Shown here piece by piece: positions 1 to 64,000 of a DNA stretch of 64,000 nucleotides. Location: contig NZ_CP007032.1 in assembly GCF_000231405.2 (NCBI RefSeq), positions 1,674,001 through 1,738,000 on the forward strand, given 5' to 3'. The DNA comes from Desulfitobacterium metallireducens DSM 15288. Lineage in GTDB: Bacteria > Bacillota > Desulfitobacteriia > Desulfitobacteriales > Desulfitobacteriaceae. Within the stretch, counting starts at the first letter, position 1, and every line of letters begins with the position of its first letter. Made by a program: the position numbers and the translations under genes. The notes beneath the pieces are model-generated. The model saw only the letters and a program-made list of their open reading frames with translations, did no database searches and was not told the origin of the DNA.

Positions 1-1829
1 GGGAATCGTTTCAGATAGCTAAGAGAGGAATACCCAACTCCGAAGTCATCAATTGCAATATGTATTCCTAATTCTTTTAACTGTTTTAAAACACGTGACG
101 TAAGCTCGATATCCTGCATGGCCACACTTTCTGTGATCTCAAGTTCCAGCCAACGGCCCTCCATCCCTTCTTCGTCTAAAATTTTGCTAATTTGCTCAAC
201 TAGATTTTCCTGCTCAAACTGACGTGCAGAAAGATTGACCGCAATGCGCAATGCCGGAAAGCCTTCTTTTTGCCATGTTATATTTTGGGCAATAGCTGTT
301 CGTAAAACCCATTCCCCAATCGGCAAAATCAACCCCGTTTCCTCAGCAATTGGAATAAATTTCATCGGCGGTATCAATCCCTCTTCCGGATGCTTCCAGC
401 GGATCAACGCTTCCATACCCAAAATTTTACCTTTGGTCACATCGACCTGAGGCTGATAATAGAGGACGAATTCATCTCGTTCAAGGGCTTTTCTTAAGCG
501 TTGTTCTAGTGTTAATCGATTCTGAGCTTGAATGCTCATATTCATTTCATAAATCCAGTATCGGTTTTTCCCATTTTCTTTAGCCTTATACATTGCCAAA
601 TCGGCATGCCGTAAGATCGTTTGAGCATCCAGCACTTTATCTGAAGCTATCGCAATTCCAATGCTCGAAGAAATGTAAAGTTCTTGTTCTTCCAGAACAA
701 AAGGCTTTCTGAAAACATTTAGTATTCGGCGGGCGACATCTTTAGCATCTTCAATCTGAATATCCGGAAGAAGAACAGTAAACTCGTCCCCTCCCATCCT
801 TGCAACAGTATCCTCTTCGCGAATACACGTAGTGATTCGTTTTCCGACCTCTTGCAAGAGCTGATCACCCGCCGCATGTCCTAAGGTATCATTAACATCC
901 TTGAAGCGATCCAGATCTAAAAAAAGAACAGCCAATGTATTTTCATGCCGAGCGGCATGAGCTAAGGCAGTTTTTAACCGATCAAGAAAAAGATAACGAT
1001 TAGGAAGGTCTGTCAAAGCATCATGGTAAGCCAGATGTTTGACCCGTTCTTCATTCTGTTTGCGTGAAGTTAAATCGCTGAGAATAGCTGCATATTGTAC
1101 CGTTTTCCCACGCTCATCCTGGATAGCCGTTAAGGTCAACCACTCAGGATATATTTCCCCAGTTTTGCGTCGGTTCCAGATTTCTCCCTGCCACTCTCCT
1201 TTTTCCACAAGAGATTTCCACAATTTGCGATAAAATTCAGGATCATGTCGACCCGAACTTAAGATACTCGGGTTTTTCCCTAAAACTTCTTCCGTTTTAT
1301 AACCAGTAATTTCTTCAAAGGATTGATTTGTAAAGACAATATTTCCTCTGAAATCGGTCACCAAAACGCCTTCTAGAGTGTTTTCGAAGATTTTGGCCGC
1401 CATACGCATTTCTTCTATATCTTTACGTTTTTGGGTCACATCCTGCTTGACGGCAATAAAATATAATTTCTGTTCTGGCTCAAAATAAACTGGCGTAATT
1501 GTCATTTCTTCAATATATAGGGTTTCATCCTTTTTCTTATTGACAATTTCTCCATGCCAGACTTTATTGGCCATAATGGTATCCCACAGTTCTTTATAAA
1601 ACTCAGAAGGATGAGCCTCTGATTTCAAAAATCGTGGATTTTTGCCAAAGACCTCAGTCAGATTATAACCAGTTAAGGTCGTAAAAGCAGAATTAGCCCA
1701 TATAATATGACCATCAGCATCTGTAATCACAATCGAATTTGCTGCCGCTTCTAAAGCTGCAATTTGTAATCGACTAAATCGTTCCTCATTGAATTTCGAA
1801 CACGACTTGAATTTATAATTTGCTACCAT
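1..1829 (-). CDS. PAS-PAS-GGDEF-EAL signalling protein, 3' part missing
   Basis: Predicted cyclic-di-GMP turnover protein; the gene starts at 1829 and runs off the left edge, so the end of the EAL domain is missing. Translating the minus strand gives, in order, two PAS domains (each with an NPRFL/NPSIL-type motif followed by a W-G-E segment), a GGDEF domain with intact RMGGDEF, and an EAL domain containing GMEALIRW and IAIDDFGVGYSSLSYL. Intact signatures in both catalytic domains suggest either activity could be retained. No membrane segment is seen before the first PAS, so it is probably cytosolic. ATG at 1829 lies 8 nt after an AGAGAGG ribosome site; an in-frame ATG at 1835 is too close to that site. 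Confidence 0.93.
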   Translation of the reverse strand, partial: MVANYKFKSCSKFNEERFSRLQIAALEAAANSIVITDADGHIIWANSAFTTLTGYNLTEVFGKNPRFLKSEAHPSEFYKELWDTIMANKVWHGEIVNKKKDETLYIEEMTITPVYFEPEQKLYFIAVKQDVTQKRKDIEEMRMAAKIFENTLEGVLVTDFRGNIVFTNQSFEEITGYKTEEVLGKNPSILSSGRHDPEFYRKLWKSLVEKGEWQGEIWNRRKTGEIYPEWLTLTAIQDERGKTVQYAAILSDLTSRKQNEERVKHLAYHDALTDLPNRYLFLDRLKTALAHAARHENTLAVLFLDLDRFKDVNDTLGHAAGDQLLQEVGKRITTCIREEDTVARMGGDEFTVLLPDIQIEDAKDVARRILNVFRKPFVLEEQELYISSSIGIAIASDKVLDAQTILRHADLAMYKAKENGKNRYWIYEMNMSIQAQNRLTLEQRLRKALERDEFVLYYQPQVDVTKGKILGMEALIRWKHPEEGLIPPMKFIPIAEETGLILPIGEWVLRTAIAQNITWQKEGFPALRIAVNLSARQFEQENLVEQISKILDEEGMEGRWLELEITESVAMQDIELTSRVLKQLKELGIHIAIDDFGVGYSSLSYLKRF

Positions 1830-1975
1830 CTTCATCGCCTCTCTGACAAGCCCATTTTTGTTTGATCCTTATCTCATATAAGCGAATTATTTAGAATCAC
1901 TTTAAACTTATTATATTATACAATATCGAGTTCTATTTATCACTTATTTATTACATTATCTTAAATTTATCATAT

Positions 1976-2019
1976 TAAAAAATAACAATCCCCGAAAATC
2001 ACATAATTCGAGGATTGTT
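1976..2019 (-). terminator. Rho-independent terminator after the XRE regulator gene
   Basis: Thirteen-base-pair stem (1984-1996 with 2007-2019, one G-U pair) followed on the minus strand by a run of T. It ends the transcript of the regulator gene at 2046. Confidence 0.8.
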
Positions 2020-2045
2020 TTCTAGAATATATCGCAAATTAATTC

Positions 2046-2444
2046 TTATTTAATATTTACTAAGGCCATTTTAGCCATAAAATAGAATTTGCGATAAATT
2101 TCTTCTTTTATTTGCTCAGAGAATCCAGACATTCCAATTTCCTTAAGCGTTTCCTGTAAGATTGAATGGTGTTCTAATTCCTCTCGCGCAACGAGCGGTG
2201 CTTTACCCATACAATCATAAATATAGTTCTCATCAAGACCACAATTTTCCGATAAATTGCGAATAAATTCATCATCAGGAATCTTCTCGCCTCGTTCAAC
2301 GTCACGCAGGTAAGAAGGATTTACTCCTACACGCGCACCCATGTGTTGAAGCGATAATTTACGTCGACCTCTGTAATCACTTATATAGCGGCCAATTTCC
2401 TGAAGGGCCTCTTTATGTTCACTTATTTGTTTACTCAAAGACAC
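2046..2444 (-). CDS. XRE-family helix-turn-helix regulator
   Basis: Small DNA-binding protein of 132 residues. An N-terminal HTH_XRE domain (about residues 13-75) contains LSLQHMGARVGVNPSYLRDV and ERGEKIPDD, typical of Cro/C1 folds. The C-terminal half has no recognised domain and is probably for dimerisation. The open frame extends upstream to an ATG at 2501, but a GTG at 2444 sits 7 nt behind a GGAGG site, so GTG is preferred. It is divergent from pepT, and the region between them carries three GTTAAC sites that could be its operators; that link is inference. Confidence 0.85.
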   Translation of the reverse strand: MSLSKQISEHKEALQEIGRYISDYRGRRKLSLQHMGARVGVNPSYLRDVERGEKIPDDEFIRNLSENCGLDENYIYDCMGKAPLVAREELEHHSILQETLKEIGMSGFSEQIKEEIYRKFYFMAKMALVNIK

Positions 2445-2586
2445 TGTATTTCCTCCTCTATTTATCCCTTTCCATGCAACCGCATTTATATTCAATCTCA
2501 TGGATATACTACGATTTTAGAAACATGTTATTATTTTATTGCAAGAAATGTGCCATACTGATATCATGCAATTGGAGAAGCATTTT

Positions 2587-2624
2587 GTTAACTTCTCAAA
2601 AAATTAAGTTAACTTCATGTTAAC
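2587..2624. promoter_or_regulatory. Three phased GTTAAC sites upstream of pepT
   Basis: GTTAAC occurs at 2587-2592, 2608-2613 and 2619-2624, that is 21 and 11 bp apart, or about two and one helical turns. The first two form an inverted repeat GTTAACTT/AAGTTAAC. The site lies between a divergent XRE regulator and pepT and is a candidate operator. Confidence 0.4.
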
Positions 2625-2664
2625 AACGATAACTTAGATGAATCCAAGAAGTGGAGGTTAAAAC

Positions 2665-3891
2665 ATGAACAAAGTCATTGATCGGTTTCTTAAATATGTC
2701 CAGATGGACACCCAATCGGATGAAGGATCTACGACAGTCCCTAGTACTTCAAAACAACTTGCTTTGGGTAAAATATTGGTGGACGAACTCAAAAGTTTAG
2801 GATTGCAGGGGGTTAAGCAAGATGAGAAAGGCTATGTCTATGCCACTCTTCCCGCTAATATTACCCAAACCGTACCCGCCATCGGTTTTATCGCTCATAT
2901 GGATACTAGCCCTGATATTTCAGGCCATGAGGTTAAACCTCAACTGATCAAAAACTACCCTGGTGGTGATATTGTTTTAAACCCTAGTCAAAACATTATT
3001 CTTTCTACTAAGGATTTTCCAGAACTCAACGATTATATTGGAGCTGATTTAATTACAACAGATGGAACGACCCTGCTTGGAGCTGACGACAAAGCGGGCA
3101 TTGCTGAGATTATGGCCGCTCTAGAATATTTAAATAACCACCCTGATCTTCCTCATGGTAAACTCTGCATTGGATTTACGCCTGATGAAGAGATTGGTCG
3201 TGGGGCTGACCATTTTGATGTAAAAGGTTTTGCTGCAGATTTTGCCTATACTGTTGATGGAGGTCCGATTGGCGAATTAGAATATGAAAATTTCAATGCA
3301 GCTAAAGCTGTGCTTAAAGTTCACGGTCGTAATGTTCACCCAGGAAGTGCAAAGGGAAAGATGATTAACTCCCTGCTCTTGGCCAATGAGTTCATCTCCC
3401 TTCTTCCACAACAGGAGACCCCGGCGCATACGGAAGGATATGAAGGGTTTTATCATCTGAATAGCCTTCACGGGGATGTCGAGGAAACTGTGCTTGACTA
3501 CATACTTCGCGACTTTGAAAGTAAAAGTCTAGAAAACCGCAAAGATACAATGAAAAAGGCCCTTCACCAGTTACAACAAAAATACGGTGAAGACGCCTTT
3601 ACATTGGAAATTACAGATCAGTATCAGAATATGCGTGAAAAAATAGAGCCTGTTATGCATATCGTTAAAACTGCTCAACACGCAATGGAAGCTGTTGGAG
3701 TCAAACCCAATATTAGTCCGATACGAGGAGGTACCGACGGTGCACGTCTTTCCTATATGGGCTTGCCCACTCCAAACCTCTTCACAGGCGGACATAATTT
3801 CCATGGGAAATATGAATTTATCCCTTCCTTTGCTCTTGAAAAAGGAGTCGAAGTCATTCTCAAAATAATTGAGCTTTATAGTAAACCTTAA
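2665..3891 (+). CDS. pepT: Peptidase T (tripeptide aminopeptidase)
   Basis: Cytosolic M20-family zinc aminopeptidase of 408 residues that removes the N-terminal residue from tripeptides. Metal-site and catalytic motifs are in place: HMDTSPD (His78, Asp80), GADDKAG (Asp141), TPDEEIG (catalytic Glu175, Glu176), VDGG, and near the C-terminus [10 protein letters not shown] and GGHNFHG with the last zinc ligand. Length matches the family (about 405-410). ATG is preceded by GTGGAGG. Its stop codon abuts the stop of the convergent MFS gene with no spacer. Confidence 0.97.
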
Positions 3892-5058
3892 TCAGGCTGA
3901 TTTTTCATATCGATTCAATTTTCTTCCTGCGATTAAGACTGTACCCAAAAGAAGAAGGGAACCGGAAACATAGGGTAATCCGATGGATAACCCATAGAGA
4001 GCTCCACCGATAATCGGTCCGAGGATTCGCCCCAAACTTGCGAACGATTGGAAAAGTCCAAGCGACGCTCCTTGGCTTTGATTTCCTTGTTTGGTAACAA
4101 GAGCTGAGCTGGTGGGGCTCATCAAGGAATTACCAACCATAAATAGAATGGTTGCAATAATCAACGCTATCGCGTTCGGAGCGATAAGGATAAAGATTAG
4201 ACCGATCGCGCAGAAGTAAGCCCCCGCTTTGACTAAGTTAGCGTCTCCAAACCGTTTCACTAATTTGCCAATTAGTCCGCCTTGAACAATAACCCCAAAT
4301 ATTCCGAGGATCGTAAATGTCGTCCCCATCTCTTTTGGTCCAAAACCTACTTTAACCGCAGCTAACATTGCAAATGTAGTCTCAAACATAGCCATGGAAA
4401 AACTAATAATAAAGTTGAAGATATATAAGGCGAAGAGAGGATCTTTCGCTATTTCAAAACTAAAATGCGGAATCTTCTTACTCGAAGCAGCACTCGATTT
4501 TTGTAATGTCTCCGGTAAAAAACTCCAGGCAAAGGGTAGAATTGCAAGGGCTAAAGCACCTGCCACAAAAAATGGTGTGGAAAAACTGTAATGACCTAAC
4601 CATCCCCCCAGCGCAGGTCCAAAGACCATCCCAAGCCCCATTGCCGCGCCAATCATTCCCATGCTTTTCGAGCGATCTGCGCCTTCAGTGATATCGGCTA
4701 AATAAGCCATCGAAGTGGGAAGAGTCGCGGATGAGACCATTCCCGATAATGCTCGAACGGCAATCAAAAGCCACAAATTATGAATCATTCCAAAAAAAAT
4801 AAACGTCAACCCATAGCCACTTATCCCGATAAGAAGGACAGGTCTCCGCCCAATGCGGTCTGAAAGGCGGCCCCAAAACGGGGCAAAGAAAAATTGCATA
4901 ATTGAATAAGCCGACATAAAAATTCCAAGGGAAAGCGCATTCCCCCCCAAGTCCTGAACGAGATAGGGCAGAATTGGAATCACAATTCCAAAACCAACCA
5001 TGACGAAAAATTGAATTAAAACGATAATAATCATAGGACGAATATATTTTTTCTCCAT
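3892..5058 (-). CDS. MFS drug/metabolite efflux transporter (DHA1/TetA-like)
   Basis: Integral membrane protein of 388 residues with twelve predicted helices. The MFS signature GRLSDRIGRRPV follows helix 2, and helix 5 carries GPALGGWLG, the drug/H+ antiporter motif C type. It resembles the 12-helix multidrug and tetracycline exporters. It is the last gene of a minus-strand operon, 21 nt after the GH3-family gene and downstream of marR, so it may export the product or substrate of that enzyme; the substrate is unknown. Confidence 0.88.
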   Translation of the reverse strand: MEKKYIRPMIIIVLIQFFVMVGFGIVIPILPYLVQDLGGNALSLGIFMSAYSIMQFFFAPFWGRLSDRIGRRPVLLIGISGYGLTFIFFGMIHNLWLLIAVRALSGMVSSATLPTSMAYLADITEGADRSKSMGMIGAAMGLGMVFGPALGGWLGHYSFSTPFFVAGALALAILPFAWSFLPETLQKSSAASSKKIPHFSFEIAKDPLFALYIFNFIISFSMAMFETTFAMLAAVKVGFGPKEMGTTFTILGIFGVIVQGGLIGKLVKRFGDANLVKAGAYFCAIGLIFILIAPNAIALIIATILFMVGNSLMSPTSSALVTKQGNQSQGASLGLFQSFASLGRILGPIIGGALYGLSIGLPYVSGSLLLLGTVLIAGRKLNRYEKSA

Positions 5059-5079
5059 GTTAGTTAACTATCCCCTTTT

Positions 5080-6753
5080 CTATTCTTTGTTAACTCTCCG
5101 GTTATTTTCGAGGATCGCCAGAAATTGCTCATCCTTTACCCAACGAGGAATTTTCACCTGATTGAGTGACGCCCCTCGTCGCAGCAACTCCTGCCGCAAT
5201 TTTTGGAAGGTTCCAGCCTGGACGAAATCTATTTTTAAGGGAGAAATCCGCTTGCCTTCGAGACCTGCGCGATAGCGGGGATTAGCTGCTTGAAGATATT
5301 TTTCAAGATTCTCCTGGAAATTTTCAAGTTTTGACGAATCGGCTTCTACATAGAAATGATAACGTCCTACAGTTTCTTTAAGGTCTAGAGTTGCAGTATA
5401 ATCCTCAACCGTGATCGACAAGGTCTGCGCTGTTTCACTCATTGCTCTTTGAACCGCTAGTTCAGAAGTTTTTTCACCAGAAATATTCAAAAGCTGGCCT
5501 TTACGATATTGGAATTCAAGAATCGGACTTTGATGGAAATACCCTGTCACCTTGACCACATCCTCTAAACGGTAGCGGTAAAACCCTGAATAATTGGTCA
5601 CCACGATTTCATAGGATTCTCCGATCTTAAGCTCATCAAGTTCTAGCGTTGTCGGACATGTGGAATCCATTTCAGAAATGGGAATGAATTCATAATAAGC
5701 AGCCCCCGGTGTAACAACATAGGTCGCTTCATTAATGCTTGTGGCTAAGCCAATAAGGGCTTCAGTTGCCCCATATACTGCTGAGTAAACAGGCAGATTT
5801 TCAGTGTAACGGTTAAGTTTCTCCATATAAACACTGAAACTTCCGCCTGCTACACACGAAACATATGCAAGTTTTGGCCAAAGACGTCGAGCGATTCCCT
5901 TCCATCCTTGTTGAAATTCCCGACTTAGACGCTCCGCTCTTCTAGGCTGAGGTTTTAATTTGGCGTCTAGTAAGGAACGTGTTTCGGGCTTAAGCGCTAA
6001 TTGAGATGAAATAAGGCCTGTTTTTAGGTCTTTCATGAGTTGTGGCCATGTTTCTTCAAGAACACCAAAAAGCTGAACAATGGCCGAAGGAAAGGGTGCC
6101 ATAATATAGGTCAGGTTTTCCTCCTGGAGTGCAAAAAGGAGATGTAAATAATTAGCAATGCTTTGATCTGAGATCTCTAAAATCTCCAAAGGGGAAGTCC
6201 AAAAATACGGAAGGACTTTTTGCATCGATTGAACTCCACCTGAGGTCCCTGAACCAGTAGGAACTCCACCAGAGGTGGTTCCCGATTGAAGCATATTCAT
6301 TAAAAGAAGTCCCCTCCCCCCTTGTCTAGCCTCAGGAAGAGCGTGACGTAAAATTCCGTGCTGTGTAAACATCATATTTAACATCATAATTTTGCGCGAA
6401 CGTCCAGTTGTGGGTATCTTCTTTTGCTTTCCAGTCGTTCCGGAACTTAGTCCAAAGTAAAGTACAGGGTCAGATGTCAAGACATCTTCTTTACCTGCTG
6501 CAATTTCCTCGACATAACTTTCGTATGCTGGAAATTTCGTTAAGGGTACAACCTTTCTATAGTCTTCAGAATTATGGATCTCAGGAAAATGATATTTCTG
6601 TCCGAACTCAGTTTTAGTGTTATCTGTCAAAATTTTTTTTAATATTTTATGATTGATTTTTTTTGCATTTCTCGTTTCTTTAACAAATTTATGGTAAAAA
6701 TAATCTGCTGCAAAAGCATATACCGCGTTAAGACCTTGCTCTAAAAAACTCAT
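5080..6753 (-). CDS. GH3-family (auxin-responsive type) acyl-adenylating enzyme
   Basis: Protein of 557 residues with the three ATP/AMP-binding motifs of GH3 enzymes: FGLSSGTTGKQKKIPTT (about residue 101), YGATEALIGL (about 328), and YRYRLEDVVKVTGY (about 390). GH3 enzymes belong to the ANL adenylating superfamily; plant members join amino acids to auxin or jasmonate through an acyl-adenylate. Bacterial members are little studied and the acyl substrate here cannot be predicted. The cap-like C-terminal domain (about 420-557) is present. It lies between marR (29-nt gap) and an MFS exporter, suggesting an inducible detoxification or signalling-metabolite module. Confidence 0.9.
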   Translation of the reverse strand: MSFLEQGLNAVYAFAADYFYHKFVKETRNAKKINHKILKKILTDNTKTEFGQKYHFPEIHNSEDYRKVVPLTKFPAYESYVEEIAAGKEDVLTSDPVLYFGLSSGTTGKQKKIPTTGRSRKIMMLNMMFTQHGILRHALPEARQGGRGLLLMNMLQSGTTSGGVPTGSGTSGGVQSMQKVLPYFWTSPLEILEISDQSIANYLHLLFALQEENLTYIMAPFPSAIVQLFGVLEETWPQLMKDLKTGLISSQLALKPETRSLLDAKLKPQPRRAERLSREFQQGWKGIARRLWPKLAYVSCVAGGSFSVYMEKLNRYTENLPVYSAVYGATEALIGLATSINEATYVVTPGAAYYEFIPISEMDSTCPTTLELDELKIGESYEIVVTNYSGFYRYRLEDVVKVTGYFHQSPILEFQYRKGQLLNISGEKTSELAVQRAMSETAQTLSITVEDYTATLDLKETVGRYHFYVEADSSKLENFQENLEKYLQAANPRYRAGLEGKRISPLKIDFVQAGTFQKLRQELLRRGASLNQVKIPRWVKDEQFLAILENNRRVNKE

Positions 6754-6782
6754 TCTCCCACTCCCTATTGCCTTATCTAATT

Positions 6783-7211
6783 TTAGTCCTCGATTATTTC
6801 CAAAAGGACCTGCTGATATCGAGCAAGGTGCTGATTAAGAAGTTCGATTTCTTTCTCTCCTAATTTTTCCTTAATTTGTTGGTGAACCTCAAAGAGTTTT
6901 TTTTCGAAGTTTCCTAACTGATTCTTTCCCTCTTCTGAAAGTTCAATGACAACCAACCGACGATCCTGTTCACTCCGCTCGCGCGTAATCAAGTTTTGTT
7001 TATATAACCGATCCACAAATCCAGTCACTGCTCCCAGCGTAATATTGAATTGTTTCGCGATTTCAGAAGGGGTACAGCTCTTTTTCTGCTCGAGAAATTT
7101 AAGAGCATGAAATTGGTGAAGAGAAATTGATCCTTCTTTGGGAAGCAAATAATATTGATATTTCTGTCCAATTGTATGCAGTAAAATTTGGGTTTCATAT
7201 TCTTTTTGCAT
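6783..7211 (-). CDS. MarR-family transcriptional regulator
   Basis: Winged-helix repressor of 142 residues. The HTH core is TPSEIAKQFNITLGAVTGFV and the wing is RERSEQDRRLVVIELSEEGK with the conserved DRR. MarR proteins bind DNA as dimers and release it on binding small aromatic or phenolic ligands or on oxidation. The frame extends to GTG 7223 and ATG 7220, but a GAGGTG site gives good spacing only to the ATG at 7211. It is first in an operon with the GH3-family enzyme and the MFS transporter, and a perfect inverted repeat at its transcript start suggests autoregulation. Confidence 0.9.
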   Translation of the reverse strand: MQKEYETQILLHTIGQKYQYYLLPKEGSISLHQFHALKFLEQKKSCTPSEIAKQFNITLGAVTGFVDRLYKQNLITRERSEQDRRLVVIELSEEGKNQLGNFEKKLFEVHQQIKEKLGEKEIELLNQHLARYQQVLLEIIED

Positions 7212-7221
7212 AAGTTTCATC

Positions 7222-7236
7222 ACCTCATTATGAGGT
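7222..7236. promoter_or_regulatory. Candidate MarR operator (perfect inverted repeat)
   Basis: ACCTCAT-T-ATGAGGT is a perfect 7-1-7 palindrome. It overlaps the expected transcription start and the ribosome site of marR, just downstream of the -10 box, a typical place for an autorepressor site. Confidence 0.6.
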
Positions 7237-7238
7237 CA

Positions 7239-7268
7239 ATTGTATGCCATCTAAATAGTTTATGTCAA
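7239..7268 (-). promoter_or_regulatory. SigA-type promoter of the marR-GH3-MFS operon
   Basis: On the minus strand a perfect -35 TTGACA (7263-7268) is followed after 18 nt by TACAAT (7239-7244). The transcript would start within the palindrome at 7222-7236. Confidence 0.75.
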
Positions 7269-7271
7269 TTA

Positions 7272-8096
7272 CTATTTTAGCTCAAGAAACGTTGGAAAAA
7301 AGAGTTCAAGGATCTTCTCAAATTCAGAGTCCTCTAAACCATCATTCACGAGATAAATAGGAAGTTGTTCAACGTTAAAAGGTGTTTTGTGTTTAATCCA
7401 TTGTTCTAAGAAAAGATAACCTGTAATCTCATCAGACCTGATAATCTGGTTTTCAAGATGACTGTACAGCGCTGATCGGTCCTGCACCTCTAGTTGTGCG
7501 GCCTGTACGTACCCCCCGCGTTGCCGTGCGTAAAGTTGGCGTAAATATGTAATCCTTAAGTCATCCCATTCTGGATGATTTTGAATAACATAGGCATTTG
7601 CAAGGGTTTCTTCAAAACATTCCCCTGTCCCCCAGCATTGGCAATAAACTTCCCGCTTATAGTTTTGATAAATATTATGTTTTCGTTCCAAACTGAATTC
7701 CGTTTGATGAAGATCATAGCGTTCTGCAAATTGTTCCACGAGATAGTGAAAAGCCCCATGTGATTGCACGCATTCTAAAGAAAAGGCATGGGCTTCACCG
7801 ATCGAAAGTTTTGTTGTTTCTAAGATATTAAGAAGAAATGCCATAAAGTAGCGTATATACAAGTAAAGTCCAAAATCAGCACCGTTAAAATGATAAGGGC
7901 GATAAGTAGCAACTATGTCCATATTTTCACAACGTTGATCAGTGAAATACTCCCCAGCCCAACTTATTTTTTCTTTAAACCAGGGTAAGGATCTTTTTCG
8001 TAGACGGTTAAACGCCGGCTTTGGAAGTTCCAAAGTTCCCCAATCTGGCACATCATAGCATGCTTCACCTATGCCTTTGTTTACTTCTAAACGCAT
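7272..8096 (-). CDS. Hypothetical protein with degenerate zincin-like pattern
   Basis: Protein of 274 residues with no recognised family. Around residues 113-117 it reads HGAFH, and about 45 residues later CQCWGTGECFEETLANAY. That spacing recalls metalloproteases with HExxH followed by a distal EExxAN segment, but here the catalytic Glu would be Gly, so an inactive protease fold is only a suggestion. There are three Cys within about nine residues (CQCWGTGEC). No signal peptide or clear membrane segment is present apart from one hydrophobic stretch (FMAFLLNIL). ATG 8096 has a GGGGAAGG ribosome site. It ends four bases upstream of the marR -35 box, and neighbours give no function. Confidence 0.6.
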   Translation of the reverse strand: MRLEVNKGIGEACYDVPDWGTLELPKPAFNRLRKRSLPWFKEKISWAGEYFTDQRCENMDIVATYRPYHFNGADFGLYLYIRYFMAFLLNILETTKLSIGEAHAFSLECVQSHGAFHYLVEQFAERYDLHQTEFSLERKHNIYQNYKREVYCQCWGTGECFEETLANAYVIQNHPEWDDLRITYLRQLYARQRGGYVQAAQLEVQDRSALYSHLENQIIRSDEITGYLFLEQWIKHKTPFNVEQLPIYLVNDGLEDSEFEKILELFFPTFLELK

Positions 8097-8240
8097 CACT
8101 ATTACCTTCCCCCTGCATTCTTAAGGCTTGTTCGATTAAAGAAATATATGCAGATGGTCTAGTTAGAATTCTAAGTTTACTAAAAAATTGGGCAAAATTC
8201 TGATTGGTAAATTCTCAATATGACTAACTCAATATGACTA

Positions 8241-8289
8241 AATAGAAAAAAGAAAGCCGGTATTCCAATTCTAGAGGAATACCGGCTTT
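8241..8289 (-). terminator. Rho-independent terminator after htpG
   Basis: Perfect 14-bp stem (8253-8266 with 8276-8289) followed on the minus strand by a T run at 8246-8251. It closes the htpG transcript. Confidence 0.9.
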
Positions 8290-8310
8290 TCCAATGATAT
8301 AATGATTAAA

Positions 8311-10155
8311 TTATCCTAGTGCTTTTTCCAGGATCTCGTTTAGTCGATTAACCATGCCACGCGGATCCACAATAATACCTGCCGCGATTTGGGCATTGGC
8401 AAAGAGTTGTTCCACAGCGACTTGTGCAAAAGAATCCTCTCTTTTACGCAAATCGTTGAGGCGTAGAATCAACGCATGTTGAGGATTAATTTCTAAGATT
8501 CCAGCAGGAACATCCTGTAAATCCCGGTTCATCATTTGCATCATTCTTTGCATGCTGTGCGATCCAAAAGGGCTTAAAATGAGAGCAGGACTATCAATAA
8601 GGCGTTTCGACTCGCGAATTTCAGTGACTTTCGTTCCGAGAAGCTCTTTTAACCATTCGTTAAAGCTTTCGAGCTCGTCACCTTCTAGCCCCTCTTGTCC
8701 ATCAACTTTATTTTCATCACGCGTTAGATTTAGATCCGCTTGATCAGCGGAAATCAGCTTTTTACCCTCAAATTCACCGACCGTCATGAGAACATAATCA
8801 TCGATTGAATCGCGGGTATAAATGACTTCATAACCTTTATCTTTGAAAACTTCAAGATACGGACCGGCTTCAATAACCTCGCGGCTCGGACCATTGACAT
8901 AATAAATGGCTTCTTGTTCTTCTTTCATTCGCTCTACATACTCAGACAAAGAGAGGAGGTTTTCTCCTTCGGTTTGGGAAGACTCAAAGCGCAGAAGCTT
9001 CATGATTTCATCGCGGTGAGCAAAATCGTTTGCAGCTCCTTCTTTAAGGAATATACCGAATTCCTTCCAGAATTCCTTGTATTTCTCGGGTTCGTTCTTT
9101 GCCTGGTCTCCGAGATATTTAAGCAAGCGACTGGTCACAACTTTATTTAATTTTGCCACTAAAGCGCTATCCTGCATCGTCTCACGTGAAATGTTTAAGG
9201 GGAGTTCTTCACTATCGACTACACCTTGCACAAAACGCAACCACTCTGGTAAGATATCCTTTGCTTGAGCTTGAATCAAAACTTTCTTACAGTAGAGATT
9301 CACGCTGGGTTCCATTCGACCAAATCCTAATTTTTCAATATTATTTTTAGGCACGAACAAAAGCGTATTAATATTGATGGGAGCATCGGAAGAAAAATGA
9401 AGACGTAAAAGAGGTTCATCATAGGCATTAGCAATAAACTTATAGAATTCAGTATACTCCTCTTCCGTAATTTCATTTTTGTTCTTGGTCCAAAGTGCCT
9501 GAACGGTATTTACATTCTCTCCATCTACACTGACTGGATAAGGAACGAAGCTTGAATACTGCTTGATTATCCGTTTCACTGTTTCAGGTTTCGCAAAATC
9601 CTCTTGATCCTTTTTTAGATGAAGAACGATTCGTGTTCCTCGAGGTAAGTCCTCCGTCTCTTCTACGGTATAACTTCCTTTTCCATCAGATTCCCAGATA
9701 TAGCTAGCAGCTTCTGGATGGTAAGACCGAGTGTAAATGGTGACCTTTTCAGCAACCATAAAAGCGGAATAAAAACCAACACCGAATTGGCCGATCAAAT
9801 TTAAGTCTTTATTATCTCCAGTTTCCGCCAAGTTCTGCACAAATGCCTTAGAGCCGGAATGCGCGATCGTTCCAAGATTCTCGGTTAATTCTTCCTTGGT
9901 CATACCAATACCCGCATCAGCAATCGTAAGCATATGTTCATTTAGATTCGTCGTGATTTTAATTTCCAAAGGTAGATCTTTGTCTTTGATGTCATGACCC
10001 GAAACCAGTTGGAAATGGAGTTTCTCCATAGCATCCGAAGCGTTCGAGACGAGCTCTCTTAAAAAGATTTCCTTGTCTGTGTAGAGAGAGTTAATAACAA
10101 TGTCCAGCAATTGCTGGATTTCGGTTTGAAATTCTTTTGTTTCTGTTTTACTCAT
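8311..10155 (-). CDS. htpG: Molecular chaperone HtpG (Hsp90)
   Basis: Cytosolic ATP-dependent chaperone of 614 residues, normal for bacterial Hsp90. The N-terminal GHKL ATPase shows ELVSNASDAMEKL (about 35), IADAGIGMTKEEL (about 77) and GQFGVGFYSAFMVA (about 122). The middle domain has LPLNISRETMQ with the catalytic-loop Arg, and the C-terminal dimerisation domain contains SHSMQRMMQMM. ATG follows CAGGAGG. No CIRCE element is seen upstream; a SigA-like promoter lies in the end of the preceding diguanylate cyclase gene. Confidence 0.98.
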   Translation of the reverse strand: MSKTETKEFQTEIQQLLDIVINSLYTDKEIFLRELVSNASDAMEKLHFQLVSGHDIKDKDLPLEIKITTNLNEHMLTIADAGIGMTKEELTENLGTIAHSGSKAFVQNLAETGDNKDLNLIGQFGVGFYSAFMVAEKVTIYTRSYHPEAASYIWESDGKGSYTVEETEDLPRGTRIVLHLKKDQEDFAKPETVKRIIKQYSSFVPYPVSVDGENVNTVQALWTKNKNEITEEEYTEFYKFIANAYDEPLLRLHFSSDAPININTLLFVPKNNIEKLGFGRMEPSVNLYCKKVLIQAQAKDILPEWLRFVQGVVDSEELPLNISRETMQDSALVAKLNKVVTSRLLKYLGDQAKNEPEKYKEFWKEFGIFLKEGAANDFAHRDEIMKLLRFESSQTEGENLLSLSEYVERMKEEQEAIYYVNGPSREVIEAGPYLEVFKDKGYEVIYTRDSIDDYVLMTVGEFEGKKLISADQADLNLTRDENKVDGQEGLEGDELESFNEWLKELLGTKVTEIRESKRLIDSPALILSPFGSHSMQRMMQMMNRDLQDVPAGILEINPQHALILRLNDLRKREDSFAQVAVEQLFANAQIAAGIIVDPRGMVNRLNEILEKALG

Positions 10156-10190
10156 ACTGATAGCCTCCTGAAATTGTCCTTCACTATTCT

Positions 10191-10218
10191 ATTATAGTCA
10201 ACTTTGGTCAGACTTCAA
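10191..10218 (-). promoter_or_regulatory. Probable SigA promoter of htpG
   Basis: Minus-strand TTGAAG (10213-10218), 16-nt spacer, TATAAT (10191-10196). It sits across the 3' end of the upstream GGDEF gene. Confidence 0.55.
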
Positions 10219-10947
10219 GATTAACTCATACCCAACCACGCAATTTTTTGTCTTTTTGGCGTGATAAAGCGCTTGATCAGCACGTTGGACAATATCATCG
10301 ATGATCTCATTTTCATCTTTTATATGCTCTAGATTCCTTGATGAAACTACACCCACACTGACTGTGACTTTCTGAGATTGAACCTCTGGTCCGAAATTAT
10401 AGTTGGCAATAATTTCACGAATACGTTCCAAAAAGACTAAAGCCCCTTCATCTTCAGTACCTGGTAAAACAATCGCAAATTCTTCGCCGCCCCAACGAAT
10501 GATAGCATCAGAGGAACGTACATTTCGTTCAAAAATTCGAGCTATATTTTTCAAGACACTGTCTCCAGCTAGATGACCATAGGTATCGTTTAAGGCTTTA
10601 AAATTATCGATATCTATCATGGCTAAAGAAAATAAATAATTAGGCTCTTTAAGCTGAGTCCCCTTTTTGCATTTCTGGATCTGATACTTTAAGAAATAAT
10701 AAAATAAGCCTTTGTTACCCAGCCCGGTTAACGGATCCATTGTTGCATTCAATGCTAAGGATTTAAGCACCTGTCCGAGCAGAATTCCATTGATGATTAA
10801 AATCAAAATAACCCCTACCCAAGCCTTAAATTCATATTCACGCGGAACATAATGATTCAGAAGATATCCGATAATTCCCAACCCCACACCTAATAATGGT
10901 AGGATCAAGGGGGCCAGTTGAATTCCCGTACGAAACCAGCGTTTCAT
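10198..10947 (-). CDS. Membrane diguanylate cyclase (GGDEF)
   Basis: Protein of 249 residues: two N-terminal membrane segments (about 8-30 and 42-60) followed by a GGDEF domain from about residue 70. The active-site motif is RWGGEEF, the GGEEF form known to be active in many cyclases, and MIDIDNFKALNDTYGH carries the metal-binding Asp. No RxxD inhibitory site is evident before it. The frame is open to 11133, but that would overlap rmuC antisense; ATG 10947 with AAAGGAG upstream is more likely. It makes cyclic-di-GMP at the membrane, and htpG follows after 42 nt on the same strand. Confidence 0.9.
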   Translation of the reverse strand: MKRWFRTGIQLAPLILPLLGVGLGIIGYLLNHYVPREYEFKAWVGVILILIINGILLGQVLKSLALNATMDPLTGLGNKGLFYYFLKYQIQKCKKGTQLKEPNYLFSLAMIDIDNFKALNDTYGHLAGDSVLKNIARIFERNVRSSDAIIRWGGEEFAIVLPGTEDEGALVFLERIREIIANYNFGPEVQSQKVTVSVGVVSSRNLEHIKDENEIIDDIVQRADQALYHAKKTKNCVVGYELILKSDQS

Positions 10948-11068
10948 TTGCCTAATATCTCCTTTCACGCCAAAGGGCATAGAAAAATATAAACAAAAAA
11001 AAGTCGTTGCTTTATGGTAAAGTAAGTACTGAAATGAATATTTAAGCAATTCATATGGAGGGAACAAG

Positions 11069-12394
11069 GTGACAGAGACTTTACTTATCGTTTCAACTGG
11101 GCTTACTGTTTTATGTATCTTCCTTTTGCTCATACTCTGGAATAAGATGACTCATCTCAATTTTTCTCAACTGGAAAATCGACTAGACTATTTAGAAAAG
11201 AACCTTGAGCGTCATAATTCAGTTCTACTGCAAGAAGTCGCTCAAAATCGTCAAGAAACGAGCAATAATGCGCGTATGACTCGTGAGGAACAAAATCAAT
11301 CACTCAAGCGATTCAATGATTCAGTTCTCACGCAAATGTCTGAAATTTCCAATATCCAACAAAATCAACTCGATAGCTTTGCTCGTCAAATGAATCATCT
11401 AACCCAATCTAATGAGCAAAAGCTTGAACTTCTACGCAAAACAGTCGAAGAACAACTTCTTCACCTACAACAGGATAATGCTCAAAAGCTAGAGCAAATG
11501 CGCGTGACCGTTGATGAAAAACTAACATCAACCTTAGAACAACGTCTTGGTGAATCGTTCAAGCTCGTAAGTGAGAGGCTAGAAATGGTCCATAAAGGGC
11601 TCGGTGAGATGCAAACTCTTGCTTCAGGGGTAGGAGATCTCAAAAAAGTCCTGACCAACGTTAAAACCCGCGGTATTTGGGGGGAAGTCCAACTTGGAAA
11701 TCTTCTCGAACAGGTTCTAACTCCTGAGCAATACGCCTTGAATGTTGCCACGAAACCCGGAAGTAATGATCGTGTCGAATTTGCGATTAAAATTCCTGCC
11801 AAAGATGGTGATAATAATACTGTCTGGTTACCGATTGATGCTAAATTTCCACTTGAAGATTATGAACGCCTTCAGGATGCTCAAGACAAAGGAGACCTTT
11901 CTCTCGTTGAAGAAACGAGTAAAGCACTGGAAAACCGCATCAAATCGGAAGCAAAATCGATTCATTCGAAATATATTGATCCACCCCATACCACCGATTT
12001 CGGAATTCTCTTTCTCCCCATTGAAGGGCTTTATGCAGAAGTACTTCGTCGTCCCGGTCTTTGTGATCTATTACAACGGGATTATAAAGTAGTGATCACC
12101 GGACCAACTACCTTAGCTGCCCTACTCAACAGCTTACAGATGGGCTTTAGAACCCTTGCCATTGAAAAACGCTCCAGCGAAGTCTGGAATCTACTCGGGG
12201 CGGTCAAAACAGAATTTGGAAAGTTTATCGAAATCTTAGAAAAAACTCAGAAGAAACTTCAAGAAGCAAGTCATACTATCGAAACCGCCACCAAAAAGTC
12301 GCGAACGATTGAACGGAAACTCAAAACAGTTCAAACCTTACCTATCGAAGAAAGCACAGTATTATTAGCCTCCAACTCAGAGGAGAAGGAGTAG
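11069..12394 (+). CDS. rmuC: DNA recombination protein RmuC homologue
   Basis: Protein of 441 residues. One N-terminal membrane anchor (about 4-24) is followed by a long coiled coil (about 30-185) and the RmuC domain with TRGIWGEVQLGNLLEQVL, VWLPIDAKFPLEDYERL and the FLPIEGLYAEVLR block. RmuC proteins have a PD-(D/E)xK-like nuclease fold and limit inversions at short inverted repeats in E. coli. Start is GTG with GGAGGG 6 nt ahead. It is transcribed divergently from the diguanylate cyclase gene, leaving 121 nt for two promoters. Confidence 0.95.
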   Translation: MTETLLIVSTGLTVLCIFLLLILWNKMTHLNFSQLENRLDYLEKNLERHNSVLLQEVAQNRQETSNNARMTREEQNQSLKRFNDSVLTQMSEISNIQQNQLDSFARQMNHLTQSNEQKLELLRKTVEEQLLHLQQDNAQKLEQMRVTVDEKLTSTLEQRLGESFKLVSERLEMVHKGLGEMQTLASGVGDLKKVLTNVKTRGIWGEVQLGNLLEQVLTPEQYALNVATKPGSNDRVEFAIKIPAKDGDNNTVWLPIDAKFPLEDYERLQDAQDKGDLSLVEETSKALENRIKSEAKSIHSKYIDPPHTTDFGILFLPIEGLYAEVLRRPGLCDLLQRDYKVVITGPTTLAALLNSLQMGFRTLAIEKRSSEVWNLLGAVKTEFGKFIEILEKTQKKLQEASHTIETATKKSRTIERKLKTVQTLPIEESTVLLASNSEEKE

Positions 12395-12547
12395 GAAATG
12401 GAGTAGATTTCATAAAATATGGACAAAACTCACAGAACCAAATCATTATAACTGAAGACCAAGTGTCGATCAATGGGGAATCTAATCGAAATTTACGATA
12501 AGTTTAATTAAGTTGATGATCTTTTAATTCATGAACACGATTTTTAA

Positions 12548-13696
12548 TTAGTGTTTCGCAGGAAAGAAAAAGATAAATAAGGCCAGCATGACCGGAAGAA
12601 TCGCCCATAAGTACATACTGCTATAACCTGAAACCTGAGCAACCGTTCCAAGTAGAATTGATCCGAGTCCAATTCCTAAATCAAAACCTGTGGAATAGGT
12701 TGCACTTGCTGCTCCTCTACGATGAGGTAGAACTTTCTGAACAGACATGGCTTGCAAGGCAGGCATTGCTGCACCAAAACTTAATCCATAGACTGCTCCT
12801 GCGAATAGAAAAAAGAGAAGAGTTTTAGCCTGTGAAAGGAGAAACAAGGCTAGCATAACTCCAAAAAGGCCGGGTACTATAGCAATTCCGAAACCTTTCT
12901 GATCACTTAATCGACCAAATAACGGGCGCGAAATCATCAAGACAAATGCATAAACTGTAAAGAAGAGACCAACATTTGTAATTCCCCGCTGTTGGGCATA
13001 TAAAGCAATAAACGTCACAACCGAACCATACGGCATCGTTAATAATGAAACTATCGTTGCGGAGCGAAAGGCACTTTTTTCAAAAAGCGCACTTTTTCCC
13101 AGTTGAGGTTGAAGAGCAGGATATCGGATTCCGAGACTTAAACCCAAGGCTATCAAAAAAGCAATACCCGAGAAAGTAAAAACTCCTTCAAATCCAAAGC
13201 GTGAATGCTGGATCATAAAAAGGCCTAAAGCCGGTGCAATCGCCATCGCTAAAGTGGACGTCAATCCAAAATAACCCATTCCCTCCCCTAAGCGACTGCG
13301 AGGAATGATATCGGACGCTACTGTGTTTGCAGTTGTACTCGTTGTACCCCAACCAAAACCATGAAAGAAACGCAAAGATAAGAGCATTAGAACTGTTGAA
13401 GCCGCTATATATGAGAGAGAGAATAGACAGAAGAAGAAAAAGCCCATCAGAAAAATCTTCTTTCTTCCGAAGACATCGAGTGCCTTGCCGATAAACGGGC
13501 GAACCACCACTGCTGAAATTGTAAAAATGCCCACCACAAGTCCAGCCGTCGCTTCATTTCCTCCTAGGGCACGTGCATAAACCGGTAAAACAGGCATTAG
13601 AATCTGAAAGCCCATAAACATTATAAAATTGAGAAATATCAGCAACACAAAACTACGACTCCATAGCTTCTCGTCTGTCCCCTTCTCCTTCGCCAT
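12548..13696 (-). CDS. MFS transporter
   Basis: Integral membrane protein of 382 residues with twelve predicted helices. It has the cytoplasmic loop 2-3 signature GKALDVFGRKKIFLMG and a related loop GRLSDQKGFG halfway. It looks like the sugar-efflux/DHA1 group, but the substrate cannot be told. ATG follows AAGGTGGGG. It stands alone between rmuC (convergent) and polC (same strand, 54 nt upstream). It is not closely similar to the MFS protein at 3892. Confidence 0.85.
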   Translation of the reverse strand: MAKEKGTDEKLWSRSFVLLIFLNFIMFMGFQILMPVLPVYARALGGNEATAGLVVGIFTISAVVVRPFIGKALDVFGRKKIFLMGFFFFCLFSLSYIAASTVLMLLSLRFFHGFGWGTTSTTANTVASDIIPRSRLGEGMGYFGLTSTLAMAIAPALGLFMIQHSRFGFEGVFTFSGIAFLIALGLSLGIRYPALQPQLGKSALFEKSAFRSATIVSLLTMPYGSVVTFIALYAQQRGITNVGLFFTVYAFVLMISRPLFGRLSDQKGFGIAIVPGLFGVMLALFLLSQAKTLLFFLFAGAVYGLSFGAAMPALQAMSVQKVLPHRRGAASATYSTGFDLGIGLGSILLGTVAQVSGYSSMYLWAILPVMLALFIFFFPAKH

Positions 13697-13750
13697 TGTT
13701 TCCCCACCTTAATTCTTATACAACTCAAATTTTGCTTGGACTTTTACTCG

Positions 13751-16700
13751 CTAGATTATATCAAAGAGACTCATTTGATCACTTTCTTGAATACCGTTTA
13801 AACAGCCAAATTTTCTAAGTAAATCTATGGCAGAATTCCCAATCTTAGCACGTCTCTTTACATCCTCAATGGAGTTGAAGGGCTTTTCTTGGGCCGCGTT
13901 AAATATACCTTCCGCAGCGACGGTTCCCATACCGGATATGCTGTTTATCGGCGGCCTTAAACCATCCTCCTCAACCAGGAATTTTGTGGCATGAGATTTG
14001 TATAAATCAATGGGCAAGAATTTAAAGCCCCTTTCATACATTTCAAAAACCAATTCCAAGTCATCATATATATCCTTATCCTTAGGGGCAGCTTGATTGC
14101 CCAACATCTCAATTTCCTTCATTTTTGCCTTAACCTTTTCTTTGCCGAATATCATAAATTCGGCGTCAAATGCCTTTGCCCGAATGGTGAAGTAGGCTAC
14201 ATAATAAGCCATTGGTATATGCACCTTAAACCAAGCTATTCTGAAAGCCATCATTATATAGGCTGCAGCATGGGCCTTAGGAAACATATATTTTATTTTT
14301 TTGCAGGAATCAATATACCATTCCGGTACTTCATGCTCCCTCATTATCGCTTCATATTCAGCCCATTTTGGTTCCTTTAATGCTTTCCCCTTACGCACCG
14401 TCTCCATGATCTTAAAGGCAGTATTTGGCGGCAGACCCCTTTTAATAAGATAAACCATAATATCATCCCGGGTACATACGGCTTCACTTAAGGTCACTGT
14501 TCCCGCATCAATTAAGTCTTTAGCATTCCCCAACCACACATCAGTACCGTGGGAAAGTCCTGATATACAGATCAAATCTGCGAAGGTTTTGGGCATTGTA
14601 TCTAAAAGCATTCCTCTTACGAACTTCGTCCCAAACTCAGGGACTCCAAAAGTTCCAACCTTAGAATTGATCTGCTCTGGGGTAACCCCTAAGGCTTCCG
14701 TGGATGAAAATAAGGACATCGTTTCCTTATCATCCATAGGGATCTTTTTGGGATCTACTCCTGTGATATCCTGAAGCATTCTTATTACTGTAGGGTCATC
14801 ATGACCCAATATATCCAGCTTTAATAGGTTCTGGTCAATCGAATGGTAGTCAAAATGGGTTGTGATGATATCCGAATTGGAATCATCCGCAGGATGCTGT
14901 ACAGGGCAAAATTCAAAAATCTCCCTTCCCTTAGGCACGACGATGATTCCACCCGGATGCTGTCCCGTAGTTCTTTTTATACCTGTGCAGCCTTTTGAGA
15001 TTCTGGCGATTTCCGCTTTGTTTGCTGTCCGATTCTTCTCCTCAAAATACTTTTTTACATAGCCAAAAGCTGTTTTTTCGGCTATGGTACCGATAGTTCC
15101 GGCCTTAAAGGTTGTACCCTTACCAAAGATAACCTCTGTATATTTATGGGCTTTTGCCTGATATTCTCCTGAAAAATTCAAGTCGATATCGGGCTCCTTA
15201 TCTCCATTGAAACCTAAGAAGGTTTCGAAGGGGATATCAATGCCGTCTTTAGCCAGCTTTTCTCCGCAAATAGGACAAACCTTATCCGGCAAGTCAAAGC
15301 CGTTTTTGCAGCCATAATCGGAAAAGTCCGAGTACTTGCAGCTTGGGCACCTGTAATGAGGTGGCAGAGCATTCACTTCCGTTATACCCGTCATATAGGC
15401 GACAACTGAGGAACCAACAGAGCCTCGAGAACCTACAAGATAACCGTCCTCGTTTGATTTCCATACGAGCTTTTGAGCGATGATATACATTACGGAGAAA
15501 CCGTTTTTGATGATCGAATCCAGTTCCTTATCGAGCCTTTGTTGAAGAATTTCCGGCAAGGGTTCTCCATATAGATCATGGGCCTTACTATATGCAATAT
15601 CCTTAATGGTCTGCTCACAACCTTCAATATGAGGTGGGCATTTCTCCTGGGAAATAGGACTGATCGACTCACACATATCGGAGATCATATTGGTGTTGGT
15701 TACAACCACCTCATAGGCCTTTTCCTCTCCTAAATAGGAAAATTCCTCAAGCATTTCGTCGGTCGTTTTTAAATATAAGGGTGCCTGACTATCTGCATCC
15801 TTGAAGCCCTGACCTGCTTCCAGAATGCGTCTATAGATCTCGTCTTCAGGATCCATGAAGTGAACATCTCCCGTAGCAACGACGGGCTTGTTTAATTTTT
15901 CACCCAAACGAACAATTTCTTGATTGATTCGCTGCAAATATTCTTTGTTTGGGACCTGTTCTGTTCTTACTAAATAATCATTATTCAAGAGAGGCTGGAT
16001 TTCTAAATAATCGTACTCCTCAGCAAGGGCCTCAATTTCTTCATCGGATTTTCCAAGCAAGATGGCCTGATAAAGCTCACCTTCGCTGCAGGCACTGCCA
16101 AGGATTAAACCTTCAGAGTATTTCTTATAAAGGCTCTTTAAAATCCGGGGTTTTTTATAAAAATAATCGAGATGGGAATAGGATACCAGCTTATATAAAT
16201 TCTTTAGCCCGACATAATCCTTTGCTAATATTATCGCATGATAGGTTTTAAGCTTTTTATATTCTTCCCTCTTCGCTCCTTCGTCTGAAGCCTTAAGGTC
16301 GATATCCTCAAGGGTTTCTGCTCCCCTTTGCTTTAGCTTTTCAAGCATTGCTTTGAACACCTTAACCGTGGTGTCCACATCATCTAAGGCTCGATGGGCA
16401 ACTTCCACCTTGATACCAAGATTTTTAGCAATTCTTCCTAATTTATACGTTTTAAAATCAGGAAAGATCTCCTTTGCTAAGGACAAGGTGTCCAAATAGG
16501 TGTAATCAAAATCGTAGCCTAAAACCTTGGCATTATGCTTTAGGAAACCTATATCAAATTCAGCATTATGAGCCACTAAAACGCTACCCTCAATAAAATC
16601 CAACATTTTAGGAAAGACCTTGTCTATGGTTTCGGCATTTTTCACCATCTCATCAGTTATATTAGTAACTTCCACAACCCTTGCTGGAATAGACTTTTCA

Positions 16701-18100
16701 GGATTTACAAAGCAGCTAAATTCATCAATTACCTTACCCCTTTGAAATTTCATAATTCCTATTTCGGTAATTTTTTCTGTAACAGCTGAAAAACCTGTGG
16801 TTTCTAAATCCAACACACAATAGGTAGTATCGATACTCTGTCCCTTGGCGTTTGTTACTGATGACTTTTTATCCGGTGCTAAATAGGCCTCGACTCCATA
16901 GATAACCTTCATGTTGGGGTTATCTCTTCCTAAAAGCTTATGGGCCTCTGGAAAGGACTGAACAACTCCATGATCCGTTATGGCAATCGATTTCATACCC
17001 CAGCTCATCGCTCTTTTAATTAAATCAGTGGCACTAGTCATCGCATCCATCTGACTCATTTGCGTATGCATATGCAGTTCTACCCGCTTAACCTCTGCCC
17101 TATCCAGTCTCTTGGCAGCCTTTTTCATGCCTTCTGTTTCTAATATTGTATTGGCGATAAGCTCAATTTCCCCTGAAAATTGGCTATAGCCTGCATTCCC
17201 TGAAAGCCTGACACCCTTAGCCGATTGAAGCCTGGTTAACACTTCACCATCTTCACCCGGTTTGATGAAGGCCTTACAGGTCATAGAACTTGAGCCATCA
17301 TATAAATCAAAAGAAATTAAAGTCTTTCCGCTTCTTAATTCTTTGACTTCGATATTAGATATTTCGCCCGCTAAAGCAATCTTACCCTCATCTGGTGTAA
17401 TGTCCGTAATTTTAATGATATGCTCCTTAATATTCGCGTTTCTGCCTAATATCAATAATGGATTACCTTTTTTTTCATCGCTTTCAGCCTTTATTTCCTG
17501 CTTTTTTTCTATAGCGTCCCTGGGCAATTCAGGAGGAGTATTACTTTGAAGTGTGGTCTGAACTTCCTTTTGAATCAGCAGCATTTCCTTTTCATATGCA
17601 GCCTCTTTCAGTCTTTTTAATTCTTCGTTGCTTACTTTATCAACAAAATTGATTTGACATACTATTCCGTACAAGTTTTTAATAGCCTCTCGGATTATTT
17701 CATCATAACCCCTAGCTTTTAATAAGTAGGATACCGCAATATTAAAATTAAAAGTTATCGTGTTATCTTCAGCGATTTCATATTTACAATTATTTATGGC
17801 TGCTCTTAAGATGGGATATTTATCTGCCAACAAAAGAACAATATTTTTAAGTTCCTCTTCTAGGGGTTTTTTATTCGTTCCCTCAGAATACTCCACAATG
17901 ATTTTAGAATCGTTTAAGGCTAATCTTTCTCTAATGAACGTATTAAGAGCTTTAATTTCTTTGATTTGAATATATTTATCAGAGCTGATTTTCATCTCCA
18001 GGGTTTTACTCTTTTCACTCACAATCACCGCTTTTACAATTGCAGTATTGATATTATCCCCAGCATCATAATCACTAAAAATTTCATTTATTCTTTTCAT
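13751..18100 (-). CDS. polC: DNA polymerase III alpha subunit, Gram-positive type PolC
   Basis: Replicative DNA polymerase with built-in proofreading, 1449 residues, normal for PolC. Domains in order: N-terminal domain, OB fold (about 235-325), split PHP domain starting with VELHMHTQMSQMDAM (about 339), DEDD exonuclease insert with LDLETTGFS (about 424), HNAEFDIGFL (about 508) and HRALDDVDTT (about 567), the PolC zinc module CPSC...CPIC (about 917-955), and the palm with EPDIDLNFSGEYQ (about 965). ATG 18100 has TAGGAAG upstream; the 29 extra codons of the open frame are not needed. The usual dxr/rseP/ispG/proS neighbours are absent. Confidence 0.97.
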   Translation of the reverse strand: MKRINEIFSDYDAGDNINTAIVKAVIVSEKSKTLEMKISSDKYIQIKEIKALNTFIRERLALNDSKIIVEYSEGTNKKPLEEELKNIVLLLADKYPILRAAINNCKYEIAEDNTITFNFNIAVSYLLKARGYDEIIREAIKNLYGIVCQINFVDKVSNEELKRLKEAAYEKEMLLIQKEVQTTLQSNTPPELPRDAIEKKQEIKAESDEKKGNPLLILGRNANIKEHIIKITDITPDEGKIALAGEISNIEVKELRSGKTLISFDLYDGSSSMTCKAFIKPGEDGEVLTRLQSAKGVRLSGNAGYSQFSGEIELIANTILETEGMKKAAKRLDRAEVKRVELHMHTQMSQMDAMTSATDLIKRAMSWGMKSIAITDHGVVQSFPEAHKLLGRDNPNMKVIYGVEAYLAPDKKSSVTNAKGQSIDTTYCVLDLETTGFSAVTEKITEIGIMKFQRGKVIDEFSCFVNPEKSIPARVVEVTNITDEMVKNAETIDKVFPKMLDFIEGSVLVAHNAEFDIGFLKHNAKVLGYDFDYTYLDTLSLAKEIFPDFKTYKLGRIAKNLGIKVEVAHRALDDVDTTVKVFKAMLEKLKQRGAETLEDIDLKASDEGAKREEYKKLKTYHAIILAKDYVGLKNLYKLVSYSHLDYFYKKPRILKSLYKKYSEGLILGSACSEGELYQAILLGKSDEEIEALAEEYDYLEIQPLLNNDYLVRTEQVPNKEYLQRINQEIVRLGEKLNKPVVATGDVHFMDPEDEIYRRILEAGQGFKDADSQAPLYLKTTDEMLEEFSYLGEEKAYEVVVTNTNMISDMCESISPISQEKCPPHIEGCEQTIKDIAYSKAHDLYGEPLPEILQQRLDKELDSIIKNGFSVMYIIAQKLVWKSNEDGYLVGSRGSVGSSVVAYMTGITEVNALPPHYRCPSCKYSDFSDYGCKNGFDLPDKVCPICGEKLAKDGIDIPFETFLGFNGDKEPDIDLNFSGEYQAKAHKYTEVIFGKGTTFKAGTIGTIAEKTAFGYVKKYFEEKNRTANKAEIARISKGCTGIKRTTGQHPGGIIVVPKGREIFEFCPVQHPADDSNSDIITTHFDYHSIDQNLLKLDILGHDDPTVIRMLQDITGVDPKKIPMDDKETMSLFSSTEALGVTPEQINSKVGTFGVPEFGTKFVRGMLLDTMPKTFADLICISGLSHGTDVWLGNAKDLIDAGTVTLSEAVCTRDDIMVYLIKRGLPPNTAFKIMETVRKGKALKEPKWAEYEAIMREHEVPEWYIDSCKKIKYMFPKAHAAAYIMMAFRIAWFKVHIPMAYYVAYFTIRAKAFDAEFMIFGKEKVKAKMKEIEMLGNQAAPKDKDIYDDLELVFEMYERGFKFLPIDLYKSHATKFLVEEDGLRPPINSISGMGTVAAEGIFNAAQEKPFNSIEDVKRRAKIGNSAIDLLRKFGCLNGIQESDQMSLFDII

Positions 18101-18255
18101 ATTACTTCCTAATTTTCTCCTTATTGATACTGTTTCATATTGTTTTAGGATTAAGCATATCAAGGGCAAGTTTTCTACTGTTTCCATTTTATCATATACA
18201 GCATCAATTCTGAGAACCTTTTTCTATGAAATCACGTATCCTAAAATTTAAAGAA

Positions 18256-18275
18256 GCATTGCGTTTTTGCAATGC
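18256..18275 (-). terminator. Stem-loop after the 18311 gene
   Basis: Perfect 7-bp stem with a 6-nt loop (GCATTGC/GCAATGC); the following minus-strand sequence is only moderately T-rich. Probable weak terminator. Confidence 0.45.
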
Positions 18276-18310
18276 CTCTGATTCTTTGCCAATTATTAAG
18301 CCAAAGTGCT

Positions 18311-18958
18311 TTAGTTAATGCTTTTTTTACTATCTTGAATGCACTGTTCGAGGATATTTCCATTCAGACTCCAATAGATCTCACCTGCTTCAACAGAACG
18401 TTGCAAACCCCAGCCTTTTAAATATTTGAGCCAAACTCGAAAGACATTTTCAAAATCAGCATTTTTTACAGAAATTGGTGAGTAGACACTGCTTTTCCAG
18501 ACCATTTCTAAATGCTGAGAATGAGTGGTGTTGATCTTATTCTCCCAAGCCTTAAGTAAGTCCTTTTGAGAAGATTTCTGCATACTACCTTGACTTGCCT
18601 GATAGAGCAACTCATAAAGTCCCTGAAAGGAGCATGCATTTGCCAAATATTGAAGCTTAGCCTGTTCAAGGCTGTGGGGATGAAGCAGTAAAGAGGCCGT
18701 TTTAACCTTTTTTGTTCGTGAGGACTCTTTCTTTTTCTTATGTTCTAGTTTTTGGCTAAGAACAGATATGGATGATTCCCTTGAATAAGCACAATCTCTT
18801 AGTTTTGAGCGATTATTTTTCTTCCTTGGAGTTTTTACCTTAACGGAAGAAGATGACTTGTGCCCATGATATTTTTTAAAACTTTGCTGTCTTCGTGTAT
18901 AGTAAAATCCCAGGATCAAGCCTACGGCAACAATCATGCTTATCCACGCAGTATCCAT
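18311..18958 (-). CDS. Hypothetical membrane-anchored basic protein
   Basis: Protein of 215 residues, not recognised. One N-terminal membrane segment (about 4-20) is followed by a very basic, Ser/Lys/Arg-rich linker (about 22-85) and a helical domain (about 90-215) containing LLHPHSLEQAKLQYLANACS and WLKYLKGWG. The architecture suggests a membrane-tethered cytosolic domain, with the basic region near lipid or nucleic acid. It lies between topB and polC on the same strand with about 145 and 210 nt gaps, so it is probably its own unit. Confidence 0.6.
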   Translation of the reverse strand: MDTAWISMIVAVGLILGFYYTRRQQSFKKYHGHKSSSSVKVKTPRKKNNRSKLRDCAYSRESSISVLSQKLEHKKKKESSRTKKVKTASLLLHPHSLEQAKLQYLANACSFQGLYELLYQASQGSMQKSSQKDLLKAWENKINTTHSQHLEMVWKSSVYSPISVKNADFENVFRVWLKYLKGWGLQRSVEAGEIYWSLNGNILEQCIQDSKKSIN

Positions 18959-19103
18959 ATTCTACCGCCTCTTCCCATCCATTTTACTATTCCTAAACTC
19001 ATATTATCATTCTATTCAAAAAACCGTGCATGTTTACACTTTAAAATAAAAAGGCAAGTTTCCTTGTCTCTTTTAAAATTATACATCATTCTCTATTTTT
19101 AAT

Positions 19104-21518
19104 TTAATCCTTTTCAAAAACAAATTTAAGCTTTGCAGAGCCTTCTTCTGCCCATACTAAATAAGCAGAGAATGATTTACCAGACTTGGAACGAAATCCT
19201 TTAATTAAGTCAGTCGACCCCTTTTTAAGAAGCTTTTTAACCTGTGTTGGAGACAGGACTTTACCACAGATTGGGGTTTTCCACACAACGAAGGTACAGC
19301 CTTTCCGCCAATTCAGGCAGCCATATCCCTTTTTTCCCTCGATGATATCCCCGCTGCAAAGCGGACAACGCCCTAATACCTCGGGCTGGGTACTTGATAT
19401 ACGTACTGAAGACTGAGCCGAATCTTCCATTTCTTGTGAAGGAAGCTTTTTTTCTTCTTTCCCTTCAGGCGTAGAAGTTCTCTTTTTCGAAACAGCTTTA
19501 TTACCATTGCCTTTCATCTTCGCTGGAGCGAGCGAGAGTGGACGTTTCCCAAATTTCTTTTCAAACGCCTTCAACTCATCTAAAATTTCAATGATTGCTT
19601 TCTCTATCTGTGCCATATAAATCTCAAGTTCTACTTTTCCTTGTTCAACCTGCGCCAGCTCGAATTCCATCTGACCCGTCATTTCTGCACTCACTAAGAG
19701 TTGGGCTTTCGGCAGCTCCTCTTTGATTAAGCGAATCAACTCTTTTCCCTTTTCTGTAGGTTGTAACGTGCGATGGTCCTGTAGCAAATAGCCCCTTTCT
19801 AGTAAATTTTCAATAATAGCAGGACGCGTAGCGACTGTTCCTAACCCCTTTCCTTTGAGCTGTTGTTGCAGGAGTTCGTCTTCTACCTTTTTACCCGCGT
19901 TTTCCATTGCTTTTAACAAATCACCTTGCGTATAACGCTTAGGAGGTTTAGTCTCTTTCTCCTTTACCATTGCTTCCAGAAGTGTTACCACTTCCTCCAT
20001 ACTAAGGACAGGTAAAGTGACAAAATCCGCATTTACATCCTCACCATCGACTCCGGATTCGGCATTTTTTGATTTACCCTTTCGGCGTTTAGGTGTTTCT
20101 TCTTCATCGGATTTGTCTCCTGTTATCTTTTTCCATCCCAAATCAAGGAGAACTTTACCCCGAGTTCTAAAATATTCTCCTTCAACTTGAGTATGAACAA
20201 CGGTCGTTTCATATCGAGCAGGAGGAAACCAAACACTTAGAAATCGGCGAACGATCATATCCCAAAGCTTCCACTCATCAGGAGAAAGCTTTTCCGGCGA
20301 GATTCTTTCGGTAGTTGGGATGATAGCATGGTGGGCTGTGATTTCATTGATGACCCGTTTGCCCTTTGGCAAGTCCTTTTCTAAGGCTTCTTCAACCCAC
20401 TCCTTGTAGGGTTCGATCTGTAATGCGCGTAAATGCGACGGTAATTTGGGAAGTATATCAACCGGTAAAAAATTACAGTCCGTACGTGGATAGGTTGTTG
20501 CCTTTTTTTCATAAAGAGATTGGGCAGTCTTCAGCACCTGCTCAGCAGTCATCCCAAAGCGTTTCGAGGCGGCTACCGTAAGTGAGGTTAAGTCAAAAAG
20601 CAACGGATGAGCTTCCTGAACTTCCTTCGCCTCGATAGAATGAACTTTTCCACATTTTCCTTTAACTTTTGCTGCAATTGCATCAGCCCTTACCCGATCT
20701 AATCCATGCACGGGACCGTTAGAGTTTTGCAGATTCCCCTCTGAGGTTGATTTACCTTCGCTCTCACCCGGGGCTACGACCCATTTTCCTGTATAATTTC
20801 CTGTGCTTGCCTTAAACTCAGCTTCCACTTCACAGTACTGAACAGGATCAAACTGCTCTATCTCCCATTCACGTTCAACGACTAAAGCCAACGTCGGGGT
20901 CTGGACCCGCCCAATAGAAACCACATTGGGCTTTTTTCGAATAGGGTCAAAACTACCGAACAACGCAGAGAACCCTTCAGTTAGATTCATCCCAAAATCC
21001 CAATCGCCATAGCTGCGTCCATAGCCAGCTTGAGCTAATCCTCTCACATCGCCTTCTGTCCGAAGCTGCTTCATCCCTTCAAGAATCGCTTCAGACGTCA
21101 AAGAAGAAACCCAAAGTCGTTTTAGAGGTTTTGTACATTGCACCAGATCCCAAACTTCCTGGAAGAGAAGTTGCCCTTCTCTATCCGCGTCTGTTCCACA
21201 GATCACTCGATCAACCTCCGTGGAATTCAGGAGCTGAGTAAGAATTGTATACTGGTTCTTTGTTGAGGCTTTGACTTGATGTTTAAACTGTTTAAAAGGA
21301 GGTAAAATGGGGAGACGATGTAGGCCCCATTTTTTACCTACTTTATTTATATCCATATACTCTTCAGGCCGATTTAGCTCTAATAGATGACCAATACACC
21401 AAGTGATAATGTAATCATCATTTTGAAAATATCCATTACCTTTGCCTTTGACTCCAAGTGTTTTTGCATATTCTCTCGCTTGGGACGGCTTTTCTGCGAC
21501 AATCAAAATTTTACCCAC
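19104..21518 (-). CDS. topB: DNA topoisomerase III (type IA)
   Basis: Type IA topoisomerase of 804 residues, longer than the usual 650-730 because of its C-terminal tail. The TOPRIM domain has VAEKPSQ and GTDADREG (about 108-115). The domain linked to the active site has SIGRVQTPTLAL, and the catalytic Tyr is in TTYPRTDC (about 340). The Lys-rich tail ends with a four-Cys zinc element (CPLC, then C-x8-C) and a topoisomerase C-terminal repeat. Start is GTG with AGGTG 7 nt upstream. It relaxes and decatenates DNA. Confidence 0.95.
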   Translation of the reverse strand: MGKILIVAEKPSQAREYAKTLGVKGKGNGYFQNDDYIITWCIGHLLELNRPEEYMDINKVGKKWGLHRLPILPPFKQFKHQVKASTKNQYTILTQLLNSTEVDRVICGTDADREGQLLFQEVWDLVQCTKPLKRLWVSSLTSEAILEGMKQLRTEGDVRGLAQAGYGRSYGDWDFGMNLTEGFSALFGSFDPIRKKPNVVSIGRVQTPTLALVVEREWEIEQFDPVQYCEVEAEFKASTGNYTGKWVVAPGESEGKSTSEGNLQNSNGPVHGLDRVRADAIAAKVKGKCGKVHSIEAKEVQEAHPLLFDLTSLTVAASKRFGMTAEQVLKTAQSLYEKKATTYPRTDCNFLPVDILPKLPSHLRALQIEPYKEWVEEALEKDLPKGKRVINEITAHHAIIPTTERISPEKLSPDEWKLWDMIVRRFLSVWFPPARYETTVVHTQVEGEYFRTRGKVLLDLGWKKITGDKSDEEETPKRRKGKSKNAESGVDGEDVNADFVTLPVLSMEEVVTLLEAMVKEKETKPPKRYTQGDLLKAMENAGKKVEDELLQQQLKGKGLGTVATRPAIIENLLERGYLLQDHRTLQPTEKGKELIRLIKEELPKAQLLVSAEMTGQMEFELAQVEQGKVELEIYMAQIEKAIIEILDELKAFEKKFGKRPLSLAPAKMKGNGNKAVSKKRTSTPEGKEEKKLPSQEMEDSAQSSVRISSTQPEVLGRCPLCSGDIIEGKKGYGCLNWRKGCTFVVWKTPICGKVLSPTQVKKLLKKGSTDLIKGFRSKSGKSFSAYLVWAEEGSAKLKFVFEKD

Positions 21519-21640
21519 GGGCTTTCACCTATTCTATTCTTTATATTTTTGTTACAATCTCCCACTCATAAATCTGAGTCAACCGTTAAAAATAGAAATG
21601 TTGTCCAATGAAAAATTCATATTTTAAGGGAGGAAAAAAC

Positions 21641-21823
21641 ATGCCAGGACGAGTCGATAAACTCAAAACACACTTGCAAGGTATTAAATGCGTCGTGAAT
21701 ACCTGCCATTACTGGGGACAGGATCATTGTTTCGCACAAGAAATCGAAGTTCAAGCCCCTAATGCTTCAACAACAGAAATGACGGACTGTGCAACTTTTA
21801 TTCCCAATGGTAGCTTATCTTAA
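21641..21823 (+). CDS. DUF1540 small cysteine protein
   Basis: Protein of 60 residues of the DUF1540 family, common in spore-forming Clostridia. Four conserved Cys are visible: IKCVVNTCHYW, DHCFAQEIEV, and TDCATF, likely a metal-binding knuckle. Function is unknown. ATG 21641 has AAGGGAGG 7 nt upstream; the frame continues upstream without a better start. An 11-bp stem-loop follows the stop. Confidence 0.85.
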   Translation: MPGRVDKLKTHLQGIKCVVNTCHYWGQDHCFAQEIEVQAPNASTTEMTDCATFIPNGSLS

Positions 21824-21841
21824 TTTAACAAAGCGCAGACA

Positions 21842-21870
21842 AATGGCTAGCCCACGACCGGCTAGCCATT
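21842..21870 (+). terminator. Stem-loop after the DUF1540 gene
   Basis: Perfect 11-bp stem (21842-21852 with 21860-21870), 7-nt loop, but no T tract follows. The remaining sequence up to 22063 shows no gene; TTGCCT and TACTAT near 21975-22002 may be a promoter for the next gene. Confidence 0.5.
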
Positions 21871-22063
21871 CTCTGTGATGGTCCTACTAATATTTCGACC
21901 TAGCGGGTATAAAATCCTTCTTCCTTCGGCTTTAAACACCGATCCGTTATAACACTAGTTTCAGACCATAACTTGCCTTTTTTTGCAAAGGTCTATACTA
22001 TAGTAAGGACAGCTAATTTAAAATTAATAACCTTTCGAATTTAAATAAAGTAGGTGTTTCTTT

Positions 22064-23257
22064 TTGTCAAAACTCGAGTTAATAGCAACGTCCGCCTTCG
22101 GAATTGAATCCATCGTTGCCCGTGAGTTAAAGAATCTCGGCTATGATGAAGCCAAGGTTGAAAACGGGAAAGTCACGTTTTCCGCCGATGAGTTAGGCAT
22201 CTGCCGCACAAATCTGTGGTTACGTTCCTCAGAGCGTGTGCTCTTAAAAATGGGAGAATTTTCAGCGACAACATTTGAAGAACTCTTCCAACAAACAAAA
22301 GCTCTTCCCTGGGAGAATTGGCTCCCAATCGATGCCGAATTCCCTGTTGAAGGAAAATCAATTAAGTCAAAACTCTTTAGTGTCTCTGACTGCCAGGCGA
22401 TTGTTAAAAAAGCCATTGTTGAGCGCTTAAAAGAAGTCTATGGTATTAGTTGGTTCCAAGAAACAGGCGCTCGCTATAAAGTTGAAGTCGCTCTTCTCAA
22501 AGATGTTGCAACGTTAACCATTGACACTTCAGGACCTGGTCTACATAAAAGAGGTTATCGTAGATTAGCCGGTCAAGCCCCTTTGAAAGAGACCTTAGCA
22601 GCTGCCATGATCCAGCTTAGCTATTGGAAGGCAGACCGGGCCTTAATCGATCCCTTTTGTGGGACAGGCACGATTCCTATCGAAGCAGCCATGATCGCTC
22701 AAAACCGGGCACCTGGCCTGAAGCGAGAGTTCATTTCCGAAAAATGGAGTAACATCCCAGAAAAAACGTGGCAACAAGCCCGAGAAGAAGCACACGACCT
22801 TTATCATCCGGATCTCGACTTACATATCTATGGTTCCGATATTGACCCCAGTGCTTTACAGCTCGCGCGTGCTCATGCGGAAGACGCTGGTTTAACAGAT
22901 AAAATCTTCTTTCAAAAATTACCCGTTTCCGAAGTTCGTTCTCGCTTCCAATATGGCCATTTAATCACGAATCCTCCCTACGGCGAACGTCTCGGTGAAT
23001 TAGAAGACGTTAAAAAACTATACCAAGACTTAGGGCATATCTTCAAAGCCCTGCCCACGTGGTCTCTTCATGTGATCACTTCCCTTAAGAAGCCTGAAGA
23101 TTTGATCGGGAGGCCTTGGGATAAAAGTCGTAAACTTTATAATGGTCGTATCGAATGTCATTATTTCCAATTCTTTGGACCGAAACCTCTCCGCAAGCCA
23201 AGACCTGATCCCCTCACAACCATCGAAACACAGTCAGAAGAAAACGCAGACTCATAA
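22064..23257 (+). CDS. THUMP-domain class I rRNA methyltransferase (RlmL/YpsC-like)
   Basis: SAM-dependent RNA methyltransferase of 397 residues. A THUMP RNA-binding domain covers about 50-160, and a Rossmann-fold methyltransferase follows with IDPFCGTGTIPIEAA (SAM motif I, about 200) and the base-flipping NPPYGERLGE (about 307). RlmL-N enzymes make m2G in 23S rRNA; this is the single-module Firmicute form (YpsC). Start is TTG with AGGTG 7 nt before. A strong terminator follows. The exact target nucleotide is inferred from the family only. Confidence 0.92.
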   Translation: MSKLELIATSAFGIESIVARELKNLGYDEAKVENGKVTFSADELGICRTNLWLRSSERVLLKMGEFSATTFEELFQQTKALPWENWLPIDAEFPVEGKSIKSKLFSVSDCQAIVKKAIVERLKEVYGISWFQETGARYKVEVALLKDVATLTIDTSGPGLHKRGYRRLAGQAPLKETLAAAMIQLSYWKADRALIDPFCGTGTIPIEAAMIAQNRAPGLKREFISEKWSNIPEKTWQQAREEAHDLYHPDLDLHIYGSDIDPSALQLARAHAEDAGLTDKIFFQKLPVSEVRSRFQYGHLITNPPYGERLGELEDVKKLYQDLGHIFKALPTWSLHVITSLKKPEDLIGRPWDKSRKLYNGRIECHYFQFFGPKPLRKPRPDPLTTIETQSEENADS

Positions 23258-23286
23258 TGTCTTCCTCTCTCGAATAAAAAGAAATG

Positions 23287-23335
23287 AAGCTCTAGGAAAT
23301 TGACGCCACGGCGAAAAATTCCTAGAGCTTTTATT
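23287..23335 (+). terminator. Rho-independent terminator after the methyltransferase
   Basis: Twelve-base-pair perfect stem (23287-23298 with 23319-23330) followed by TTATTTTTAT. Confidence 0.9.
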
Positions 23336-23389
23336 TTTATGAATATGTGGGCAATCTATCATTGAATCTAAAGAAAAGGAGCTCTATTC

Positions 23390-24001
23390 ATGAATGATGG
23401 ATCGACTGACCTACAATCCTACATCACGCAAACTGCATTAGAGAATGGAGCACTACTCGTCGGGTATACCAAAGTTCGAAGAACTCAGCCTGTTATTATT
23501 CTAGCCTTTCCCTTCTCTAATTCCTGGATTTTGAACCATCCTTTTTATATTACCCGTCGCTTTGGCGAGGAGCTCTGGCATGAACATAAAGTCCATGAAA
23601 AACTCACTACCCTTCTCCAAAAGGAAGGGTACCGATACAAAGTCAAAAGTTCTCTATCTGTTTTTGGAGATATTCGTCCCCTAGCGATTGCCGCAGGAAT
23701 CGGACAATGGGGTAAAAATGGACTCGTCGTTAATAAAACCTATGGCTCAAAGCTTTTATTTTCAGCCCTCTTTTCGGATGCCCCATTTGAGGCTATCGAC
23801 CAAACCCATCCATTTGAAATTTCCTCGGAACTTAATCCTCTTAGTTCTTCCTCAGACTCCTGTGTCAATTGTGATCGCTGTTTAAAAGCCTGTCCTGGGA
23901 AAGCCTTTAAGAATGGCATTTTTAATCCCCGGCGGTGTTTTCTAAAATCAATTCGTGGGTGTTCTGAATGCATTCAATCCTGTACTGGTGAAGCACAATG
24001 A
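23390..24001 (+). CDS. 4Fe-4S double-cluster protein (QueG-like C-terminal type)
   Basis: Protein of 203 residues. The C-terminal part has CVNCDRCLKACPG followed by RRCFLKSIRGCSECIQSC, eight Cys suited to two 4Fe-4S clusters in the arrangement of epoxyqueuosine reductase and related ferredoxin-like proteins. The N-terminal domain (about 1-150) resembles the shortened QueG-related module without its corrinoid-binding HEAT region, so it is unlikely to be QueG itself. Redox partner unknown. ATG follows AAAGGAG. Confidence 0.8.
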   Translation: MNDGSTDLQSYITQTALENGALLVGYTKVRRTQPVIILAFPFSNSWILNHPFYITRRFGEELWHEHKVHEKLTTLLQKEGYRYKVKSSLSVFGDIRPLAIAAGIGQWGKNGLVVNKTYGSKLLFSALFSDAPFEAIDQTHPFEISSELNPLSSSSDSCVNCDRCLKACPGKAFKNGIFNPRRCFLKSIRGCSECIQSCTGEAQ

Positions 24002-24020
24002 ATAATCCCTATTAATAGAT

Positions 24021-24052
24021 GAAACCACCTGTCGTCCATAACAGGTGGTTTC
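24021..24052 (+). terminator. Stem-loop after the 4Fe-4S protein gene
   Basis: Perfect 12-bp stem (24021-24032 with 24041-24052) with an 8-nt loop; weak T content after it. Confidence 0.65.
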
Positions 24053-24059
24053 CATTTAC

Positions 24060-24082
24060 GAATCGCAATTGAATTGCGATTC
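24060..24082. repeat. Perfect 23-bp palindrome between convergent genes
   Basis: GAATCGCAATT, a single G, then AATTGCGATTC. It is symmetrical to the base and lies 7 nt beyond the previous stem-loop, between convergent transcription units. It may be a second terminator, a cruciform or a protein site. Confidence 0.6.
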
Positions 24083-24133
24083 CTCAATGTCAGCTCATTA
24101 AGTATGATAGGCCATATTTAAAGAAAAGTCAAC

Positions 24134-25516
24134 CTACTTAAGACACAATTCTTCATTCAACTCAATGATCGCTTGAGTATATTTATCTCGGTCGATAACA
24201 AACTGCATGTTAACCTGACGTAAGGATTGAGACACACAGTTAATGTTAATTTTATTTCTCGCTAAAATCGAAGCCGCACGCGCAAGAATGTTCGGTAAGG
24301 CAATATTTGAACCAATCACACAAACAATTGCCACTTGTTTAACCGATACGGTCTCATACCTCTCCTCGAGTTCAGAAATCAGTTCATTGCTCATATCCTT
24401 TTCCCAAATAACAAGGGAAATACTATTCGCGTTCGTCGCCTTCATAATATAACTAACATCATACTTATTAAAGGTTTTCATAATCTCAAAATCAAAGCCC
24501 GTCTGCCCTACCATGGATGCATCATGAATTTCGATAATAACAACCTTATCCGATCCGGCAATGATTTCGATTTTAGCTTCAGGACCAACATAACCTTTGG
24601 AGATCAAAGTTCCTGGATGTTGTGGTTGGAACGTGTTTTTTAAGCGTAAATTAATCCCTGCTAATTCTAAAGGTTTAGCCGCATTAGGATGAATTGCCTC
24701 CATACCGACATCAGCTAATTGATCTGCCACATCATAATTCGTATGTCCCACTGGAACGGCTTTATCCACACCGACAACTTTGGGATCTGCGGAAGATAAA
24801 TGATATTCCTTATGAATGATGGCTTCATCTGCATGTAGCTGGGTCGCAATCTTTGAAAATGTAATTTCCGAATAGCCGCGAGCAAATTGACGCATAATTC
24901 CCTCGCGACCTTTTGTATAGCCGGTTGCAATAACAATTCCTTTAAACGGATCAACATTATTAAAGGATTGCTCAATCCGTTCGCTAATCGTAAGCTGCCT
25001 AGAATCGCTAAAACCCGTAAGATCCACTAACTTCGCAGAGATCCCTTGATTTTGCAATATATTGACAGAGTTAAATGCGGAATGAGCTTCCCCTATCGAA
25101 GAAAGCAACTCACGAGCTGCTGAGAAGATACTTTCTCTTTCGACATATCCAGAAGCAATGATTTCTCCCATGCTACTGAGATATGATTTTGTTTTAGATA
25201 TTCTCTCGATCAAAAAGTCTTTAGAACCCTCGTAATCTAGCCCTAAATCTACTAATCGTTCATTAATCTTTAGAAGATGATTGAGTAATTCATCTAGAGG
25301 TTTCTCATAATCTCCGCCTTGAACGAAATATTGATACACACCCGGAGCCTTAGTCTTTTTGTCCTCGAGTAGTAGATTTGTTACCCCAGCATAAGCTGAG
25401 ACTACAAATACTCGACCAAAACGGAAATCGGGATCCCCCGGTTTTCCGATAATATTTTGTAATACATCCTGAAATTCTGTCATTGATGTTCCACCGATTT
25501 TTTCTACCGTTAGCAA
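24134..25516 (-). CDS. Aspartate kinase (ectoine-cluster-like branch)
   Basis: Catalyses ATP-dependent phosphorylation of aspartate, first step to Lys, Thr and Met. The 461-residue protein starts with VEKIGGTSM (the phosphate-binding KxGGTS), has GYTKGREGIM and RGYSEITFS, and the SSADPKVVG block typical of kinases, followed by two ACT-type regulatory segments (about 315-380 and 395-460). Overall it resembles the Ask_Ect branch rather than LysC. The best start is TTG 25516, 7 nt after GGAGGT. No ectoine genes are next to it and no lysine riboswitch is seen. Confidence 0.9.
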   Translation of the reverse strand: MLTVEKIGGTSMTEFQDVLQNIIGKPGDPDFRFGRVFVVSAYAGVTNLLLEDKKTKAPGVYQYFVQGGDYEKPLDELLNHLLKINERLVDLGLDYEGSKDFLIERISKTKSYLSSMGEIIASGYVERESIFSAARELLSSIGEAHSAFNSVNILQNQGISAKLVDLTGFSDSRQLTISERIEQSFNNVDPFKGIVIATGYTKGREGIMRQFARGYSEITFSKIATQLHADEAIIHKEYHLSSADPKVVGVDKAVPVGHTNYDVADQLADVGMEAIHPNAAKPLELAGINLRLKNTFQPQHPGTLISKGYVGPEAKIEIIAGSDKVVIIEIHDASMVGQTGFDFEIMKTFNKYDVSYIMKATNANSISLVIWEKDMSNELISELEERYETVSVKQVAIVCVIGSNIALPNILARAASILARNKININCVSQSLRQVNMQFVIDRDKYTQAIIELNEELCLK

Positions 25517-25808
25517 ATTCACTACCTCCAAAATGTGTTTCCTCACAGGAAATACAAATGTCCATCATACGTACATAAAGATTTATGTATAGAATAGCTC
25601 AGAATTCGACTTGTGGCAATAAAAATTTACATAACAGACAACGAAATTTCATACTTTTTTCTCCTGTCTTAGTACAGAAATTCACTTTCCGTAATTTAGC
25701 TCCGCTTACTCCCCATAAAATACATAGAGTAGGGCAAACTTCCAATAGTTATTTATGGAATATAATGTTATTAAGTAAGAGCCTATTAAAAACCTAGAGG
25801 TGATTATC

Positions 25809-26003
25809 ATGATCTTATTCCACAAATATCCTGAGGATTTTCAAGCTTTAAGCTGTTATCCTATTCACTCTTGCGTTCAGCCACATCTTTGGCTTCAAAA
25901 TTGCTATCCATGTCCGCAACCCCTACTTCCACAACAACACCCGCAAGTTCAACCCGCTCTCAAACCTTCCGATTATGCTCCTAGCCGTAATTCCAAAGGA
26001 TAA
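25809..26003 (+). CDS. Small Cys/Pro/Gln-rich protein
   Basis: Protein of 64 residues, not recognised. It contains SCYPIHSCVQPHLWLQNCYP and a run rich in Gln and Pro, with four Cys in the first half. Composition recalls spore-coat type proteins, but there is no family assignment. It is a convincing gene: ATG at 25809 has GAGGTG 6 nt upstream, a TATAAT-like box lies near 25760, and a strong terminator follows six bases after the stop. Confidence 0.7.
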   Translation: MILFHKYPEDFQALSCYPIHSCVQPHLWLQNCYPCPQPLLPQQHPQVQPALKPSDYAPSRNSKG

Positions 26004-26008
26004 TGTTT

Positions 26009-26050
26009 AAAAAAGTGGTATTACTCAAACTGAGAAATACCACTTTTTTT
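26009..26050 (+). terminator. Rho-independent terminator after the Cys/Pro-rich gene
   Basis: Fourteen-base-pair stem (26009-26022 with 26036-26049) whose outer A:T pairs run into seven T residues. Confidence 0.9.
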
Positions 26051-26116
26051 GCAAATTTAGATTATTTCATTTTATAAGTTATAATATAAACACATTAGTT
26101 GAAAGGTGGTTATTTT

Positions 26117-26545
26117 ATGAACGATTGGTTAATCCCCTACATAAACTTTAACGGAAATTGTGAGGAAGCCGTAAATTTTTATCAAAAAATCCTCGGTGGA
26201 GAAGTACAGATTCTCCATTTTAAAGATGCTCCCCCTACTCCTGAGTTTCCAGTACAAGAACATCTCAAAGATCTTGTCCTTCATGCCGAACTAAGAAAAG
26301 AAGGTCATGTCATCCGTTTCTCTGACACCTTCACCGGCGTTCCCTTTACCCCAGGAAATACGATTTCTTTTTCTTTAGAGTTCGACACAACCGAAGAAAC
26401 CAAAACTGTATATGAAGCTTTATCCGAAGGCGGGCAAATTGAAATGGTGCTTCAGCAAACCTTTTTTAGCCCACTTTATGGAAAATTCGTCGATAAATTT
26501 GGAGTACATTGGCAAGTTAGTTGTAAAGCTCATTCAGCTAAATAA
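26117..26545 (+). CDS. VOC/PhnB-like glyoxalase-superfamily protein
   Basis: Protein of 142 residues with the PhnB-type vicinal-oxygen-chelate fold: IPYINFNGNCEEAVNFYQKI, then ISFSLEFDTTEE and FGVHWQVSC. Members are small metal-binding or demethylase-like proteins of uncertain role. The start at ATG 26117 has GGTGG upstream; the longer frame would need a TTG inside the leader. A -10-like TATAAT is at 26080-26085. A stem-loop shared with the convergent glycosylase gene follows. Confidence 0.85.
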   Translation: MNDWLIPYINFNGNCEEAVNFYQKILGGEVQILHFKDAPPTPEFPVQEHLKDLVLHAELRKEGHVIRFSDTFTGVPFTPGNTISFSLEFDTTEETKTVYEALSEGGQIEMVLQQTFFSPLYGKFVDKFGVHWQVSCKAHSAK

Positions 26546-26558
26546 ATGAACTTAAGTG

Positions 26559-26588
26559 AAAGCTGCTCTGTTTCGATAGAGCAGCTTT
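26559..26588. terminator. Stem-loop between convergent genes
   Basis: Perfect 11-bp stem (26559-26569 with 26578-26588) followed by one more T; serves the VOC gene and possibly the glycosylase gene. Confidence 0.75.
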
Positions 26589-26617
26589 TGAATAACTTAG
26601 ATTATAGGGTACCCAGC

Positions 26618-27220
26618 TTAGTCTAAAGAAAGTTGCCAGAGATATAAGGAAGCTATCGACCCATAAGGAGAGTACCGTTTTCGATAGCGCTCAAACTTTT
26701 CTTTAGAAAGATCTTTGAGCCCGTATAAGTTCATCATCCCCCGACATATTGCCAAATCTCTATAGCTGACCACATCAGGACGACTCAAGGAAAAAATAAG
26801 CAACATTTCGGCAGTCCAAATACCAACTCCATGAAGTGAAGATAACTTTTTAATAATCTCTTCATCTTGAAACGTATGCAGATTCGCAAAATCAACTGTC
26901 CCGTTCATAGCCGCATCGGCGATTCCTTTGATGTAGCCCGCTTTTCTGACAGACATTCCACACCCTTGAATTGCGGATTGGTCTACCTGAGCAATACATT
27001 CTGGTGTAATACTCCCAAGCAGTGTCGTTAATCGACTCCAGACGGTCGCGGCTGCTTTATTCGAAATTTGCTGACTAACTACACTTGAAATGAGTGCCGT
27101 AAATGGATCGGGTAAGATCTCTCGCTGGATCATGCCGATCTTTTCAATTGCTTCGCCCAACCTCTTATCTTTGCGTTTTAAGCATTCCATTTCTTTTTGT
27201 CCATATTCAAAAAAAGGCAT
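26618..27220 (-). CDS. DNA-3-methyladenine glycosylase II-like (HhH-GPD)
   Basis: Base-excision repair glycosylase of 200 residues. The helix-hairpin-helix is LHGVGIWTAEMLLIF (about 130-145) and the catalytic Asp follows in VVSYRDLAICRGM (about 150). The start contains SSVVSQQISNKAA, as in AlkA-type cores. It lacks the N-terminal AlkA domain, like many Firmicute homologues, and no iron-sulfur Cys loop is present. It should remove alkylated purines such as 3-methyladenine. Confidence 0.9.
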   Translation of the reverse strand: MPFFEYGQKEMECLKRKDKRLGEAIEKIGMIQREILPDPFTALISSVVSQQISNKAAATVWSRLTTLLGSITPECIAQVDQSAIQGCGMSVRKAGYIKGIADAAMNGTVDFANLHTFQDEEIIKKLSSLHGVGIWTAEMLLIFSLSRPDVVSYRDLAICRGMMNLYGLKDLSKEKFERYRKRYSPYGSIASLYLWQLSLD

Positions 27221-27342
27221 CGTTAATTATCCTCACAATAAAGTCTTTCGTCTTTATCATAATAGTTTACTTGATGAGAACTGTCAAAGCCCTGCGAGAA
27301 CACATAAGATAAAAAAATATATATTGTCAGGGGGTTCTCTTC

Positions 27343-27876
27343 ATGACCTATATTGTAAAACCCGATGATTCCTTATTTACAATTGCTCAAAGGTTTAATA
27401 TCTCCTTAAATTCTCTCATCTTAGCTAATCCGCAAATTACAGATCCAGATCAGATTTTTCCTGGACAGATGCTGACTCTCCCCATGAGTAAACCCAATTG
27501 TCCTCTTTTACGCCAAGGCAACCGGGGTCCTGCTGTCAAGCGCTTCCAAACCCTTCTTTGGGTGGCTCGCTTTAATCCCGGTCCTATTGATGGTATTTTT
27601 GGACCACGGACTCAAGCAGCTCTACTCGTCTTTCAGAGCAGTCAAAAAGAACTGGAGATAACAGGGGTCGTCGATGAAGAGACTTGGGTTGCTGTCGGTG
27701 CAGAATGTGAACCCCGCCCTGACATCACGCGTTATACAGTAAGACCCGGTGAATCTTTATACATCATTGCTATACGCTTTAATATATCAGTGGAAAGTAT
27801 TTTAAGTGTCAATCCAGAGATTACTAATCCTAATGCGATTTACGCTGGTCAGATTATCAACATTCCAAAAAGTTAG
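27343..27876 (+). CDS. LysM - peptidoglycan-binding - LysM protein
   Basis: Protein of 177 residues made of LysM (1-45, YIVKPDDSLFTIAQRFNIS), a PG_binding_1 domain (about 53-118, LRQGNRGPAVKRFQTLL) and a second LysM (about 128-175). There is no signal peptide, a pattern seen in spore coat or cortex proteins such as SafA-like ones that assemble from the mother cell. AGGGGG precedes the ATG. Its stop codon overlaps the stop of the convergent DUF6765 gene. Confidence 0.9.
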   Translation: MTYIVKPDDSLFTIAQRFNISLNSLILANPQITDPDQIFPGQMLTLPMSKPNCPLLRQGNRGPAVKRFQTLLWVARFNPGPIDGIFGPRTQAALLVFQSSQKELEITGVVDEETWVAVGAECEPRPDITRYTVRPGESLYIIAIRFNISVESILSVNPEITNPNAIYAGQIINIPKS

Positions 27877-28988
27877 TTAGGAATCACCATTTGATTTTTT
27901 ACACAGGTGTCAAAAAACTTTTCTTTATACCATTTAACCGCAGTTAAAAAACCATACCAGTTTGAATTCTCAAAGTCATCTGCTAATCGACCCTCTTGCA
28001 CGACACGATTATCAAAAACTTTACGGTCATAATTATCAAATGCTTCTTTCAGCCACCGGTCATCTTCATAGCTGAGTAAATCATGATCCTCCTCATTCAA
28101 TAACCCCTGTTCCACTAAAACGTTTTGCCAATTCTTGATTCGATCTTTATCGTGAGCTTTATTAACAAGTGCATCCATCAGGAGTTCTCTATTTTTAAAC
28201 GTGAATGTCTCATCCCGGTAATGTTGATGTTGTTCTAAGTAGGTCTCCAAAAGGTTTTGAATACCCTTGAAAGCCCGTTGATATCGATCTTTATTATCAA
28301 TTACAACCTTTTTATAGGATCCATTGAATTCATCGCTATAGTCATACTCATAAGTCCACTTCAGATAGGGCAGATCTGGATAATCCAGAGCTTGAGCATG
28401 TCCATAAGCCGGCGTAATCTTATCAAAATAAATCTCATATCTGTCCTGGGTCAATTGCTTTAAAATCTTTAGGGTCCTATCAAATAGCCCTAAAGATTTT
28501 ATATTATGCGCTTCACAATTCTTGATGGCGTTAACTTTGCTAGCAATTCCACTAAACCCTTGATGGGAAAATGTATCGACATAGATATGCAAGACCATCC
28601 CGAGTTTAATCAGGTCATCCTCGAGAAGGACTTCTTTAATAATATCCATTATGATCGGAGATTCTTCCGTACACCGAAGCCTTTTTGTAAAGTTCTCACC
28701 TTTGAGACCAGGAACAAAATGAAAGGCAACTGTGTTATTAACCATTGCCTCATAATTAAACGTTTCTATCCGAAAGTAAGAATGGCACGTGGCCATATTA
28801 AAAAAGGCAGGCTGGTGATCCACTAAGTCGTGCTGAACGTTTAAATTTTCAGGATCTAAATAGATTAGATTAATCTTCGCATCATCGACGAACTGCGACG
28901 CATAAGCGATAACCTGAGCACTCTCTTTACTAAATCCACAAGCGCGGCAAAAGGCTAACAAAGCATAGTAATGTGCATCTCTTTTCAT
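27873..28988 (-). CDS. DUF6765-like protein
   Basis: Protein of 371 residues. The N-terminal part matches the DUF6765 pattern (DAHYYALLAFCRACGF, VIAYASQFVDDA) and a histidine/aspartate motif HIYVDTFSHQGF at about 133, which resembles the metal ligands of phospholipase C/P1 nuclease-type helical folds. The C-terminal 150 residues are charged. No signal peptide, so cytosolic. Function is not known. It overlaps the LysM gene by stop codons. Confidence 0.7.
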   Translation of the reverse strand: MKRDAHYYALLAFCRACGFSKESAQVIAYASQFVDDAKINLIYLDPENLNVQHDLVDHQPAFFNMATCHSYFRIETFNYEAMVNNTVAFHFVPGLKGENFTKRLRCTEESPIIMDIIKEVLLEDDLIKLGMVLHIYVDTFSHQGFSGIASKVNAIKNCEAHNIKSLGLFDRTLKILKQLTQDRYEIYFDKITPAYGHAQALDYPDLPYLKWTYEYDYSDEFNGSYKKVVIDNKDRYQRAFKGIQNLLETYLEQHQHYRDETFTFKNRELLMDALVNKAHDKDRIKNWQNVLVEQGLLNEEDHDLLSYEDDRWLKEAFDNYDRKVFDNRVVQEGRLADDFENSNWYGFLTAVKWYKEKFFDTCVKNQMVIPN

Positions 28989-29101
28989 ATGTCCCCTTCT
29001 CCCTCGTCACCGTAATTTATTGAGTCTCTAATGCACCATAATATGCATTATTTCCATAATATGTACTATAGAGGACTAGTATTTTGAAAGGGGGCGATAT
29101 A

Positions 29102-29974
29102 ATGTCCACTGGAAATGAAGAACTTGATAAAGCCATTGAACTTGCAGGTTATTCCTACGATTCAATTCAAGATATCTTTTATTCAACAATGGATCCTTGG
29201 CAAAGAGATGTTGGATATTGCCGCCTATATGACGAAGCCGCTGCGCCCTTAGGGATGATTATCGATTGTGAACCGATCTACTTTGACTACCAGGGTAAAA
29301 AATGGATGATCTCTTTTTGGAAAGGCCAATATGATATGGTCACCGGTGGAGAGATAGGGATCTATATTGCCACTCGCGAAATCACGTTGCAAGGCCTATT
29401 TTCAGGTACGTTTTATCAAGCGGCGAGTAATGAGCATTGTTTACCCATGTCTTATACCTTAAATAAGAATGGCAAACCTCTCTTTACACGTGAGGGAAAA
29501 CATTGGTGGCTTACTGGTTTTAAACTTGGAGAATTTTCTGAGCCCTTAGAATTAACTATGGACATCCGAATCTCCTTGAACGATGTACAAATGCGTAATG
29601 CTTTTATAACGGGATTGCTGAACGCTGGCTATTCCTATGCAGATCTCGATGTTTCAGGAAATGCAGTTGCTCTGACCTTTGATATCCCCCACACCCCACA
29701 ACCGATGACACGTACACGTGAAACGGATAAGCTCATTCAAAGAAAAAACCTACTTTTATGTGAGCAATATCAAGCACTAACTGATCCGTATGACACGGTG
29801 CCCAAAAAAATAAAGGCCCTTGAAGGCCTTTCACCTGACATGTATAAGAAAGTGATAAACATTGGGAAAACGAAGAAAATGTATGAAATGTATACGTCGA
29901 TTGTCATCATTGGAACGTTTCTTTTGTCACGCTTAGCGGGAGGGATCGATAAAACAAAGCAATTACTCCGCTAA
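29102..29974 (+). CDS. DUF4474 protein with C-terminal hydrophobic segment
   Basis: Protein of 290 residues. The first 190 residues match DUF4474 (AGYSYDSIQDIFYSTMDPWQ, then MIIDCEPIYFDYQGKKWMI and SFWKGQYDMVTGGEIGIYI). One hydrophobic stretch near residue 270 may contact membrane. Function unknown; the family is frequent in Clostridia. ATG 29102 follows AAGGGGG. It overlaps the 3' end of thpR, which is convergent, by 12 bp. Confidence 0.8.
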   Translation: MSTGNEELDKAIELAGYSYDSIQDIFYSTMDPWQRDVGYCRLYDEAAAPLGMIIDCEPIYFDYQGKKWMISFWKGQYDMVTGGEIGIYIATREITLQGLFSGTFYQAASNEHCLPMSYTLNKNGKPLFTREGKHWWLTGFKLGEFSEPLELTMDIRISLNDVQMRNAFITGLLNAGYSYADLDVSGNAVALTFDIPHTPQPMTRTRETDKLIQRKNLLLCEQYQALTDPYDTVPKKIKALEGLSPDMYKKVINIGKTKKMYEMYTSIVIIGTFLLSRLAGGIDKTKQLLR

Positions 29975-30517
29975 TTCTTTCAGACTTTCTTCAAATAAGT
30001 GGGTGTAAATTCTTTTTCCACGGATGACCTTGCTCTCAAATAAAACAACCTCCCTAACAAGAAACTCACCCAGGAGCTTCGTTTGAACGGAAGCTAAATC
30101 CAAATGATCGAGTTCTGGACGAGAAATGAGCGTTAAATGAGGCTTAAATGATCTGTCCTCCAATATAAATCCTTTTTGGGCGAGTTCGTGGTGGAGCTCG
30201 TCCCTTAGTTTGTTTAGCTCCCTTAATTCTCCGCCTACAGAGGTCCACACCGTATGAGGCCTTTTCCACGCTGGAAATGCCCCCACCCCACCCACATTTA
30301 AGCGAAAGGATTGATGATTTTTAGCTACTTGGGACAATGTCTCGGTAAGTATAGGTAGAGTATTTGGTTCAATTTCACCTAAGAATTCTAAAGTGATATG
30401 AAAGTTTTCTCGATCTTTCCAGGACCCCTTAATTCCTCGTTCTTTTAGCTCTGATTGAAAGGACAAGAGTTCTTTTTTTAGATTCGCGGGTAGATCAATT
30501 CCGATAAATAAGCGCAT
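29963..30517 (-). CDS. thpR: RNA 2',3'-cyclic phosphodiesterase
   Basis: 2H phosphoesterase of 184 residues, standard for ThpR/LigT. The two HxTx motifs are HITLEFLG (about 43) and HLTLISR (about 127). It opens 2',3'-cyclic phosphate RNA ends to 2'-phosphates, with RNA ligase activity in some members. ATG is preceded by GGAAAGG. Confidence 0.95.
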   Translation of the reverse strand: MRLFIGIDLPANLKKELLSFQSELKERGIKGSWKDRENFHITLEFLGEIEPNTLPILTETLSQVAKNHQSFRLNVGGVGAFPAWKRPHTVWTSVGGELRELNKLRDELHHELAQKGFILEDRSFKPHLTLISRPELDHLDLASVQTKLLGEFLVREVVLFESKVIRGKRIYTHLFEESLKELAE

Positions 30518-30614
30518 AAGTATTTTACCTTTCCTTTATTTTTCCTTTTAATCCAGACTCTGAGCATGTATTATAGAAGTATTGAGCCTAAATGAAGGAG
30601 TTGTGTAATACCTT

Positions 30615-31040
30615 ATGTTCATGTATGTATTTTCTATCCTACTTATTATTGCCTCAAATGTCGTATATAACATCGTCCAGAAATCAACTCCAGCAAAAGC
30701 AAATCCTTTTTTAACGTTACTCATTACCTATCTGACGGCAGCGGTTATTACGTTGATTATGTTCTTATTCAATAGGACGGGTAAAGGACTCCTTGCTTCT
30801 TTAAAAGAATTGAATTGGACAAGCATTGTACTGGGGCTCGCGATCGTCGGTCTAGAATTTGGATACTTATTAGCATACAGAGCAGGCTGGAAGATCAGTG
30901 TCGGATCTTTAGTAGCCAATATTGCGCTTGCGCTTATCCTTATTCCCATTGGAGTCCTGTTCTACAAAGAAGGATTCGGGTTAAATAAGATTCTGGGTGC
31001 CCTTTTTTGTATTATCGGGTTAGTCCTCATAAACAAATAA
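30615..31040 (+). CDS. Half-size EamA/DMT membrane protein
   Basis: Protein of 141 residues with four to five membrane helices, corresponding to one half of a drug/metabolite (EamA) transporter, so probably works as a dimer. Starts MFMYVFSILLIIASNVVYNI and ends with LGALFCIIGLVLI typical of EamA repeats. The AAGGAG site is about 14 nt before the ATG, rather long. The full-length DMT gene follows after 29 nt, implying one transcript. Confidence 0.8.
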   Translation: MFMYVFSILLIIASNVVYNIVQKSTPAKANPFLTLLITYLTAAVITLIMFLFNRTGKGLLASLKELNWTSIVLGLAIVGLEFGYLLAYRAGWKISVGSLVANIALALILIPIGVLFYKEGFGLNKILGALFCIIGLVLINK

Positions 31041-31069
31041 CGTTCTACAAATATAAGGCGGTTAGTTAA

Positions 31070-31960
31070 ATGAATAGCAAATTACGATTAGTAATCGCTA
31101 TGCTCATCTTCGGAAGCATTGGCGTTCTTGTAAAAAATATCGATCTGTCCTCGAGTGAAATCGCGTTATTAAGAGGAATGATCGGAAGCATATTTTTAAT
31201 TGGTGTGAGTATTTTCATCAAGCAAAAACCTTCTTTGAACCAGATTAAAGAAAATATTGTTCTTCTCCTCTTATCTGGTGCTGCAATTGGTTTTAACTGG
31301 ATCTTATTGTTCCAATCGTATAAGTATACAACGATATCTAATGCAACCTTAAGTTATTACTTTGCGCCAGTATTTGTGATGCTTCTAGCGCCTTTTATCC
31401 TTAAGGAGAAGCTAACCTCCATTAAAGTCGGTTGTATTATTACGGCCATGATTGGCTTATTTCTCATCCTTAATACTGGGGAAAGCCACTCAGTTGGCGG
31501 CGCTTACAATCATGTCGTTGGAGTATTATATGGCCTTTCAGCTGCAGTACTTTACGCCAGTGTCATCTTAATGAATAAATTTATCAAAAATCTGTCTGGT
31601 TTTGAGACGACCGTTATTCAATTAATAATCGCTGCCTTAGTCCTTCTCCCCTATGTTTTGATTAAAGATCCAATGGATCTTTCAGCGATAACCTTACATT
31701 CATGGATCTATATCCTTATCCTTGGTATTTTTCATACAGGGATTGCTTATTTTCTATACTTTACTTCGTTCAAAGAATTAAAAGGTCAAACCATCGCTGT
31801 TTTAAGCTATATTGACCCTATTTCAGCAGTGATTATTGCCGCAATATTCCTTGGAGAGAGCATGAACTTTATTCAAATCCTAGGAGGAATTCTTATCCTG
31901 GGTTCCACTTTTTTGAGTGAGAGTCTAGAGGCAAAAAATAAAAGGTGCATAGATTTGTGA
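31070..31960 (+). CDS. EamA/DMT-family transporter
   Basis: Integral membrane protein of 296 residues with ten predicted helices in two EamA repeats (about 6-135 and 149-286). Landmarks are SSSEIALLRGMIGS, NATLSYYFAPVFVMLLAP and AVLSYIDPISAVIIA. These carriers move amino acids, sugars or drugs; the substrate cannot be inferred. It sits directly after the half-size EamA gene. Confidence 0.9.
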   Translation: MNSKLRLVIAMLIFGSIGVLVKNIDLSSSEIALLRGMIGSIFLIGVSIFIKQKPSLNQIKENIVLLLLSGAAIGFNWILLFQSYKYTTISNATLSYYFAPVFVMLLAPFILKEKLTSIKVGCIITAMIGLFLILNTGESHSVGGAYNHVVGVLYGLSAAVLYASVILMNKFIKNLSGFETTVIQLIIAALVLLPYVLIKDPMDLSAITLHSWIYILILGIFHTGIAYFLYFTSFKELKGQTIAVLSYIDPISAVIIAAIFLGESMNFIQILGGILILGSTFLSESLEAKNKRCIDL

Positions 31961-31980
31961 TTAGCCAGTAGGTTTTACTC

Positions 31981-32697
31981 TTACTCTAAACCAATTTTCG
32001 ATAGTTTATACCCACTAATACACGTTGAAGCCAATAAGATAAACGCGAGTGGTATAAGAAGTTTGGCATTAAAAATTTCACTTGTCATAAGCTTAAAACC
32101 CCATGTAGCTGGGAATACTCGGCCTACATTTTCAAGTACTTTAGGTAGCATATTTACTGGAAACATAATGCCAGACAGCATAATTGAGGGTAAAAATATA
32201 AACTGTGATGCCATGGTAAGCCTTGATGTGTTTTTAATAAATAGTCCGAGTACCGTTCCGACTGCCAAGCTGACAATAATAAAAATTGCAAGTGAGAAGA
32301 AATAAAGAGCTAAATGTACAGGCATTTTTGCCTCAAAGGCGATTGGCGCTACAATAAATATCATAAGGCTCATAATAAAAAGATGAACAAATGCGGAGAT
32401 AAAGTTGTTAATTGATGCTACCCATAAAGGGATACCCCCTACCGTGAAGGCCTTTTTTATTTCACTGCCATACAACTCGACCAGTGGTGCGGGTGCGCCT
32501 AGAATTGCTCCCATTGTCACTCCAAATACCGTCATCGATTGGATTAGTGTATCATTAGCAGCAGGGTTAATCGATGAAAAGATTCCGCCCATAAAAGCAA
32601 AGAATACAAGCGGTACAACATAATAGGTGAGCAGTACGCCTTTATTCCTAAAGTCAAGTTTCCACTGCAAGGCTACTCCATATATAAACGCATTCAT
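31981..32697 (-). CDS. ABC-2 type exporter permease
   Basis: Membrane subunit of 238 residues with six predicted helices and the ABC-2 pattern (FLPSIMLSGIMFPVNMLP near residue 175). It pairs with the ATPase encoded immediately upstream; start and stop overlap by 4 bp, so translation is coupled. Such pairs export antibiotics, peptides or lipids. Confidence 0.9.
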   Translation of the reverse strand: MNAFIYGVALQWKLDFRNKGVLLTYYVVPLVFFAFMGGIFSSINPAANDTLIQSMTVFGVTMGAILGAPAPLVELYGSEIKKAFTVGGIPLWVASINNFISAFVHLFIMSLMIFIVAPIAFEAKMPVHLALYFFSLAIFIIVSLAVGTVLGLFIKNTSRLTMASQFIFLPSIMLSGIMFPVNMLPKVLENVGRVFPATWGFKLMTSEIFNAKLLIPLAFILLASTCISGYKLSKIGLE

Positions 32698-33536
32698 GCT
32701 TTACCCTCCATGGCGATATCCATAAATCGGTGTTCGAGTGTAGCTCTTTCAATTTTCACATCTAAAACTGTGTTTTGTGTTTGCTTGCAGATTTCAAGCA
32801 ATTCAAGTAAGGTATCCCCAATATTTTTAGTCGTAAATACCGAATATCCTTGTTCGAAGTCAGCGTCTTGAATAGGTCTTTCAGTTTTGATCTGAATTCT
32901 GCATTGCTTTCCCATTTCACTAGTCAGTTCGGTTGTTGTACCTTCAAATGCAATTTTGCCATCTTTAAGAATTGCAATTCTATCACAGAGACTTTCTACT
33001 TCTGCCATATCGTGACTTGCGATAATTATGGTTTTACCTTGTTCTTTCAATTTTCGAATCTGCGTATGGAGAGATACCCTCCCCTCTACATCAAGTCCGG
33101 CAGTCGGCTCATCCAGAAAGACGAGATCGGGATTACTTATCAGTGCAAGAGCTAGATGTAACCTTCTTTTTTGCCCTGTAGACATTTCTTTGTATTGTAC
33201 ATTTTTAAGCTGTGTCAGTCCTAAAGCATCAAACAGTTCGAAATTTACATGTGCTTTATTCCACTTGCAAAACAAGAGATAAGCCTCTAATCCTTTGATA
33301 TTTGTTGGGAGTGATGAAGATTGAAGTTGCACACCAACAGTTCCGTTTACTGTAATCTTTCCGCTATCATATTTTCGAATACCCTCAATACATTCAAGGG
33401 TGGTGGTTTTTCCTGCTCCATTTGTACCGAGCAAGGCAAAGATTTCACCACGATTTACTGCAAACGAAATGTCTTTGATGACAGTATTGGCTCCATAGCT
33501 TTTTATTAAATTGGCGATTTGAAGGGCTACGCTCAT
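32694..33536 (-). CDS. ABC exporter ATP-binding protein
   Basis: ABC ATPase of 280 residues, CcmA/NatA-like. Walker A is LGTNGAGKTTT (about 39), signature MSTGQKRRLHLAL (about 120), Walker B LVFLDEPTAGLD (about 144), H-loop SHDMAEVE. The C-terminal 65 residues are an extra domain usual for drug-export ATPases. ATG 33536 is placed about 9 nt after GAGGT; GTG 33545 is too close. It is the first gene of a two-gene exporter. Confidence 0.92.
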   Translation of the reverse strand: MSVALQIANLIKSYGANTVIKDISFAVNRGEIFALLGTNGAGKTTTLECIEGIRKYDSGKITVNGTVGVQLQSSSLPTNIKGLEAYLLFCKWNKAHVNFELFDALGLTQLKNVQYKEMSTGQKRRLHLALALISNPDLVFLDEPTAGLDVEGRVSLHTQIRKLKEQGKTIIIASHDMAEVESLCDRIAILKDGKIAFEGTTTELTSEMGKQCRIQIKTERPIQDADFEQGYSVFTTKNIGDTLLELLEICKQTQNTVLDVKIERATLEHRFMDIAMEGKA

Positions 33537-33642
33537 TACTCTCACACCTCATATGTCCAAATATATTAATAACTCTAAACTTTACGATTTCGCTTATTAG
33601 TTCTTAAGGCAGTGGCTTATCTATTGGAAATTGTACTGATAT

Positions 33643-34056
33643 TCATAATTCCGCTTCTCCTATATCCTGAGCAAATCTTAATAAGTATCCATCTGGATCC
33701 ATGATTAAGAATTCTTTCAGACCTAATAATTTATCATCCGCTCTATACCAATTCTCTTCTATTTCAATTTTAACGGGATAGTCGTTTATTATTACATTTT
33801 TGTACAATTCATCAATGTCATTCACTGCTATTTGCAGATTAATTCCTCTTCCAAATGGATACGTTAAACTTCCAGTCTCCCAATTACCATTTCTCTCTTC
33901 AATCATAATTTGAGAATCGTTTAGTGACAGCATAGCAAATCTTTCCTCTCTTCGCTCATATTCTATATTAAATTGAAGGATATTTAAGTAAAAGTTAAGA
34001 CTCTTGTTTATATCTAAAACAGTTAATTCGGGTATTAACGCATTAAGTTTAAACAT
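33643..34056 (-). CDS. VOC family, bleomycin-resistance-like protein
   Basis: Protein of 137 residues with two beta-alpha-beta VOC halves: IPELTVLDINKSLNFYLNIL and INLQIAVNDIDELYKNVI, ending LIMDPDGYLLRFAQ. It resembles drug-sequestering or glyoxalase-type proteins. ATG 34056 follows GGAGG. It is 25 nt after a GNAT gene on the same strand; these two look like a small resistance-type unit. Confidence 0.85.
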   Translation of the reverse strand: MFKLNALIPELTVLDINKSLNFYLNILQFNIEYERREERFAMLSLNDSQIMIEERNGNWETGSLTYPFGRGINLQIAVNDIDELYKNVIINDYPVKIEIEENWYRADDKLLGLKEFLIMDPDGYLLRFAQDIGEAEL

Positions 34057-34081
34057 AATAAAAATCCTCCATAGGTTGACC

Positions 34082-34633
34082 CTATACCTTATCATTTAAC
34101 AAGACCATATGAATATGATCTTCCCATTTTCCGTTTATTTTTAAATATTTATATGCCAACCCCTCATTAAAAAATCCTAACTTTTTAACTACTCTTAAAG
34201 AGCGTTTGTTTTTAGGCATGATATTGGCTTCAATTCGATGCAACTTAAATTCATTAAACATAATATCAATACCTTTTTGAATTGCCTCAGTTATATACCC
34301 CTTATTAATTTCATCCTGATCTAATTTGTAACCAAGATGACAGGATTGAAAAGCACCTCTTACAATGTTGCTGAAACCAACAGAACCTATTATTCTGTTA
34401 TCATCTTGCTTTTTAAAAATCCACATTCTAAAGGAGCTATTATTTTCAACATTTAATAACTCTTTTTCTAATTGTTCTTCTTGGTACTGCTTTGTATAAA
34501 AATCTTCATCCTTTATAGATTCCCACTCTTCTAAAAAGGCCTTATTTTTCAAATAGTAGTCTATAACTAATTCTGCGGAGGATTTGTCCAACACTTTAAT
34601 TTTGAGTCTTCTCGTTTCATAAACCATTTGCAT
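34082..34633 (-). CDS. GNAT acetyltransferase, RimJ/RimL type
   Basis: Acetyl-CoA-dependent N-acetyltransferase of 183 residues. Core motif: HLGYKLDQDEINKGYITEAI with the acetyl-CoA loop region, then LHRIEANIMPKNKRSLRVVKKLGF. Similar enzymes acetylate ribosomal proteins or small amines. GGGTGG lies 6 nt before ATG. The substrate is not predictable. Confidence 0.9.
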   Translation of the reverse strand: MQMVYETRRLKIKVLDKSSAELVIDYYLKNKAFLEEWESIKDEDFYTKQYQEEQLEKELLNVENNSSFRMWIFKKQDDNRIIGSVGFSNIVRGAFQSCHLGYKLDQDEINKGYITEAIQKGIDIMFNEFKLHRIEANIMPKNKRSLRVVKKLGFFNEGLAYKYLKINGKWEDHIHMVLLNDKV

Positions 34634-34782
34634 AAATAACCACCCTTAATTCTTCCAAGCAACGAAGATCATAAACAAATAATTCCGTATTTTGCGTTGC
34701 GGCTTTCTTCGAGTATAGCTTCTTCATCACTTAAGGATATATTAAGCTCACCCGATCCGAAGGTTAGAAAATCAGATTCGTG

Positions 34783-34978
34783 TCAGGATCCAGATGTCTC
34801 TAAAAGTATAATTATATTTTGGTTGGTGAGTTTATTGGCCAGAAGTTGTTTAAATTTAATGGAATGTGTTTTACCTTCTAATAGCCTCTCCTGAATACCC
34901 GTTTATATCATGCTGTACTTTAGAATCATCTACAACATAACCATCATGATTATCCAATACTCTTGTAAGTCTATTCAT
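34783..34978 (-). pseudogene. Decayed small hypothetical gene
   Basis: Minus-strand reading from ATG 34978 gives a start MNRLTRVLDNHDGYVVDDSK and VQHDINGYSGEAIRR, then a stop at 34871. In the +1 frame the sequence continues as KTHSIKFKQLLANKLTNQ followed by NIIILLETSGS and stop at 34783. Both parts look like the ends of one widespread small Firmicute phage-type protein, with the middle deleted and the frame lost. The region up to 34634 holds nothing else certain. Confidence 0.55.
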
Positions 34979-35035
34979 ATAAACGCTATTCACTTCCTTT
35001 TCATTTATATCTTAATGAACAAACTCAAATCATCA

Positions 35036-35455
35036 TTATCTCTCAAATCTCAAATAATTTAGAGTAAATAAAATTGCCTTCTTCGTTATATCTTCACATA
35101 AATGAGGTGGATTATTTGGGTTAAATCCTTGTGGTCGGAGATCTCTACAATTTAAACTGCCAAACTCTTTCTCAAATCCTTTGGTAAAACTATTGCATAT
35201 AGATACTATTTGCTCATGCTCGAATCCTTTTTCAGTACCTTGAATTCCAATAAACATCAAAGAACTTCCAACCAATCCACACTGTGCCCCATACCTACCT
35301 GCTCCTGGAATTCCTGTTGCCGCATCAAGAATTTGAGAGCACAATTTAATATGAAATATTTCGGAAAGAGTTAATAACGAAGTAGTTGTGCAATTCAAAT
35401 CATCATTCCAATAATAATCATGTACTTTTATATCGATAAGCTCTTTATTTTGCAT
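35036..35455 (-). CDS. C_GCAxxG_C_C family protein
   Basis: Protein of 139 residues with five Cys spaced as in the C_GCAxxG_C_C family: Cys22, Cys39, AQCGLVGSSLMFIG (about 57-70), then SLNCRDLRP and HLCEDI. These proteins are often next to redox enzymes and may bind metal or carry electrons. AGGAGG precedes ATG. Upstream on the same strand after 35 nt is a homocysteine S-methyltransferase gene. Confidence 0.8.
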   Translation of the reverse strand: MQNKELIDIKVHDYYWNDDLNCTTTSLLTLSEIFHIKLCSQILDAATGIPGAGRYGAQCGLVGSSLMFIGIQGTEKGFEHEQIVSICNSFTKGFEKEFGSLNCRDLRPQGFNPNNPPHLCEDITKKAILFTLNYLRFER

Positions 35456-35490
35456 TTAATCCTCCTGCTCAGGAATGCTCCTAACTATGA

Positions 35491-36429
35491 TCAATCAGTG
35501 GTAAGCAGCTTTACAAGTCCCTGTATATGTCGTTCATCAGTCCCGCAACAGCCCCCTAATACTTTAATTTGATGGTGATTATGTAGCTCTCCCATTTCAT
35601 TAATTAAAGTCACAACGTCTTCTGATATCAACTGTGCCACGCCATCTAATTCTTCAGGGCTTTTTGATGAGGTATTCGCTTGGATACCTTTCAAACGCTG
35701 TTTTACTGCATTTGTGAAATTCTCATGATTCCCAATAGCTTTCAAAAGAATGGATGGATGAATGCAGTTTGTCATGTAGAACAAAGGTTGGGGCGAGGTA
35801 ATCTCGTCTATTTTCGAAATTGTTTTATGAAGAGAATTACCATCAAGCAGCGTTCCATTTGCTCGGATAACGAAACTCAGAATGTAAGGTTTTCCTGTGC
35901 GTGCCATTGCTTGTGCAAGACCGATTGCTTCAGTCATTGCAGGAAGGGTTGTCCCACAAAGAAAATCGACTCCTGCGTCAGCTAAAGCATTCGCTTGTTC
36001 TTGGTGAAAAGAAAGGGCTTCTTCAGATGAAAGTGCCTCTTCTGCATTATATGCATCTCCTTTGCAACCCATTAGGCCACCAATAAAGATTCGCTTAGAA
36101 TATTCTCCGTATTCACTACGTATGTCCATAAGAAGTCGGGCACAATCGCCATTCACATCTGTCCCTATTAGACCCGCTTGCGCTATTTGTTCCGGGTTTG
36201 AACGTCGTGTTGGTGTAAATATCATCATAGGGATATTAGATTTGCGCACTATATCAATGTATTGCTTATAAATTCCTCGAAGAATAAGCTTTCCTTGTTG
36301 ATCGTAAACCAAGCCCGAATGAACAATGTGCTGATCAAGTTGAACTTTATATTCGCGACGAAGCCGTTCCACAACTGCGCCTTCTGTAAAAATCAACTTA
36401 GATGCTTTAAAGGTTCTTGTAAAGTCCAT
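35491..36429 (-). CDS. Homocysteine S-methyltransferase family protein
   Basis: TIM-barrel methyltransferase of 312 residues. The zinc-binding Cys residues are visible in MTNCIHPS (about 220) and LGGCCGTDERHI (about 292). Members use S-methylmethionine, betaine or methylcobalamin to methylate homocysteine or other thiols. The N-terminus is more divergent (FTEGAVVERLRREY), so the methyl donor is uncertain. It is likely cotranscribed with the C_GCAxxG protein. Confidence 0.85.
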   Translation of the reverse strand: MDFTRTFKASKLIFTEGAVVERLRREYKVQLDQHIVHSGLVYDQQGKLILRGIYKQYIDIVRKSNIPMMIFTPTRRSNPEQIAQAGLIGTDVNGDCARLLMDIRSEYGEYSKRIFIGGLMGCKGDAYNAEEALSSEEALSFHQEQANALADAGVDFLCGTTLPAMTEAIGLAQAMARTGKPYILSFVIRANGTLLDGNSLHKTISKIDEITSPQPLFYMTNCIHPSILLKAIGNHENFTNAVKQRLKGIQANTSSKSPEELDGVAQLISEDVVTLINEMGELHNHHQIKVLGGCCGTDERHIQGLVKLLTTD

Positions 36430-36533
36430 TGATATATCACTTCTCTCTTTAGTTCCACTGTTTTAATAATGTTTAAAAAATTCACCAAGCCCTGCGAACC
36501 AAAAAAAATCCCTAATCCAATGATCAAACAGCA

Positions 36534-37325
36534 CTATCTATAAAAACTGGCTATAACTTGGGCTGCTGGTAAAAAAAACATTTGTCCCAATAGCGTACCT
36601 ATTAATTTTGTTGCAATGAGTAGAACAACTAACGCTTTAACATCACCATAAGGTCGTTTTCCGCTTAATGCCTGATCAGTAATAATTGCTGACTTTGGAT
36701 CAATAAAGAAGGTTAATAATATACTTGCAATCCCATTGATCATTCCTGACGAGGCTACCGCCGCTAGTCTTGATTGCTCTGGAACCAAGAGTGCTGAATA
36801 ATAAGCAGCAAGAACGCCTATTGTGTATATTCCTGTAACTAAAGCATTTAAGATTAATAATCTTTTGGGAATTTCCCTGAATCTAAGCTTCTCCAACATT
36901 GTCTTAGAGGGTCTAACTGCACTTTTTACAATTCTTTTGAGATTATTTACTTGCAATGCCTCTACAACAAGGGATGGAACAGAACCTGTTAATTCCAAGC
37001 GTCTCACAGCGACTCCAAAGATCCTTAAAAAAGTCGGTATCAGAAGGATTCCAAATAGTGTTCCTATCGTTGACGCAAAAATTACTGTTCTCATGTCACT
37101 CACTGGATCTAAGCCCGTGCTAATACTTAACCCAACTATACTTCCAATTAAAGGTCCCTGAAACAAGTTGGCCGTTCGTGAAACAAGTACGAACATATTG
37201 AAAAGAGAAAAGGATAATGCAACTTGTCCACTTTTTACGGAATTTAATCGGACAGAGTAAGCAAGGGTGTCTACAATATGAATCACTATTGTCAGGATAA
37301 TTAATTCTATCAATGTTCTTTCCAT
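36534..37325 (-). CDS. amj: Lipid II flippase Amj family protein
   Basis: Integral membrane protein of 263 residues. The N-terminal block IHIVDTLAYSVRLNSVKSGQ and VALSFSLFNMFVLVSRTANL matches Amj (alternate to MurJ), which flips lipid-linked peptidoglycan precursor in B. subtilis under envelope stress. About six membrane helices with a loop at 125-150. Start ATG follows GAGAGG. It stands next to a VanZ-like gene, fitting an envelope-stress role, though control is not visible. Confidence 0.88.
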   Translation of the reverse strand: MERTLIELIILTIVIHIVDTLAYSVRLNSVKSGQVALSFSLFNMFVLVSRTANLFQGPLIGSIVGLSISTGLDPVSDMRTVIFASTIGTLFGILLIPTFLRIFGVAVRRLELTGSVPSLVVEALQVNNLKRIVKSAVRPSKTMLEKLRFREIPKRLLILNALVTGIYTIGVLAAYYSALLVPEQSRLAAVASSGMINGIASILLTFFIDPKSAIITDQALSGKRPYGDVKALVVLLIATKLIGTLLGQMFFLPAAQVIASFYR

Positions 37326-37421
37326 TGACCCACAATCCTCTCCACGAAAATAATGATGTCATCAAACGTTACAAGGATTCCCAATCTAACCAAACAGGTC
37401 GATGCCATATCTGTCTTTAGA

Positions 37422-37892
37422 CTATTCTTTAGCCCTAATCTTCTTCATTATCGGGTCAACTATTTTTCGACTTAAAATCAGAAATAAATAACCGACTAAT
37501 CCTCCCAGTGTATTCAAAATAACATCGTCTATATCAGTTATTCCGAGTTTAAGCCAAAACTGAATCATTTCAAGAAAAGAGCTAATTAGAAAAGTAATAC
37601 TCGTAATCCTTTTGAAACTTTTAAGGCTTTGAAAAATAAGGGGCAAGAGAAAACCCATTGGCATAAAAGCGAATATGTTGCCAAAAAGATTGAAAAACCA
37701 TACATCAAGTTTATATTTCCCCATACCCATTATGTAACTGAAAATTGTTTTAAATGGAATTAAATTATATCTTATTTCGTTTTCATAAAACCTAAAGTAC
37801 TGACCGTAGGCGTAAAAGAAAAGTCTATAGAGTAGATACGTAAAATACGTGAGAAAGAGTATAACTGTAATTTTTCGTATTAACTTATTCAT
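37422..37892 (-). CDS. VanZ-like membrane protein
   Basis: Protein of 156 residues with four or five membrane helices. VanZ signatures: YNLIPFKTI, NLFGNIFAFMPMGFLLP, and GITDIDDVILNTLGGLVGY. The family gives low-level teicoplanin resistance in some hosts. No strong ribosome site is visible. It is 96 nt upstream of amj in the same direction. Confidence 0.9.
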   Translation of the reverse strand: MNKLIRKITVILFLTYFTYLLYRLFFYAYGQYFRFYENEIRYNLIPFKTIFSYIMGMGKYKLDVWFFNLFGNIFAFMPMGFLLPLIFQSLKSFKRITSITFLISSFLEMIQFWLKLGITDIDDVILNTLGGLVGYLFLILSRKIVDPIMKKIRAKE

Positions 37893-38048
37893 TCTGAATT
37901 ATCCATACCTGCCCTCTTTCTAAGTCTCTAACGATGAACTTGGAAGGTCTATAATTTTGAACCTCAACGACTATGTAAACATGATTAAAAATGAATAGAA
38001 GTTAAGTTCAATCAATAAGGTTTAATAAAAGCTTATTGGAGGGACAAA

Positions 38049-38579
38049 GTGAAAAACCAATTTATCTTAGGGCTACTTCTTGGCATTTGTCTTTCAACAA
38101 TTACGCTAACCCCTTTGCTTTCGGCTAATAGTAATAGTTCAAATATCATAAAACACACTATTAACGATCATCTCACCTTGAACATTCCGGACTCGACCCG
38201 AGTAATTGAAAACAATATTATTGGCAATGGACAACTCTTATACAGTATTTATCTCGATGATCAGACACTGCTGCTAAGAGGCTATGCACAAATATGGAAT
38301 CTTAGTAACCTAGAAAACTATTTAGAGGAAAGCAAAAAGATTAGTACCTTTGACTTTAATTCTTATTCACTCAAACCGATTGAGGTGGGCAATTATGGCG
38401 GGTATTTAATCAAATGGACAGCATCCTTTGGAGTAAACTACAGAATTTCGGGGATTGAATACTGGTTGAAGAAATCCGACACTAGCGATGTATTAAGGAT
38501 TTCCTTCTTTACTGATACAACTTCCTTCACGAAAGAGCAGATAGAGTATATTGACAAAATTATCGGCTCTTTGAACTAA
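38049..38579 (+). CDS. Secreted hypothetical protein
   Basis: Protein of 176 residues with a signal peptide (MKNQFILGLLLGICLSTITL, likely cut after LLSA). The mature part is mixed beta/alpha with motifs GGYLIKWTASFGVNYRISG but no recognised family. GTG start follows GGAGGG. It has no partner gene on its strand. Confidence 0.7.
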   Translation: MKNQFILGLLLGICLSTITLTPLLSANSNSSNIIKHTINDHLTLNIPDSTRVIENNIIGNGQLLYSIYLDDQTLLLRGYAQIWNLSNLENYLEESKKISTFDFNSYSLKPIEVGNYGGYLIKWTASFGVNYRISGIEYWLKKSDTSDVLRISFFTDTTSFTKEQIEYIDKIIGSLN

Positions 38580-38603
38580 CCGTTTACGCTTTTTTATTCC
38601 TCC

Positions 38604-39293
38604 CTAATCAAGTGCAAAGTTTACAGCACCTATTGCATGGAGCAAAGTTGTATCATATAACGGCACTGTCGAGTCCTCTAATTTAACTAATAAGCCAATT
38701 TCCGTACAACCTAGGATGATTCCATCCGCACCTTGTTCTACTAAGTCCTCAATAATTTTTTTATATCTGGCTCTTGATTCATCAACAATTTGTCCTAAGC
38801 ATAGTTCTTTATAAATGACTGCATTTACTATTACTCTATCTGTTTCCTTCGGAATTAAAACCTTGATACCTTGAGTCTCTAAGCGTAATTTGTAAAAATC
38901 CTGTTCCATTGTGTATCTTGTTCCCAACAACCCAATTGTTTTTATTCCATCAGATAGAACTTGTTCTGCTGTGATATCCGCAATGTGAAGTAATGGAATA
39001 TGAATACCTGCCTGAATTTCGTTAGCAACTTTGTGCATAGTATTCGTGCAAAGGACAATAAAATCTGCCCCTGCTGCCTCAAGGCTCCGAGCAGCGTCTG
39101 CTAGAATTTTCGCAGCCTTTTCCCATTCACCATTCGTTTGATAGATCTCTATTTCCTCAAAGTCTACGCTATATAGAAAACATTTTGCCGAGTGCAAACC
39201 TCCAAGCCTCTGCTTTACTTCTTCATTAATAATTCGATAATATTCGGAAGACGACTCCCAACTCATCCCTCCGATTAAACCAATTGTTTTCAT
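38604..39293 (-). CDS. Aspartate/glutamate racemase family protein
   Basis: Cofactor-independent racemase of 229 residues. Both catalytic Cys are present, in VLCTNTMHK (about 80) and ILGCTEIGLL (about 190), with starting motif IGLIGGMSWESS. It converts L- to D-aspartate or a related acid. ATG 39293 lies 8 nt after GGAGGA. The upstream 200 nt to the next gene show nothing clear. Confidence 0.92.
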   Translation of the reverse strand: MKTIGLIGGMSWESSSEYYRIINEEVKQRLGGLHSAKCFLYSVDFEEIEIYQTNGEWEKAAKILADAARSLEAAGADFIVLCTNTMHKVANEIQAGIHIPLLHIADITAEQVLSDGIKTIGLLGTRYTMEQDFYKLRLETQGIKVLIPKETDRVIVNAVIYKELCLGQIVDESRARYKKIIEDLVEQGADGIILGCTEIGLLVKLEDSTVPLYDTTLLHAIGAVNFALD

Positions 39294-39493
39294 CGATTTC
39301 TCCTCCAATTTATTCTATCTTAGGCTGTCGTCTAACATTCTGAGCTTTTCCGCTGCGTCCTAACTGCTTGCATCCCTACCAACGTGCCACGATAATAAAC
39401 CTCCTCTGTTTAATAAAATTGTGTTGAGATCACCATTAAATTTGCTTTGAACGTCCAATAATGAGAAGATCAAAACAGTTGAGACCTGCCCTT

Positions 39494-40210
39494 TTATAAC
39501 TTGTTTGTTTCTATTAGCGAAGAACAATATAAACAATCCCGTTTCTTGTTACAATACAAACATTGATCTTCCTGAAACGCGGGTAAATCCTGTCCTGCCA
39601 AAATGATACCCGTTAAAGATTTCAAGGGGCGTAGCGATAAATCTCTTTGGAGCGTAATTCCAATTGCATAGGCTTCGCTCACTTGATACAGTTCATTTTG
39701 CGCCTCTATCGGTATTCCTTGACACCCAGGGCTGAGTGTATGGCTTAATGTTTTGTGAGGGGTATACTCCTCGGAAATTTCAACTTGAAATTCATTTCGG
39801 ATTTTCTTTTCAGCTTCTTCCAAAGCTAGAAGTCCAATGGCTTCGATCATATAACCGGACATGTAATCTTTTGCTTTAAAAAATTCCAAAGTCCAATCAT
39901 CAATCATTGAACCCAACGTGACAGAAAATAATGCTGCATACTTAGCTTTATTGAATAAGGGATGCTTATACGGTAAAAGTATTAAGCCTTCATTGCTTTC
40001 TAACCTCTTTGTGTTGGGATTAATTTCGGTAAAGAGTAAAGTCGCTTTTGGTCTTATCTCCTGGTTAAAAACTTGAAGACATTGAGAATAAGTATCCTTT
40101 GAAAATTCATCTGTATTATTCTTGGATAGAAATGGAGCCAAATAACGTCTTACTTGCTGTTGATCATGAATCAAATCTTGGGGTAAAAAGTTAATCCTCC
40201 GCTTATGCAT
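39494..40210 (-). CDS. MetH-activation-domain-like protein with Cys cluster
   Basis: Protein of 238 residues. Residues about 150-205 match the SAM-binding reactivation module of B12-dependent methionine synthase (SHTLSPGCQGIPIEAQNELY, then IGITLQ and PLKSLTGIILAG). The C-terminus adds CLYCNKKRDCLYC, a four-Cys set that could hold an Fe-S cluster. Such free-standing modules may reduce or reactivate a corrinoid protein. GGGAGG precedes ATG. No cognate methyltransferase is adjacent; the homocysteine methyltransferase family gene is 3 kb away. Confidence 0.75.
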   Translation of the reverse strand: MHKRRINFLPQDLIHDQQQVRRYLAPFLSKNNTDEFSKDTYSQCLQVFNQEIRPKATLLFTEINPNTKRLESNEGLILLPYKHPLFNKAKYAALFSVTLGSMIDDWTLEFFKAKDYMSGYMIEAIGLLALEEAEKKIRNEFQVEISEEYTPHKTLSHTLSPGCQGIPIEAQNELYQVSEAYAIGITLQRDLSLRPLKSLTGIILAGQDLPAFQEDQCLYCNKKRDCLYCSSLIETNKL

Positions 40211-40342
40211 GGTAACCTCCCTATCAAAAAATAGGATGTACTTTTCTTCTACCCTAATTCGTCATTCTAATCTTAGCACCCTTTAAGAATGAGAAATTTT
40301 TTTCACTTTAGCACCGTTTACAACTACTCTGAATGGATAACA

Positions 40343-40373
40343 AGCACCATACCACTTAGCGTGATATGGTGCT
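40343..40373 (-). terminator. Stem-loop downstream of ubiB
   Basis: Thirteen-position stem with one mismatch (40343-40354 region with 40361-40373) and short loop; little T follows on the minus strand. Confidence 0.5.
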
Positions 40374-40433
40374 GCTCAATGTTTATCCATCTAATTTCAG
40401 CCTAATAGCATAAAAGGGCTTAGCTTTTCTAAT

Positions 40434-42116
40434 CTAGAATCGCCCCGAACGGAAAATTGAGGCTATTAATAGAACAAACATGATAAAAGCGAAGGTGAAA
40501 CCGACATCAATCGCCGGAATGCGGCCGAAGAGTATGGGCTGACTCCCCCCTAGGGCAGAGGCAATAATGAGGCCAGCCATTATAATACTAAAAGCTAGGA
40601 GCACAAGACTAAACGAAAGCTGATTGCTCAGTCGATCCATTTTTTTAAGGAAATTTCCGAGTTCTGGTGTAACAATTTCAAAGCGAATTTTTCCATTTTG
40701 GGCACTTCGCAGGAACTCTTTCGCTTGTTGGGGCAGATCAACTGCCAGATCAACTGTATCTCTGAGATTATTCCACGTCTTTTCAGCAATATTTTTCGGT
40801 TCAAAACGTTCCTTTAACAGTTGTTTGCCATAAGGTTGAGCAATATCAATGATGCTTATTTCAGGATCTAATTGTTCAACGATCCCCTCTAAACTTAAAA
40901 GTGATTTCCCAAGTAACACTAAATCAGCAGGGATCTGAATGCGATGGCGATAAGCAACTTTAAAAAGGTCATTGACCGCCTCTCCCAAATGAATTTCGCT
41001 CATGGCGACATCAAGGTATTTTTCCCGCAAATTGTCTACGTCGCGGTAAAGTAGCTTCATGTTGACGTCCGACGGGGCAATCCCCATATCGAGGACGGCA
41101 TCTACCATATCTTTTGTTTTCTTCCGCATCATCCCAATAACTAAGGAAGAAAAATTGTACTTCATCTCGGACGAAAGTCGTCCGACCATACCAAAGTCAA
41201 TCAAAGAAATAATTTGCCCCGGTAAAATAAAAATATTTCCGGGGTGAGGGTCTCCATGAAAAAAACCATCAATCAGAATCTGTTTAAACATGGCCTTTAC
41301 TAAATTCTCACCAATCGTTTTTAAGCTATACCCTAATGCTGTAAGATCTTCGAACTGACTTAATTTGACGCCATGTACAAATTCTAGAGTAAGAATCTTT
41401 TTAGTCGAGTAATCCCAATAAATCTTAGGAATATGAACCTCTGGTGTATCCTTAAATTGTGAACCAATTTTCTCAGCATTTCGCCCTTCGATGCTATAAT
41501 CAAGCTCGGAGCGCAACGAGCGGGCAAATTCCTCGACCATTTCTTTCAATTGATAGTGTTTAGCCCAATCGACTCGGTTTTCCGCTATCGTTGCCAGATC
41601 TAATAGAATCTCTAAATCCGTTTCTATTGTCTGTGTGATCTGAGGTCGCTGGACTTTTACCGCCACTTTTTCCCCTGATTTAAGGACGGCCCTGTATACT
41701 TGTCCAATCGATGCAGCAGCAATTGGAATTTCTTCAAACCGCTCAAAGATTTCAGTGGGTTTCTTCCCTAATTCGCTTTCAATAATTTGACTGGCCTCAT
41801 CATAGGGAAACGGAGCCACTTGATCTTGGAGTTTTTCTAATTCTCGAATCAAGAAATCCGGCAAGATATCGGGGCGTGTACTTGCGATTTGCCCTAATTT
41901 TACATAGGTTGGGCCTAGCTCCTCTAGTGCGTGTCGCAAGCGTGCCCCAACAGTTTGTGGATCAATTTCTTCCTGAGTCTGAAAAATTAATCGTTTGGGT
42001 AAAGACAATAAATTTGTAAGCCCCATCTCTTCGATGATGAGGCCAAATCCATGCCGAGCAAGAACCGTAGCAACTTCTCTATACCGATTTAAGTGACGGA
42101 TTCTTTTTCCAATCAT
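40434..42116 (-). CDS. ubiB: UbiB/ABC1-type atypical kinase
   Basis: Protein of 560 residues. The UbiB signatures are present: KLGQIASTRPD (KxGQ), AAASIGQVYRA, the lysine in VAVKVQRP, GDPHPGN and the metal-binding LIDFGMVG. Two membrane helices end the protein (about 500-555). UbiB kinases assist quinone-lipid biosynthesis; here the organism probably makes menaquinone, so the client is unclear. It is 45 nt after a phasin-like gene and likely cotranscribed. Confidence 0.93.
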   Translation of the reverse strand: MIGKRIRHLNRYREVATVLARHGFGLIIEEMGLTNLLSLPKRLIFQTQEEIDPQTVGARLRHALEELGPTYVKLGQIASTRPDILPDFLIRELEKLQDQVAPFPYDEASQIIESELGKKPTEIFERFEEIPIAAASIGQVYRAVLKSGEKVAVKVQRPQITQTIETDLEILLDLATIAENRVDWAKHYQLKEMVEEFARSLRSELDYSIEGRNAEKIGSQFKDTPEVHIPKIYWDYSTKKILTLEFVHGVKLSQFEDLTALGYSLKTIGENLVKAMFKQILIDGFFHGDPHPGNIFILPGQIISLIDFGMVGRLSSEMKYNFSSLVIGMMRKKTKDMVDAVLDMGIAPSDVNMKLLYRDVDNLREKYLDVAMSEIHLGEAVNDLFKVAYRHRIQIPADLVLLGKSLLSLEGIVEQLDPEISIIDIAQPYGKQLLKERFEPKNIAEKTWNNLRDTVDLAVDLPQQAKEFLRSAQNGKIRFEIVTPELGNFLKKMDRLSNQLSFSLVLLAFSIIMAGLIIASALGGSQPILFGRIPAIDVGFTFAFIMFVLLIASIFRSGRF

Positions 42117-42160
42117 TCGTGCTCCCCTAATTTCGTACTCCTTTAATTAATTCGTACTCC

Positions 42161-42484
42161 TCAATCGTTACCAGGCGTATGTTCCTGGACATTTCCCAGT
42201 TGATTCTCCAGATTCGCGATTCTTTTTTCTAAACGCTCGATATCGGCATGAGTTGGAATTTTTAGTTCCCCTAAAAGTTTCTGAAATTGCTCCTGAATTT
42301 TTGTATTAACTTCTTGTTGTTGCTCTTCGCCTTTCTGAACGAGTTCATTAACGAGCTCTTTCGATTCTGTCACCGAAACTTCGCCTTTTTTCACTAATTC
42401 ATCCACAGCTTTTTCAATTTGTTCTTTACTCATAATTGCAAAACCTAACCCAAGTGCTAGCCCCTTTTTTAAAAGATCAATCAT
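42161..42484 (-). CDS. Phasin-like coiled-coil protein
   Basis: Protein of 107 residues: hydrophobic start (LLKKGLALGLGFAIM), amphipathic helices, and a C-terminal coiled coil (ADIERLEKRIANLENQLG). It resembles the polyhydroxyalkanoate granule-associated (PhaF/PhaI) family. ATG 42484 follows GGAGG. Directly upstream of ubiB, so it may work with the kinase at the membrane or in lipid handling. Confidence 0.75.
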   Translation of the reverse strand: MIDLLKKGLALGLGFAIMSKEQIEKAVDELVKKGEVSVTESKELVNELVQKGEEQQQEVNTKIQEQFQKLLGELKIPTHADIERLEKRIANLENQLGNVQEHTPGND

Positions 42485-42682
42485 TAAAGCCAACCTCCTT
42501 CAAAATTCCAGTTATTAGTTAACTATAAATTCATCTAACTAATCTGTTCTTGTTCTATCGTCTTTTTCCTCCTCCCCTATATATAAAATTATTGGCCCTT
42601 TTTATCCTGCATTTTTTGAGCTATTCTTAGATATTTAATTCCTCGTTTCTATTATGAACGAAAGGTCAAAAAATATTTACTA

Positions 42683-42711
42683 TTGGCGATTTGAGCATTG
42701 TCCACTATAAT
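42683..42711 (+). promoter_or_regulatory. SigA-type promoter of the GNAT gene
   Basis: TTGGCG, 17-nt spacer, TATAAT, 43 nt before the TTG start of the 42755 gene. Confidence 0.65.
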
Positions 42712-42754
42712 TTAGTCTATTAAATCATTAAACCATTAGATTGGAGAGATACAA

Positions 42755-43264
42755 TTGGAATCAATCGCTACCCCATTAACTCAGTTAAAATTTCGATTTG
42801 CTGACGTCAATGATGTTCCCCTTATTTTAGGGTTTATCAAGGAGTTAGCGGAATATGAAAAAATGTCAAACGAAGTTGTGGCTACTGAAGAGGTTTTAAG
42901 AAATTCTCTCTTTGAACGAAAGATGGCCGAGGTGATTATCGCAGAATATAATCAGAAACCTGTGGGCTTTGCGTTGTTTTTCCATAACTTTTCAACGTTC
43001 TTAGGACGTCCGGGAATTTACTTAGAAGACTTATATATTAAACCTGAAATGAGAGGAAAAGGTGTTGGAAAAATTCTTCTCGCCTACCTTGCTCAATTGA
43101 CACTTGAAAGAAATTGTGGACGGTTAGAGTGGTCATGTTTAGACTGGAATGAACCCTCTATCCACTTCTATAGAAATCTAGGTGCAGCCCCGATGGATGA
43201 ATGGACAGTATTTCGCGTTACCGATCAGGCCTTAGATAATTTAGCCAAACAATTTCTTCCCTAA
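42755..43264 (+). CDS. GNAT N-acetyltransferase (diamine-type)
   Basis: Protein of 169 residues similar to spermidine/spermine N-acetyltransferases: FADVNDVPLILGFIKELAEY at the start, then acetyl-CoA loop EMRGKGVGKILL and CGRLEWSCLDWNEPSIHFYR. TTG start follows GGAGAG. It may acetylate a polyamine or thialysine, but this is family-based. Confidence 0.88.
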   Translation: MESIATPLTQLKFRFADVNDVPLILGFIKELAEYEKMSNEVVATEEVLRNSLFERKMAEVIIAEYNQKPVGFALFFHNFSTFLGRPGIYLEDLYIKPEMRGKGVGKILLAYLAQLTLERNCGRLEWSCLDWNEPSIHFYRNLGAAPMDEWTVFRVTDQALDNLAKQFLP

Positions 43265-43334
43265 CTTGATCAGTTATCTTTTATTCACTTCCATATTTTA
43301 TATAAAGACAACTTATGTAACCATGCTTTATACT

Positions 43335-43374
43335 AGAGGCAACCCACACAAGCGATGTGAGTTGCCTCTTCTTT
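43335..43374 (+). terminator. Rho-independent terminator after the GNAT gene
   Basis: Nine-base-pair outer stem (43335-43343 with 43361-43369), one mismatch, four more pairs, then CTTTT. It lies just before the ribosome site of the NlpC/P60 gene. Confidence 0.75.
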
Positions 43375-43390
43375 TGAAAGGAGTTATTGA

Positions 43391-44077
43391 ATGAATATTT
43401 TTGTGAATAAAAGAATCAATTTTACAATAGCATCCTTATTATCCATGGGACTGTTTGTAAGTGCCTTAACTGCTGCTCCAAATCCAATTTCTCCCGACCA
43501 GCCTAACGAAAAAATGGTTGCTCAACTTGAACCTCTTAAAACGCCTGAGGAAACTACCGCTACTGAGTCCCCTACTCAAGTATCAGATGCAAGTTCAAAT
43601 GCTTCACAATCTATCTCGTCAAGTTCTGTAACTCCTCGTCCCCGTGCCCAATCTCAAGTGTCAGTATCTAGAGGAACAGTTAGTGAAAAGTCATCTGGCC
43701 CATCATCGAGTCAAAAAGCAACAGCCATTATCGCGACCGCTAAAAAGTACATCGGCATCAAATACGTTTGGGGCGGTACTACGCCAAGTGGATTTGACTG
43801 TTCCGGCTTCACTCAATATGTCTTTGCCCAACATGGCATTACACTCCCTCGCGTTTCACGCGATCAATATAATACCGGACGCGGTGTTTCCTTAAATAGC
43901 CTTCAGCCTGGAGATTTAATCTTTTTCTCATTAGATGAGGATAAAGTGATTGATCATGTAGGAATTTATACAGGAAATGGGCAATTTATTAATGCATCCT
44001 CCTCAAAAGGGGTAACGATCTATTCCCTCGGATCGTATTGGAACTCCCACTTTATTGGAGCCACGCGAGTTCTTTAA
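43391..44077 (+). CDS. Secreted NlpC/P60 endopeptidase
   Basis: Peptidoglycan endopeptidase of 228 residues. A signal peptide (about 1-29) is followed by a Ser/Pro/Thr-rich linker (about 35-110) and an NlpC/P60 domain with YVWGGTTPSGFDCSGF (catalytic Cys), DHVGIYTGNGQFI (catalytic His) and the third residue in IYSLGSYW region. No LysM or SH3 wall-binding module is present. It should cut D-Glu to diamino-acid bonds in the wall. Confidence 0.93.
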   Translation: MNIFVNKRINFTIASLLSMGLFVSALTAAPNPISPDQPNEKMVAQLEPLKTPEETTATESPTQVSDASSNASQSISSSSVTPRPRAQSQVSVSRGTVSEKSSGPSSSQKATAIIATAKKYIGIKYVWGGTTPSGFDCSGFTQYVFAQHGITLPRVSRDQYNTGRGVSLNSLQPGDLIFFSLDEDKVIDHVGIYTGNGQFINASSSKGVTIYSLGSYWNSHFIGATRVL

Positions 44078-44086
44078 ACGCGATTC

Positions 44087-44956
44087 TTAGCCATTGATTA
44101 TCGTTCCCCCATTGACATGGAGGATTTGACCTGACATGTAAGAGGAGTCCATGCTTGCCAAAAAAACATAAGCAGGGGCGAGTTCCTTAGGCTGTCCTGC
44201 GCGTTTCATCGGTGTGGTACTACCGAAGGTGGTAACTTGATCCTCTGAGAACGATGATGGAATCAGCGGGGTCCAAATCGGGCCAGGCGCTACTCCATTC
44301 ACACGGATTCCCCGTTGAACCAAAGATTCGGACAAAGAACGCGTGAAGGAAACGACTGCACCTTTACTTGCGGAATAATCGATAAGCTGATCGTGACCCT
44401 CATAAGCTGTGATTGAGGTTGTATTGATGATGCAAGCCCCAAGCTTAAGATGAGGTAGAGCGGCGCGTGTAAGATAAAAACACGAAAAGATATTTGTCTT
44501 AAAGGTTCTCTCGAGCTGAGAAGCAGAAATATCTGAAAGACTTTTTTGAACGTGCTGCTCGCCCGCGTTATTGACCAGAATATCAAGCTGATTAAACGTT
44601 TTTATAACCTCACCGATTGCACTCTGGCAAAAGCTTTCCTCGCCCACATCTCCAGCCAAACTTAAGCAACGTCGACCTAACGCTTCGATTCGTGCACGCG
44701 TGTCATGAGCATCGGACTGTTCATTCAGATAGATGAACGCAATGTCTGCTCCTTCTTTGGCATATGCAAGTGCTACTGCGCGGCCGATTCCACTATCCCC
44801 ACCTGTAATCAATGCAACCTTTCCATTAAGCTTTCCACTGCCTAAGTATTGTGGATCTTCGAATATCGGAAACGGGTTCATCCTGCTTTCAATCCCCGGT
44901 TGTTGATCCTGATGCTGAGGGGGAAACATGATCACTGGTATTTTAGTTTGACTCAC
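44087..44956 (-). CDS. Short-chain dehydrogenase/reductase
   Basis: SDR of 289 residues with an N-terminal extension rich in Gln and Pro (about 1-40), as in YhdF/YhxC-type enzymes. Cofactor motif TGGDSGIG, NNAG, and catalytic Ser plus YSASK (Tyr-x3-Lys) are present. GTG at 44956 is about 10 nt after GGAG; GTG 44965 overlaps that site. Substrate is unknown. It converges with the NlpC gene with a 9-bp gap. Confidence 0.9.
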   Translation of the reverse strand: MSQTKIPVIMFPPQHQDQQPGIESRMNPFPIFEDPQYLGSGKLNGKVALITGGDSGIGRAVALAYAKEGADIAFIYLNEQSDAHDTRARIEALGRRCLSLAGDVGEESFCQSAIGEVIKTFNQLDILVNNAGEQHVQKSLSDISASQLERTFKTNIFSCFYLTRAALPHLKLGACIINTTSITAYEGHDQLIDYSASKGAVVSFTRSLSESLVQRGIRVNGVAPGPIWTPLIPSSFSEDQVTTFGSTTPMKRAGQPKELAPAYVFLASMDSSYMSGQILHVNGGTIING

Positions 44957-45014
44957 TTTTATCACTCTCCATCCTATTAGTCTGGAAAGTTTGGCTGAAA
45001 ACTATGCATAGATA

Positions 45015-45056
45015 CACCGCTAGGATTTGTACTCAAATGTACTCTTCCTAGCGGTG
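45015..45056. other. Orphan stem-loop between divergent genes
   Basis: Perfect 11-bp stem (45015-45025 with 45046-45056) enclosing a second short repeat (GTAC...GTAC). It lies between the divergent SDR and hemolysin III genes, where no transcript should end. A short RNA, leader attenuator or protein site are possible. Confidence 0.5.
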
Positions 45057-45159
45057 CACTATTTTAATTGAATATATAATATTATTTGCTTTTAGCCATC
45101 GAGAAGACTAAAATTTAATCATATTCTTTTACCTTTTATGTATTGGATAGGAGGGCCAT

Positions 45160-45813
45160 ATGAAAGTTACAAAAATTAAAGAACCGATGAACGCACTTAC
45201 CCACTTTATCCCCTTCGTAGCCGCTTGGTTTGGACTTGTTTCGTTAATTCTGTTGTCACAAGGAAATCTCTCGAAAACCATTACCATGACTATTTACGGA
45301 CTGAGTGTTATTGCTTTGTATGGTACAAGTTCTCTCTATCATGCTCTTCGAACGACTCCTCAGAAAGAACTGACCTTACGTAAGATTGACCATATGATGA
45401 TTTATGTTCTCATTGCAGGCTCTTACACGCCGGTATTCTACTATGGTTTAGAAGGAGCCTGGCGCTGGGTAATGCTCCTTGCCGTATGGGTTCTTGCAAT
45501 AGTTGGAGTTATCCTGAAGATCTGGTTCATCAATGCTCCACGCTATGTTTCAACCGCTTTTTATGTCACTCTAGGCTGGATTGCCCTTGTTCCTATCTTC
45601 CAACTTATTCATAATCTCCCGCTCGGCTCGCTTATTATGATGGTCGGCGGTGGCGTGATGTATACTGTGGGTGCGATTATCTACGCCGCAAAAATCTTTA
45701 AGCTTCCCCGCTTACATCTTGGATTCCACGAAATTTTCCACATCTTTATCGCAACAGGAACTCTCATTCATTTTATCATGATCCTGATCTATTTTGTACC
45801 AATCTCGAGTTAA
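45160..45813 (+). CDS. Hemolysin III family (PAQR-like) membrane protein
   Basis: Protein of 217 residues with seven predicted helices. Family motifs: TSSLYHAL, RKIDHMMIYVLIAGSYTP and LGFHEIFHIFI, giving the conserved His residues that bind zinc in PAQR proteins. Despite the name, haemolysis is not established for most members. AGGAGGG precedes ATG. Confidence 0.93.
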   Translation: MKVTKIKEPMNALTHFIPFVAAWFGLVSLILLSQGNLSKTITMTIYGLSVIALYGTSSLYHALRTTPQKELTLRKIDHMMIYVLIAGSYTPVFYYGLEGAWRWVMLLAVWVLAIVGVILKIWFINAPRYVSTAFYVTLGWIALVPIFQLIHNLPLGSLIMMVGGGVMYTVGAIIYAAKIFKLPRLHLGFHEIFHIFIATGTLIHFIMILIYFVPISS

Positions 45814-45878
45814 CTGAGTATGAACTCTCCTCTTTGCTCATATCTTTTTTAAAGAACTAGAGCAAAGGAGGATCATGA

Positions 45879-46652
45879 ATGAAAAGACGATTTATAATCC
45901 TCCACTTTCGAAAATCCAGCTTACCCTTATTGCTGTTCGGAATCCTTCTCCTGATCGGGGGAGTAATGTATACTTTTAACATGACAGTAACTCCGAATTC
46001 AAAGGATAAAATTATCGTGATCGACCCCGGTCACGGAGGGCAGGATCCAGGTGCGCAATATCAAGGAGTTAAAGAAAAGGATATTAATCTAGACATTGCT
46101 TTACACCTGCGGGAAACCCTAATGGCAAGAGGATATAATGTAATATTGACTCGGGAGGTGGACAAGGATTTCTATCTCCCGAATTTTGTTTTGGGCCGAA
46201 TAGCTAAGCGAGTTGAACTTAATCAACGCGTACAAATGGCCAGTTTAAATAACGCTGACTTATTCATCAGCATTCATTCAAACAGTTATCCTGGTATCTC
46301 CTACGGTATGGAAACCTTTTACTATGTCAAATCTTCTTCGGGCAAAGCCCTGGCTGACCGCATTCAAAAGGAACTTAAACAAATACAACCTGATAATAAA
46401 CGGAATTCCAAATCAGGGGATTATTATCTGCTGAATCAAACCCGAATGCCTGCTGTCTTAGTTGAAGTTGGGTTTCTTTCCAATGCCAAAGAACGCAAGC
46501 TTCTGCAAACCACATCCTATCAGGAGAAAATCGCAGAAGCAATGGCTAATGGTATTGAAGGTTACTTTCAGGAGTATCCTCACGAGATCCACCCCCCCCT
46601 CCTCTGTACTCGCGACTCCGTCCAGCAACTGAAAAATTGCCCTTATCATTGA
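45879..46652 (+). CDS. cwlD: N-acetylmuramoyl-L-alanine amidase CwlD
   Basis: Amidase_3 zinc enzyme of 257 residues with an N-terminal membrane anchor/signal (about 13-33). Zinc and catalytic motifs: IDPGHGGQDPG (His), KEKDINLDIA (Glu), SIHSNSY (His) and VEVGFLSN (catalytic Glu). CwlD makes muramic-delta-lactam in spore cortex with PdaA, consistent with other spore genes in the window. GGAGG precedes ATG. Confidence 0.9.
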   Translation: MKRRFIILHFRKSSLPLLLFGILLLIGGVMYTFNMTVTPNSKDKIIVIDPGHGGQDPGAQYQGVKEKDINLDIALHLRETLMARGYNVILTREVDKDFYLPNFVLGRIAKRVELNQRVQMASLNNADLFISIHSNSYPGISYGMETFYYVKSSSGKALADRIQKELKQIQPDNKRNSKSGDYYLLNQTRMPAVLVEVGFLSNAKERKLLQTTSYQEKIAEAMANGIEGYFQEYPHEIHPPLLCTRDSVQQLKNCPYH

Positions 46653-46663
46653 TACTTTTATAA

Positions 46664-46711
46664 GATGAAAAAAGGTCTCGCATCGATTGTGATGCAAGAC
46701 CTTTTTTCATC
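46664..46711. terminator. Bidirectional terminator between cwlD and prfC
   Basis: Twenty-one-position stem with one mismatch (46664-46684 with 46691-46711), A run on one side and T run on the other. It touches the prfC stop codon and serves both converging genes. Confidence 0.92.
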
Positions 46712-48307
46712 TCATTCTCTTAAAAGCGGAGGCTGCTCCAAAAATTCAATCGAATAGCGCTCACTCATCCAATTCGCTTTCCATTTATCGAGAAGAAGGA
46801 CAGCATAATTTTCATCTTGATCTAATACGACCAGACTCATACTTGAATCTTTAAGAATCTTTATTTTTTCTTCATCTTTTGGAACCCAGCGCACGATTTC
46901 ATAAGGCAAATGATTAATCTCAACATCTACTCCATACTCATCCCGTAATCGATACTCGAGTACTTCAAACTGTAACTGCCCAACAACGCCGATAACTGGA
47001 GCCTCGACTCCAATATGCAGATCACGGAAGACATGAATCGCGCCTTCTTCCTGCAATTCTTGAATTCCTTTAATAAACTGCTTGCGTTTCAAAGCATTCT
47101 TAATACTCACCCGCGCGAAATTTTCTGGGCTAAAAAAGGGCATGGCTTCAAATTCGAGACCGTCTTTTTCGGCTAAAACATCACCAATCCGTAAAATTCC
47201 ATTATCATGAACCCCAATAATATCACCAGCATAGGCCTCGTCCAAAATGGTCCGTTCTTGAGCAAATAACTGCTGAGGCTGAGCTAAGCGAAGTTTGCGA
47301 CGTGAACGCGTATGAATGACATTCATTCCACGTTCATATCTCCCGGTACAAATTCGGATAAAGGCAATCCGGTCACGGTGCATTGCATTCATGTTAGCTT
47401 GAATCTTAAAGACAAATCCAGTGAATTCTGGATTCAGTGGATCTAGTTCGCCTTGGTTGGATGTTCGCGCTGCCGGCCCAGGGGCAAGCTTTAGAAAACT
47501 ATCCAAGAAATTAGGAACCCCAAAATTACTTAAGGCACTTCCAAAAAAGACTGGCGTAACCTCTCCTCTGTTGACTCTTTCCATGTCGAACTGATTACCC
47601 GCCATATCAAGCAACTCAATATCTTCTTGTAAACGCTGCAACAATTCCTCTCCGATTCCTGATTGGACTTCAGGATCTCCGATCAAACCGGATTGTGGGG
47701 CACCTGAATTTTCAGTACGGTTACCTGCTGCATAACGGTCCACGAAACCACTCTGACGATCATAAATTCCTTTAAAAGTCCCCCCCATCCCAATCGGCCA
47801 GTTCATCGCATAGGCTTCAATGCCCAAGACTTTTTCAACTTCATCCATTAAATCAATTGGATTTTTCCCTTCCCGGTCGAGTTTATTGATAAAGGTAAAG
47901 ATCGGAATTCCTCGCTTCTTACATACTTCAAACAGTTTAATGGTCTGCGCTTCGACCCCTTTGGCAACGTCGATCAACATGACTGCGCTATCAGCTGCCG
48001 TTAATGTCCGGTAGGTGTCCTCACTGAAATCCTGGTGACCCGGGGTGTCAAGAATATTGATAACATACCCTTTATAGTTGAATTGCATCGCACTCGACGT
48101 GATGGAGATTCCTCTTTGACGCTCCAATTCCATCCAATCTGAAGTTGCATACCGTTGAGTTTTGCGGGCCTTCACATTACCCGCCAAATGAATCGCTCCT
48201 CCAAATAAGAGCAGTTTTTCCGTCAAAGTCGTTTTCCCTGCGTCAGGGTGAGAAATAATCGCAAATGCTTTGCGGGATCGAATTTCTTCTTCCATTGTCA
48301 AATTCAC
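46712..48307 (-). CDS. prfC: Peptide chain release factor 3
   Basis: Translational GTPase of 531 residues that recycles RF1/RF2 after termination. GTPase motifs: SHPDAGKTTLTEK (G1), RGISITSSAM (G2), DTPGHQDF (G3), INKLDREGK (G4). Length and domain II/III match RF3. GTG start is 11 nt from AAGGAG, with an in-frame ATG at 48295 as an alternative. Confidence 0.96.
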   Translation of the reverse strand: MNLTMEEEIRSRKAFAIISHPDAGKTTLTEKLLLFGGAIHLAGNVKARKTQRYATSDWMELERQRGISITSSAMQFNYKGYVINILDTPGHQDFSEDTYRTLTAADSAVMLIDVAKGVEAQTIKLFEVCKKRGIPIFTFINKLDREGKNPIDLMDEVEKVLGIEAYAMNWPIGMGGTFKGIYDRQSGFVDRYAAGNRTENSGAPQSGLIGDPEVQSGIGEELLQRLQEDIELLDMAGNQFDMERVNRGEVTPVFFGSALSNFGVPNFLDSFLKLAPGPAARTSNQGELDPLNPEFTGFVFKIQANMNAMHRDRIAFIRICTGRYERGMNVIHTRSRRKLRLAQPQQLFAQERTILDEAYAGDIIGVHDNGILRIGDVLAEKDGLEFEAMPFFSPENFARVSIKNALKRKQFIKGIQELQEEGAIHVFRDLHIGVEAPVIGVVGQLQFEVLEYRLRDEYGVDVEINHLPYEIVRWVPKDEEKIKILKDSSMSLVVLDQDENYAVLLLDKWKANWMSERYSIEFLEQPPLLRE

Positions 48308-48483
48308 AGTTATCTAAACTCCTTAATATGAAATATTCTCACACTATCTTTTTATTTTTTGTTCATAGACTTATATTATATCATTAAGATTTTTATAACG
48401 GAAGATATTCCCCAGCAGGAATCATCCTAACAAATGTGGAAAGAATAAATTGTAATGTGTATCGGTAAGGGAGGATTAGGAAA

Positions 48484-48942
48484 ATGACCTTGTTTCAAAT
48501 TCTCTATGAAACACTATCTGAAAATGGCTGGGAATTTGATCATGATAAAAAAAATGAAATTTTCCGTTTAGAAATTCGAGGCGTAAACGCTGATTTTCAT
48601 TGCTTCATTATTGTCGATGAAGAGCAAGAATCCCTACTCTGCAATACGCATATTAATCAAAAAATCCCCTTCCTCAAACGAATTGAAATCTGTAATTTCA
48701 TAAACCGAGTGAATTACGAACTCGCAAATGGTAATTTTGAAATGGACATGGATGACGGAGAAATCCGTTTTCGAACTTTTCTCGATCTTGAAAATACTGA
48801 GCCTTCCCAAGAGCAATTGATGAACCTTATTTGGAACGGCTCGCAAAGTTTTGATACCTACTACCCTGGAATTGTAAAGATTGTTTTTGAAGAATTTTCT
48901 GCTGAAGAAGCAATGGCAATATGTACTCAAGAAGACGACTGA
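48484..48942 (+). CDS. YbjN-domain protein
   Basis: Protein of 152 residues with the YbjN fold, related to type III secretion chaperones (ICNFINRVNYELANGNFEMD, then DGEIRFRTFLDLENTEPS). Function unknown. GGAGG lies 9 nt ahead of ATG. Acidic C-terminus (EEAMAICTQEDD). Confidence 0.8.
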   Translation: MTLFQILYETLSENGWEFDHDKKNEIFRLEIRGVNADFHCFIIVDEEQESLLCNTHINQKIPFLKRIEICNFINRVNYELANGNFEMDMDDGEIRFRTFLDLENTEPSQEQLMNLIWNGSQSFDTYYPGIVKIVFEEFSAEEAMAICTQEDD

Positions 48943-48997
48943 GTTTCCTCTATAAACCATTATTGGATATCTATTAGTTTGGGCGCAACTATTACCT

Positions 48998-49026
48998 GAG
49001 TAAAGAAAAGCGTTTAGCAAATAATA
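48998..49026 (+). promoter_or_regulatory. Candidate SigG promoter of the SASP gene
   Basis: GAGTA, 17-nt spacer, AATAATA, against SigG consensus gHATR and cATWMTA; 4 of 5 and 6 of 7 positions match. Fits forespore expression of a SASP gene. Confidence 0.4.
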
Positions 49027-49072
49027 AGAACGTCCCAACTCATTGAATCCAAATTTTAAGGAGGTAACACAC

Positions 49073-49279
49073 ATGGCAGGAGAAAGAAACAGTAACACAC
49101 CAGCAGTACAAGGCGCAGAACAAGGTTTAGACCAATTCAAGTATGAAATTGCGAATGAATTAGGCGTTCAACTCGGTGGCGACCGCACAAGCCGTGAAAA
49201 CGGTTCTGTCGGGGGGCAAATGACGAAACGTATGATCAAATTCGCTGAACAATCCTTGAAAAATGGTGGTCGAATCTAA
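49073..49279 (+). CDS. Alpha/beta-type small acid-soluble spore protein
   Basis: DNA-binding spore protein of 68 residues. It contains the germination protease region FKYEIANELGV and the conserved C-terminal box GDRTSRENGSVGGQMTKRMI. These proteins coat spore DNA and protect it from UV, heat and peroxide. ATG 49073 follows AAGGAGG. A group II intron begins 16 nt past its stop on the opposite strand and separates it from a terminator now at 51203-51237. Confidence 0.96.
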   Translation: MAGERNSNTPAVQGAEQGLDQFKYEIANELGVQLGGDRTSRENGSVGGQMTKRMIKFAEQSLKNGGRI

Positions 49280-49294
49280 ACTTCTCATTTCGTA

Positions 49295-51197
49295 ATCGGG
49301 TAGGAGGCTGACCATTATTTGGTCAGCCGACCTCCCACAGCACCGTACGTACCGTTCGGTATACGGCGCTTCCAAAGTTTACGCGTTACTTCGCAGAATA
49401 ACATTCACTAAAACTGAGATATCCAATCCGTTCGAAACGCTTATTGGATAAGGCTTTTGTCAAAATCGGGCTATGGGCAGTACGCCAATAGCCTTTTCTT
49501 GTGTTTGCCCACATCCACGCTTGTTCCTCTTGTATACCTACTTTCTTGAGGTTTTCAAATCGCGTTCGGGTTCTCTTCCATCGCTTCCAGGTAACCATCC
49601 GTATGCGACTTCTTAGCCACTCATCCAGTGTCTTAAGTAGATTTCTAGCGTCGGCCAGTTTAAAGTAGTTCGTCCAGCCTCGCACTATCTGGTTGAGTTT
49701 TGTTCTCCGTTCTTCGATTCCCATCCCGTTGCTCCGTCCAGTCACTTCTCGGATTTTATCTTTGAGTTTCTGGATGCTTTTAGGATGGATTCTCAGTCGC
49801 CCAAATCCTCTGTAGATGTAAAAGCTATATCCCAAATACTTTACATAGTTTACGTGCGAGATCTTAGTTTTCTCCCTGTTTACCTTGAGAAATAACTTCC
49901 CTTCGATGAACGGAAGTATATGGTCAAGCGCACGCTTTGCTGCTTTCTTGCTTTTGCAAAAAATCATCATATCGTCTGCATAACGCACAAATCTATGCCC
50001 TCGCTTTTCCAACTCGTGGTCACATTCATTGAGCATAATGTTTCCAAGTAAGGGACTAAGGGGTCCGCCTTGCGGTACGCCCTCGGGGCTTTCCTCAAAC
50101 AAACCATCCACCATAACTCCTGCTCTTAGGAATTTGTGGATGAGTGAGATGACTCGCCCGTCTTTTATTGTCTCAGACAGAATTTGAATCAGTTTGCTCT
50201 GGTTGACCGTATCAAAGTATTTCTCTAAGTCCATGTCTACTACATATTTGTATCCTTCTGTAATATGACCCTGGCATTTCAACAGTGCATCATGAGCACT
50301 GCGGTTCGGTCGGAATCCAAAACTGTTGTTTGAGAACTGCTCTTCAAAGATGGGGCTCAGGACTTGAGTAATCGCTTGTTGGATTAACCGGTCTACGACT
50401 GTTGGTATTCCCAGTTTTCTAGTCTTTCCGTTCTCTTTGGGTATCTCTACCCTCCGTACGGGTTTTGGACGGTATTTACCGTCCCAGAGGGATTGCAAAA
50501 GTTCATTCTTGTGCTCTTTCAGGAAGGGTAGAAGTTCATCCACCTGCATACCATCGATTCCACCTGCGCCTTTATTTCTCTTCACCTGTTTGTAAGCTCG
50601 GTTTAGGTTTTCGACGCTAAGAATTTGCTTAAGCAAGCCTTCTGTCTGCTTGTTCGTGTTGGTGTTGTCGGTTTCAGTCATCTTAGGTGGCGCGCACACT
50701 TCCGCATACTCTCTCTGTTCCGCAGATACCCTTTGCAGATAGTCTTCGAATCGAAGTTGTCTGTGTTTTGAATTACCACTTTCAGTAACTTTCATTGACC
50801 CACACCTCCTTTGGTTCAACCCTTCCGTCGGTGTCTAGACCACCTCTGTACTATGGCTTCAGCTGACTCCTCACGATAAATCTTGTTTCAACCAGGTTTC
50901 TTACTCTGTTTCCACCTGTCCGTGAGGCCTCCCACGGTAAGACGATTCACTTTCGTTCCATGTACCCGCAGCATTTACGCTAACGTATCCGTGTAGCTTT
51001 TGGGCTTCAGCTTGAATGGCAGCCTTACCCCACGTTTTGCGCCTGATACTGTTCGTGTTCCTCGGGTCGGAGCTTTGCCGCCGGCTTCCTTCAGATTCCA
51101 CCTCACGATGGACACCCTTGCCTTAAGCTAATGGTTGGTCGCTACATACCCCCATAACGGACTTTCACCGTCTAGTTAATCGCCATGCGTGGCGCAC
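49295..51197 (-). mobile_element. Group II intron, probably class IIC, with maturase
   Basis: Complete intron of 1903 bp on the minus strand. The 5' end is GTGCGCC at 51197; the 3' end is CCCGAT at 49295. Domain V is a 32-nt hairpin at 49339-49370 whose triad position reads CGC, the IIC form. Domain VI (about 49297-49336) has a bulged A seven nt from the 3' end, suitable as branch point. A reverse transcriptase is in domain IV. The upstream exon is a terminator-type hairpin four nt away. Confidence 0.9.
49386..50795 (-). CDS. ltrA: Group II intron reverse transcriptase/maturase
   Basis: Protein of 469 residues. Reverse-transcriptase blocks include GIPTVVDRLIQQAI, SFGFRPNRSAHDA, VVDMDLEKYFDTVN, GVPQGGPLSPLL and the catalytic FVRYADD. 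The maturase (X) domain follows with IVRGWTNYFKLAD and KGYWRTAHSPIL. There is no C-terminal HNH endonuclease, as in IIC enzymes. ATG 50795 follows AAAGGAGG. Complete frame, so probably active or recently so. Confidence 0.95.
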   Translation of the reverse strand: MKVTESGNSKHRQLRFEDYLQRVSAEQREYAEVCAPPKMTETDNTNTNKQTEGLLKQILSVENLNRAYKQVKRNKGAGGIDGMQVDELLPFLKEHKNELLQSLWDGKYRPKPVRRVEIPKENGKTRKLGIPTVVDRLIQQAITQVLSPIFEEQFSNNSFGFRPNRSAHDALLKCQGHITEGYKYVVDMDLEKYFDTVNQSKLIQILSETIKDGRVISLIHKFLRAGVMVDGLFEESPEGVPQGGPLSPLLGNIMLNECDHELEKRGHRFVRYADDMMIFCKSKKAAKRALDHILPFIEGKLFLKVNREKTKISHVNYVKYLGYSFYIYRGFGRLRIHPKSIQKLKDKIREVTGRSNGMGIEERRTKLNQIVRGWTNYFKLADARNLLKTLDEWLRSRIRMVTWKRWKRTRTRFENLKKVGIQEEQAWMWANTRKGYWRTAHSPILTKALSNKRFERIGYLSFSECYSAK

Positions 51198-51202
51198 CAT
51201 GC

Positions 51203-51244
51203 GGGAAGGGGCATTCATTCATTGAATACCCCTTCCCTATTATT
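51203..51244 (+). terminator. Terminator hairpin beside the intron
   Basis: Fourteen-position stem with one mismatch (51203-51216 with 51224-51237) followed on the plus strand by TATTATTT. Without the intron it would sit just after the SASP gene at 49073 and end its transcript. Confidence 0.75.
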
Positions 51245-51276
51245 TATAGTCATGAAATTAACGATAAAAATTTAGG

Positions 51277-51308
51277 GTAGTTTCTCACACTCCTGTGCGA
51301 AAAACTAC
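51277..51308 (-). terminator. Terminator after the 51324 gene
   Basis: Interrupted stem beginning GTAGTTT and ending AAACTAC, followed on the minus strand by a TTTTT run at 51266-51272. Confidence 0.6.
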
Positions 51309-51323
51309 GCCTAGAAAACTCTT

Positions 51324-51524
51324 CTAGTATTTCATCGTTCCATCTGTCTCCTCTAAGAATTTTTTCTTGGAGGCTAAATGCTCTTTGACGTCCTTCAGTT
51401 GATGGGGCGTCAATTCCCCTGCATTTTCCGCTAAAAACTTTTCATTTTTATGAATGTTGTTTAGAGTTAACTCCATCTTTTTTAGGTCTTCTTTTTGACG
51501 CTTGTTTCCATCTTTACGTGGCAT
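51324..51524 (-). CDS. Small charged hypothetical protein
   Basis: Protein of 66 residues, nearly all helix-forming and Lys/Glu-rich (MPRKDGNKRQKEDLKKMELT), with a second helix ELTPHQLKDVKEHLASKKKF. No family recognised. ATG 51524 has GAGGTG 6 nt upstream; the longer GTG frame is not needed. A terminator follows. Could be a small spore protein, but nothing proves this. Confidence 0.6.
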   Translation of the reverse strand: MPRKDGNKRQKEDLKKMELTLNNIHKNEKFLAENAGELTPHQLKDVKEHLASKKKFLEETDGTMKY

Positions 51525-51592
51525 TTTAATCACCTCGAATTTAGTTTTCCCGGATGAAAAAAGATAATGTGACCCAATTATAGGGATATTTT

Positions 51593-52333
51593 TTATTGAA
51601 TTTCTACCCGAGCCTTCGAATTAAAAGGATTCGTACGAACTGCCAGAGAATAGAGATAAGGATAATCTTCGTGCAAGTGTTCCATATAGCTCAGCCATTC
51701 TAAAATCAAGAGCTGATAAGCCCGATCCATATCCCGAATCAGATGAACCCGGTCTGCCTCAGCTTGTTCTCTTAAGTCTTTGCGATGCGCGAACTCATCT
51801 GTTAAATGAAATATAGCCCAGAGTAATTCAGTAAAGGCTTCATGCTCCAGAAGATTCGGATTTTCCATCAAGCGCAGGAGAAAATCTTTTTTCCGAAATA
51901 CTAAGTCTCGAAGTTGCTCTAAGAATTCCCCGTCAACTTGCCATTTACCACGATACTCTTCTACTCCTTTACGTGCCTCTAAAAAATCTTTATTATTCCA
52001 ACTCGTTTCGATTAACAAGTTATTTTGGATTTTATCTATATTCGCATCCCTTTTGCTTAAGAACTCCAACAGCTCCCCACCCATTTCATGATTAAAAATG
52101 CCAACCACCATATACAACTTACGGAGAAGCGCTCTTTTTTCGCGTTTTGCGAGCAATTGATCAATAATCAGGGTTGATAGAAAAATATATATTGGTAAAT
52201 AGGCTAGCTGTAAGAGAATATTATCTAAAATATAACTAATACCATGAAACTCCAAAAAATCGAGGAGATATAAACTTAAAGAAAGCCCTAAGAGAAAGAT
52301 TCCTAATTTGATTTCCCATGTCCTTAGCTTCAA
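51593..52333 (-). CDS. Hypothetical two-helix membrane protein
   Basis: Protein of 246 residues. Two membrane helices at the N-terminus (about 8-26 and 38-60) are followed by a long helical cytosolic region with motif FNHEMGGELLEFLSKRDANI and LTDEFAHRKDLREQAEADR. Not recognised as a named family. TTG start with AGGAG 9 nt ahead. It is divergent from the small gene at 52375. Confidence 0.65.
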   Translation of the reverse strand: MKLRTWEIKLGIFLLGLSLSLYLLDFLEFHGISYILDNILLQLAYLPIYIFLSTLIIDQLLAKREKRALLRKLYMVVGIFNHEMGGELLEFLSKRDANIDKIQNNLLIETSWNNKDFLEARKGVEEYRGKWQVDGEFLEQLRDLVFRKKDFLLRLMENPNLLEHEAFTELLWAIFHLTDEFAHRKDLREQAEADRVHLIRDMDRAYQLLILEWLSYMEHLHEDYPYLYSLAVRTNPFNSKARVEIQ

Positions 52334-52374
52334 CTTGAATCACTCCTTGATAGCGTAATGAAAGGATGAAAATA

Positions 52375-52545
52375 TTGAAAATCAAGACCTTTAGCTCACC
52401 AGACTCACGTTTACTTGAAAGAGACGTTAACCAGTGGCTCGAAGAAAATAGTTGGCTTAAAATAATCAAAATCACTCAAAGTTCAGGGCAGGCTCACCTC
52501 ATCTCGATCTGGTACGAAGAGCCAAACGTTCCAATGCTCGGATAA
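52375..52545 (+). CDS. Small Cse60-like protein
   Basis: Protein of 56 residues (59 if ATG 52366 is used). Sequence runs KIKTFSSPDSRLLERDVNQW then LKIIKITQSSGQ and LISIWYEEP. The pattern of a short strand, helix with LE..VN.WL, then two strands resembles Cse60-type sporulation proteins. TTG 52375 is 9 nt after AAAGG. A strong terminator follows, supporting a real gene. Confidence 0.6.
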   Translation: MKIKTFSSPDSRLLERDVNQWLEENSWLKIIKITQSSGQAHLISIWYEEPNVPMLG

Positions 52546-52564
52546 AGCTGTTCATATAAGTTAG

Positions 52565-52602
52565 AAGGCCGCTGATGTCAATTGCGTATCAGCGGCCTTT
52601 TG
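52565..52602 (+). terminator. Rho-independent terminator after the 52375 gene
   Basis: Perfect 12-bp stem (52565-52576 with 52588-52599), then TTTGT. Confidence 0.88.
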
Positions 52603-52752
52603 TATCTTAATAATTTTCGACAGAAACATCTTGATTCCTTTCATCCGTTCTTAATTTACCCAAAAAGTAATAAAACAACAACATAATTCCAAAACAACCA
52701 AGCCATAATAATCAGAGAAATTCAGGGTATCAACCGGAAGGGACTGTAAAAC

Positions 52753-53478
52753 ATGAAAATCTCAATTTTTATTACCTGTTTAGGTAACATGCTTTATCCG
52801 GATTTAGGGGTTACAATGGCCAAAATATTTACTCGGCTGGGCCACACTGTTGATTTTCCAGACAAGCAAGCCTGTTGTGGACAAATCTCATTTAACTCGG
52901 GTTATATGGAAGACACGAGAGCAGTCGCCCGCAACACGATTGATGCGTTTGAAAAGAGCGAAGTCGTAGTCGCGCCGAGCGGCTCCTGCATAGGAATGAT
53001 TCATCATAACTATCCTTCTCTATTTGAAAACGACCCCGTCTATCTCAAGAAAGCAAATGAACTCATTAATAAGAGCTATGAATTCTCACAGTTTCTGGTC
53101 AACGTGCTTAAACAGCCTGATCTAGGAGCACGCTACAAAGCCAAAGTAACCTATCACCCTTCCTGCCACGCTACCCGCTTAATGGGAATACGAGATGAAC
53201 CCCTCACCTTACTGGAACACATTCAAGGTGTTGAAGTTGTGCCCTTACCTGAGGCCCAACTATGTTGTGGTTTTGGGGGAACCTTCGCAATCAAAATGCC
53301 TGTGATTTCCGAGGCGATGGTTCAGGAAAAAGCACAACACGTCATCGAATCTGGCGCAGATATTCTCACTGGCCTTGATATGGGTTGCCTCCTTAACATC
53401 TCTGGATATTTGGAAAAACATGGGCACCCGGTACCTGCGATGCACGTTATTCAGCTGCTTGGAAAGGGGATAGAATGA
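52753..53478 (+). CDS. lutA: Lactate utilization protein A, Fe-S oxidoreductase
   Basis: Protein of 241 residues with two CCG domains: KQACCGQISFNSGY (about 34) and HPSCHATRLMG...LCCGFGGTFA (about 135 and 174). LutA, LutB and LutC together oxidise L-lactate to pyruvate through an Fe-S pathway. Its stop overlaps the start of lutB by 4 bp. GGAAGGG precedes ATG. Confidence 0.95.
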   Translation: MKISIFITCLGNMLYPDLGVTMAKIFTRLGHTVDFPDKQACCGQISFNSGYMEDTRAVARNTIDAFEKSEVVVAPSGSCIGMIHHNYPSLFENDPVYLKKANELINKSYEFSQFLVNVLKQPDLGARYKAKVTYHPSCHATRLMGIRDEPLTLLEHIQGVEVVPLPEAQLCCGFGGTFAIKMPVISEAMVQEKAQHVIESGADILTGLDMGCLLNISGYLEKHGHPVPAMHVIQLLGKGIE

Positions 53479-54929
53479 TGTCGGAGAAAAAGCCCTATGA
53501 TATGCATGAAGCCCTAGATAAAGCACTCAATGATGACTTCCTCCGAATGGCTACTCGACGTGCAACAGATAAGCTGCGTCATCAGAAGTTGGACGCGGCG
53601 AATCAACTTGGAGACTGGGAAGAATGGCGTCAAGCTGGGGAAACAATTCGAAATCATGTCGTTCTTAACTTAGATTATTATCTGAAACAACTGATTGAAA
53701 ATGTCGAGAAAAACGGTGGGCATGTTCATTTAGCCAAAACTCCGCAAGATGCCGTCAAAATTGTTCAGGACATTTTCCAAAAACATAATGCCAAGACCGT
53801 GATTAAATCAAAGTCGATGATTTCAGAGGAAGTCCATCTCAATCCCGCTCTGGAAAAAGACGGAATTGAAGTCAGCGAAACCGATCTCGCGGAATATATT
53901 ATCCAGATCGCGGATGAACCTCCCTCTCACATCATTGTACCCGCGATGCATAAGAACCGGGATCAAATTGCGAAGCTTTTTGAACCGATTGCGGGGCATC
54001 CTTTAACTTCAGATACCCCGACCCTTACGAAATTTGCACGAGATAAAATGCGTGAAAAATTCCTCTCTAGTGAAATTGGGATCTCTGGCTGTAACTTTGC
54101 TGTCGCAGATACTGGGACTGTTACTATGGTGACCAATGAAGGAAACGGCCGTATGGTCAGCACCATACCAAAAGTTCAAATTACCATGATGGGCATGGAA
54201 AGAATTGTTCCATCCTTTAAGGAACTCAGCGTTATGCTTAATCTTCTTGCGCGCAGCGCCACGGGACAACGCTTATCCGTATATACAACGATGATCACGC
54301 CACCTCGACATGAAGGAGATGTTGATGGCCCTGAAGAATGGCATCTTGTCATTCTCGACCATAATCGCTCCGAAATATTAGGTGATCCAGATTTCCGCGC
54401 TTCTTTACGCTGTATCCGTTGTGGTGCCTGCTTTAACGTCTGTCCAGTTTACCGGCAAGTTGGAGGGCATGCATATGGATCCGTTTACGCTGGCCCCATT
54501 GGAATCGTCATAACCCCGCTTCTCGAACAAAATTATGAGAAGTGGGGCCATCTCCCCTATTTCTCTTCCTTATGTGCTGCATGCTCTGAAGCATGTCCCG
54601 TAAGAATTCCACTCATGGATTTAATTGTTAAACACCGTGATCGCAAAGTTCTTACTGGACACACCCCAGCAATTGAACATAAAGCCTTCAAGGCCTATCG
54701 TTATTATTTCACACGTCCCAAGGCTCTCCGCAATCTTCTCCATATGGGTTCCCGTATGCAGTGGGTTCTCATGCGTCATGGTCGTATCGTGATGGGCCCG
54801 CCTCCGCTTAACAATTGGTTAAGGAGCCGGTATGTACCCCCCCTCCCTCTTCAAAACTTTCAAGATCTCTGGCCGATGCTCGAAAAACGCTTAGAGAAAA
54901 CTAAGCCACAAGGAGGTGAGCAAAAATGA
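53475..54929 (+). CDS. lutB: Lactate utilization protein B, Fe-S/LUD protein
   Basis: Protein of 484 residues. The first 300 residues form the LUD domain (TVIKSKSMISEEVHLNPAL, VADTGTVTMVTNEGNGRM). Two ferredoxin clusters follow: CIRCGACFNVCPVYR and CAACSEACPVRIP. It is the electron-transfer subunit of the lactate system. Start ATGATG overlaps lutA's stop; its own stop overlaps the lutC start, so the three genes are translationally coupled. Confidence 0.95.
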   Translation: MMSEKKPYDMHEALDKALNDDFLRMATRRATDKLRHQKLDAANQLGDWEEWRQAGETIRNHVVLNLDYYLKQLIENVEKNGGHVHLAKTPQDAVKIVQDIFQKHNAKTVIKSKSMISEEVHLNPALEKDGIEVSETDLAEYIIQIADEPPSHIIVPAMHKNRDQIAKLFEPIAGHPLTSDTPTLTKFARDKMREKFLSSEIGISGCNFAVADTGTVTMVTNEGNGRMVSTIPKVQITMMGMERIVPSFKELSVMLNLLARSATGQRLSVYTTMITPPRHEGDVDGPEEWHLVILDHNRSEILGDPDFRASLRCIRCGACFNVCPVYRQVGGHAYGSVYAGPIGIVITPLLEQNYEKWGHLPYFSSLCAACSEACPVRIPLMDLIVKHRDRKVLTGHTPAIEHKAFKAYRYYFTRPKALRNLLHMGSRMQWVLMRHGRIVMGPPPLNNWLRSRYVPPLPLQNFQDLWPMLEKRLEKTKPQGGEQK

Positions 54930-55609
54930 GTGATCCCCAAGAATTCCTCGCCCACTTAGCCAAAAAACTTGGACGTCCTACTCCGACCTCTGTCGAGCCG
55001 ATTGAGTTCACCTTTCCTCACTATCAACTCAGCAATCTCGAAGAGCGCATGGATATCCTACTCACAAATTGGAAGTCACTCGGGGGCAAAGGAATTAAAG
55101 CCAGAACTCCTGAGGAAGCTGTCCCTGCTCTAAAGAATTGGTTTGGTGATCCAGAACCCGAATGGCTGAACAATACCTCGATCTTGACTTGGGGAGAACT
55201 GCCTGATTTTGTGACAAACACGTTTAAGCAGCTTCACTGGGCAACTCAATCCTACCCTGATTCGTCCATAGAGCGTACAGTGCGAATTACCTCAGCTGCG
55301 CAATCTCAGCTAGGTGTCACTGGAGCAGATTATGGAATCGTCCAATCGGGTTCCCTTGTGCTTAAAAGCAACCCCGAACGCGGGCGTGCCGTCAGCCTCT
55401 TGCCGCCTCGCCATTTAGCCTTTCTTCCCGCTTCAAAAATCAAAGATGAGCTGTCAGAGATCATGGAAGAGCTTCTTACGGCGGGGGCTCCTCCGGCTGG
55501 CATCGAAATCATTTCAGGACCTAGTCGCACCTCAGATATTGAGATGGATCTCTCCATCGGTGTTCATGGACCCATCGAAGTTTATTTGGTTATCATGACC
55601 GAGTTATAA
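54926..55609 (+). CDS. lutC: Lactate utilization protein C
   Basis: LUD-domain protein of 227 residues with TGADYGIVQSGSLVL and the RAVSLLPPRHLAFLPASKI block. Partner of LutA and LutB in lactate oxidation. AAGGAGGTG lies 7 nt before ATG, within the end of lutB. A terminator follows after about 100 nt. Confidence 0.94.
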   Translation: MSDPQEFLAHLAKKLGRPTPTSVEPIEFTFPHYQLSNLEERMDILLTNWKSLGGKGIKARTPEEAVPALKNWFGDPEPEWLNNTSILTWGELPDFVTNTFKQLHWATQSYPDSSIERTVRITSAAQSQLGVTGADYGIVQSGSLVLKSNPERGRAVSLLPPRHLAFLPASKIKDELSEIMEELLTAGAPPAGIEIISGPSRTSDIEMDLSIGVHGPIEVYLVIMTEL

Positions 55610-55709
55610 AGAAGACTTGGCTAACGCCAAAGCGGTGGCCTTAGTCGCCTTATCCTGCCGAACTTAACCACATGCATCGTAGGATAAAGAAAGTTTAACC
55701 CGCAAAAAG

Positions 55710-55760
55710 GCCCTTCCTGAGTAGGTGATCCTAGCACTCTACCGGGAAGGGCTCTTATTA
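55710..55760 (+). terminator. Terminator after lutABC
   Basis: Stem 55710-55717 with 55745-55752 (GCCCTTCC/GGAAGGGC) plus an inner GTAG/CTAC pair, then TCTTATTATT. Just upstream (55650-55700) another repeat CTTATCCT/AGGATAAAG can pair. Confidence 0.75.
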
Positions 55761-56810
55761 TTATATAAAGTACTCGATCTTTGCCCCTGGAAAATACTTT
55801 TCTGTGATTTCCAACGCAAACGTTTTCATTTCTGCCATCTCCTCTGGGCGATAAACATATTTACCATAGCCAAACTGACCATACTTATACTTCCGTTGCT
55901 CTTCGTCCATCGGTAGCATTGTATTAGGGAACACCTCGAGAATCGTGTTTTTTGCCCGCGTTGTGTATCGATGCGTAATCCATTCGAAACTCAAATCGCT
56001 TGACCGATAATTATTCGGAGCATTTTTCTCCAACTCTTGAGCTAAGGACGATAGCAGCGTCTCATATTCCTCCCGCCACCCTTCAACACGAATCATCGGT
56101 GCTATGATGAACCCCAAGGGATATCCAGCTCTCAAAACCTTTCCTGCGGCCTGGATTCGTTCCTCTGGAGACGGTGTTGCGTGTTCGTATTCCTTAACTA
56201 CTTGGGCACAGTTTAAACTAAAGCGAAATCGGGTATGCCCCTCATGTTTTGCCTCAAGTAAACTGTCCACATTCGTAAATTTTGTAACAAATCGGAAGCG
56301 AGCCTTTTCAAGCTGACCGAAAAACTCAATGGCTTGTTTTAACGAGCCAGTATACGCTTCAACTGGCAAGGGGTCAGAAGTAGCCGCTCCTTCAAAAAGT
56401 GTGATCTCCGGAAGTCGCGCCTCCATAAGCTGGCGGGCCGTTCCCAGAATTTCCTCAACATTAACATAAACACGAATATAGGGCTTTTTACCTAAGGTTG
56501 TATTGAGGTAACAGTATTCGCACATTCCTGGACAACTCGTGACAAGAGGGAGCTGATAATGGGCAGAAGGCTTACAGCTTTGAAATTCTTTTCCTTTGCG
56601 GACCCCAATCACGAGTGTCCGTTTACCTTCTCGATAGGCTTGTCCAGCGGTTTTCCCAGGAATTCCGCTGACTCGATTATGGGACCCCGTTTCTATTACC
56701 GGTATGTCCGTTCCGCGGAAGTGTTCAACCAGTTCCTTTCCCAAGGGGTATTCTAAGGCTTCTGGCTCATAAAAAACACGAGCCGGAAGAAATTTTTTCA
56801 TTCCAATCAT
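55761..56810 (-). CDS. splB: Spore photoproduct lyase
   Basis: Radical SAM DNA-repair enzyme of 349 residues that reverts spore photoproduct to two thymines during germination. The cluster motif is SCPGMCEYCYL (CxxxCxxC), with downstream blocks RVYVNVEEIL, LFEGAATSDPLPVE and FSLNCAQVV. ATG 56810 is 10 nt after GGAG; a second ATG 9 nt on (GMKKFLPA) is possible. Matches the SASP gene nearby, since SASP-bound DNA forms the spore photoproduct. Confidence 0.94.
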   Translation of the reverse strand: MIGMKKFLPARVFYEPEALEYPLGKELVEHFRGTDIPVIETGSHNRVSGIPGKTAGQAYREGKRTLVIGVRKGKEFQSCKPSAHYQLPLVTSCPGMCEYCYLNTTLGKKPYIRVYVNVEEILGTARQLMEARLPEITLFEGAATSDPLPVEAYTGSLKQAIEFFGQLEKARFRFVTKFTNVDSLLEAKHEGHTRFRFSLNCAQVVKEYEHATPSPEERIQAAGKVLRAGYPLGFIIAPMIRVEGWREEYETLLSSLAQELEKNAPNNYRSSDLSFEWITHRYTTRAKNTILEVFPNTMLPMDEEQRKYKYGQFGYGKYVYRPEEMAEMKTFALEITEKYFPGAKIEYFI

Positions 56811-56860
56811 CTGTATTCTTCTCCTCATTTTACTTCTCTTCATTTATTGGAGGCAATTTG

Positions 56861-57427
56861 TCAATTTAGGTTCACCTGATTTGCCTGTAGATAACTAGTG
56901 ATTTTATCCTTTTCTTGGGTCTGGACATGCACAATCGCTTGTGCTTTCCCTTCCTTGAAGCCATTCCACTTAAGGAGTAAGCTCTGTTGATAGTGTTTAT
57001 CAATCACGGGATCGGTATATTGAAGCAAGACGACAAGATAGTACGCGCCTAAATCCATCTCCTCTGGCGTTAAAGCGATCATCAAACTTGACGATGTATC
57101 TTTAGGAATTTCATTAACCAAGTCATAGCGTTCATTATGGATGGGTTTTTGTTGCAAATTCTGATCAAAAATAATCGTTTGGCTCGATAAATTCACCGCT
57201 GGATGAATACCAACATTATTAAACTTAAATTCAAATTCTACCCCGTCTCTCACCTCAACTTGGGGCGACTCTTTCAGAGAAAGATAAGGTCGAGCATCTT
57301 CACGTTGAACCTTCCAGGCATTCAACGTCACATAAACAGTAATTAGGGCCGTCAACGCTAAAATAGCCGTTCCAACAGTCGCAATAATACTACTCCACTT
57401 TAACAATTTGTCTTCCTTCGTTGACAT
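56861..57427 (-). CDS. Hypothetical membrane-anchored protein
   Basis: Protein of 188 residues with one N-terminal membrane helix (about 12-33) and a soluble, mostly beta domain containing FEFKFNNVGIHPAVNLSSQT, which looks like an immunoglobulin-like fold. No family recognised. GAGGAGAGAGGT precedes ATG. It precedes splB by 50 nt on the same strand, so they might share a transcript. Confidence 0.65.
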   Translation of the reverse strand: MSTKEDKLLKWSSIIATVGTAILALTALITVYVTLNAWKVQREDARPYLSLKESPQVEVRDGVEFEFKFNNVGIHPAVNLSSQTIIFDQNLQQKPIHNERYDLVNEIPKDTSSSLMIALTPEEMDLGAYYLVVLLQYTDPVIDKHYQQSLLLKWNGFKEGKAQAIVHVQTQEKDKITSYLQANQVNLN

Positions 57428-57487
57428 ACCTCTCTCCTCACAAACGCTATTAATAAAAAAATTGCCAATTCTTCCAAAACTATTTCC

Positions 57488-57516
57488 TTATAGATTTGGG
57501 TTCAAATCATATACTA
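57488..57516 (+). promoter_or_regulatory. Candidate SigG-type promoter of the DUF1657 gene
   Basis: TTATA, 17-nt spacer, TATACTA; each box misses only its first consensus base (gHATR, cATWMTA). Tentative. Confidence 0.35.
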
Positions 57517-57576
57517 AGCCTGTTTGCAAAAACAAAAGATTTTTTACGATTCAGAAAAAATAAGGAGGGATTTTTC

Positions 57577-57786
57577 GTGACTGTTCAACAAGACATGCAA
57601 AAAGCTACCGCCGCCGCTAAATCTGCTTTAGGAACGTATGATAACTTCGCACTTTCCACTCAGGATCAATCTGCTAAACAAATGTTTCAAGAGATGTCGA
57701 GTGACATGCAACGACATGTAGCACAACTCAATAGTCGTTTAAACTACCTTGAGTCGAACAACGGGTTAAATTCAACTCAAGGATAA
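57577..57786 (+). CDS. DUF1657 small protein
   Basis: Protein of 69 residues of the DUF1657 family (DMQKATAAAKSALGTYDNFA then MFQEMSSDMQRHVAQLNSRL), helical. The family is found with DUF421 and SpoVA genes in spore-heat-resistance operons of Bacillus. GTG start has AAGGAGGG 7 nt before. Frames further upstream are leader. Confidence 0.85.
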   Translation: MTVQQDMQKATAAAKSALGTYDNFALSTQDQSAKQMFQEMSSDMQRHVAQLNSRLNYLESNNGLNSTQG

Positions 57787-57803
57787 ACATATACGTTTAG
57801 CGC

Positions 57804-57833
57804 AGGGGTTCTACCTTAATGGGTAGAGCCCCT
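57804..57833 (+). terminator. Stem-loop after the DUF1657 gene
   Basis: Twelve-position stem with one mismatch (57804-57815 with 57822-57833); it touches the stop codon of the convergent DUF4363 gene. A run of A then T follows. Confidence 0.65.
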
Positions 57834-58212
57834 AAAAAATATTTTTTAGATTGAAGGATTCCGTATCTGCAATATGTTCATACAGTAAGCGCAAAGTAGC
57901 TAACTCCCCAGCGGCTAAGACGGAATTGTTAGCCTGAAAATATTCAGTCAATCGCATAATGGCAATATCGATCGTATCAATTTCCTGATGATGCACTAAC
58001 ACGCTCCATACGTCCTTGGTCTCAACCCAATCCTTTTTCAACAATTGTAAGTGTACATTAGCTTGATCCCAGTCTTGATTATCTAGCCGTTCATCAACTT
58101 GCTCAATGGTCTGAACTAATTTTTGAGTCGACGTAGTGATGTAACGGTTACCCCATACTGATCCTCCAATCAGTATGGCTAAGATCACAAAAATTATCAT
58201 ATAAGACCTCAT
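57832..58212 (-). CDS. DUF4363 protein
   Basis: Protein of 126 residues with an N-terminal membrane helix (about 5-22) and a helical domain (NRYITTSTQKLVQTIEQVDE, LLKKDWVETKDVWSVLVHHQ), typical of DUF4363. Extracytoplasmic. ATG 58212 follows AAAGGA by 10 nt. It lies 18 nt after the DUF421 gene, in one transcript. Confidence 0.85.
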   Translation of the reverse strand: MRSYMIIFVILAILIGGSVWGNRYITTSTQKLVQTIEQVDERLDNQDWDQANVHLQLLKKDWVETKDVWSVLVHHQEIDTIDIAIMRLTEYFQANNSVLAAGELATLRLLYEHIADTESFNLKNIF

Positions 58213-58230
58213 GAATCCCAATCCTTTCTG

Positions 58231-58908
58231 CTAACGCTTTGATTTTTCTTGAAGGAAAAGCGTTCCGGAGGTATCGAGACTCGCAAGAAAAACATCTTCT
58301 ACTCGATGAATATTCTGCTTTTTAAGCTCCTCCAATAACCACTGAAGATCTTTATCGATGCGTTGAAGGTTGACCTGATGTAATTTTCCATCCATGATTA
58401 ATATGGTTGGCAGCCCCTCAAACGAGGGACACATATTGAAATCTTCCGGAGTTGTAGGTCTCTTTAATGACTTTGGTAGAACGCTAAGCTGGCCATTCGT
58501 TTCTAAAACTGCAAACTCAACATCAGAAATATTAGGAATATTTTTCATGCGTAACTCTTCCAATAAGTCTGTTAAATTATAACGATTTCGTTTAAGCTCA
58601 GATTCCACGATTTTTCCCCGTTCTATTAAAATGGATGGGGTTCCATTTAAAATAGCTCGTGCCCGTTCACTTTTCAATTCGACTATCGCGAGAAGCGTAC
58701 TCACCAGGAGTATAACGAGTATCGGAATAATTCCCGCAATTAAAGGAATCCCGACATTTTCGCTAGGGATTGCTGCTAATTCTGAAATCATAATAATACC
58801 GACTAAGTCAAAGAGTTGTAATTGTCCGATCTCACGTTTACCCATAAAACGCAAAGCAATGACAACCACAGCATAGAGGATAAGGGTTCGTGTCACAATA
58901 ATTAACAT
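58231..58908 (-). CDS. DUF421 (YetF/YcaP) membrane protein
   Basis: Protein of 225 residues. Three N-terminal membrane helices with LRFMGKREIGQLQLFDLVG, then two YetF-like soluble segments (about 85-150 and 165-220) including YNLTDLLEELRMKNI and VEFAVLETNGQLSV. YetF-type proteins are linked to spore germination and heat resistance. GGAAAGGAG precedes ATG. Confidence 0.9.
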   Translation of the reverse strand: MLIIVTRTLILYAVVVIALRFMGKREIGQLQLFDLVGIIMISELAAIPSENVGIPLIAGIIPILVILLVSTLLAIVELKSERARAILNGTPSILIERGKIVESELKRNRYNLTDLLEELRMKNIPNISDVEFAVLETNGQLSVLPKSLKRPTTPEDFNMCPSFEGLPTILIMDGKLHQVNLQRIDKDLQWLLEELKKQNIHRVEDVFLASLDTSGTLFLQEKSKR

Positions 58909-59079
58909 AAGAAACTCCTTTCCTTTTCGAGTTCATCCTCTAGCCTGCTCAATCATGGAACGAGAGGAAACATATTATATTTTTCCCTGTCATACCCTAC
59001 TTATTCTTTAAATTTTCATTCATGAATATTCGAGTGTTGGGCAAGAATAATAGGGAATTTAACACAAGGTGGTGAAGAT

Positions 59080-59496
59080 ATGCGCTCATCAATTTCTTTA
59101 GGACTGGTTAGTGGCCTAATTGGTCATTTTGCTAAAGTGATCGTATCACATGAACCTCGAAACACCCATAGACGAAGGACTCACCCTCCCCATCATTTTG
59201 CTAATGTAATGTCTGGAGCTTTCTTAGGAATTCCGATTGTCTATTTTATGAAAAGAACGGGCAAAGACAAACATATAACCAAAGGAGCTAGCTTTGGAAT
59301 GCTGCTCTGGGCCTTCTTTTACGGTGGGAAAAATAATCGCGATTACCATCACTATCACCTTAAATTCCCCAAAAAACGCAATGAACTTCTCTCGTTTTTA
59401 AGTTACGTCCTTTTTGGGGTCACTACTGCATGTACCGCCGTAAAATTAGCCGATCCCGGTACTTATACTGATGATGAATATGATTTCGGATTTTAA
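59080..59496 (+). CDS. Hypothetical small membrane protein
   Basis: Protein of 138 residues with three or four hydrophobic segments (SLGLVSGLIGHFAKVIV, VMSGAFLGIPIVYF, FGMLLWAFFYGG, FLSYVLFGVTTACTAV) and His-rich loops. Not assigned to a family. AAGGTGG precedes ATG, and a strong terminator follows. Acidic C-terminus (TDDEYDFGF). Confidence 0.7.
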   Translation: MRSSISLGLVSGLIGHFAKVIVSHEPRNTHRRRTHPPHHFANVMSGAFLGIPIVYFMKRTGKDKHITKGASFGMLLWAFFYGGKNNRDYHHYHLKFPKKRNELLSFLSYVLFGVTTACTAVKLADPGTYTDDEYDFGF

Positions 59497-59516
59497 TCAT
59501 TTTTTCCAACAAAAAA

Positions 59517-59574
59517 GGGACTTGTCAAGAAATAGAAATTCGATCCTATTTCTGTGACAAGTCTCATTTTTTTT
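59517..59574 (+). terminator. Rho-independent terminator after the 59080 gene
   Basis: Stem of GACTTGTCA (59519-59527) with TGACAAGTC (59555-59563) and an inner AAATAG/CTATTT stem, then eight T. Confidence 0.9.
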
Positions 59575-59634
59575 AAAATCTTTTCACTACGCACACTTAT
59601 CACTTTCGATTCATATCCTAAAGCATGAGATAGA

Positions 59635-59654
59635 TGATAATGATTATCTTTATC
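59635..59654. promoter_or_regulatory. Fur-like box upstream of asnB
   Basis: TGATAATGATTATCT at 59635-59649 matches 14 of 15 positions of the Firmicute Fur 7-1-7 consensus TGATAATnATTATCA; TTATC follows. It ends 17 nt before the asnB start codon and just before its ribosome site. Confidence 0.6.
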
Positions 59655-59670
59655 AAAGGAGGCAAAACCT

Positions 59671-61557
59671 ATGTGTGGTATCGTCGGTTGGGTGGATTGG
59701 AAAGCCAATTTATCCCGCCCTGAATCTCAACATATTCTAACAAACATGACCCAAACTCTTATCCCGCGTGGTCCTGATGCAGAAGGATATTGGTACTCCT
59801 CTGACGCAAGTTTTGGTCATCGCCGTTTAGTCGTCATTGATCCCAAGGGTGGACTCCAGCCAATGCTTCGTAAGCGCGGAGAAAATGAATTTGTCTTAAT
59901 TTATAATGGAGAACTTTACAACACACCCGAACTGCGCAGAGAACTACTCGCGTGTGGCTATCATTTCGAGGGACATTCTGACACTGAAGTTCTTCTCCTC
60001 TCGTATCTTGAATGGGGCCCTGCATGTGTCGAGCGTTTTAATGGAATTTTTGCTTTTGGAATTTGGGATAGTGCAGAACAACAGCTTTTTCTCGCTCGCG
60101 ATCGCTTAGGCGTTAAACCTCTTTTTTATAAAGAAACGCCCAACGGCCTGCTTTTCGCCTCTGAGCTCAAGGCCTTACTCGCCAATCCTGACGTTGAACC
60201 TGAAGTCGATGCTGAAGGATTATCCGAAATCCTCTTTATCGGCCCAGCTCGCACACCAGGTCATGGAGTCTATCGCGGAATTAACGAATTAAAACCGGGT
60301 CATACCCTCCGTTTCTCCCGTTCTGGATTGAGAACCATTCCCTATTGGAGTTTACCCAGCGAACCGTCCTCCGATAATTTGGATCAAGCAACAACCCAAG
60401 TCCGTGAACTCTTTCTAGATGCAGTCAAGCGCCAGTTAGTTTCGGATGTCCCACTCGGTACACTTCTCTCCGGCGGCTTAGATTCAAGCGCTATTACAGC
60501 TATTGCTGCCCAAACTTATGCAGAGCAAGGGAGATCTCCATTACAAACTTTTTCGATCGATTACCTCGAGAATGAGAAATACTTTCAAGCGAATTCTTTT
60601 CAACCCAATTCTGATGCACCCTGGATTCAGCGTGTCTCCCAAGAATTTGGAACGAACCATTATGATTTTAAACTTGATACTCCGGAACTGGTTCAAGCCC
60701 TACGCCCCTCTACACAAGCACGCGATCTCCCAGGCATGGCTGATGTTGATTCTTCTCTCCAACTTTTTGCAAGTCAAATCAAAAAAGTGGTCACTGTCGG
60801 ACTTTCAGGAGAATGTGCAGATGAAATATTCGGCGGATACCCCTGGTTCCATCGTCCTGAAACCTTAGCTGCGGAGACCTTTCCTTGGGCAATTCAAGTC
60901 CAAAACCGTCTTCAGGTTTTCTCGCCCGAACTTCTCACGCGTCTTAACCCAACAGAATACCTTCGCAACCGCTATCAAGAAGCCCTCACCGAAGTCCCTC
61001 ATCCGGAAAAATCATTGCAGAGCTCATCAGCCCAAGATGAAAAAACGACACAAGAACGTCGCATTCGTGAAATCAGTTACCTTACGATTACACGGTTCAT
61101 GCCCACGCTCTTAGATCGGAAGGATCGCATGACGATGTCAGTCGGTTTAGAAGGCCGAGTTCCCTTCTGCGATCATCGCTTAGCCGAGTATGCTTGGAAT
61201 TTACCTTGGGAGATTAAATCCTTTGAAGGACGGGAAAAAGGAATTCTCCGACGCGCACTTGAAGGCATCTTACCTCATGATGTTCTTTGGCGTAAAAAAA
61301 GCCCTTATCCCAAAACACACAATCCCTCATATCTAAAAGTCGTACGTTCCTGGCTCCTAGAAATCCTTGCTGATTCGCAATCCCCCCTTCTTCCTTTGAT
61401 CAACCGCTCTAACCTAATGTACCTGATCAAAATCTCAGACAATCTACCCTCTGGTCATCCTTGGTTCGGTCAGCTTATGGATATTCCCCAGCTCTTCGCA
61501 TATCTCATTCAATTAAACCTTTGGCTGGAAAATAACAAAGTTAAACTCAATTACTAA
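59671..61557 (+). CDS. asnB: Asparagine synthase, glutamine-hydrolysing
   Basis: Makes asparagine from aspartate with ATP and glutamine; 628 residues. The N-terminal glutaminase domain starts with the nucleophile MCGIVGW (Cys2) and contains RGPDAEGYW, YNGELYN and GHSDTEVLL. The synthetase domain has the pyrophosphate loop LSGGLDSSAI (about 269) and GLSGECADEIFGGYP. AAAGGAGG precedes ATG. An upstream Fur-like box suggests metal-dependent control. Confidence 0.96.
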   Translation: MCGIVGWVDWKANLSRPESQHILTNMTQTLIPRGPDAEGYWYSSDASFGHRRLVVIDPKGGLQPMLRKRGENEFVLIYNGELYNTPELRRELLACGYHFEGHSDTEVLLLSYLEWGPACVERFNGIFAFGIWDSAEQQLFLARDRLGVKPLFYKETPNGLLFASELKALLANPDVEPEVDAEGLSEILFIGPARTPGHGVYRGINELKPGHTLRFSRSGLRTIPYWSLPSEPSSDNLDQATTQVRELFLDAVKRQLVSDVPLGTLLSGGLDSSAITAIAAQTYAEQGRSPLQTFSIDYLENEKYFQANSFQPNSDAPWIQRVSQEFGTNHYDFKLDTPELVQALRPSTQARDLPGMADVDSSLQLFASQIKKVVTVGLSGECADEIFGGYPWFHRPETLAAETFPWAIQVQNRLQVFSPELLTRLNPTEYLRNRYQEALTEVPHPEKSLQSSSAQDEKTTQERRIREISYLTITRFMPTLLDRKDRMTMSVGLEGRVPFCDHRLAEYAWNLPWEIKSFEGREKGILRRALEGILPHDVLWRKKSPYPKTHNPSYLKVVRSWLLEILADSQSPLLPLINRSNLMYLIKISDNLPSGHPWFGQLMDIPQLFAYLIQLNLWLENNKVKLNY

Positions 61558-61571
61558 CTCAAATAATTAAA

Positions 61572-61609
61572 AGAGGTACGAATTACATTCGGACCTCTCT
61601 GGCTTTTTT
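61572..61609 (+). terminator. Rho-independent terminator after asnB
   Basis: Eleven-pair stem with one mismatch (61572-61582 with 61588-61598) followed by CTGGCTTTTTTA. Confidence 0.75.
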
Positions 61610-61633
61610 ATCCTTATTTATGAACCTAATTGG

Positions 61634-62974
61634 TCAAATTGATTTTTCATCAGTTCGTTCTTCTTTGGAATCAAGTTTGATACTCTGACTATTTTTTTTA
61701 ATAACCTTGACTCGAGTTATTCGGTAACCCTTAACTTCTAACACGTTGAAACTATAGCCATCAAATTCAACGTGGTCACCTTTGACCGGTGTTCGGCCCA
61801 GCCGAGAAAAAACATATCCACCAATCGTTGACACAGATTCGTCTTCCAAGGTAATTCTCAAGAGTTCTGAAACATCATCAAGAAGCACTCGTCCGTTGAT
61901 CAGGAATTCCCCATCTTGAACTTTGACTATCTCAGAAGTCTGGACTTCCTCAAACTCATCATAAATTTCCCCAACGAGCTCTTCCAATAAGTCTTCAATC
62001 GTAACCATTCCAGCAGTTCCGCCAAATTCATCTACAACGACAGCCATATGAGTTCGCTGCAAGCGCATCTTTTGCACAAGATGGGAAATGGGCATTCCTT
62101 CTGGAACAACAAGGATTTCACGTTTAACTTGTTTAATGGAGATAATTTCAGGATTATCTGCCAGATTCAATAAATCTCGCATATGCACTAATCCAATGAC
62201 ATTATCTTTGCTCTCTTCACAGAGCGGATAACGCGTATGTCCATGTTTTTTAACGACCGCTGTCGCTTCTTCTAAGGTATCTTCAGTAAAGATGCACACC
62301 ATATCCTGACGCGGAACCATTACTTCACTGACAATGCGATCTGAAAACTCGAAAACGTTATCTAAAAGTTTTCCTTCCATCTTGTCGAGAATACCATTAC
62401 GCTGACTCGCATCTACCAACATTCTCAATTCCTCTTCAGAATGCGCCAAATCAGCTTCATTGGCTGGCTCGATCTTTAAGACGCGAAGCGCCAAATTAGA
62501 AAGACCATTCAAGGCTTTAATGACAGGATAAAATACCTTGTAGAATACTTTGATCAGTCCAGCTGTCTTTAATGCTGCAACTTCAGCATTTTGAATAGCT
62601 AAAGACTTCGGTACTAGTTCACCCAAGACAATATGTAGAAATGTAATGAGAATAAATGCAATTACCGCTGAGACAGAATGGGTTACGACAGAATCCCAGC
62701 GCAAATACTGCTCAAAAAAAGGATTCAGCAGCGTTGCAATTGCAGGTTCTCCTAACCAACCTAAACCTAATGATGCGAGCGTAATTCCCAACTGAGTAGC
62801 AGACAGATAGGCATCAAGATTTGCAGTGACCTCAAGCGCTACATTAGCTTGACTTGAACCCGAATCTGCCAATTCAGCCAGGCGGGTTTTACGAACTTTA
62901 ACGAGAGCAAACTCGGAAAGAACAAAGAAACCATTTAAAGCAACGAGTAACAATGCGGCTACTATTTTTAGCAC
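61634..62974 (-). CDS. CNNM/CorC-HlyC family transporter
   Basis: Membrane protein of 446 residues. A DUF21/CNNM domain (about 1-180, with GELVPKSLAI) is followed by two CBS domains (MVPRQDMVCI, ...VVDEFGGTAGMVTIEDLLEE) and a CorC_HlyC domain (about 345-425). Related proteins export Mg2+ or take part in metal resistance. GTG 62974 is the first standard start, but only a weak AGG site is near; AAAGGAGG lies further up with good spacing to an in-frame ATC at 62995. A 35-codon ORF precedes it. Confidence 0.93.
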   Translation of the reverse strand: MLKIVAALLLVALNGFFVLSEFALVKVRKTRLAELADSGSSQANVALEVTANLDAYLSATQLGITLASLGLGWLGEPAIATLLNPFFEQYLRWDSVVTHSVSAVIAFILITFLHIVLGELVPKSLAIQNAEVAALKTAGLIKVFYKVFYPVIKALNGLSNLALRVLKIEPANEADLAHSEEELRMLVDASQRNGILDKMEGKLLDNVFEFSDRIVSEVMVPRQDMVCIFTEDTLEEATAVVKKHGHTRYPLCEESKDNVIGLVHMRDLLNLADNPEIISIKQVKREILVVPEGMPISHLVQKMRLQRTHMAVVVDEFGGTAGMVTIEDLLEELVGEIYDEFEEVQTSEIVKVQDGEFLINGRVLLDDVSELLRITLEDESVSTIGGYVFSRLGRTPVKGDHVEFDGYSFNVLEVKGYRITRVKVIKKNSQSIKLDSKEERTDEKSI

Positions 62975-63009
62975 GCTACCTATGACACCTTCGATCGAAA
63001 CTTCCTCCT

Positions 63010-63117
63010 TTAATTATGAGAATTTCTGCGGAATACAACTAAGGCGCCAAGAATAAAGCTCTTGGCACCTACAATAAATACATCAATTGGCTTCTCGAGG
63101 TAAAGGATCTTCCACAA
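63010..63117 (-). CDS. 35-residue hydrophobic leader or small membrane protein
   Basis: TTG start with AAGGGAG 5 nt ahead, stop TAA overlapping the AAAGGAGG of the CNNM gene. The peptide runs (M)WKILYLEKPIDVFIVGAKS then FILGALVVFRRNSHN; it has one hydrophobic, membrane-like stretch and a basic end. It follows a good promoter and would be coupled to the CNNM gene. Not recognised. A stem-loop at 63041-63069 lies inside it, so the RNA could also act as attenuator. Confidence 0.5.
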   Translation of the reverse strand: MWKILYLEKPIDVFIVGAKSFILGALVVFRRNSHN

Positions 63118-63149
63118 TAATTCTCCCTTATGATCTTCTTTATAAGATA

Positions 63150-63178
63150 ACTATAAATTAACTTCGATCTGACGTCAA
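63150..63178 (-). promoter_or_regulatory. SigA promoter of the small ORF-CNNM unit
   Basis: Minus-strand TTGACG (63173-63178), 17-nt spacer, TATAGT (63150-63155). Transcription would begin about 26-30 nt before the small ORF start. Confidence 0.7.
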
Positions 63179-63233
63179 GTGACAACTTTAATCGAATACC
63201 CGGTCTGTTACTGAAGCTTCAATTAAAGCACAT

Positions 63234-63662
63234 CTATTCTTCTTTGTGCTCGTCCGTTCTCCGGAAAAGACGAAGGACCTCTTCATCCTCTTCTTTACCG
63301 ATGATTGATAGTAGATTTTGAACAGGATCAGGTATGACTTCAACCGGGTTCAATTCAAAAAGTGATTCTAGACTGAACTCGACAGGCTCAGGGAAGTCCT
63401 CAAAATCATCTCCTGAGTTCTCGTTAACAGAAACACCGTTTTCTTCGTCAACGCCTACTGTTCCTTCCTTTAATACCTCATCTGCTACAGCCGTTGCGCT
63501 TAACTTTGTTTGCATCAAGTCAGGATGGGCCTGGAAAAACTCACGCAACGCCATTTTAGTGAATTCCGAGCACTTTTCAGCTGGAAGATTCCGCAACTTT
63601 TCCCAAAGATCTTCATCCTCAGTATTAAAAAACAAGTGCAAAAAGGATTGCTCAGTGCTCAT
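63234..63662 (-). CDS. Probable ParR-like ribbon-helix-helix partner of ParM
   Basis: Acidic protein of 142 residues. The first 45 residues fit a ribbon-helix-helix: SFLHLFFNTEDEDLWEKLRN then EKCSEFTKMALREFFQ, as in ParR-type centromere-binding proteins. The rest is acidic and low-complexity (SGDDFEDFPEPVEFSLES). Its ATG overlaps the stop of the actin-like gene by 4 bp, so the two are coupled. Assignment rests on position and fold pattern, not on a recognised family. Confidence 0.55.
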   Translation of the reverse strand: MSTEQSFLHLFFNTEDEDLWEKLRNLPAEKCSEFTKMALREFFQAHPDLMQTKLSATAVADEVLKEGTVGVDEENGVSVNENSGDDFEDFPEPVEFSLESLFELNPVEVIPDPVQNLLSIIGKEEDEEVLRLFRRTDEHKEE

Positions 63663-64000
63663 GGATTGATATCAGCCTTCTTTGTCAAGCTGTTAACCAG
63701 ATTTGCCGCCATAATTCGGAACCCGGTTGCATTCCCAAACTGCGGATCGTCAATTAAGATTTTGTTTTCTAACTGAAGATGTTCATAGACAAGTTCTCCT
63801 ACTTTACCCGCAACGAGAACGGTATGAATTTTTCCAAGCATAGGCTTCAGGGTTTTCTTCACTTCACGTGAAATATCCGTTCCAAGTTGAGCCAGCATTT
63901 GATTCATGACCGGATTCAAGTTAATCGTTCCATTGTGCCATGGATAGTGCCCTCCGTGGACGCGAAAAACTTTATCTAACTCTTGATCACCTGTTTCGAT
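63659..64000 (-). CDS. ParM/StbA-like actin-family ATPase, 5' part missing
   Basis: The gene enters from the right edge; only the last 113 residues are here. Motifs such as TINLNPVMNQMLAQLG, LGKIHTVLVAGKVGELVYEH and DDPQFGNATGFRIMAANL are like the actin-like ParM/StbA C-terminal domain (subdomain IIA/IB with adenosine site VAGKVGELV). Bacterial ParM pushes plasmids apart; chromosomal copies in Clostridia are of unknown role. It is followed by an RHH-like gene. Confidence 0.7.
   Translation of the reverse strand: METGDQELDKVFRVHGGHYPWHNGTINLNPVMNQMLAQLGTDISREVKKTLKPMLGKIHTVLVAGKVGELVYEHLQLENKILIDDPQFGNATGFRIMAANLVNSLTKKADINP

Follow-up and report, generated by a model that had tools for sequence, protein, structure and literature searches.

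A Putative MarR-Controlled Efflux Module with an Optional GH3-Type Enzyme in Desulfitobacterium metallireducens

Overview

The window, i.e., the whole 64,000-nucleotide stretch of Desulfitobacterium metallireducens DSM 15288 DNA analyzed here, contains three genuine genes, marR, GH3, and MFS, that form a conserved unit. Judging from gene content and trees across relatives, marR and the MFS pump make up a self-sufficient core, and GH3 is a recurrent optional insert, not an obligate partner. The leading reading of the unit, which we hold to be about as likely as not, is a MarR-repressed module for acid detoxification and efflux, equipped with an optional conjugating enzyme. GH3 enzymes, MarR–MFS pairs, and PadR-controlled pumps are already known kinds of system; in the open literature searched, we found no described marR-GH3-MFS operon, and no description of a GH3 within a regulator–pump pair, of the conserved operator of such a unit, or of its in-and-out evolution.

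Gene Organization

The genome (3.18 Mb, single contig) belongs to the same family as Desulfosporosinus and carries one GH3 gene. The three genes follow one another on the minus strand in the order marR, GH3, and MFS (Table 1), with intergenic gaps of 29 nt (marR/GH3) and 21 nt (GH3/MFS), and their Pfam domains score above curated cut-offs. An earlier note on this DNA had described such a minus-strand unit, with an MFS exporter 21 nt past a GH3 of adenylating-enzyme architecture containing three nucleotide motifs; the gaps, the MFS_1 domain, the full GH3 domains, and the motifs SSGTTGKQK, YGATE, and GFYRYRLED bear this out. The range it assigned, 5080–7268, omits the MFS gene, and the unit reaches 3892, where the MFS gene and pepT (2665–3891, plus strand) meet tail to tail. 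The neighbors are pepT, an open reading frame (ORF) without assignment, and an htpG-like ORF, and inspection of ORFs and Pfam domains revealed no lipid or catabolic gene inside the unit. A 275-residue ORF at 7272–8099 (minus strand), with no Pfam or NCBIfam match, is also found near pepT in three related genomes (37–44% identity).

Table 1. Features of the marR-GH3-MFS unit and its promoter region (window positions).
Feature	Position	Strand	Basis or remark
marR repressor, 146 aa as called from GTG	6783..7223	-	MarR 62.7 bits vs. cut-off 24.6
GH3-type acyl-adenylating enzyme/acyl acid amido synthetase, 557 aa	5080..6753	-	Pfam, plant GH3 match, AlphaFold2
Nucleotide motif 1, SSGTTGKQK, residues 103–111	6421..6447	-	Translation and alignment with plant motif
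Nucleotide motif 2, YGATE, residues 327–331	5761..5775	-	Translation and alignments
Nucleotide motif 3, GFYRYRLED, residues 390–398	5560..5586	-	Translation and alignments
Lys534 in QVKIPR	5152..5154	-	Invariant in both alignments; aligns with plant QYKVPR/QFKMPR
MFS exporter, 388 aa, DHA1/NorA-Tet type, last gene	3892..5058	-	Pfam, structure match, orthologs
Promoter: -35 TTGACA (7268–7263), 18-nt spacer, -10 TACAAT (7244–7239)	7239..7268	-	11/12 matches
Probable operator, palindrome TAAACTATTTA in promoter spacer, downstream of -35	7252..7262	-	Conserved in homologous promoters
Upstream arm AAATAGT, inverted copy of ACTATTT at 7259–7253	7271..7277	-	Possible outer half-site
Start-site palindrome ACCTCATAATGAGGT	7222..7236	.	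Perfect; not conserved; overlaps likely ribosome-binding site

The GH3 Enzyme

The three domains of the enzyme score 304.9 (GH3, PF03321), 91 (GH3_M, PF23571), and 96.7 bits (GH3_C, PF23572) against a cut-off of 23.6. The nucleotide motifs and Lys534, which corresponds in position to the catalytic lysine that plant GH3s carry in their C-terminal domain, are kept in seven close homologues, among which Ser103–Gly108 are invariant; key positions are also kept in 18 more diverse sequences, across which the mean column identity is 58%, motifs retained. The best sequence matches among solved structures are VvGH3-1, JAR1, and GH3.12 (E 3e-69/about 1e-69). An AlphaFold2 model built from an 18-row alignment (pLDDT 84.8, pTM 0.78) superposes over its full length on AtGH3.15 at 2.5–2.8 Å with Z about 43, and more generally gives Z scores of 43–45 against plant GH3s and about 20 against PaaK-type acyl-CoA ligases. 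Because the model fits plant GH3s far better than acyl-CoA ligases, the predicted fold identifies the window protein as a GH3 in the strict sense, not an acyl-CoA-ligase variant of the ANL fold.

The link to plants is one of family resemblance. The acyl-pocket positions that set preference in plant GH3s have been listed (PMC10747189). In the window GH3, the helix of plant Arg130 is Met-rich (residues 120–128), and the positions of plant Tyr344 and Met337 are taken by Leu333 and Val326, respectively; as aligned, the pocket is none of the compared plant types. A prediction of the acid from plant pocket residues was dropped, because the residues differ from the plant ones and gaps in the decisive Arg130 helix can be placed in more than one way.

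The Regulator and Its Operator

Control by MarR, proposed in the earlier note, is supported by a MarR domain above cut-off and by a palindromic candidate site that overlaps the gene’s own promoter. That promoter, TTGACA-18-TACAAT, is present as the note had given it and is the best in the region. The site proposed there as the operator, a perfect palindrome on the start site, fared differently. ACCTCATAATGAGGT is indeed present (7236–7222); a perfect palindrome of its quality turns up in about 1.75% of 60-bp stretches drawn at random from the window. None of the homologous promoters of relatives carries ACCTCATAATGAGGT, and GAGGTG, the likely marR ribosome-binding site, lies within its right arm; a role as operator is thus unsupported. 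Near-matches with at most two mismatches number 18 in the genome, versus 11 for a reversed control, and many of them are one recurring unrelated sequence. With GAGGTG at 7226–7221, ATG 7211 is a likelier start of marR than the called GTG.

A different palindrome, TAAACTATTTA, is the probable MarR operator, as promoter alignments indicate. In all 17 family promoters aligned, which precede marR or MFS in units with and without GH3, exactly 18 nt separate the -35 and -10 elements, and the first 11 bases of the spacer are TAAACTATTTA or nearly so. Among 14 non-redundant promoters, each base of the element is kept in 12 to 14, the remaining spacer being variable, and the upstream AAATAGT arm agrees at six of seven positions in 10 to 13. 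The Sporotomaculum L050 promoter has longer perfect arms. At the operator’s place, two more promoters, both like that of Desulfosporosinus acididurans, carry AAAATAGTTTA or AAAACTGTTTA, the same element read in the opposite direction or a near variant of it. The element is common and not universal, since no clear copy was seen in the stretches searched of the family promoters L142, L147, and L149. In the 3.18-Mb genome, exact TAAACTATTTA is promoter-placed once among the matches examined, and the one-mismatch match falls within an ABC ATPase gene; as none of the next five matches examined or listed sits in a promoter, a wider regulon was rejected. Such a single operator in the spacer would put the repressor on the polymerase site and make it a dedicated local switch.

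The nearest NCBIfam models of the window MarR are FabT, BilQ, and HpaR, all far below their equivalog cut-offs, and identity as FabT (NF050133) was rejected at 66.1 bits versus a cut-off of 200. Proximity to FabT, even so far below cut-off, would be compatible as well with a fatty acid as substrate and a lipid as product. Under such a scheme of lipoamino-acid biosynthesis, GH3 would join fatty acids to an amino acid, and the product would serve as a membrane lipid, a surfactant, or a signal; MarR would be a FabT-type fatty-acid sensor, and the pump would export product or fatty acid in excess. For all four GH3-linked MarR copies tested and for one unlinked copy, FabT ranks first or second among the NCBIfam matches, and the bacterial GH3 with shown activity, OlsH of Singulisphaera acidiphila, is a lyso-ornithine lipid synthetase that uses free fatty acids to make N-acyl-ornithine (PMC12493201). 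Bacterial GH3s return more than 7500 BLAST matches (PMC12493201); in the literature searched, we found none with demonstrated activity other than OlsH. Identity of the window GH3 as OlsH (NF052613) was rejected at 94.8 bits versus an equivalog cut-off of 620, in a test in which a planctomycete OlsH (L072), 25% identical to the window GH3, served as positive control and scored 669.3. Unlike the planctomycete OlsI operon, the unit has neither an OlsI-like O-acyltransferase gene nor an OlsG neighbor; the FabT matches fall far short of the cut-off (66 versus 200), and the repeated loss of GH3 described below is more in keeping with an accessory than with a membrane lipid. We therefore regard lipoamino-acid biosynthesis as unlikely.

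Recurrence and Exchange of the GH3 Gene

A profile scan of public genomes, started from the alignment, retrieved 25 loci, 23 of which are Bacillota loci of the window-GH3 clade; two of these are cut off inside GH3 and were left out, which leaves 21 untruncated loci. A whole-genome search added views of these and of other genomes. An orthologous MFS gene, 54–70% identical to that of the window, lies directly downstream of GH3 in 15 of the 21 loci (two with a damaged GH3) and is absent in six, e.g., in Clostridium and Sporotomaculum L050. The regulator-GH3-MFS order recurs in Desulfosporosinus, Sporotomaculum, Pelotomaculum, Desulfotomaculaceae, and Desulfoscipio amid varying flanking genes, and the neighborhood comparison thus upholds the earlier expectation that marR and MFS would be recurring partners of bacterial GH3s. 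GH3 genes on plasmids of Streptomyces, Parabacteroides, and Citrobacter sit in unrelated contexts, without the cassette. The Streptomyces copy (L156:3869–5539) lies beside polyketide synthase, P450, F420-dependent oxidoreductase, and threonyl-tRNA ligase genes; downstream of the Citrobacter copy (L158:2788–4320) come two radical SAM genes and a gene for an N-acetyltransferase, and GH3 followed by two ORFs of ~445 residues is also seen in L079 and L031.

The upstream regulator is in most loci a MarR, 41–53% identical to that of the window, with the Clostridium copies being distant MarRs. In a clade comprising Desulfotomaculaceae, Desulfoscipio, and Sporotomaculum L061, its place is taken by a PadR regulator of 130–132 residues, assigned by Pfam for two copies and by 74–89% identity to L061 for all. 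This group is one clade in both the GH3 and the MFS tree, and four members (L055, L056, L059, and L061) have repeated palindromes, TATCGyTAGCGATA, upstream of padR, between the -10 element and the start; the motif is likely the operator of an uncharacterised PadR group. With the clade having its own PadR sites, local regulation would have been kept though the regulator changed. MarR and PadR families commonly sense phenolic or lipophilic compounds. Sporotomaculum syntrophicum, an aromatic-degrading syntroph, has two GH3 systems, one MarR-type without a pump (L050) and one PadR-type with a pump (L061).

Seen from the pump, GH3 is a frequent absentee. An MFS search across 101 genomes found orthologues in 30, most without GH3. 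The GH3-less orthologues of Desulfosporosinus are marR–MFS pairs, often beside DUF445 and ammonium-transporter genes, and several carry the same operator. Three genomes that are Desulfitobacterium-like by kinship and synteny have the MFS gene without marR or GH3 near pepT and htpG, among neighbors shared with the window that include the ORF at 7272–8099. In three related genomes (L140, L141, and L153), the pump stands beside a 978-residue FAD/Fe-S oxidase in place of GH3, without the operator. On the MFS tree, GH3 presence needs seven changes, of which well-supported branches force at least six, and some changes separate two copies within one genome. Two relatives have an internally deleted GH3 beside an intact MFS, and in L026 it is the MFS that is broken and the GH3 intact; for all three, assembly error in draft genomes is possible. 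In the GH3 tree, the copies of Clostridium frigoris and C. psychrophilum are nested among those of Desulfosporosinus, which suggests horizontal transfer.

GH3-less pairs, at least six changes, and damaged GH3s beside intact pumps together make GH3 an add-on to marR and the pump. They also weaken the part of the earlier proposal that had GH3 and exporter as successive steps of one conjugate-then-export pathway: marR–MFS pairs run under the same operator without GH3, some relatives have GH3 without a pump, and others have a pump beside a deleted GH3, so the two need not act in series. A coupling of GH3 and the pump is more certain for regulation than for substrate. Taken further, the deleted GH3s beside intact pumps and the many GH3-less marR–MFS pairs could mean that only marR and the pump matter and that GH3 is a passenger, i.e., a neutral or decaying hitch-hiker. 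We consider this very improbable, given the 58% mean column identity of 18 diverse GH3s with their motifs kept, the intact GH3 in most loci, including one beside a broken pump (L026), and the association of GH3 with both PadR and MarR.

The Pump and Proposed Function

The pump scores 202.5 bits for MFS_1, over the curated cut-off, and its nearest solved structure is NorA (E 6e-47, NorA residues 7–380 aligned); orthologs in relatives are 54–71% identical. By sequence, it is a DHA1-type MFS of the NorA/Tet drug-export type, and identity as a Tet(A/B/C) tetracycline pump (NF012174) was rejected at 197.7 bits versus an equivalog cut-off of 475. This kinship opens a reading as a drug-resistance operon, with marR–MFS as ordinary multidrug efflux and GH3 inactivating a carboxylate-bearing natural antibiotic through an amide. 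The patchy distribution of GH3 and the nesting of the Clostridium copies, suggestive of horizontal transfer, would accord with it. Yet the pump scores far under resistance-specific models and, to our knowledge, no resistance enzyme is a GH3, which makes the antibiotic reading quite improbable. The weak FabT resemblance and the switch to PadR do not decide between the detoxification, lipoamino-acid, and antibiotic readings.

The detoxification module is favored by the GH3 domains, motifs, Lys534, and fold, together with the recurring gene order, the drug-type pump, and the conserved operator; by the retention of MarR or PadR control; and by the lack of a lipid or catabolic gene in the unit. In this module, MarR would occupy TAAACTATTTA between the -35 and -10 elements and block polymerase. 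On entry into the cell, a carboxylic acid of lipophilic or aromatic character would bind MarR and release it from the operator; GH3 would adenylate the acid with ATP and attach it to an amino acid, in the manner of plant GH3s and OlsH; and the proton-driven pump would expel the acid, the conjugate, or both. We infer these steps, from ligand release of MarR through adenylation and amino-acid transfer to proton-driven export, by analogy. The GH3 add-on would widen the range of what marR and the pump neutralize.

A stricter version, in which anaerobic Bacillota have repeatedly plugged a plant-type GH3 into a MarR/PadR pump module so that the sensed acid is conjugated to an amino acid and the conjugate exported, we regard as rather doubtful. 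If true, it would give prokaryotes an equivalent of hormone conjugation in plants or of detoxification by conjugation and subsequent efflux, and the sensed acid would be aromatic, fatty, or plant-derived. In either case, the window-GH3 clade offers a built-in assay: with a local repressor, a candidate operator, and a pump at hand, the inducing ligand should reveal the enzyme’s acid. The clade also lets one ask whether acid–amino-acid conjugation serves inducible detoxification in anaerobic bacteria, and it exemplifies an enzyme that repeatedly comes and goes within an efflux module.

Comparison with Known Systems

Plants use the GH3 family to join hormones to amino acids. The plant enzymes JAR1, AtGH3.5, AtGH3.12, AtGH3.15, and VvGH3-1 share with the window GH3 the domain architecture, nucleotide motifs, YGATE glutamate, C-terminal lysine, and fold, at 25–31% sequence identity. 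OlsH, a bacterial member of the family, has the same motifs, and by analogy, ATP-dependent formation of an acyl–amino-acid bond is to be expected of the window GH3; the two differ in that they are separated by a long branch in the GH3 tree and in that the window gene has MarR and pump neighbors instead of OlsI and OlsG. Tet(A/B/C) and NorA are, like the window pump, DHA1-type MFS proteins and align over the full length, but the Tet equivalog cut-offs are all well above its score, and the pump corresponds to no named resistance gene. Lastly, in MarR–MFS efflux pairs such as EmrR with EmrAB, the repressor lies directly upstream of a drug-type antiporter, with one promoter and a palindrome over it, as here, whereas the window unit has a GH3 gene between regulator and pump and an operator sequence of its own.
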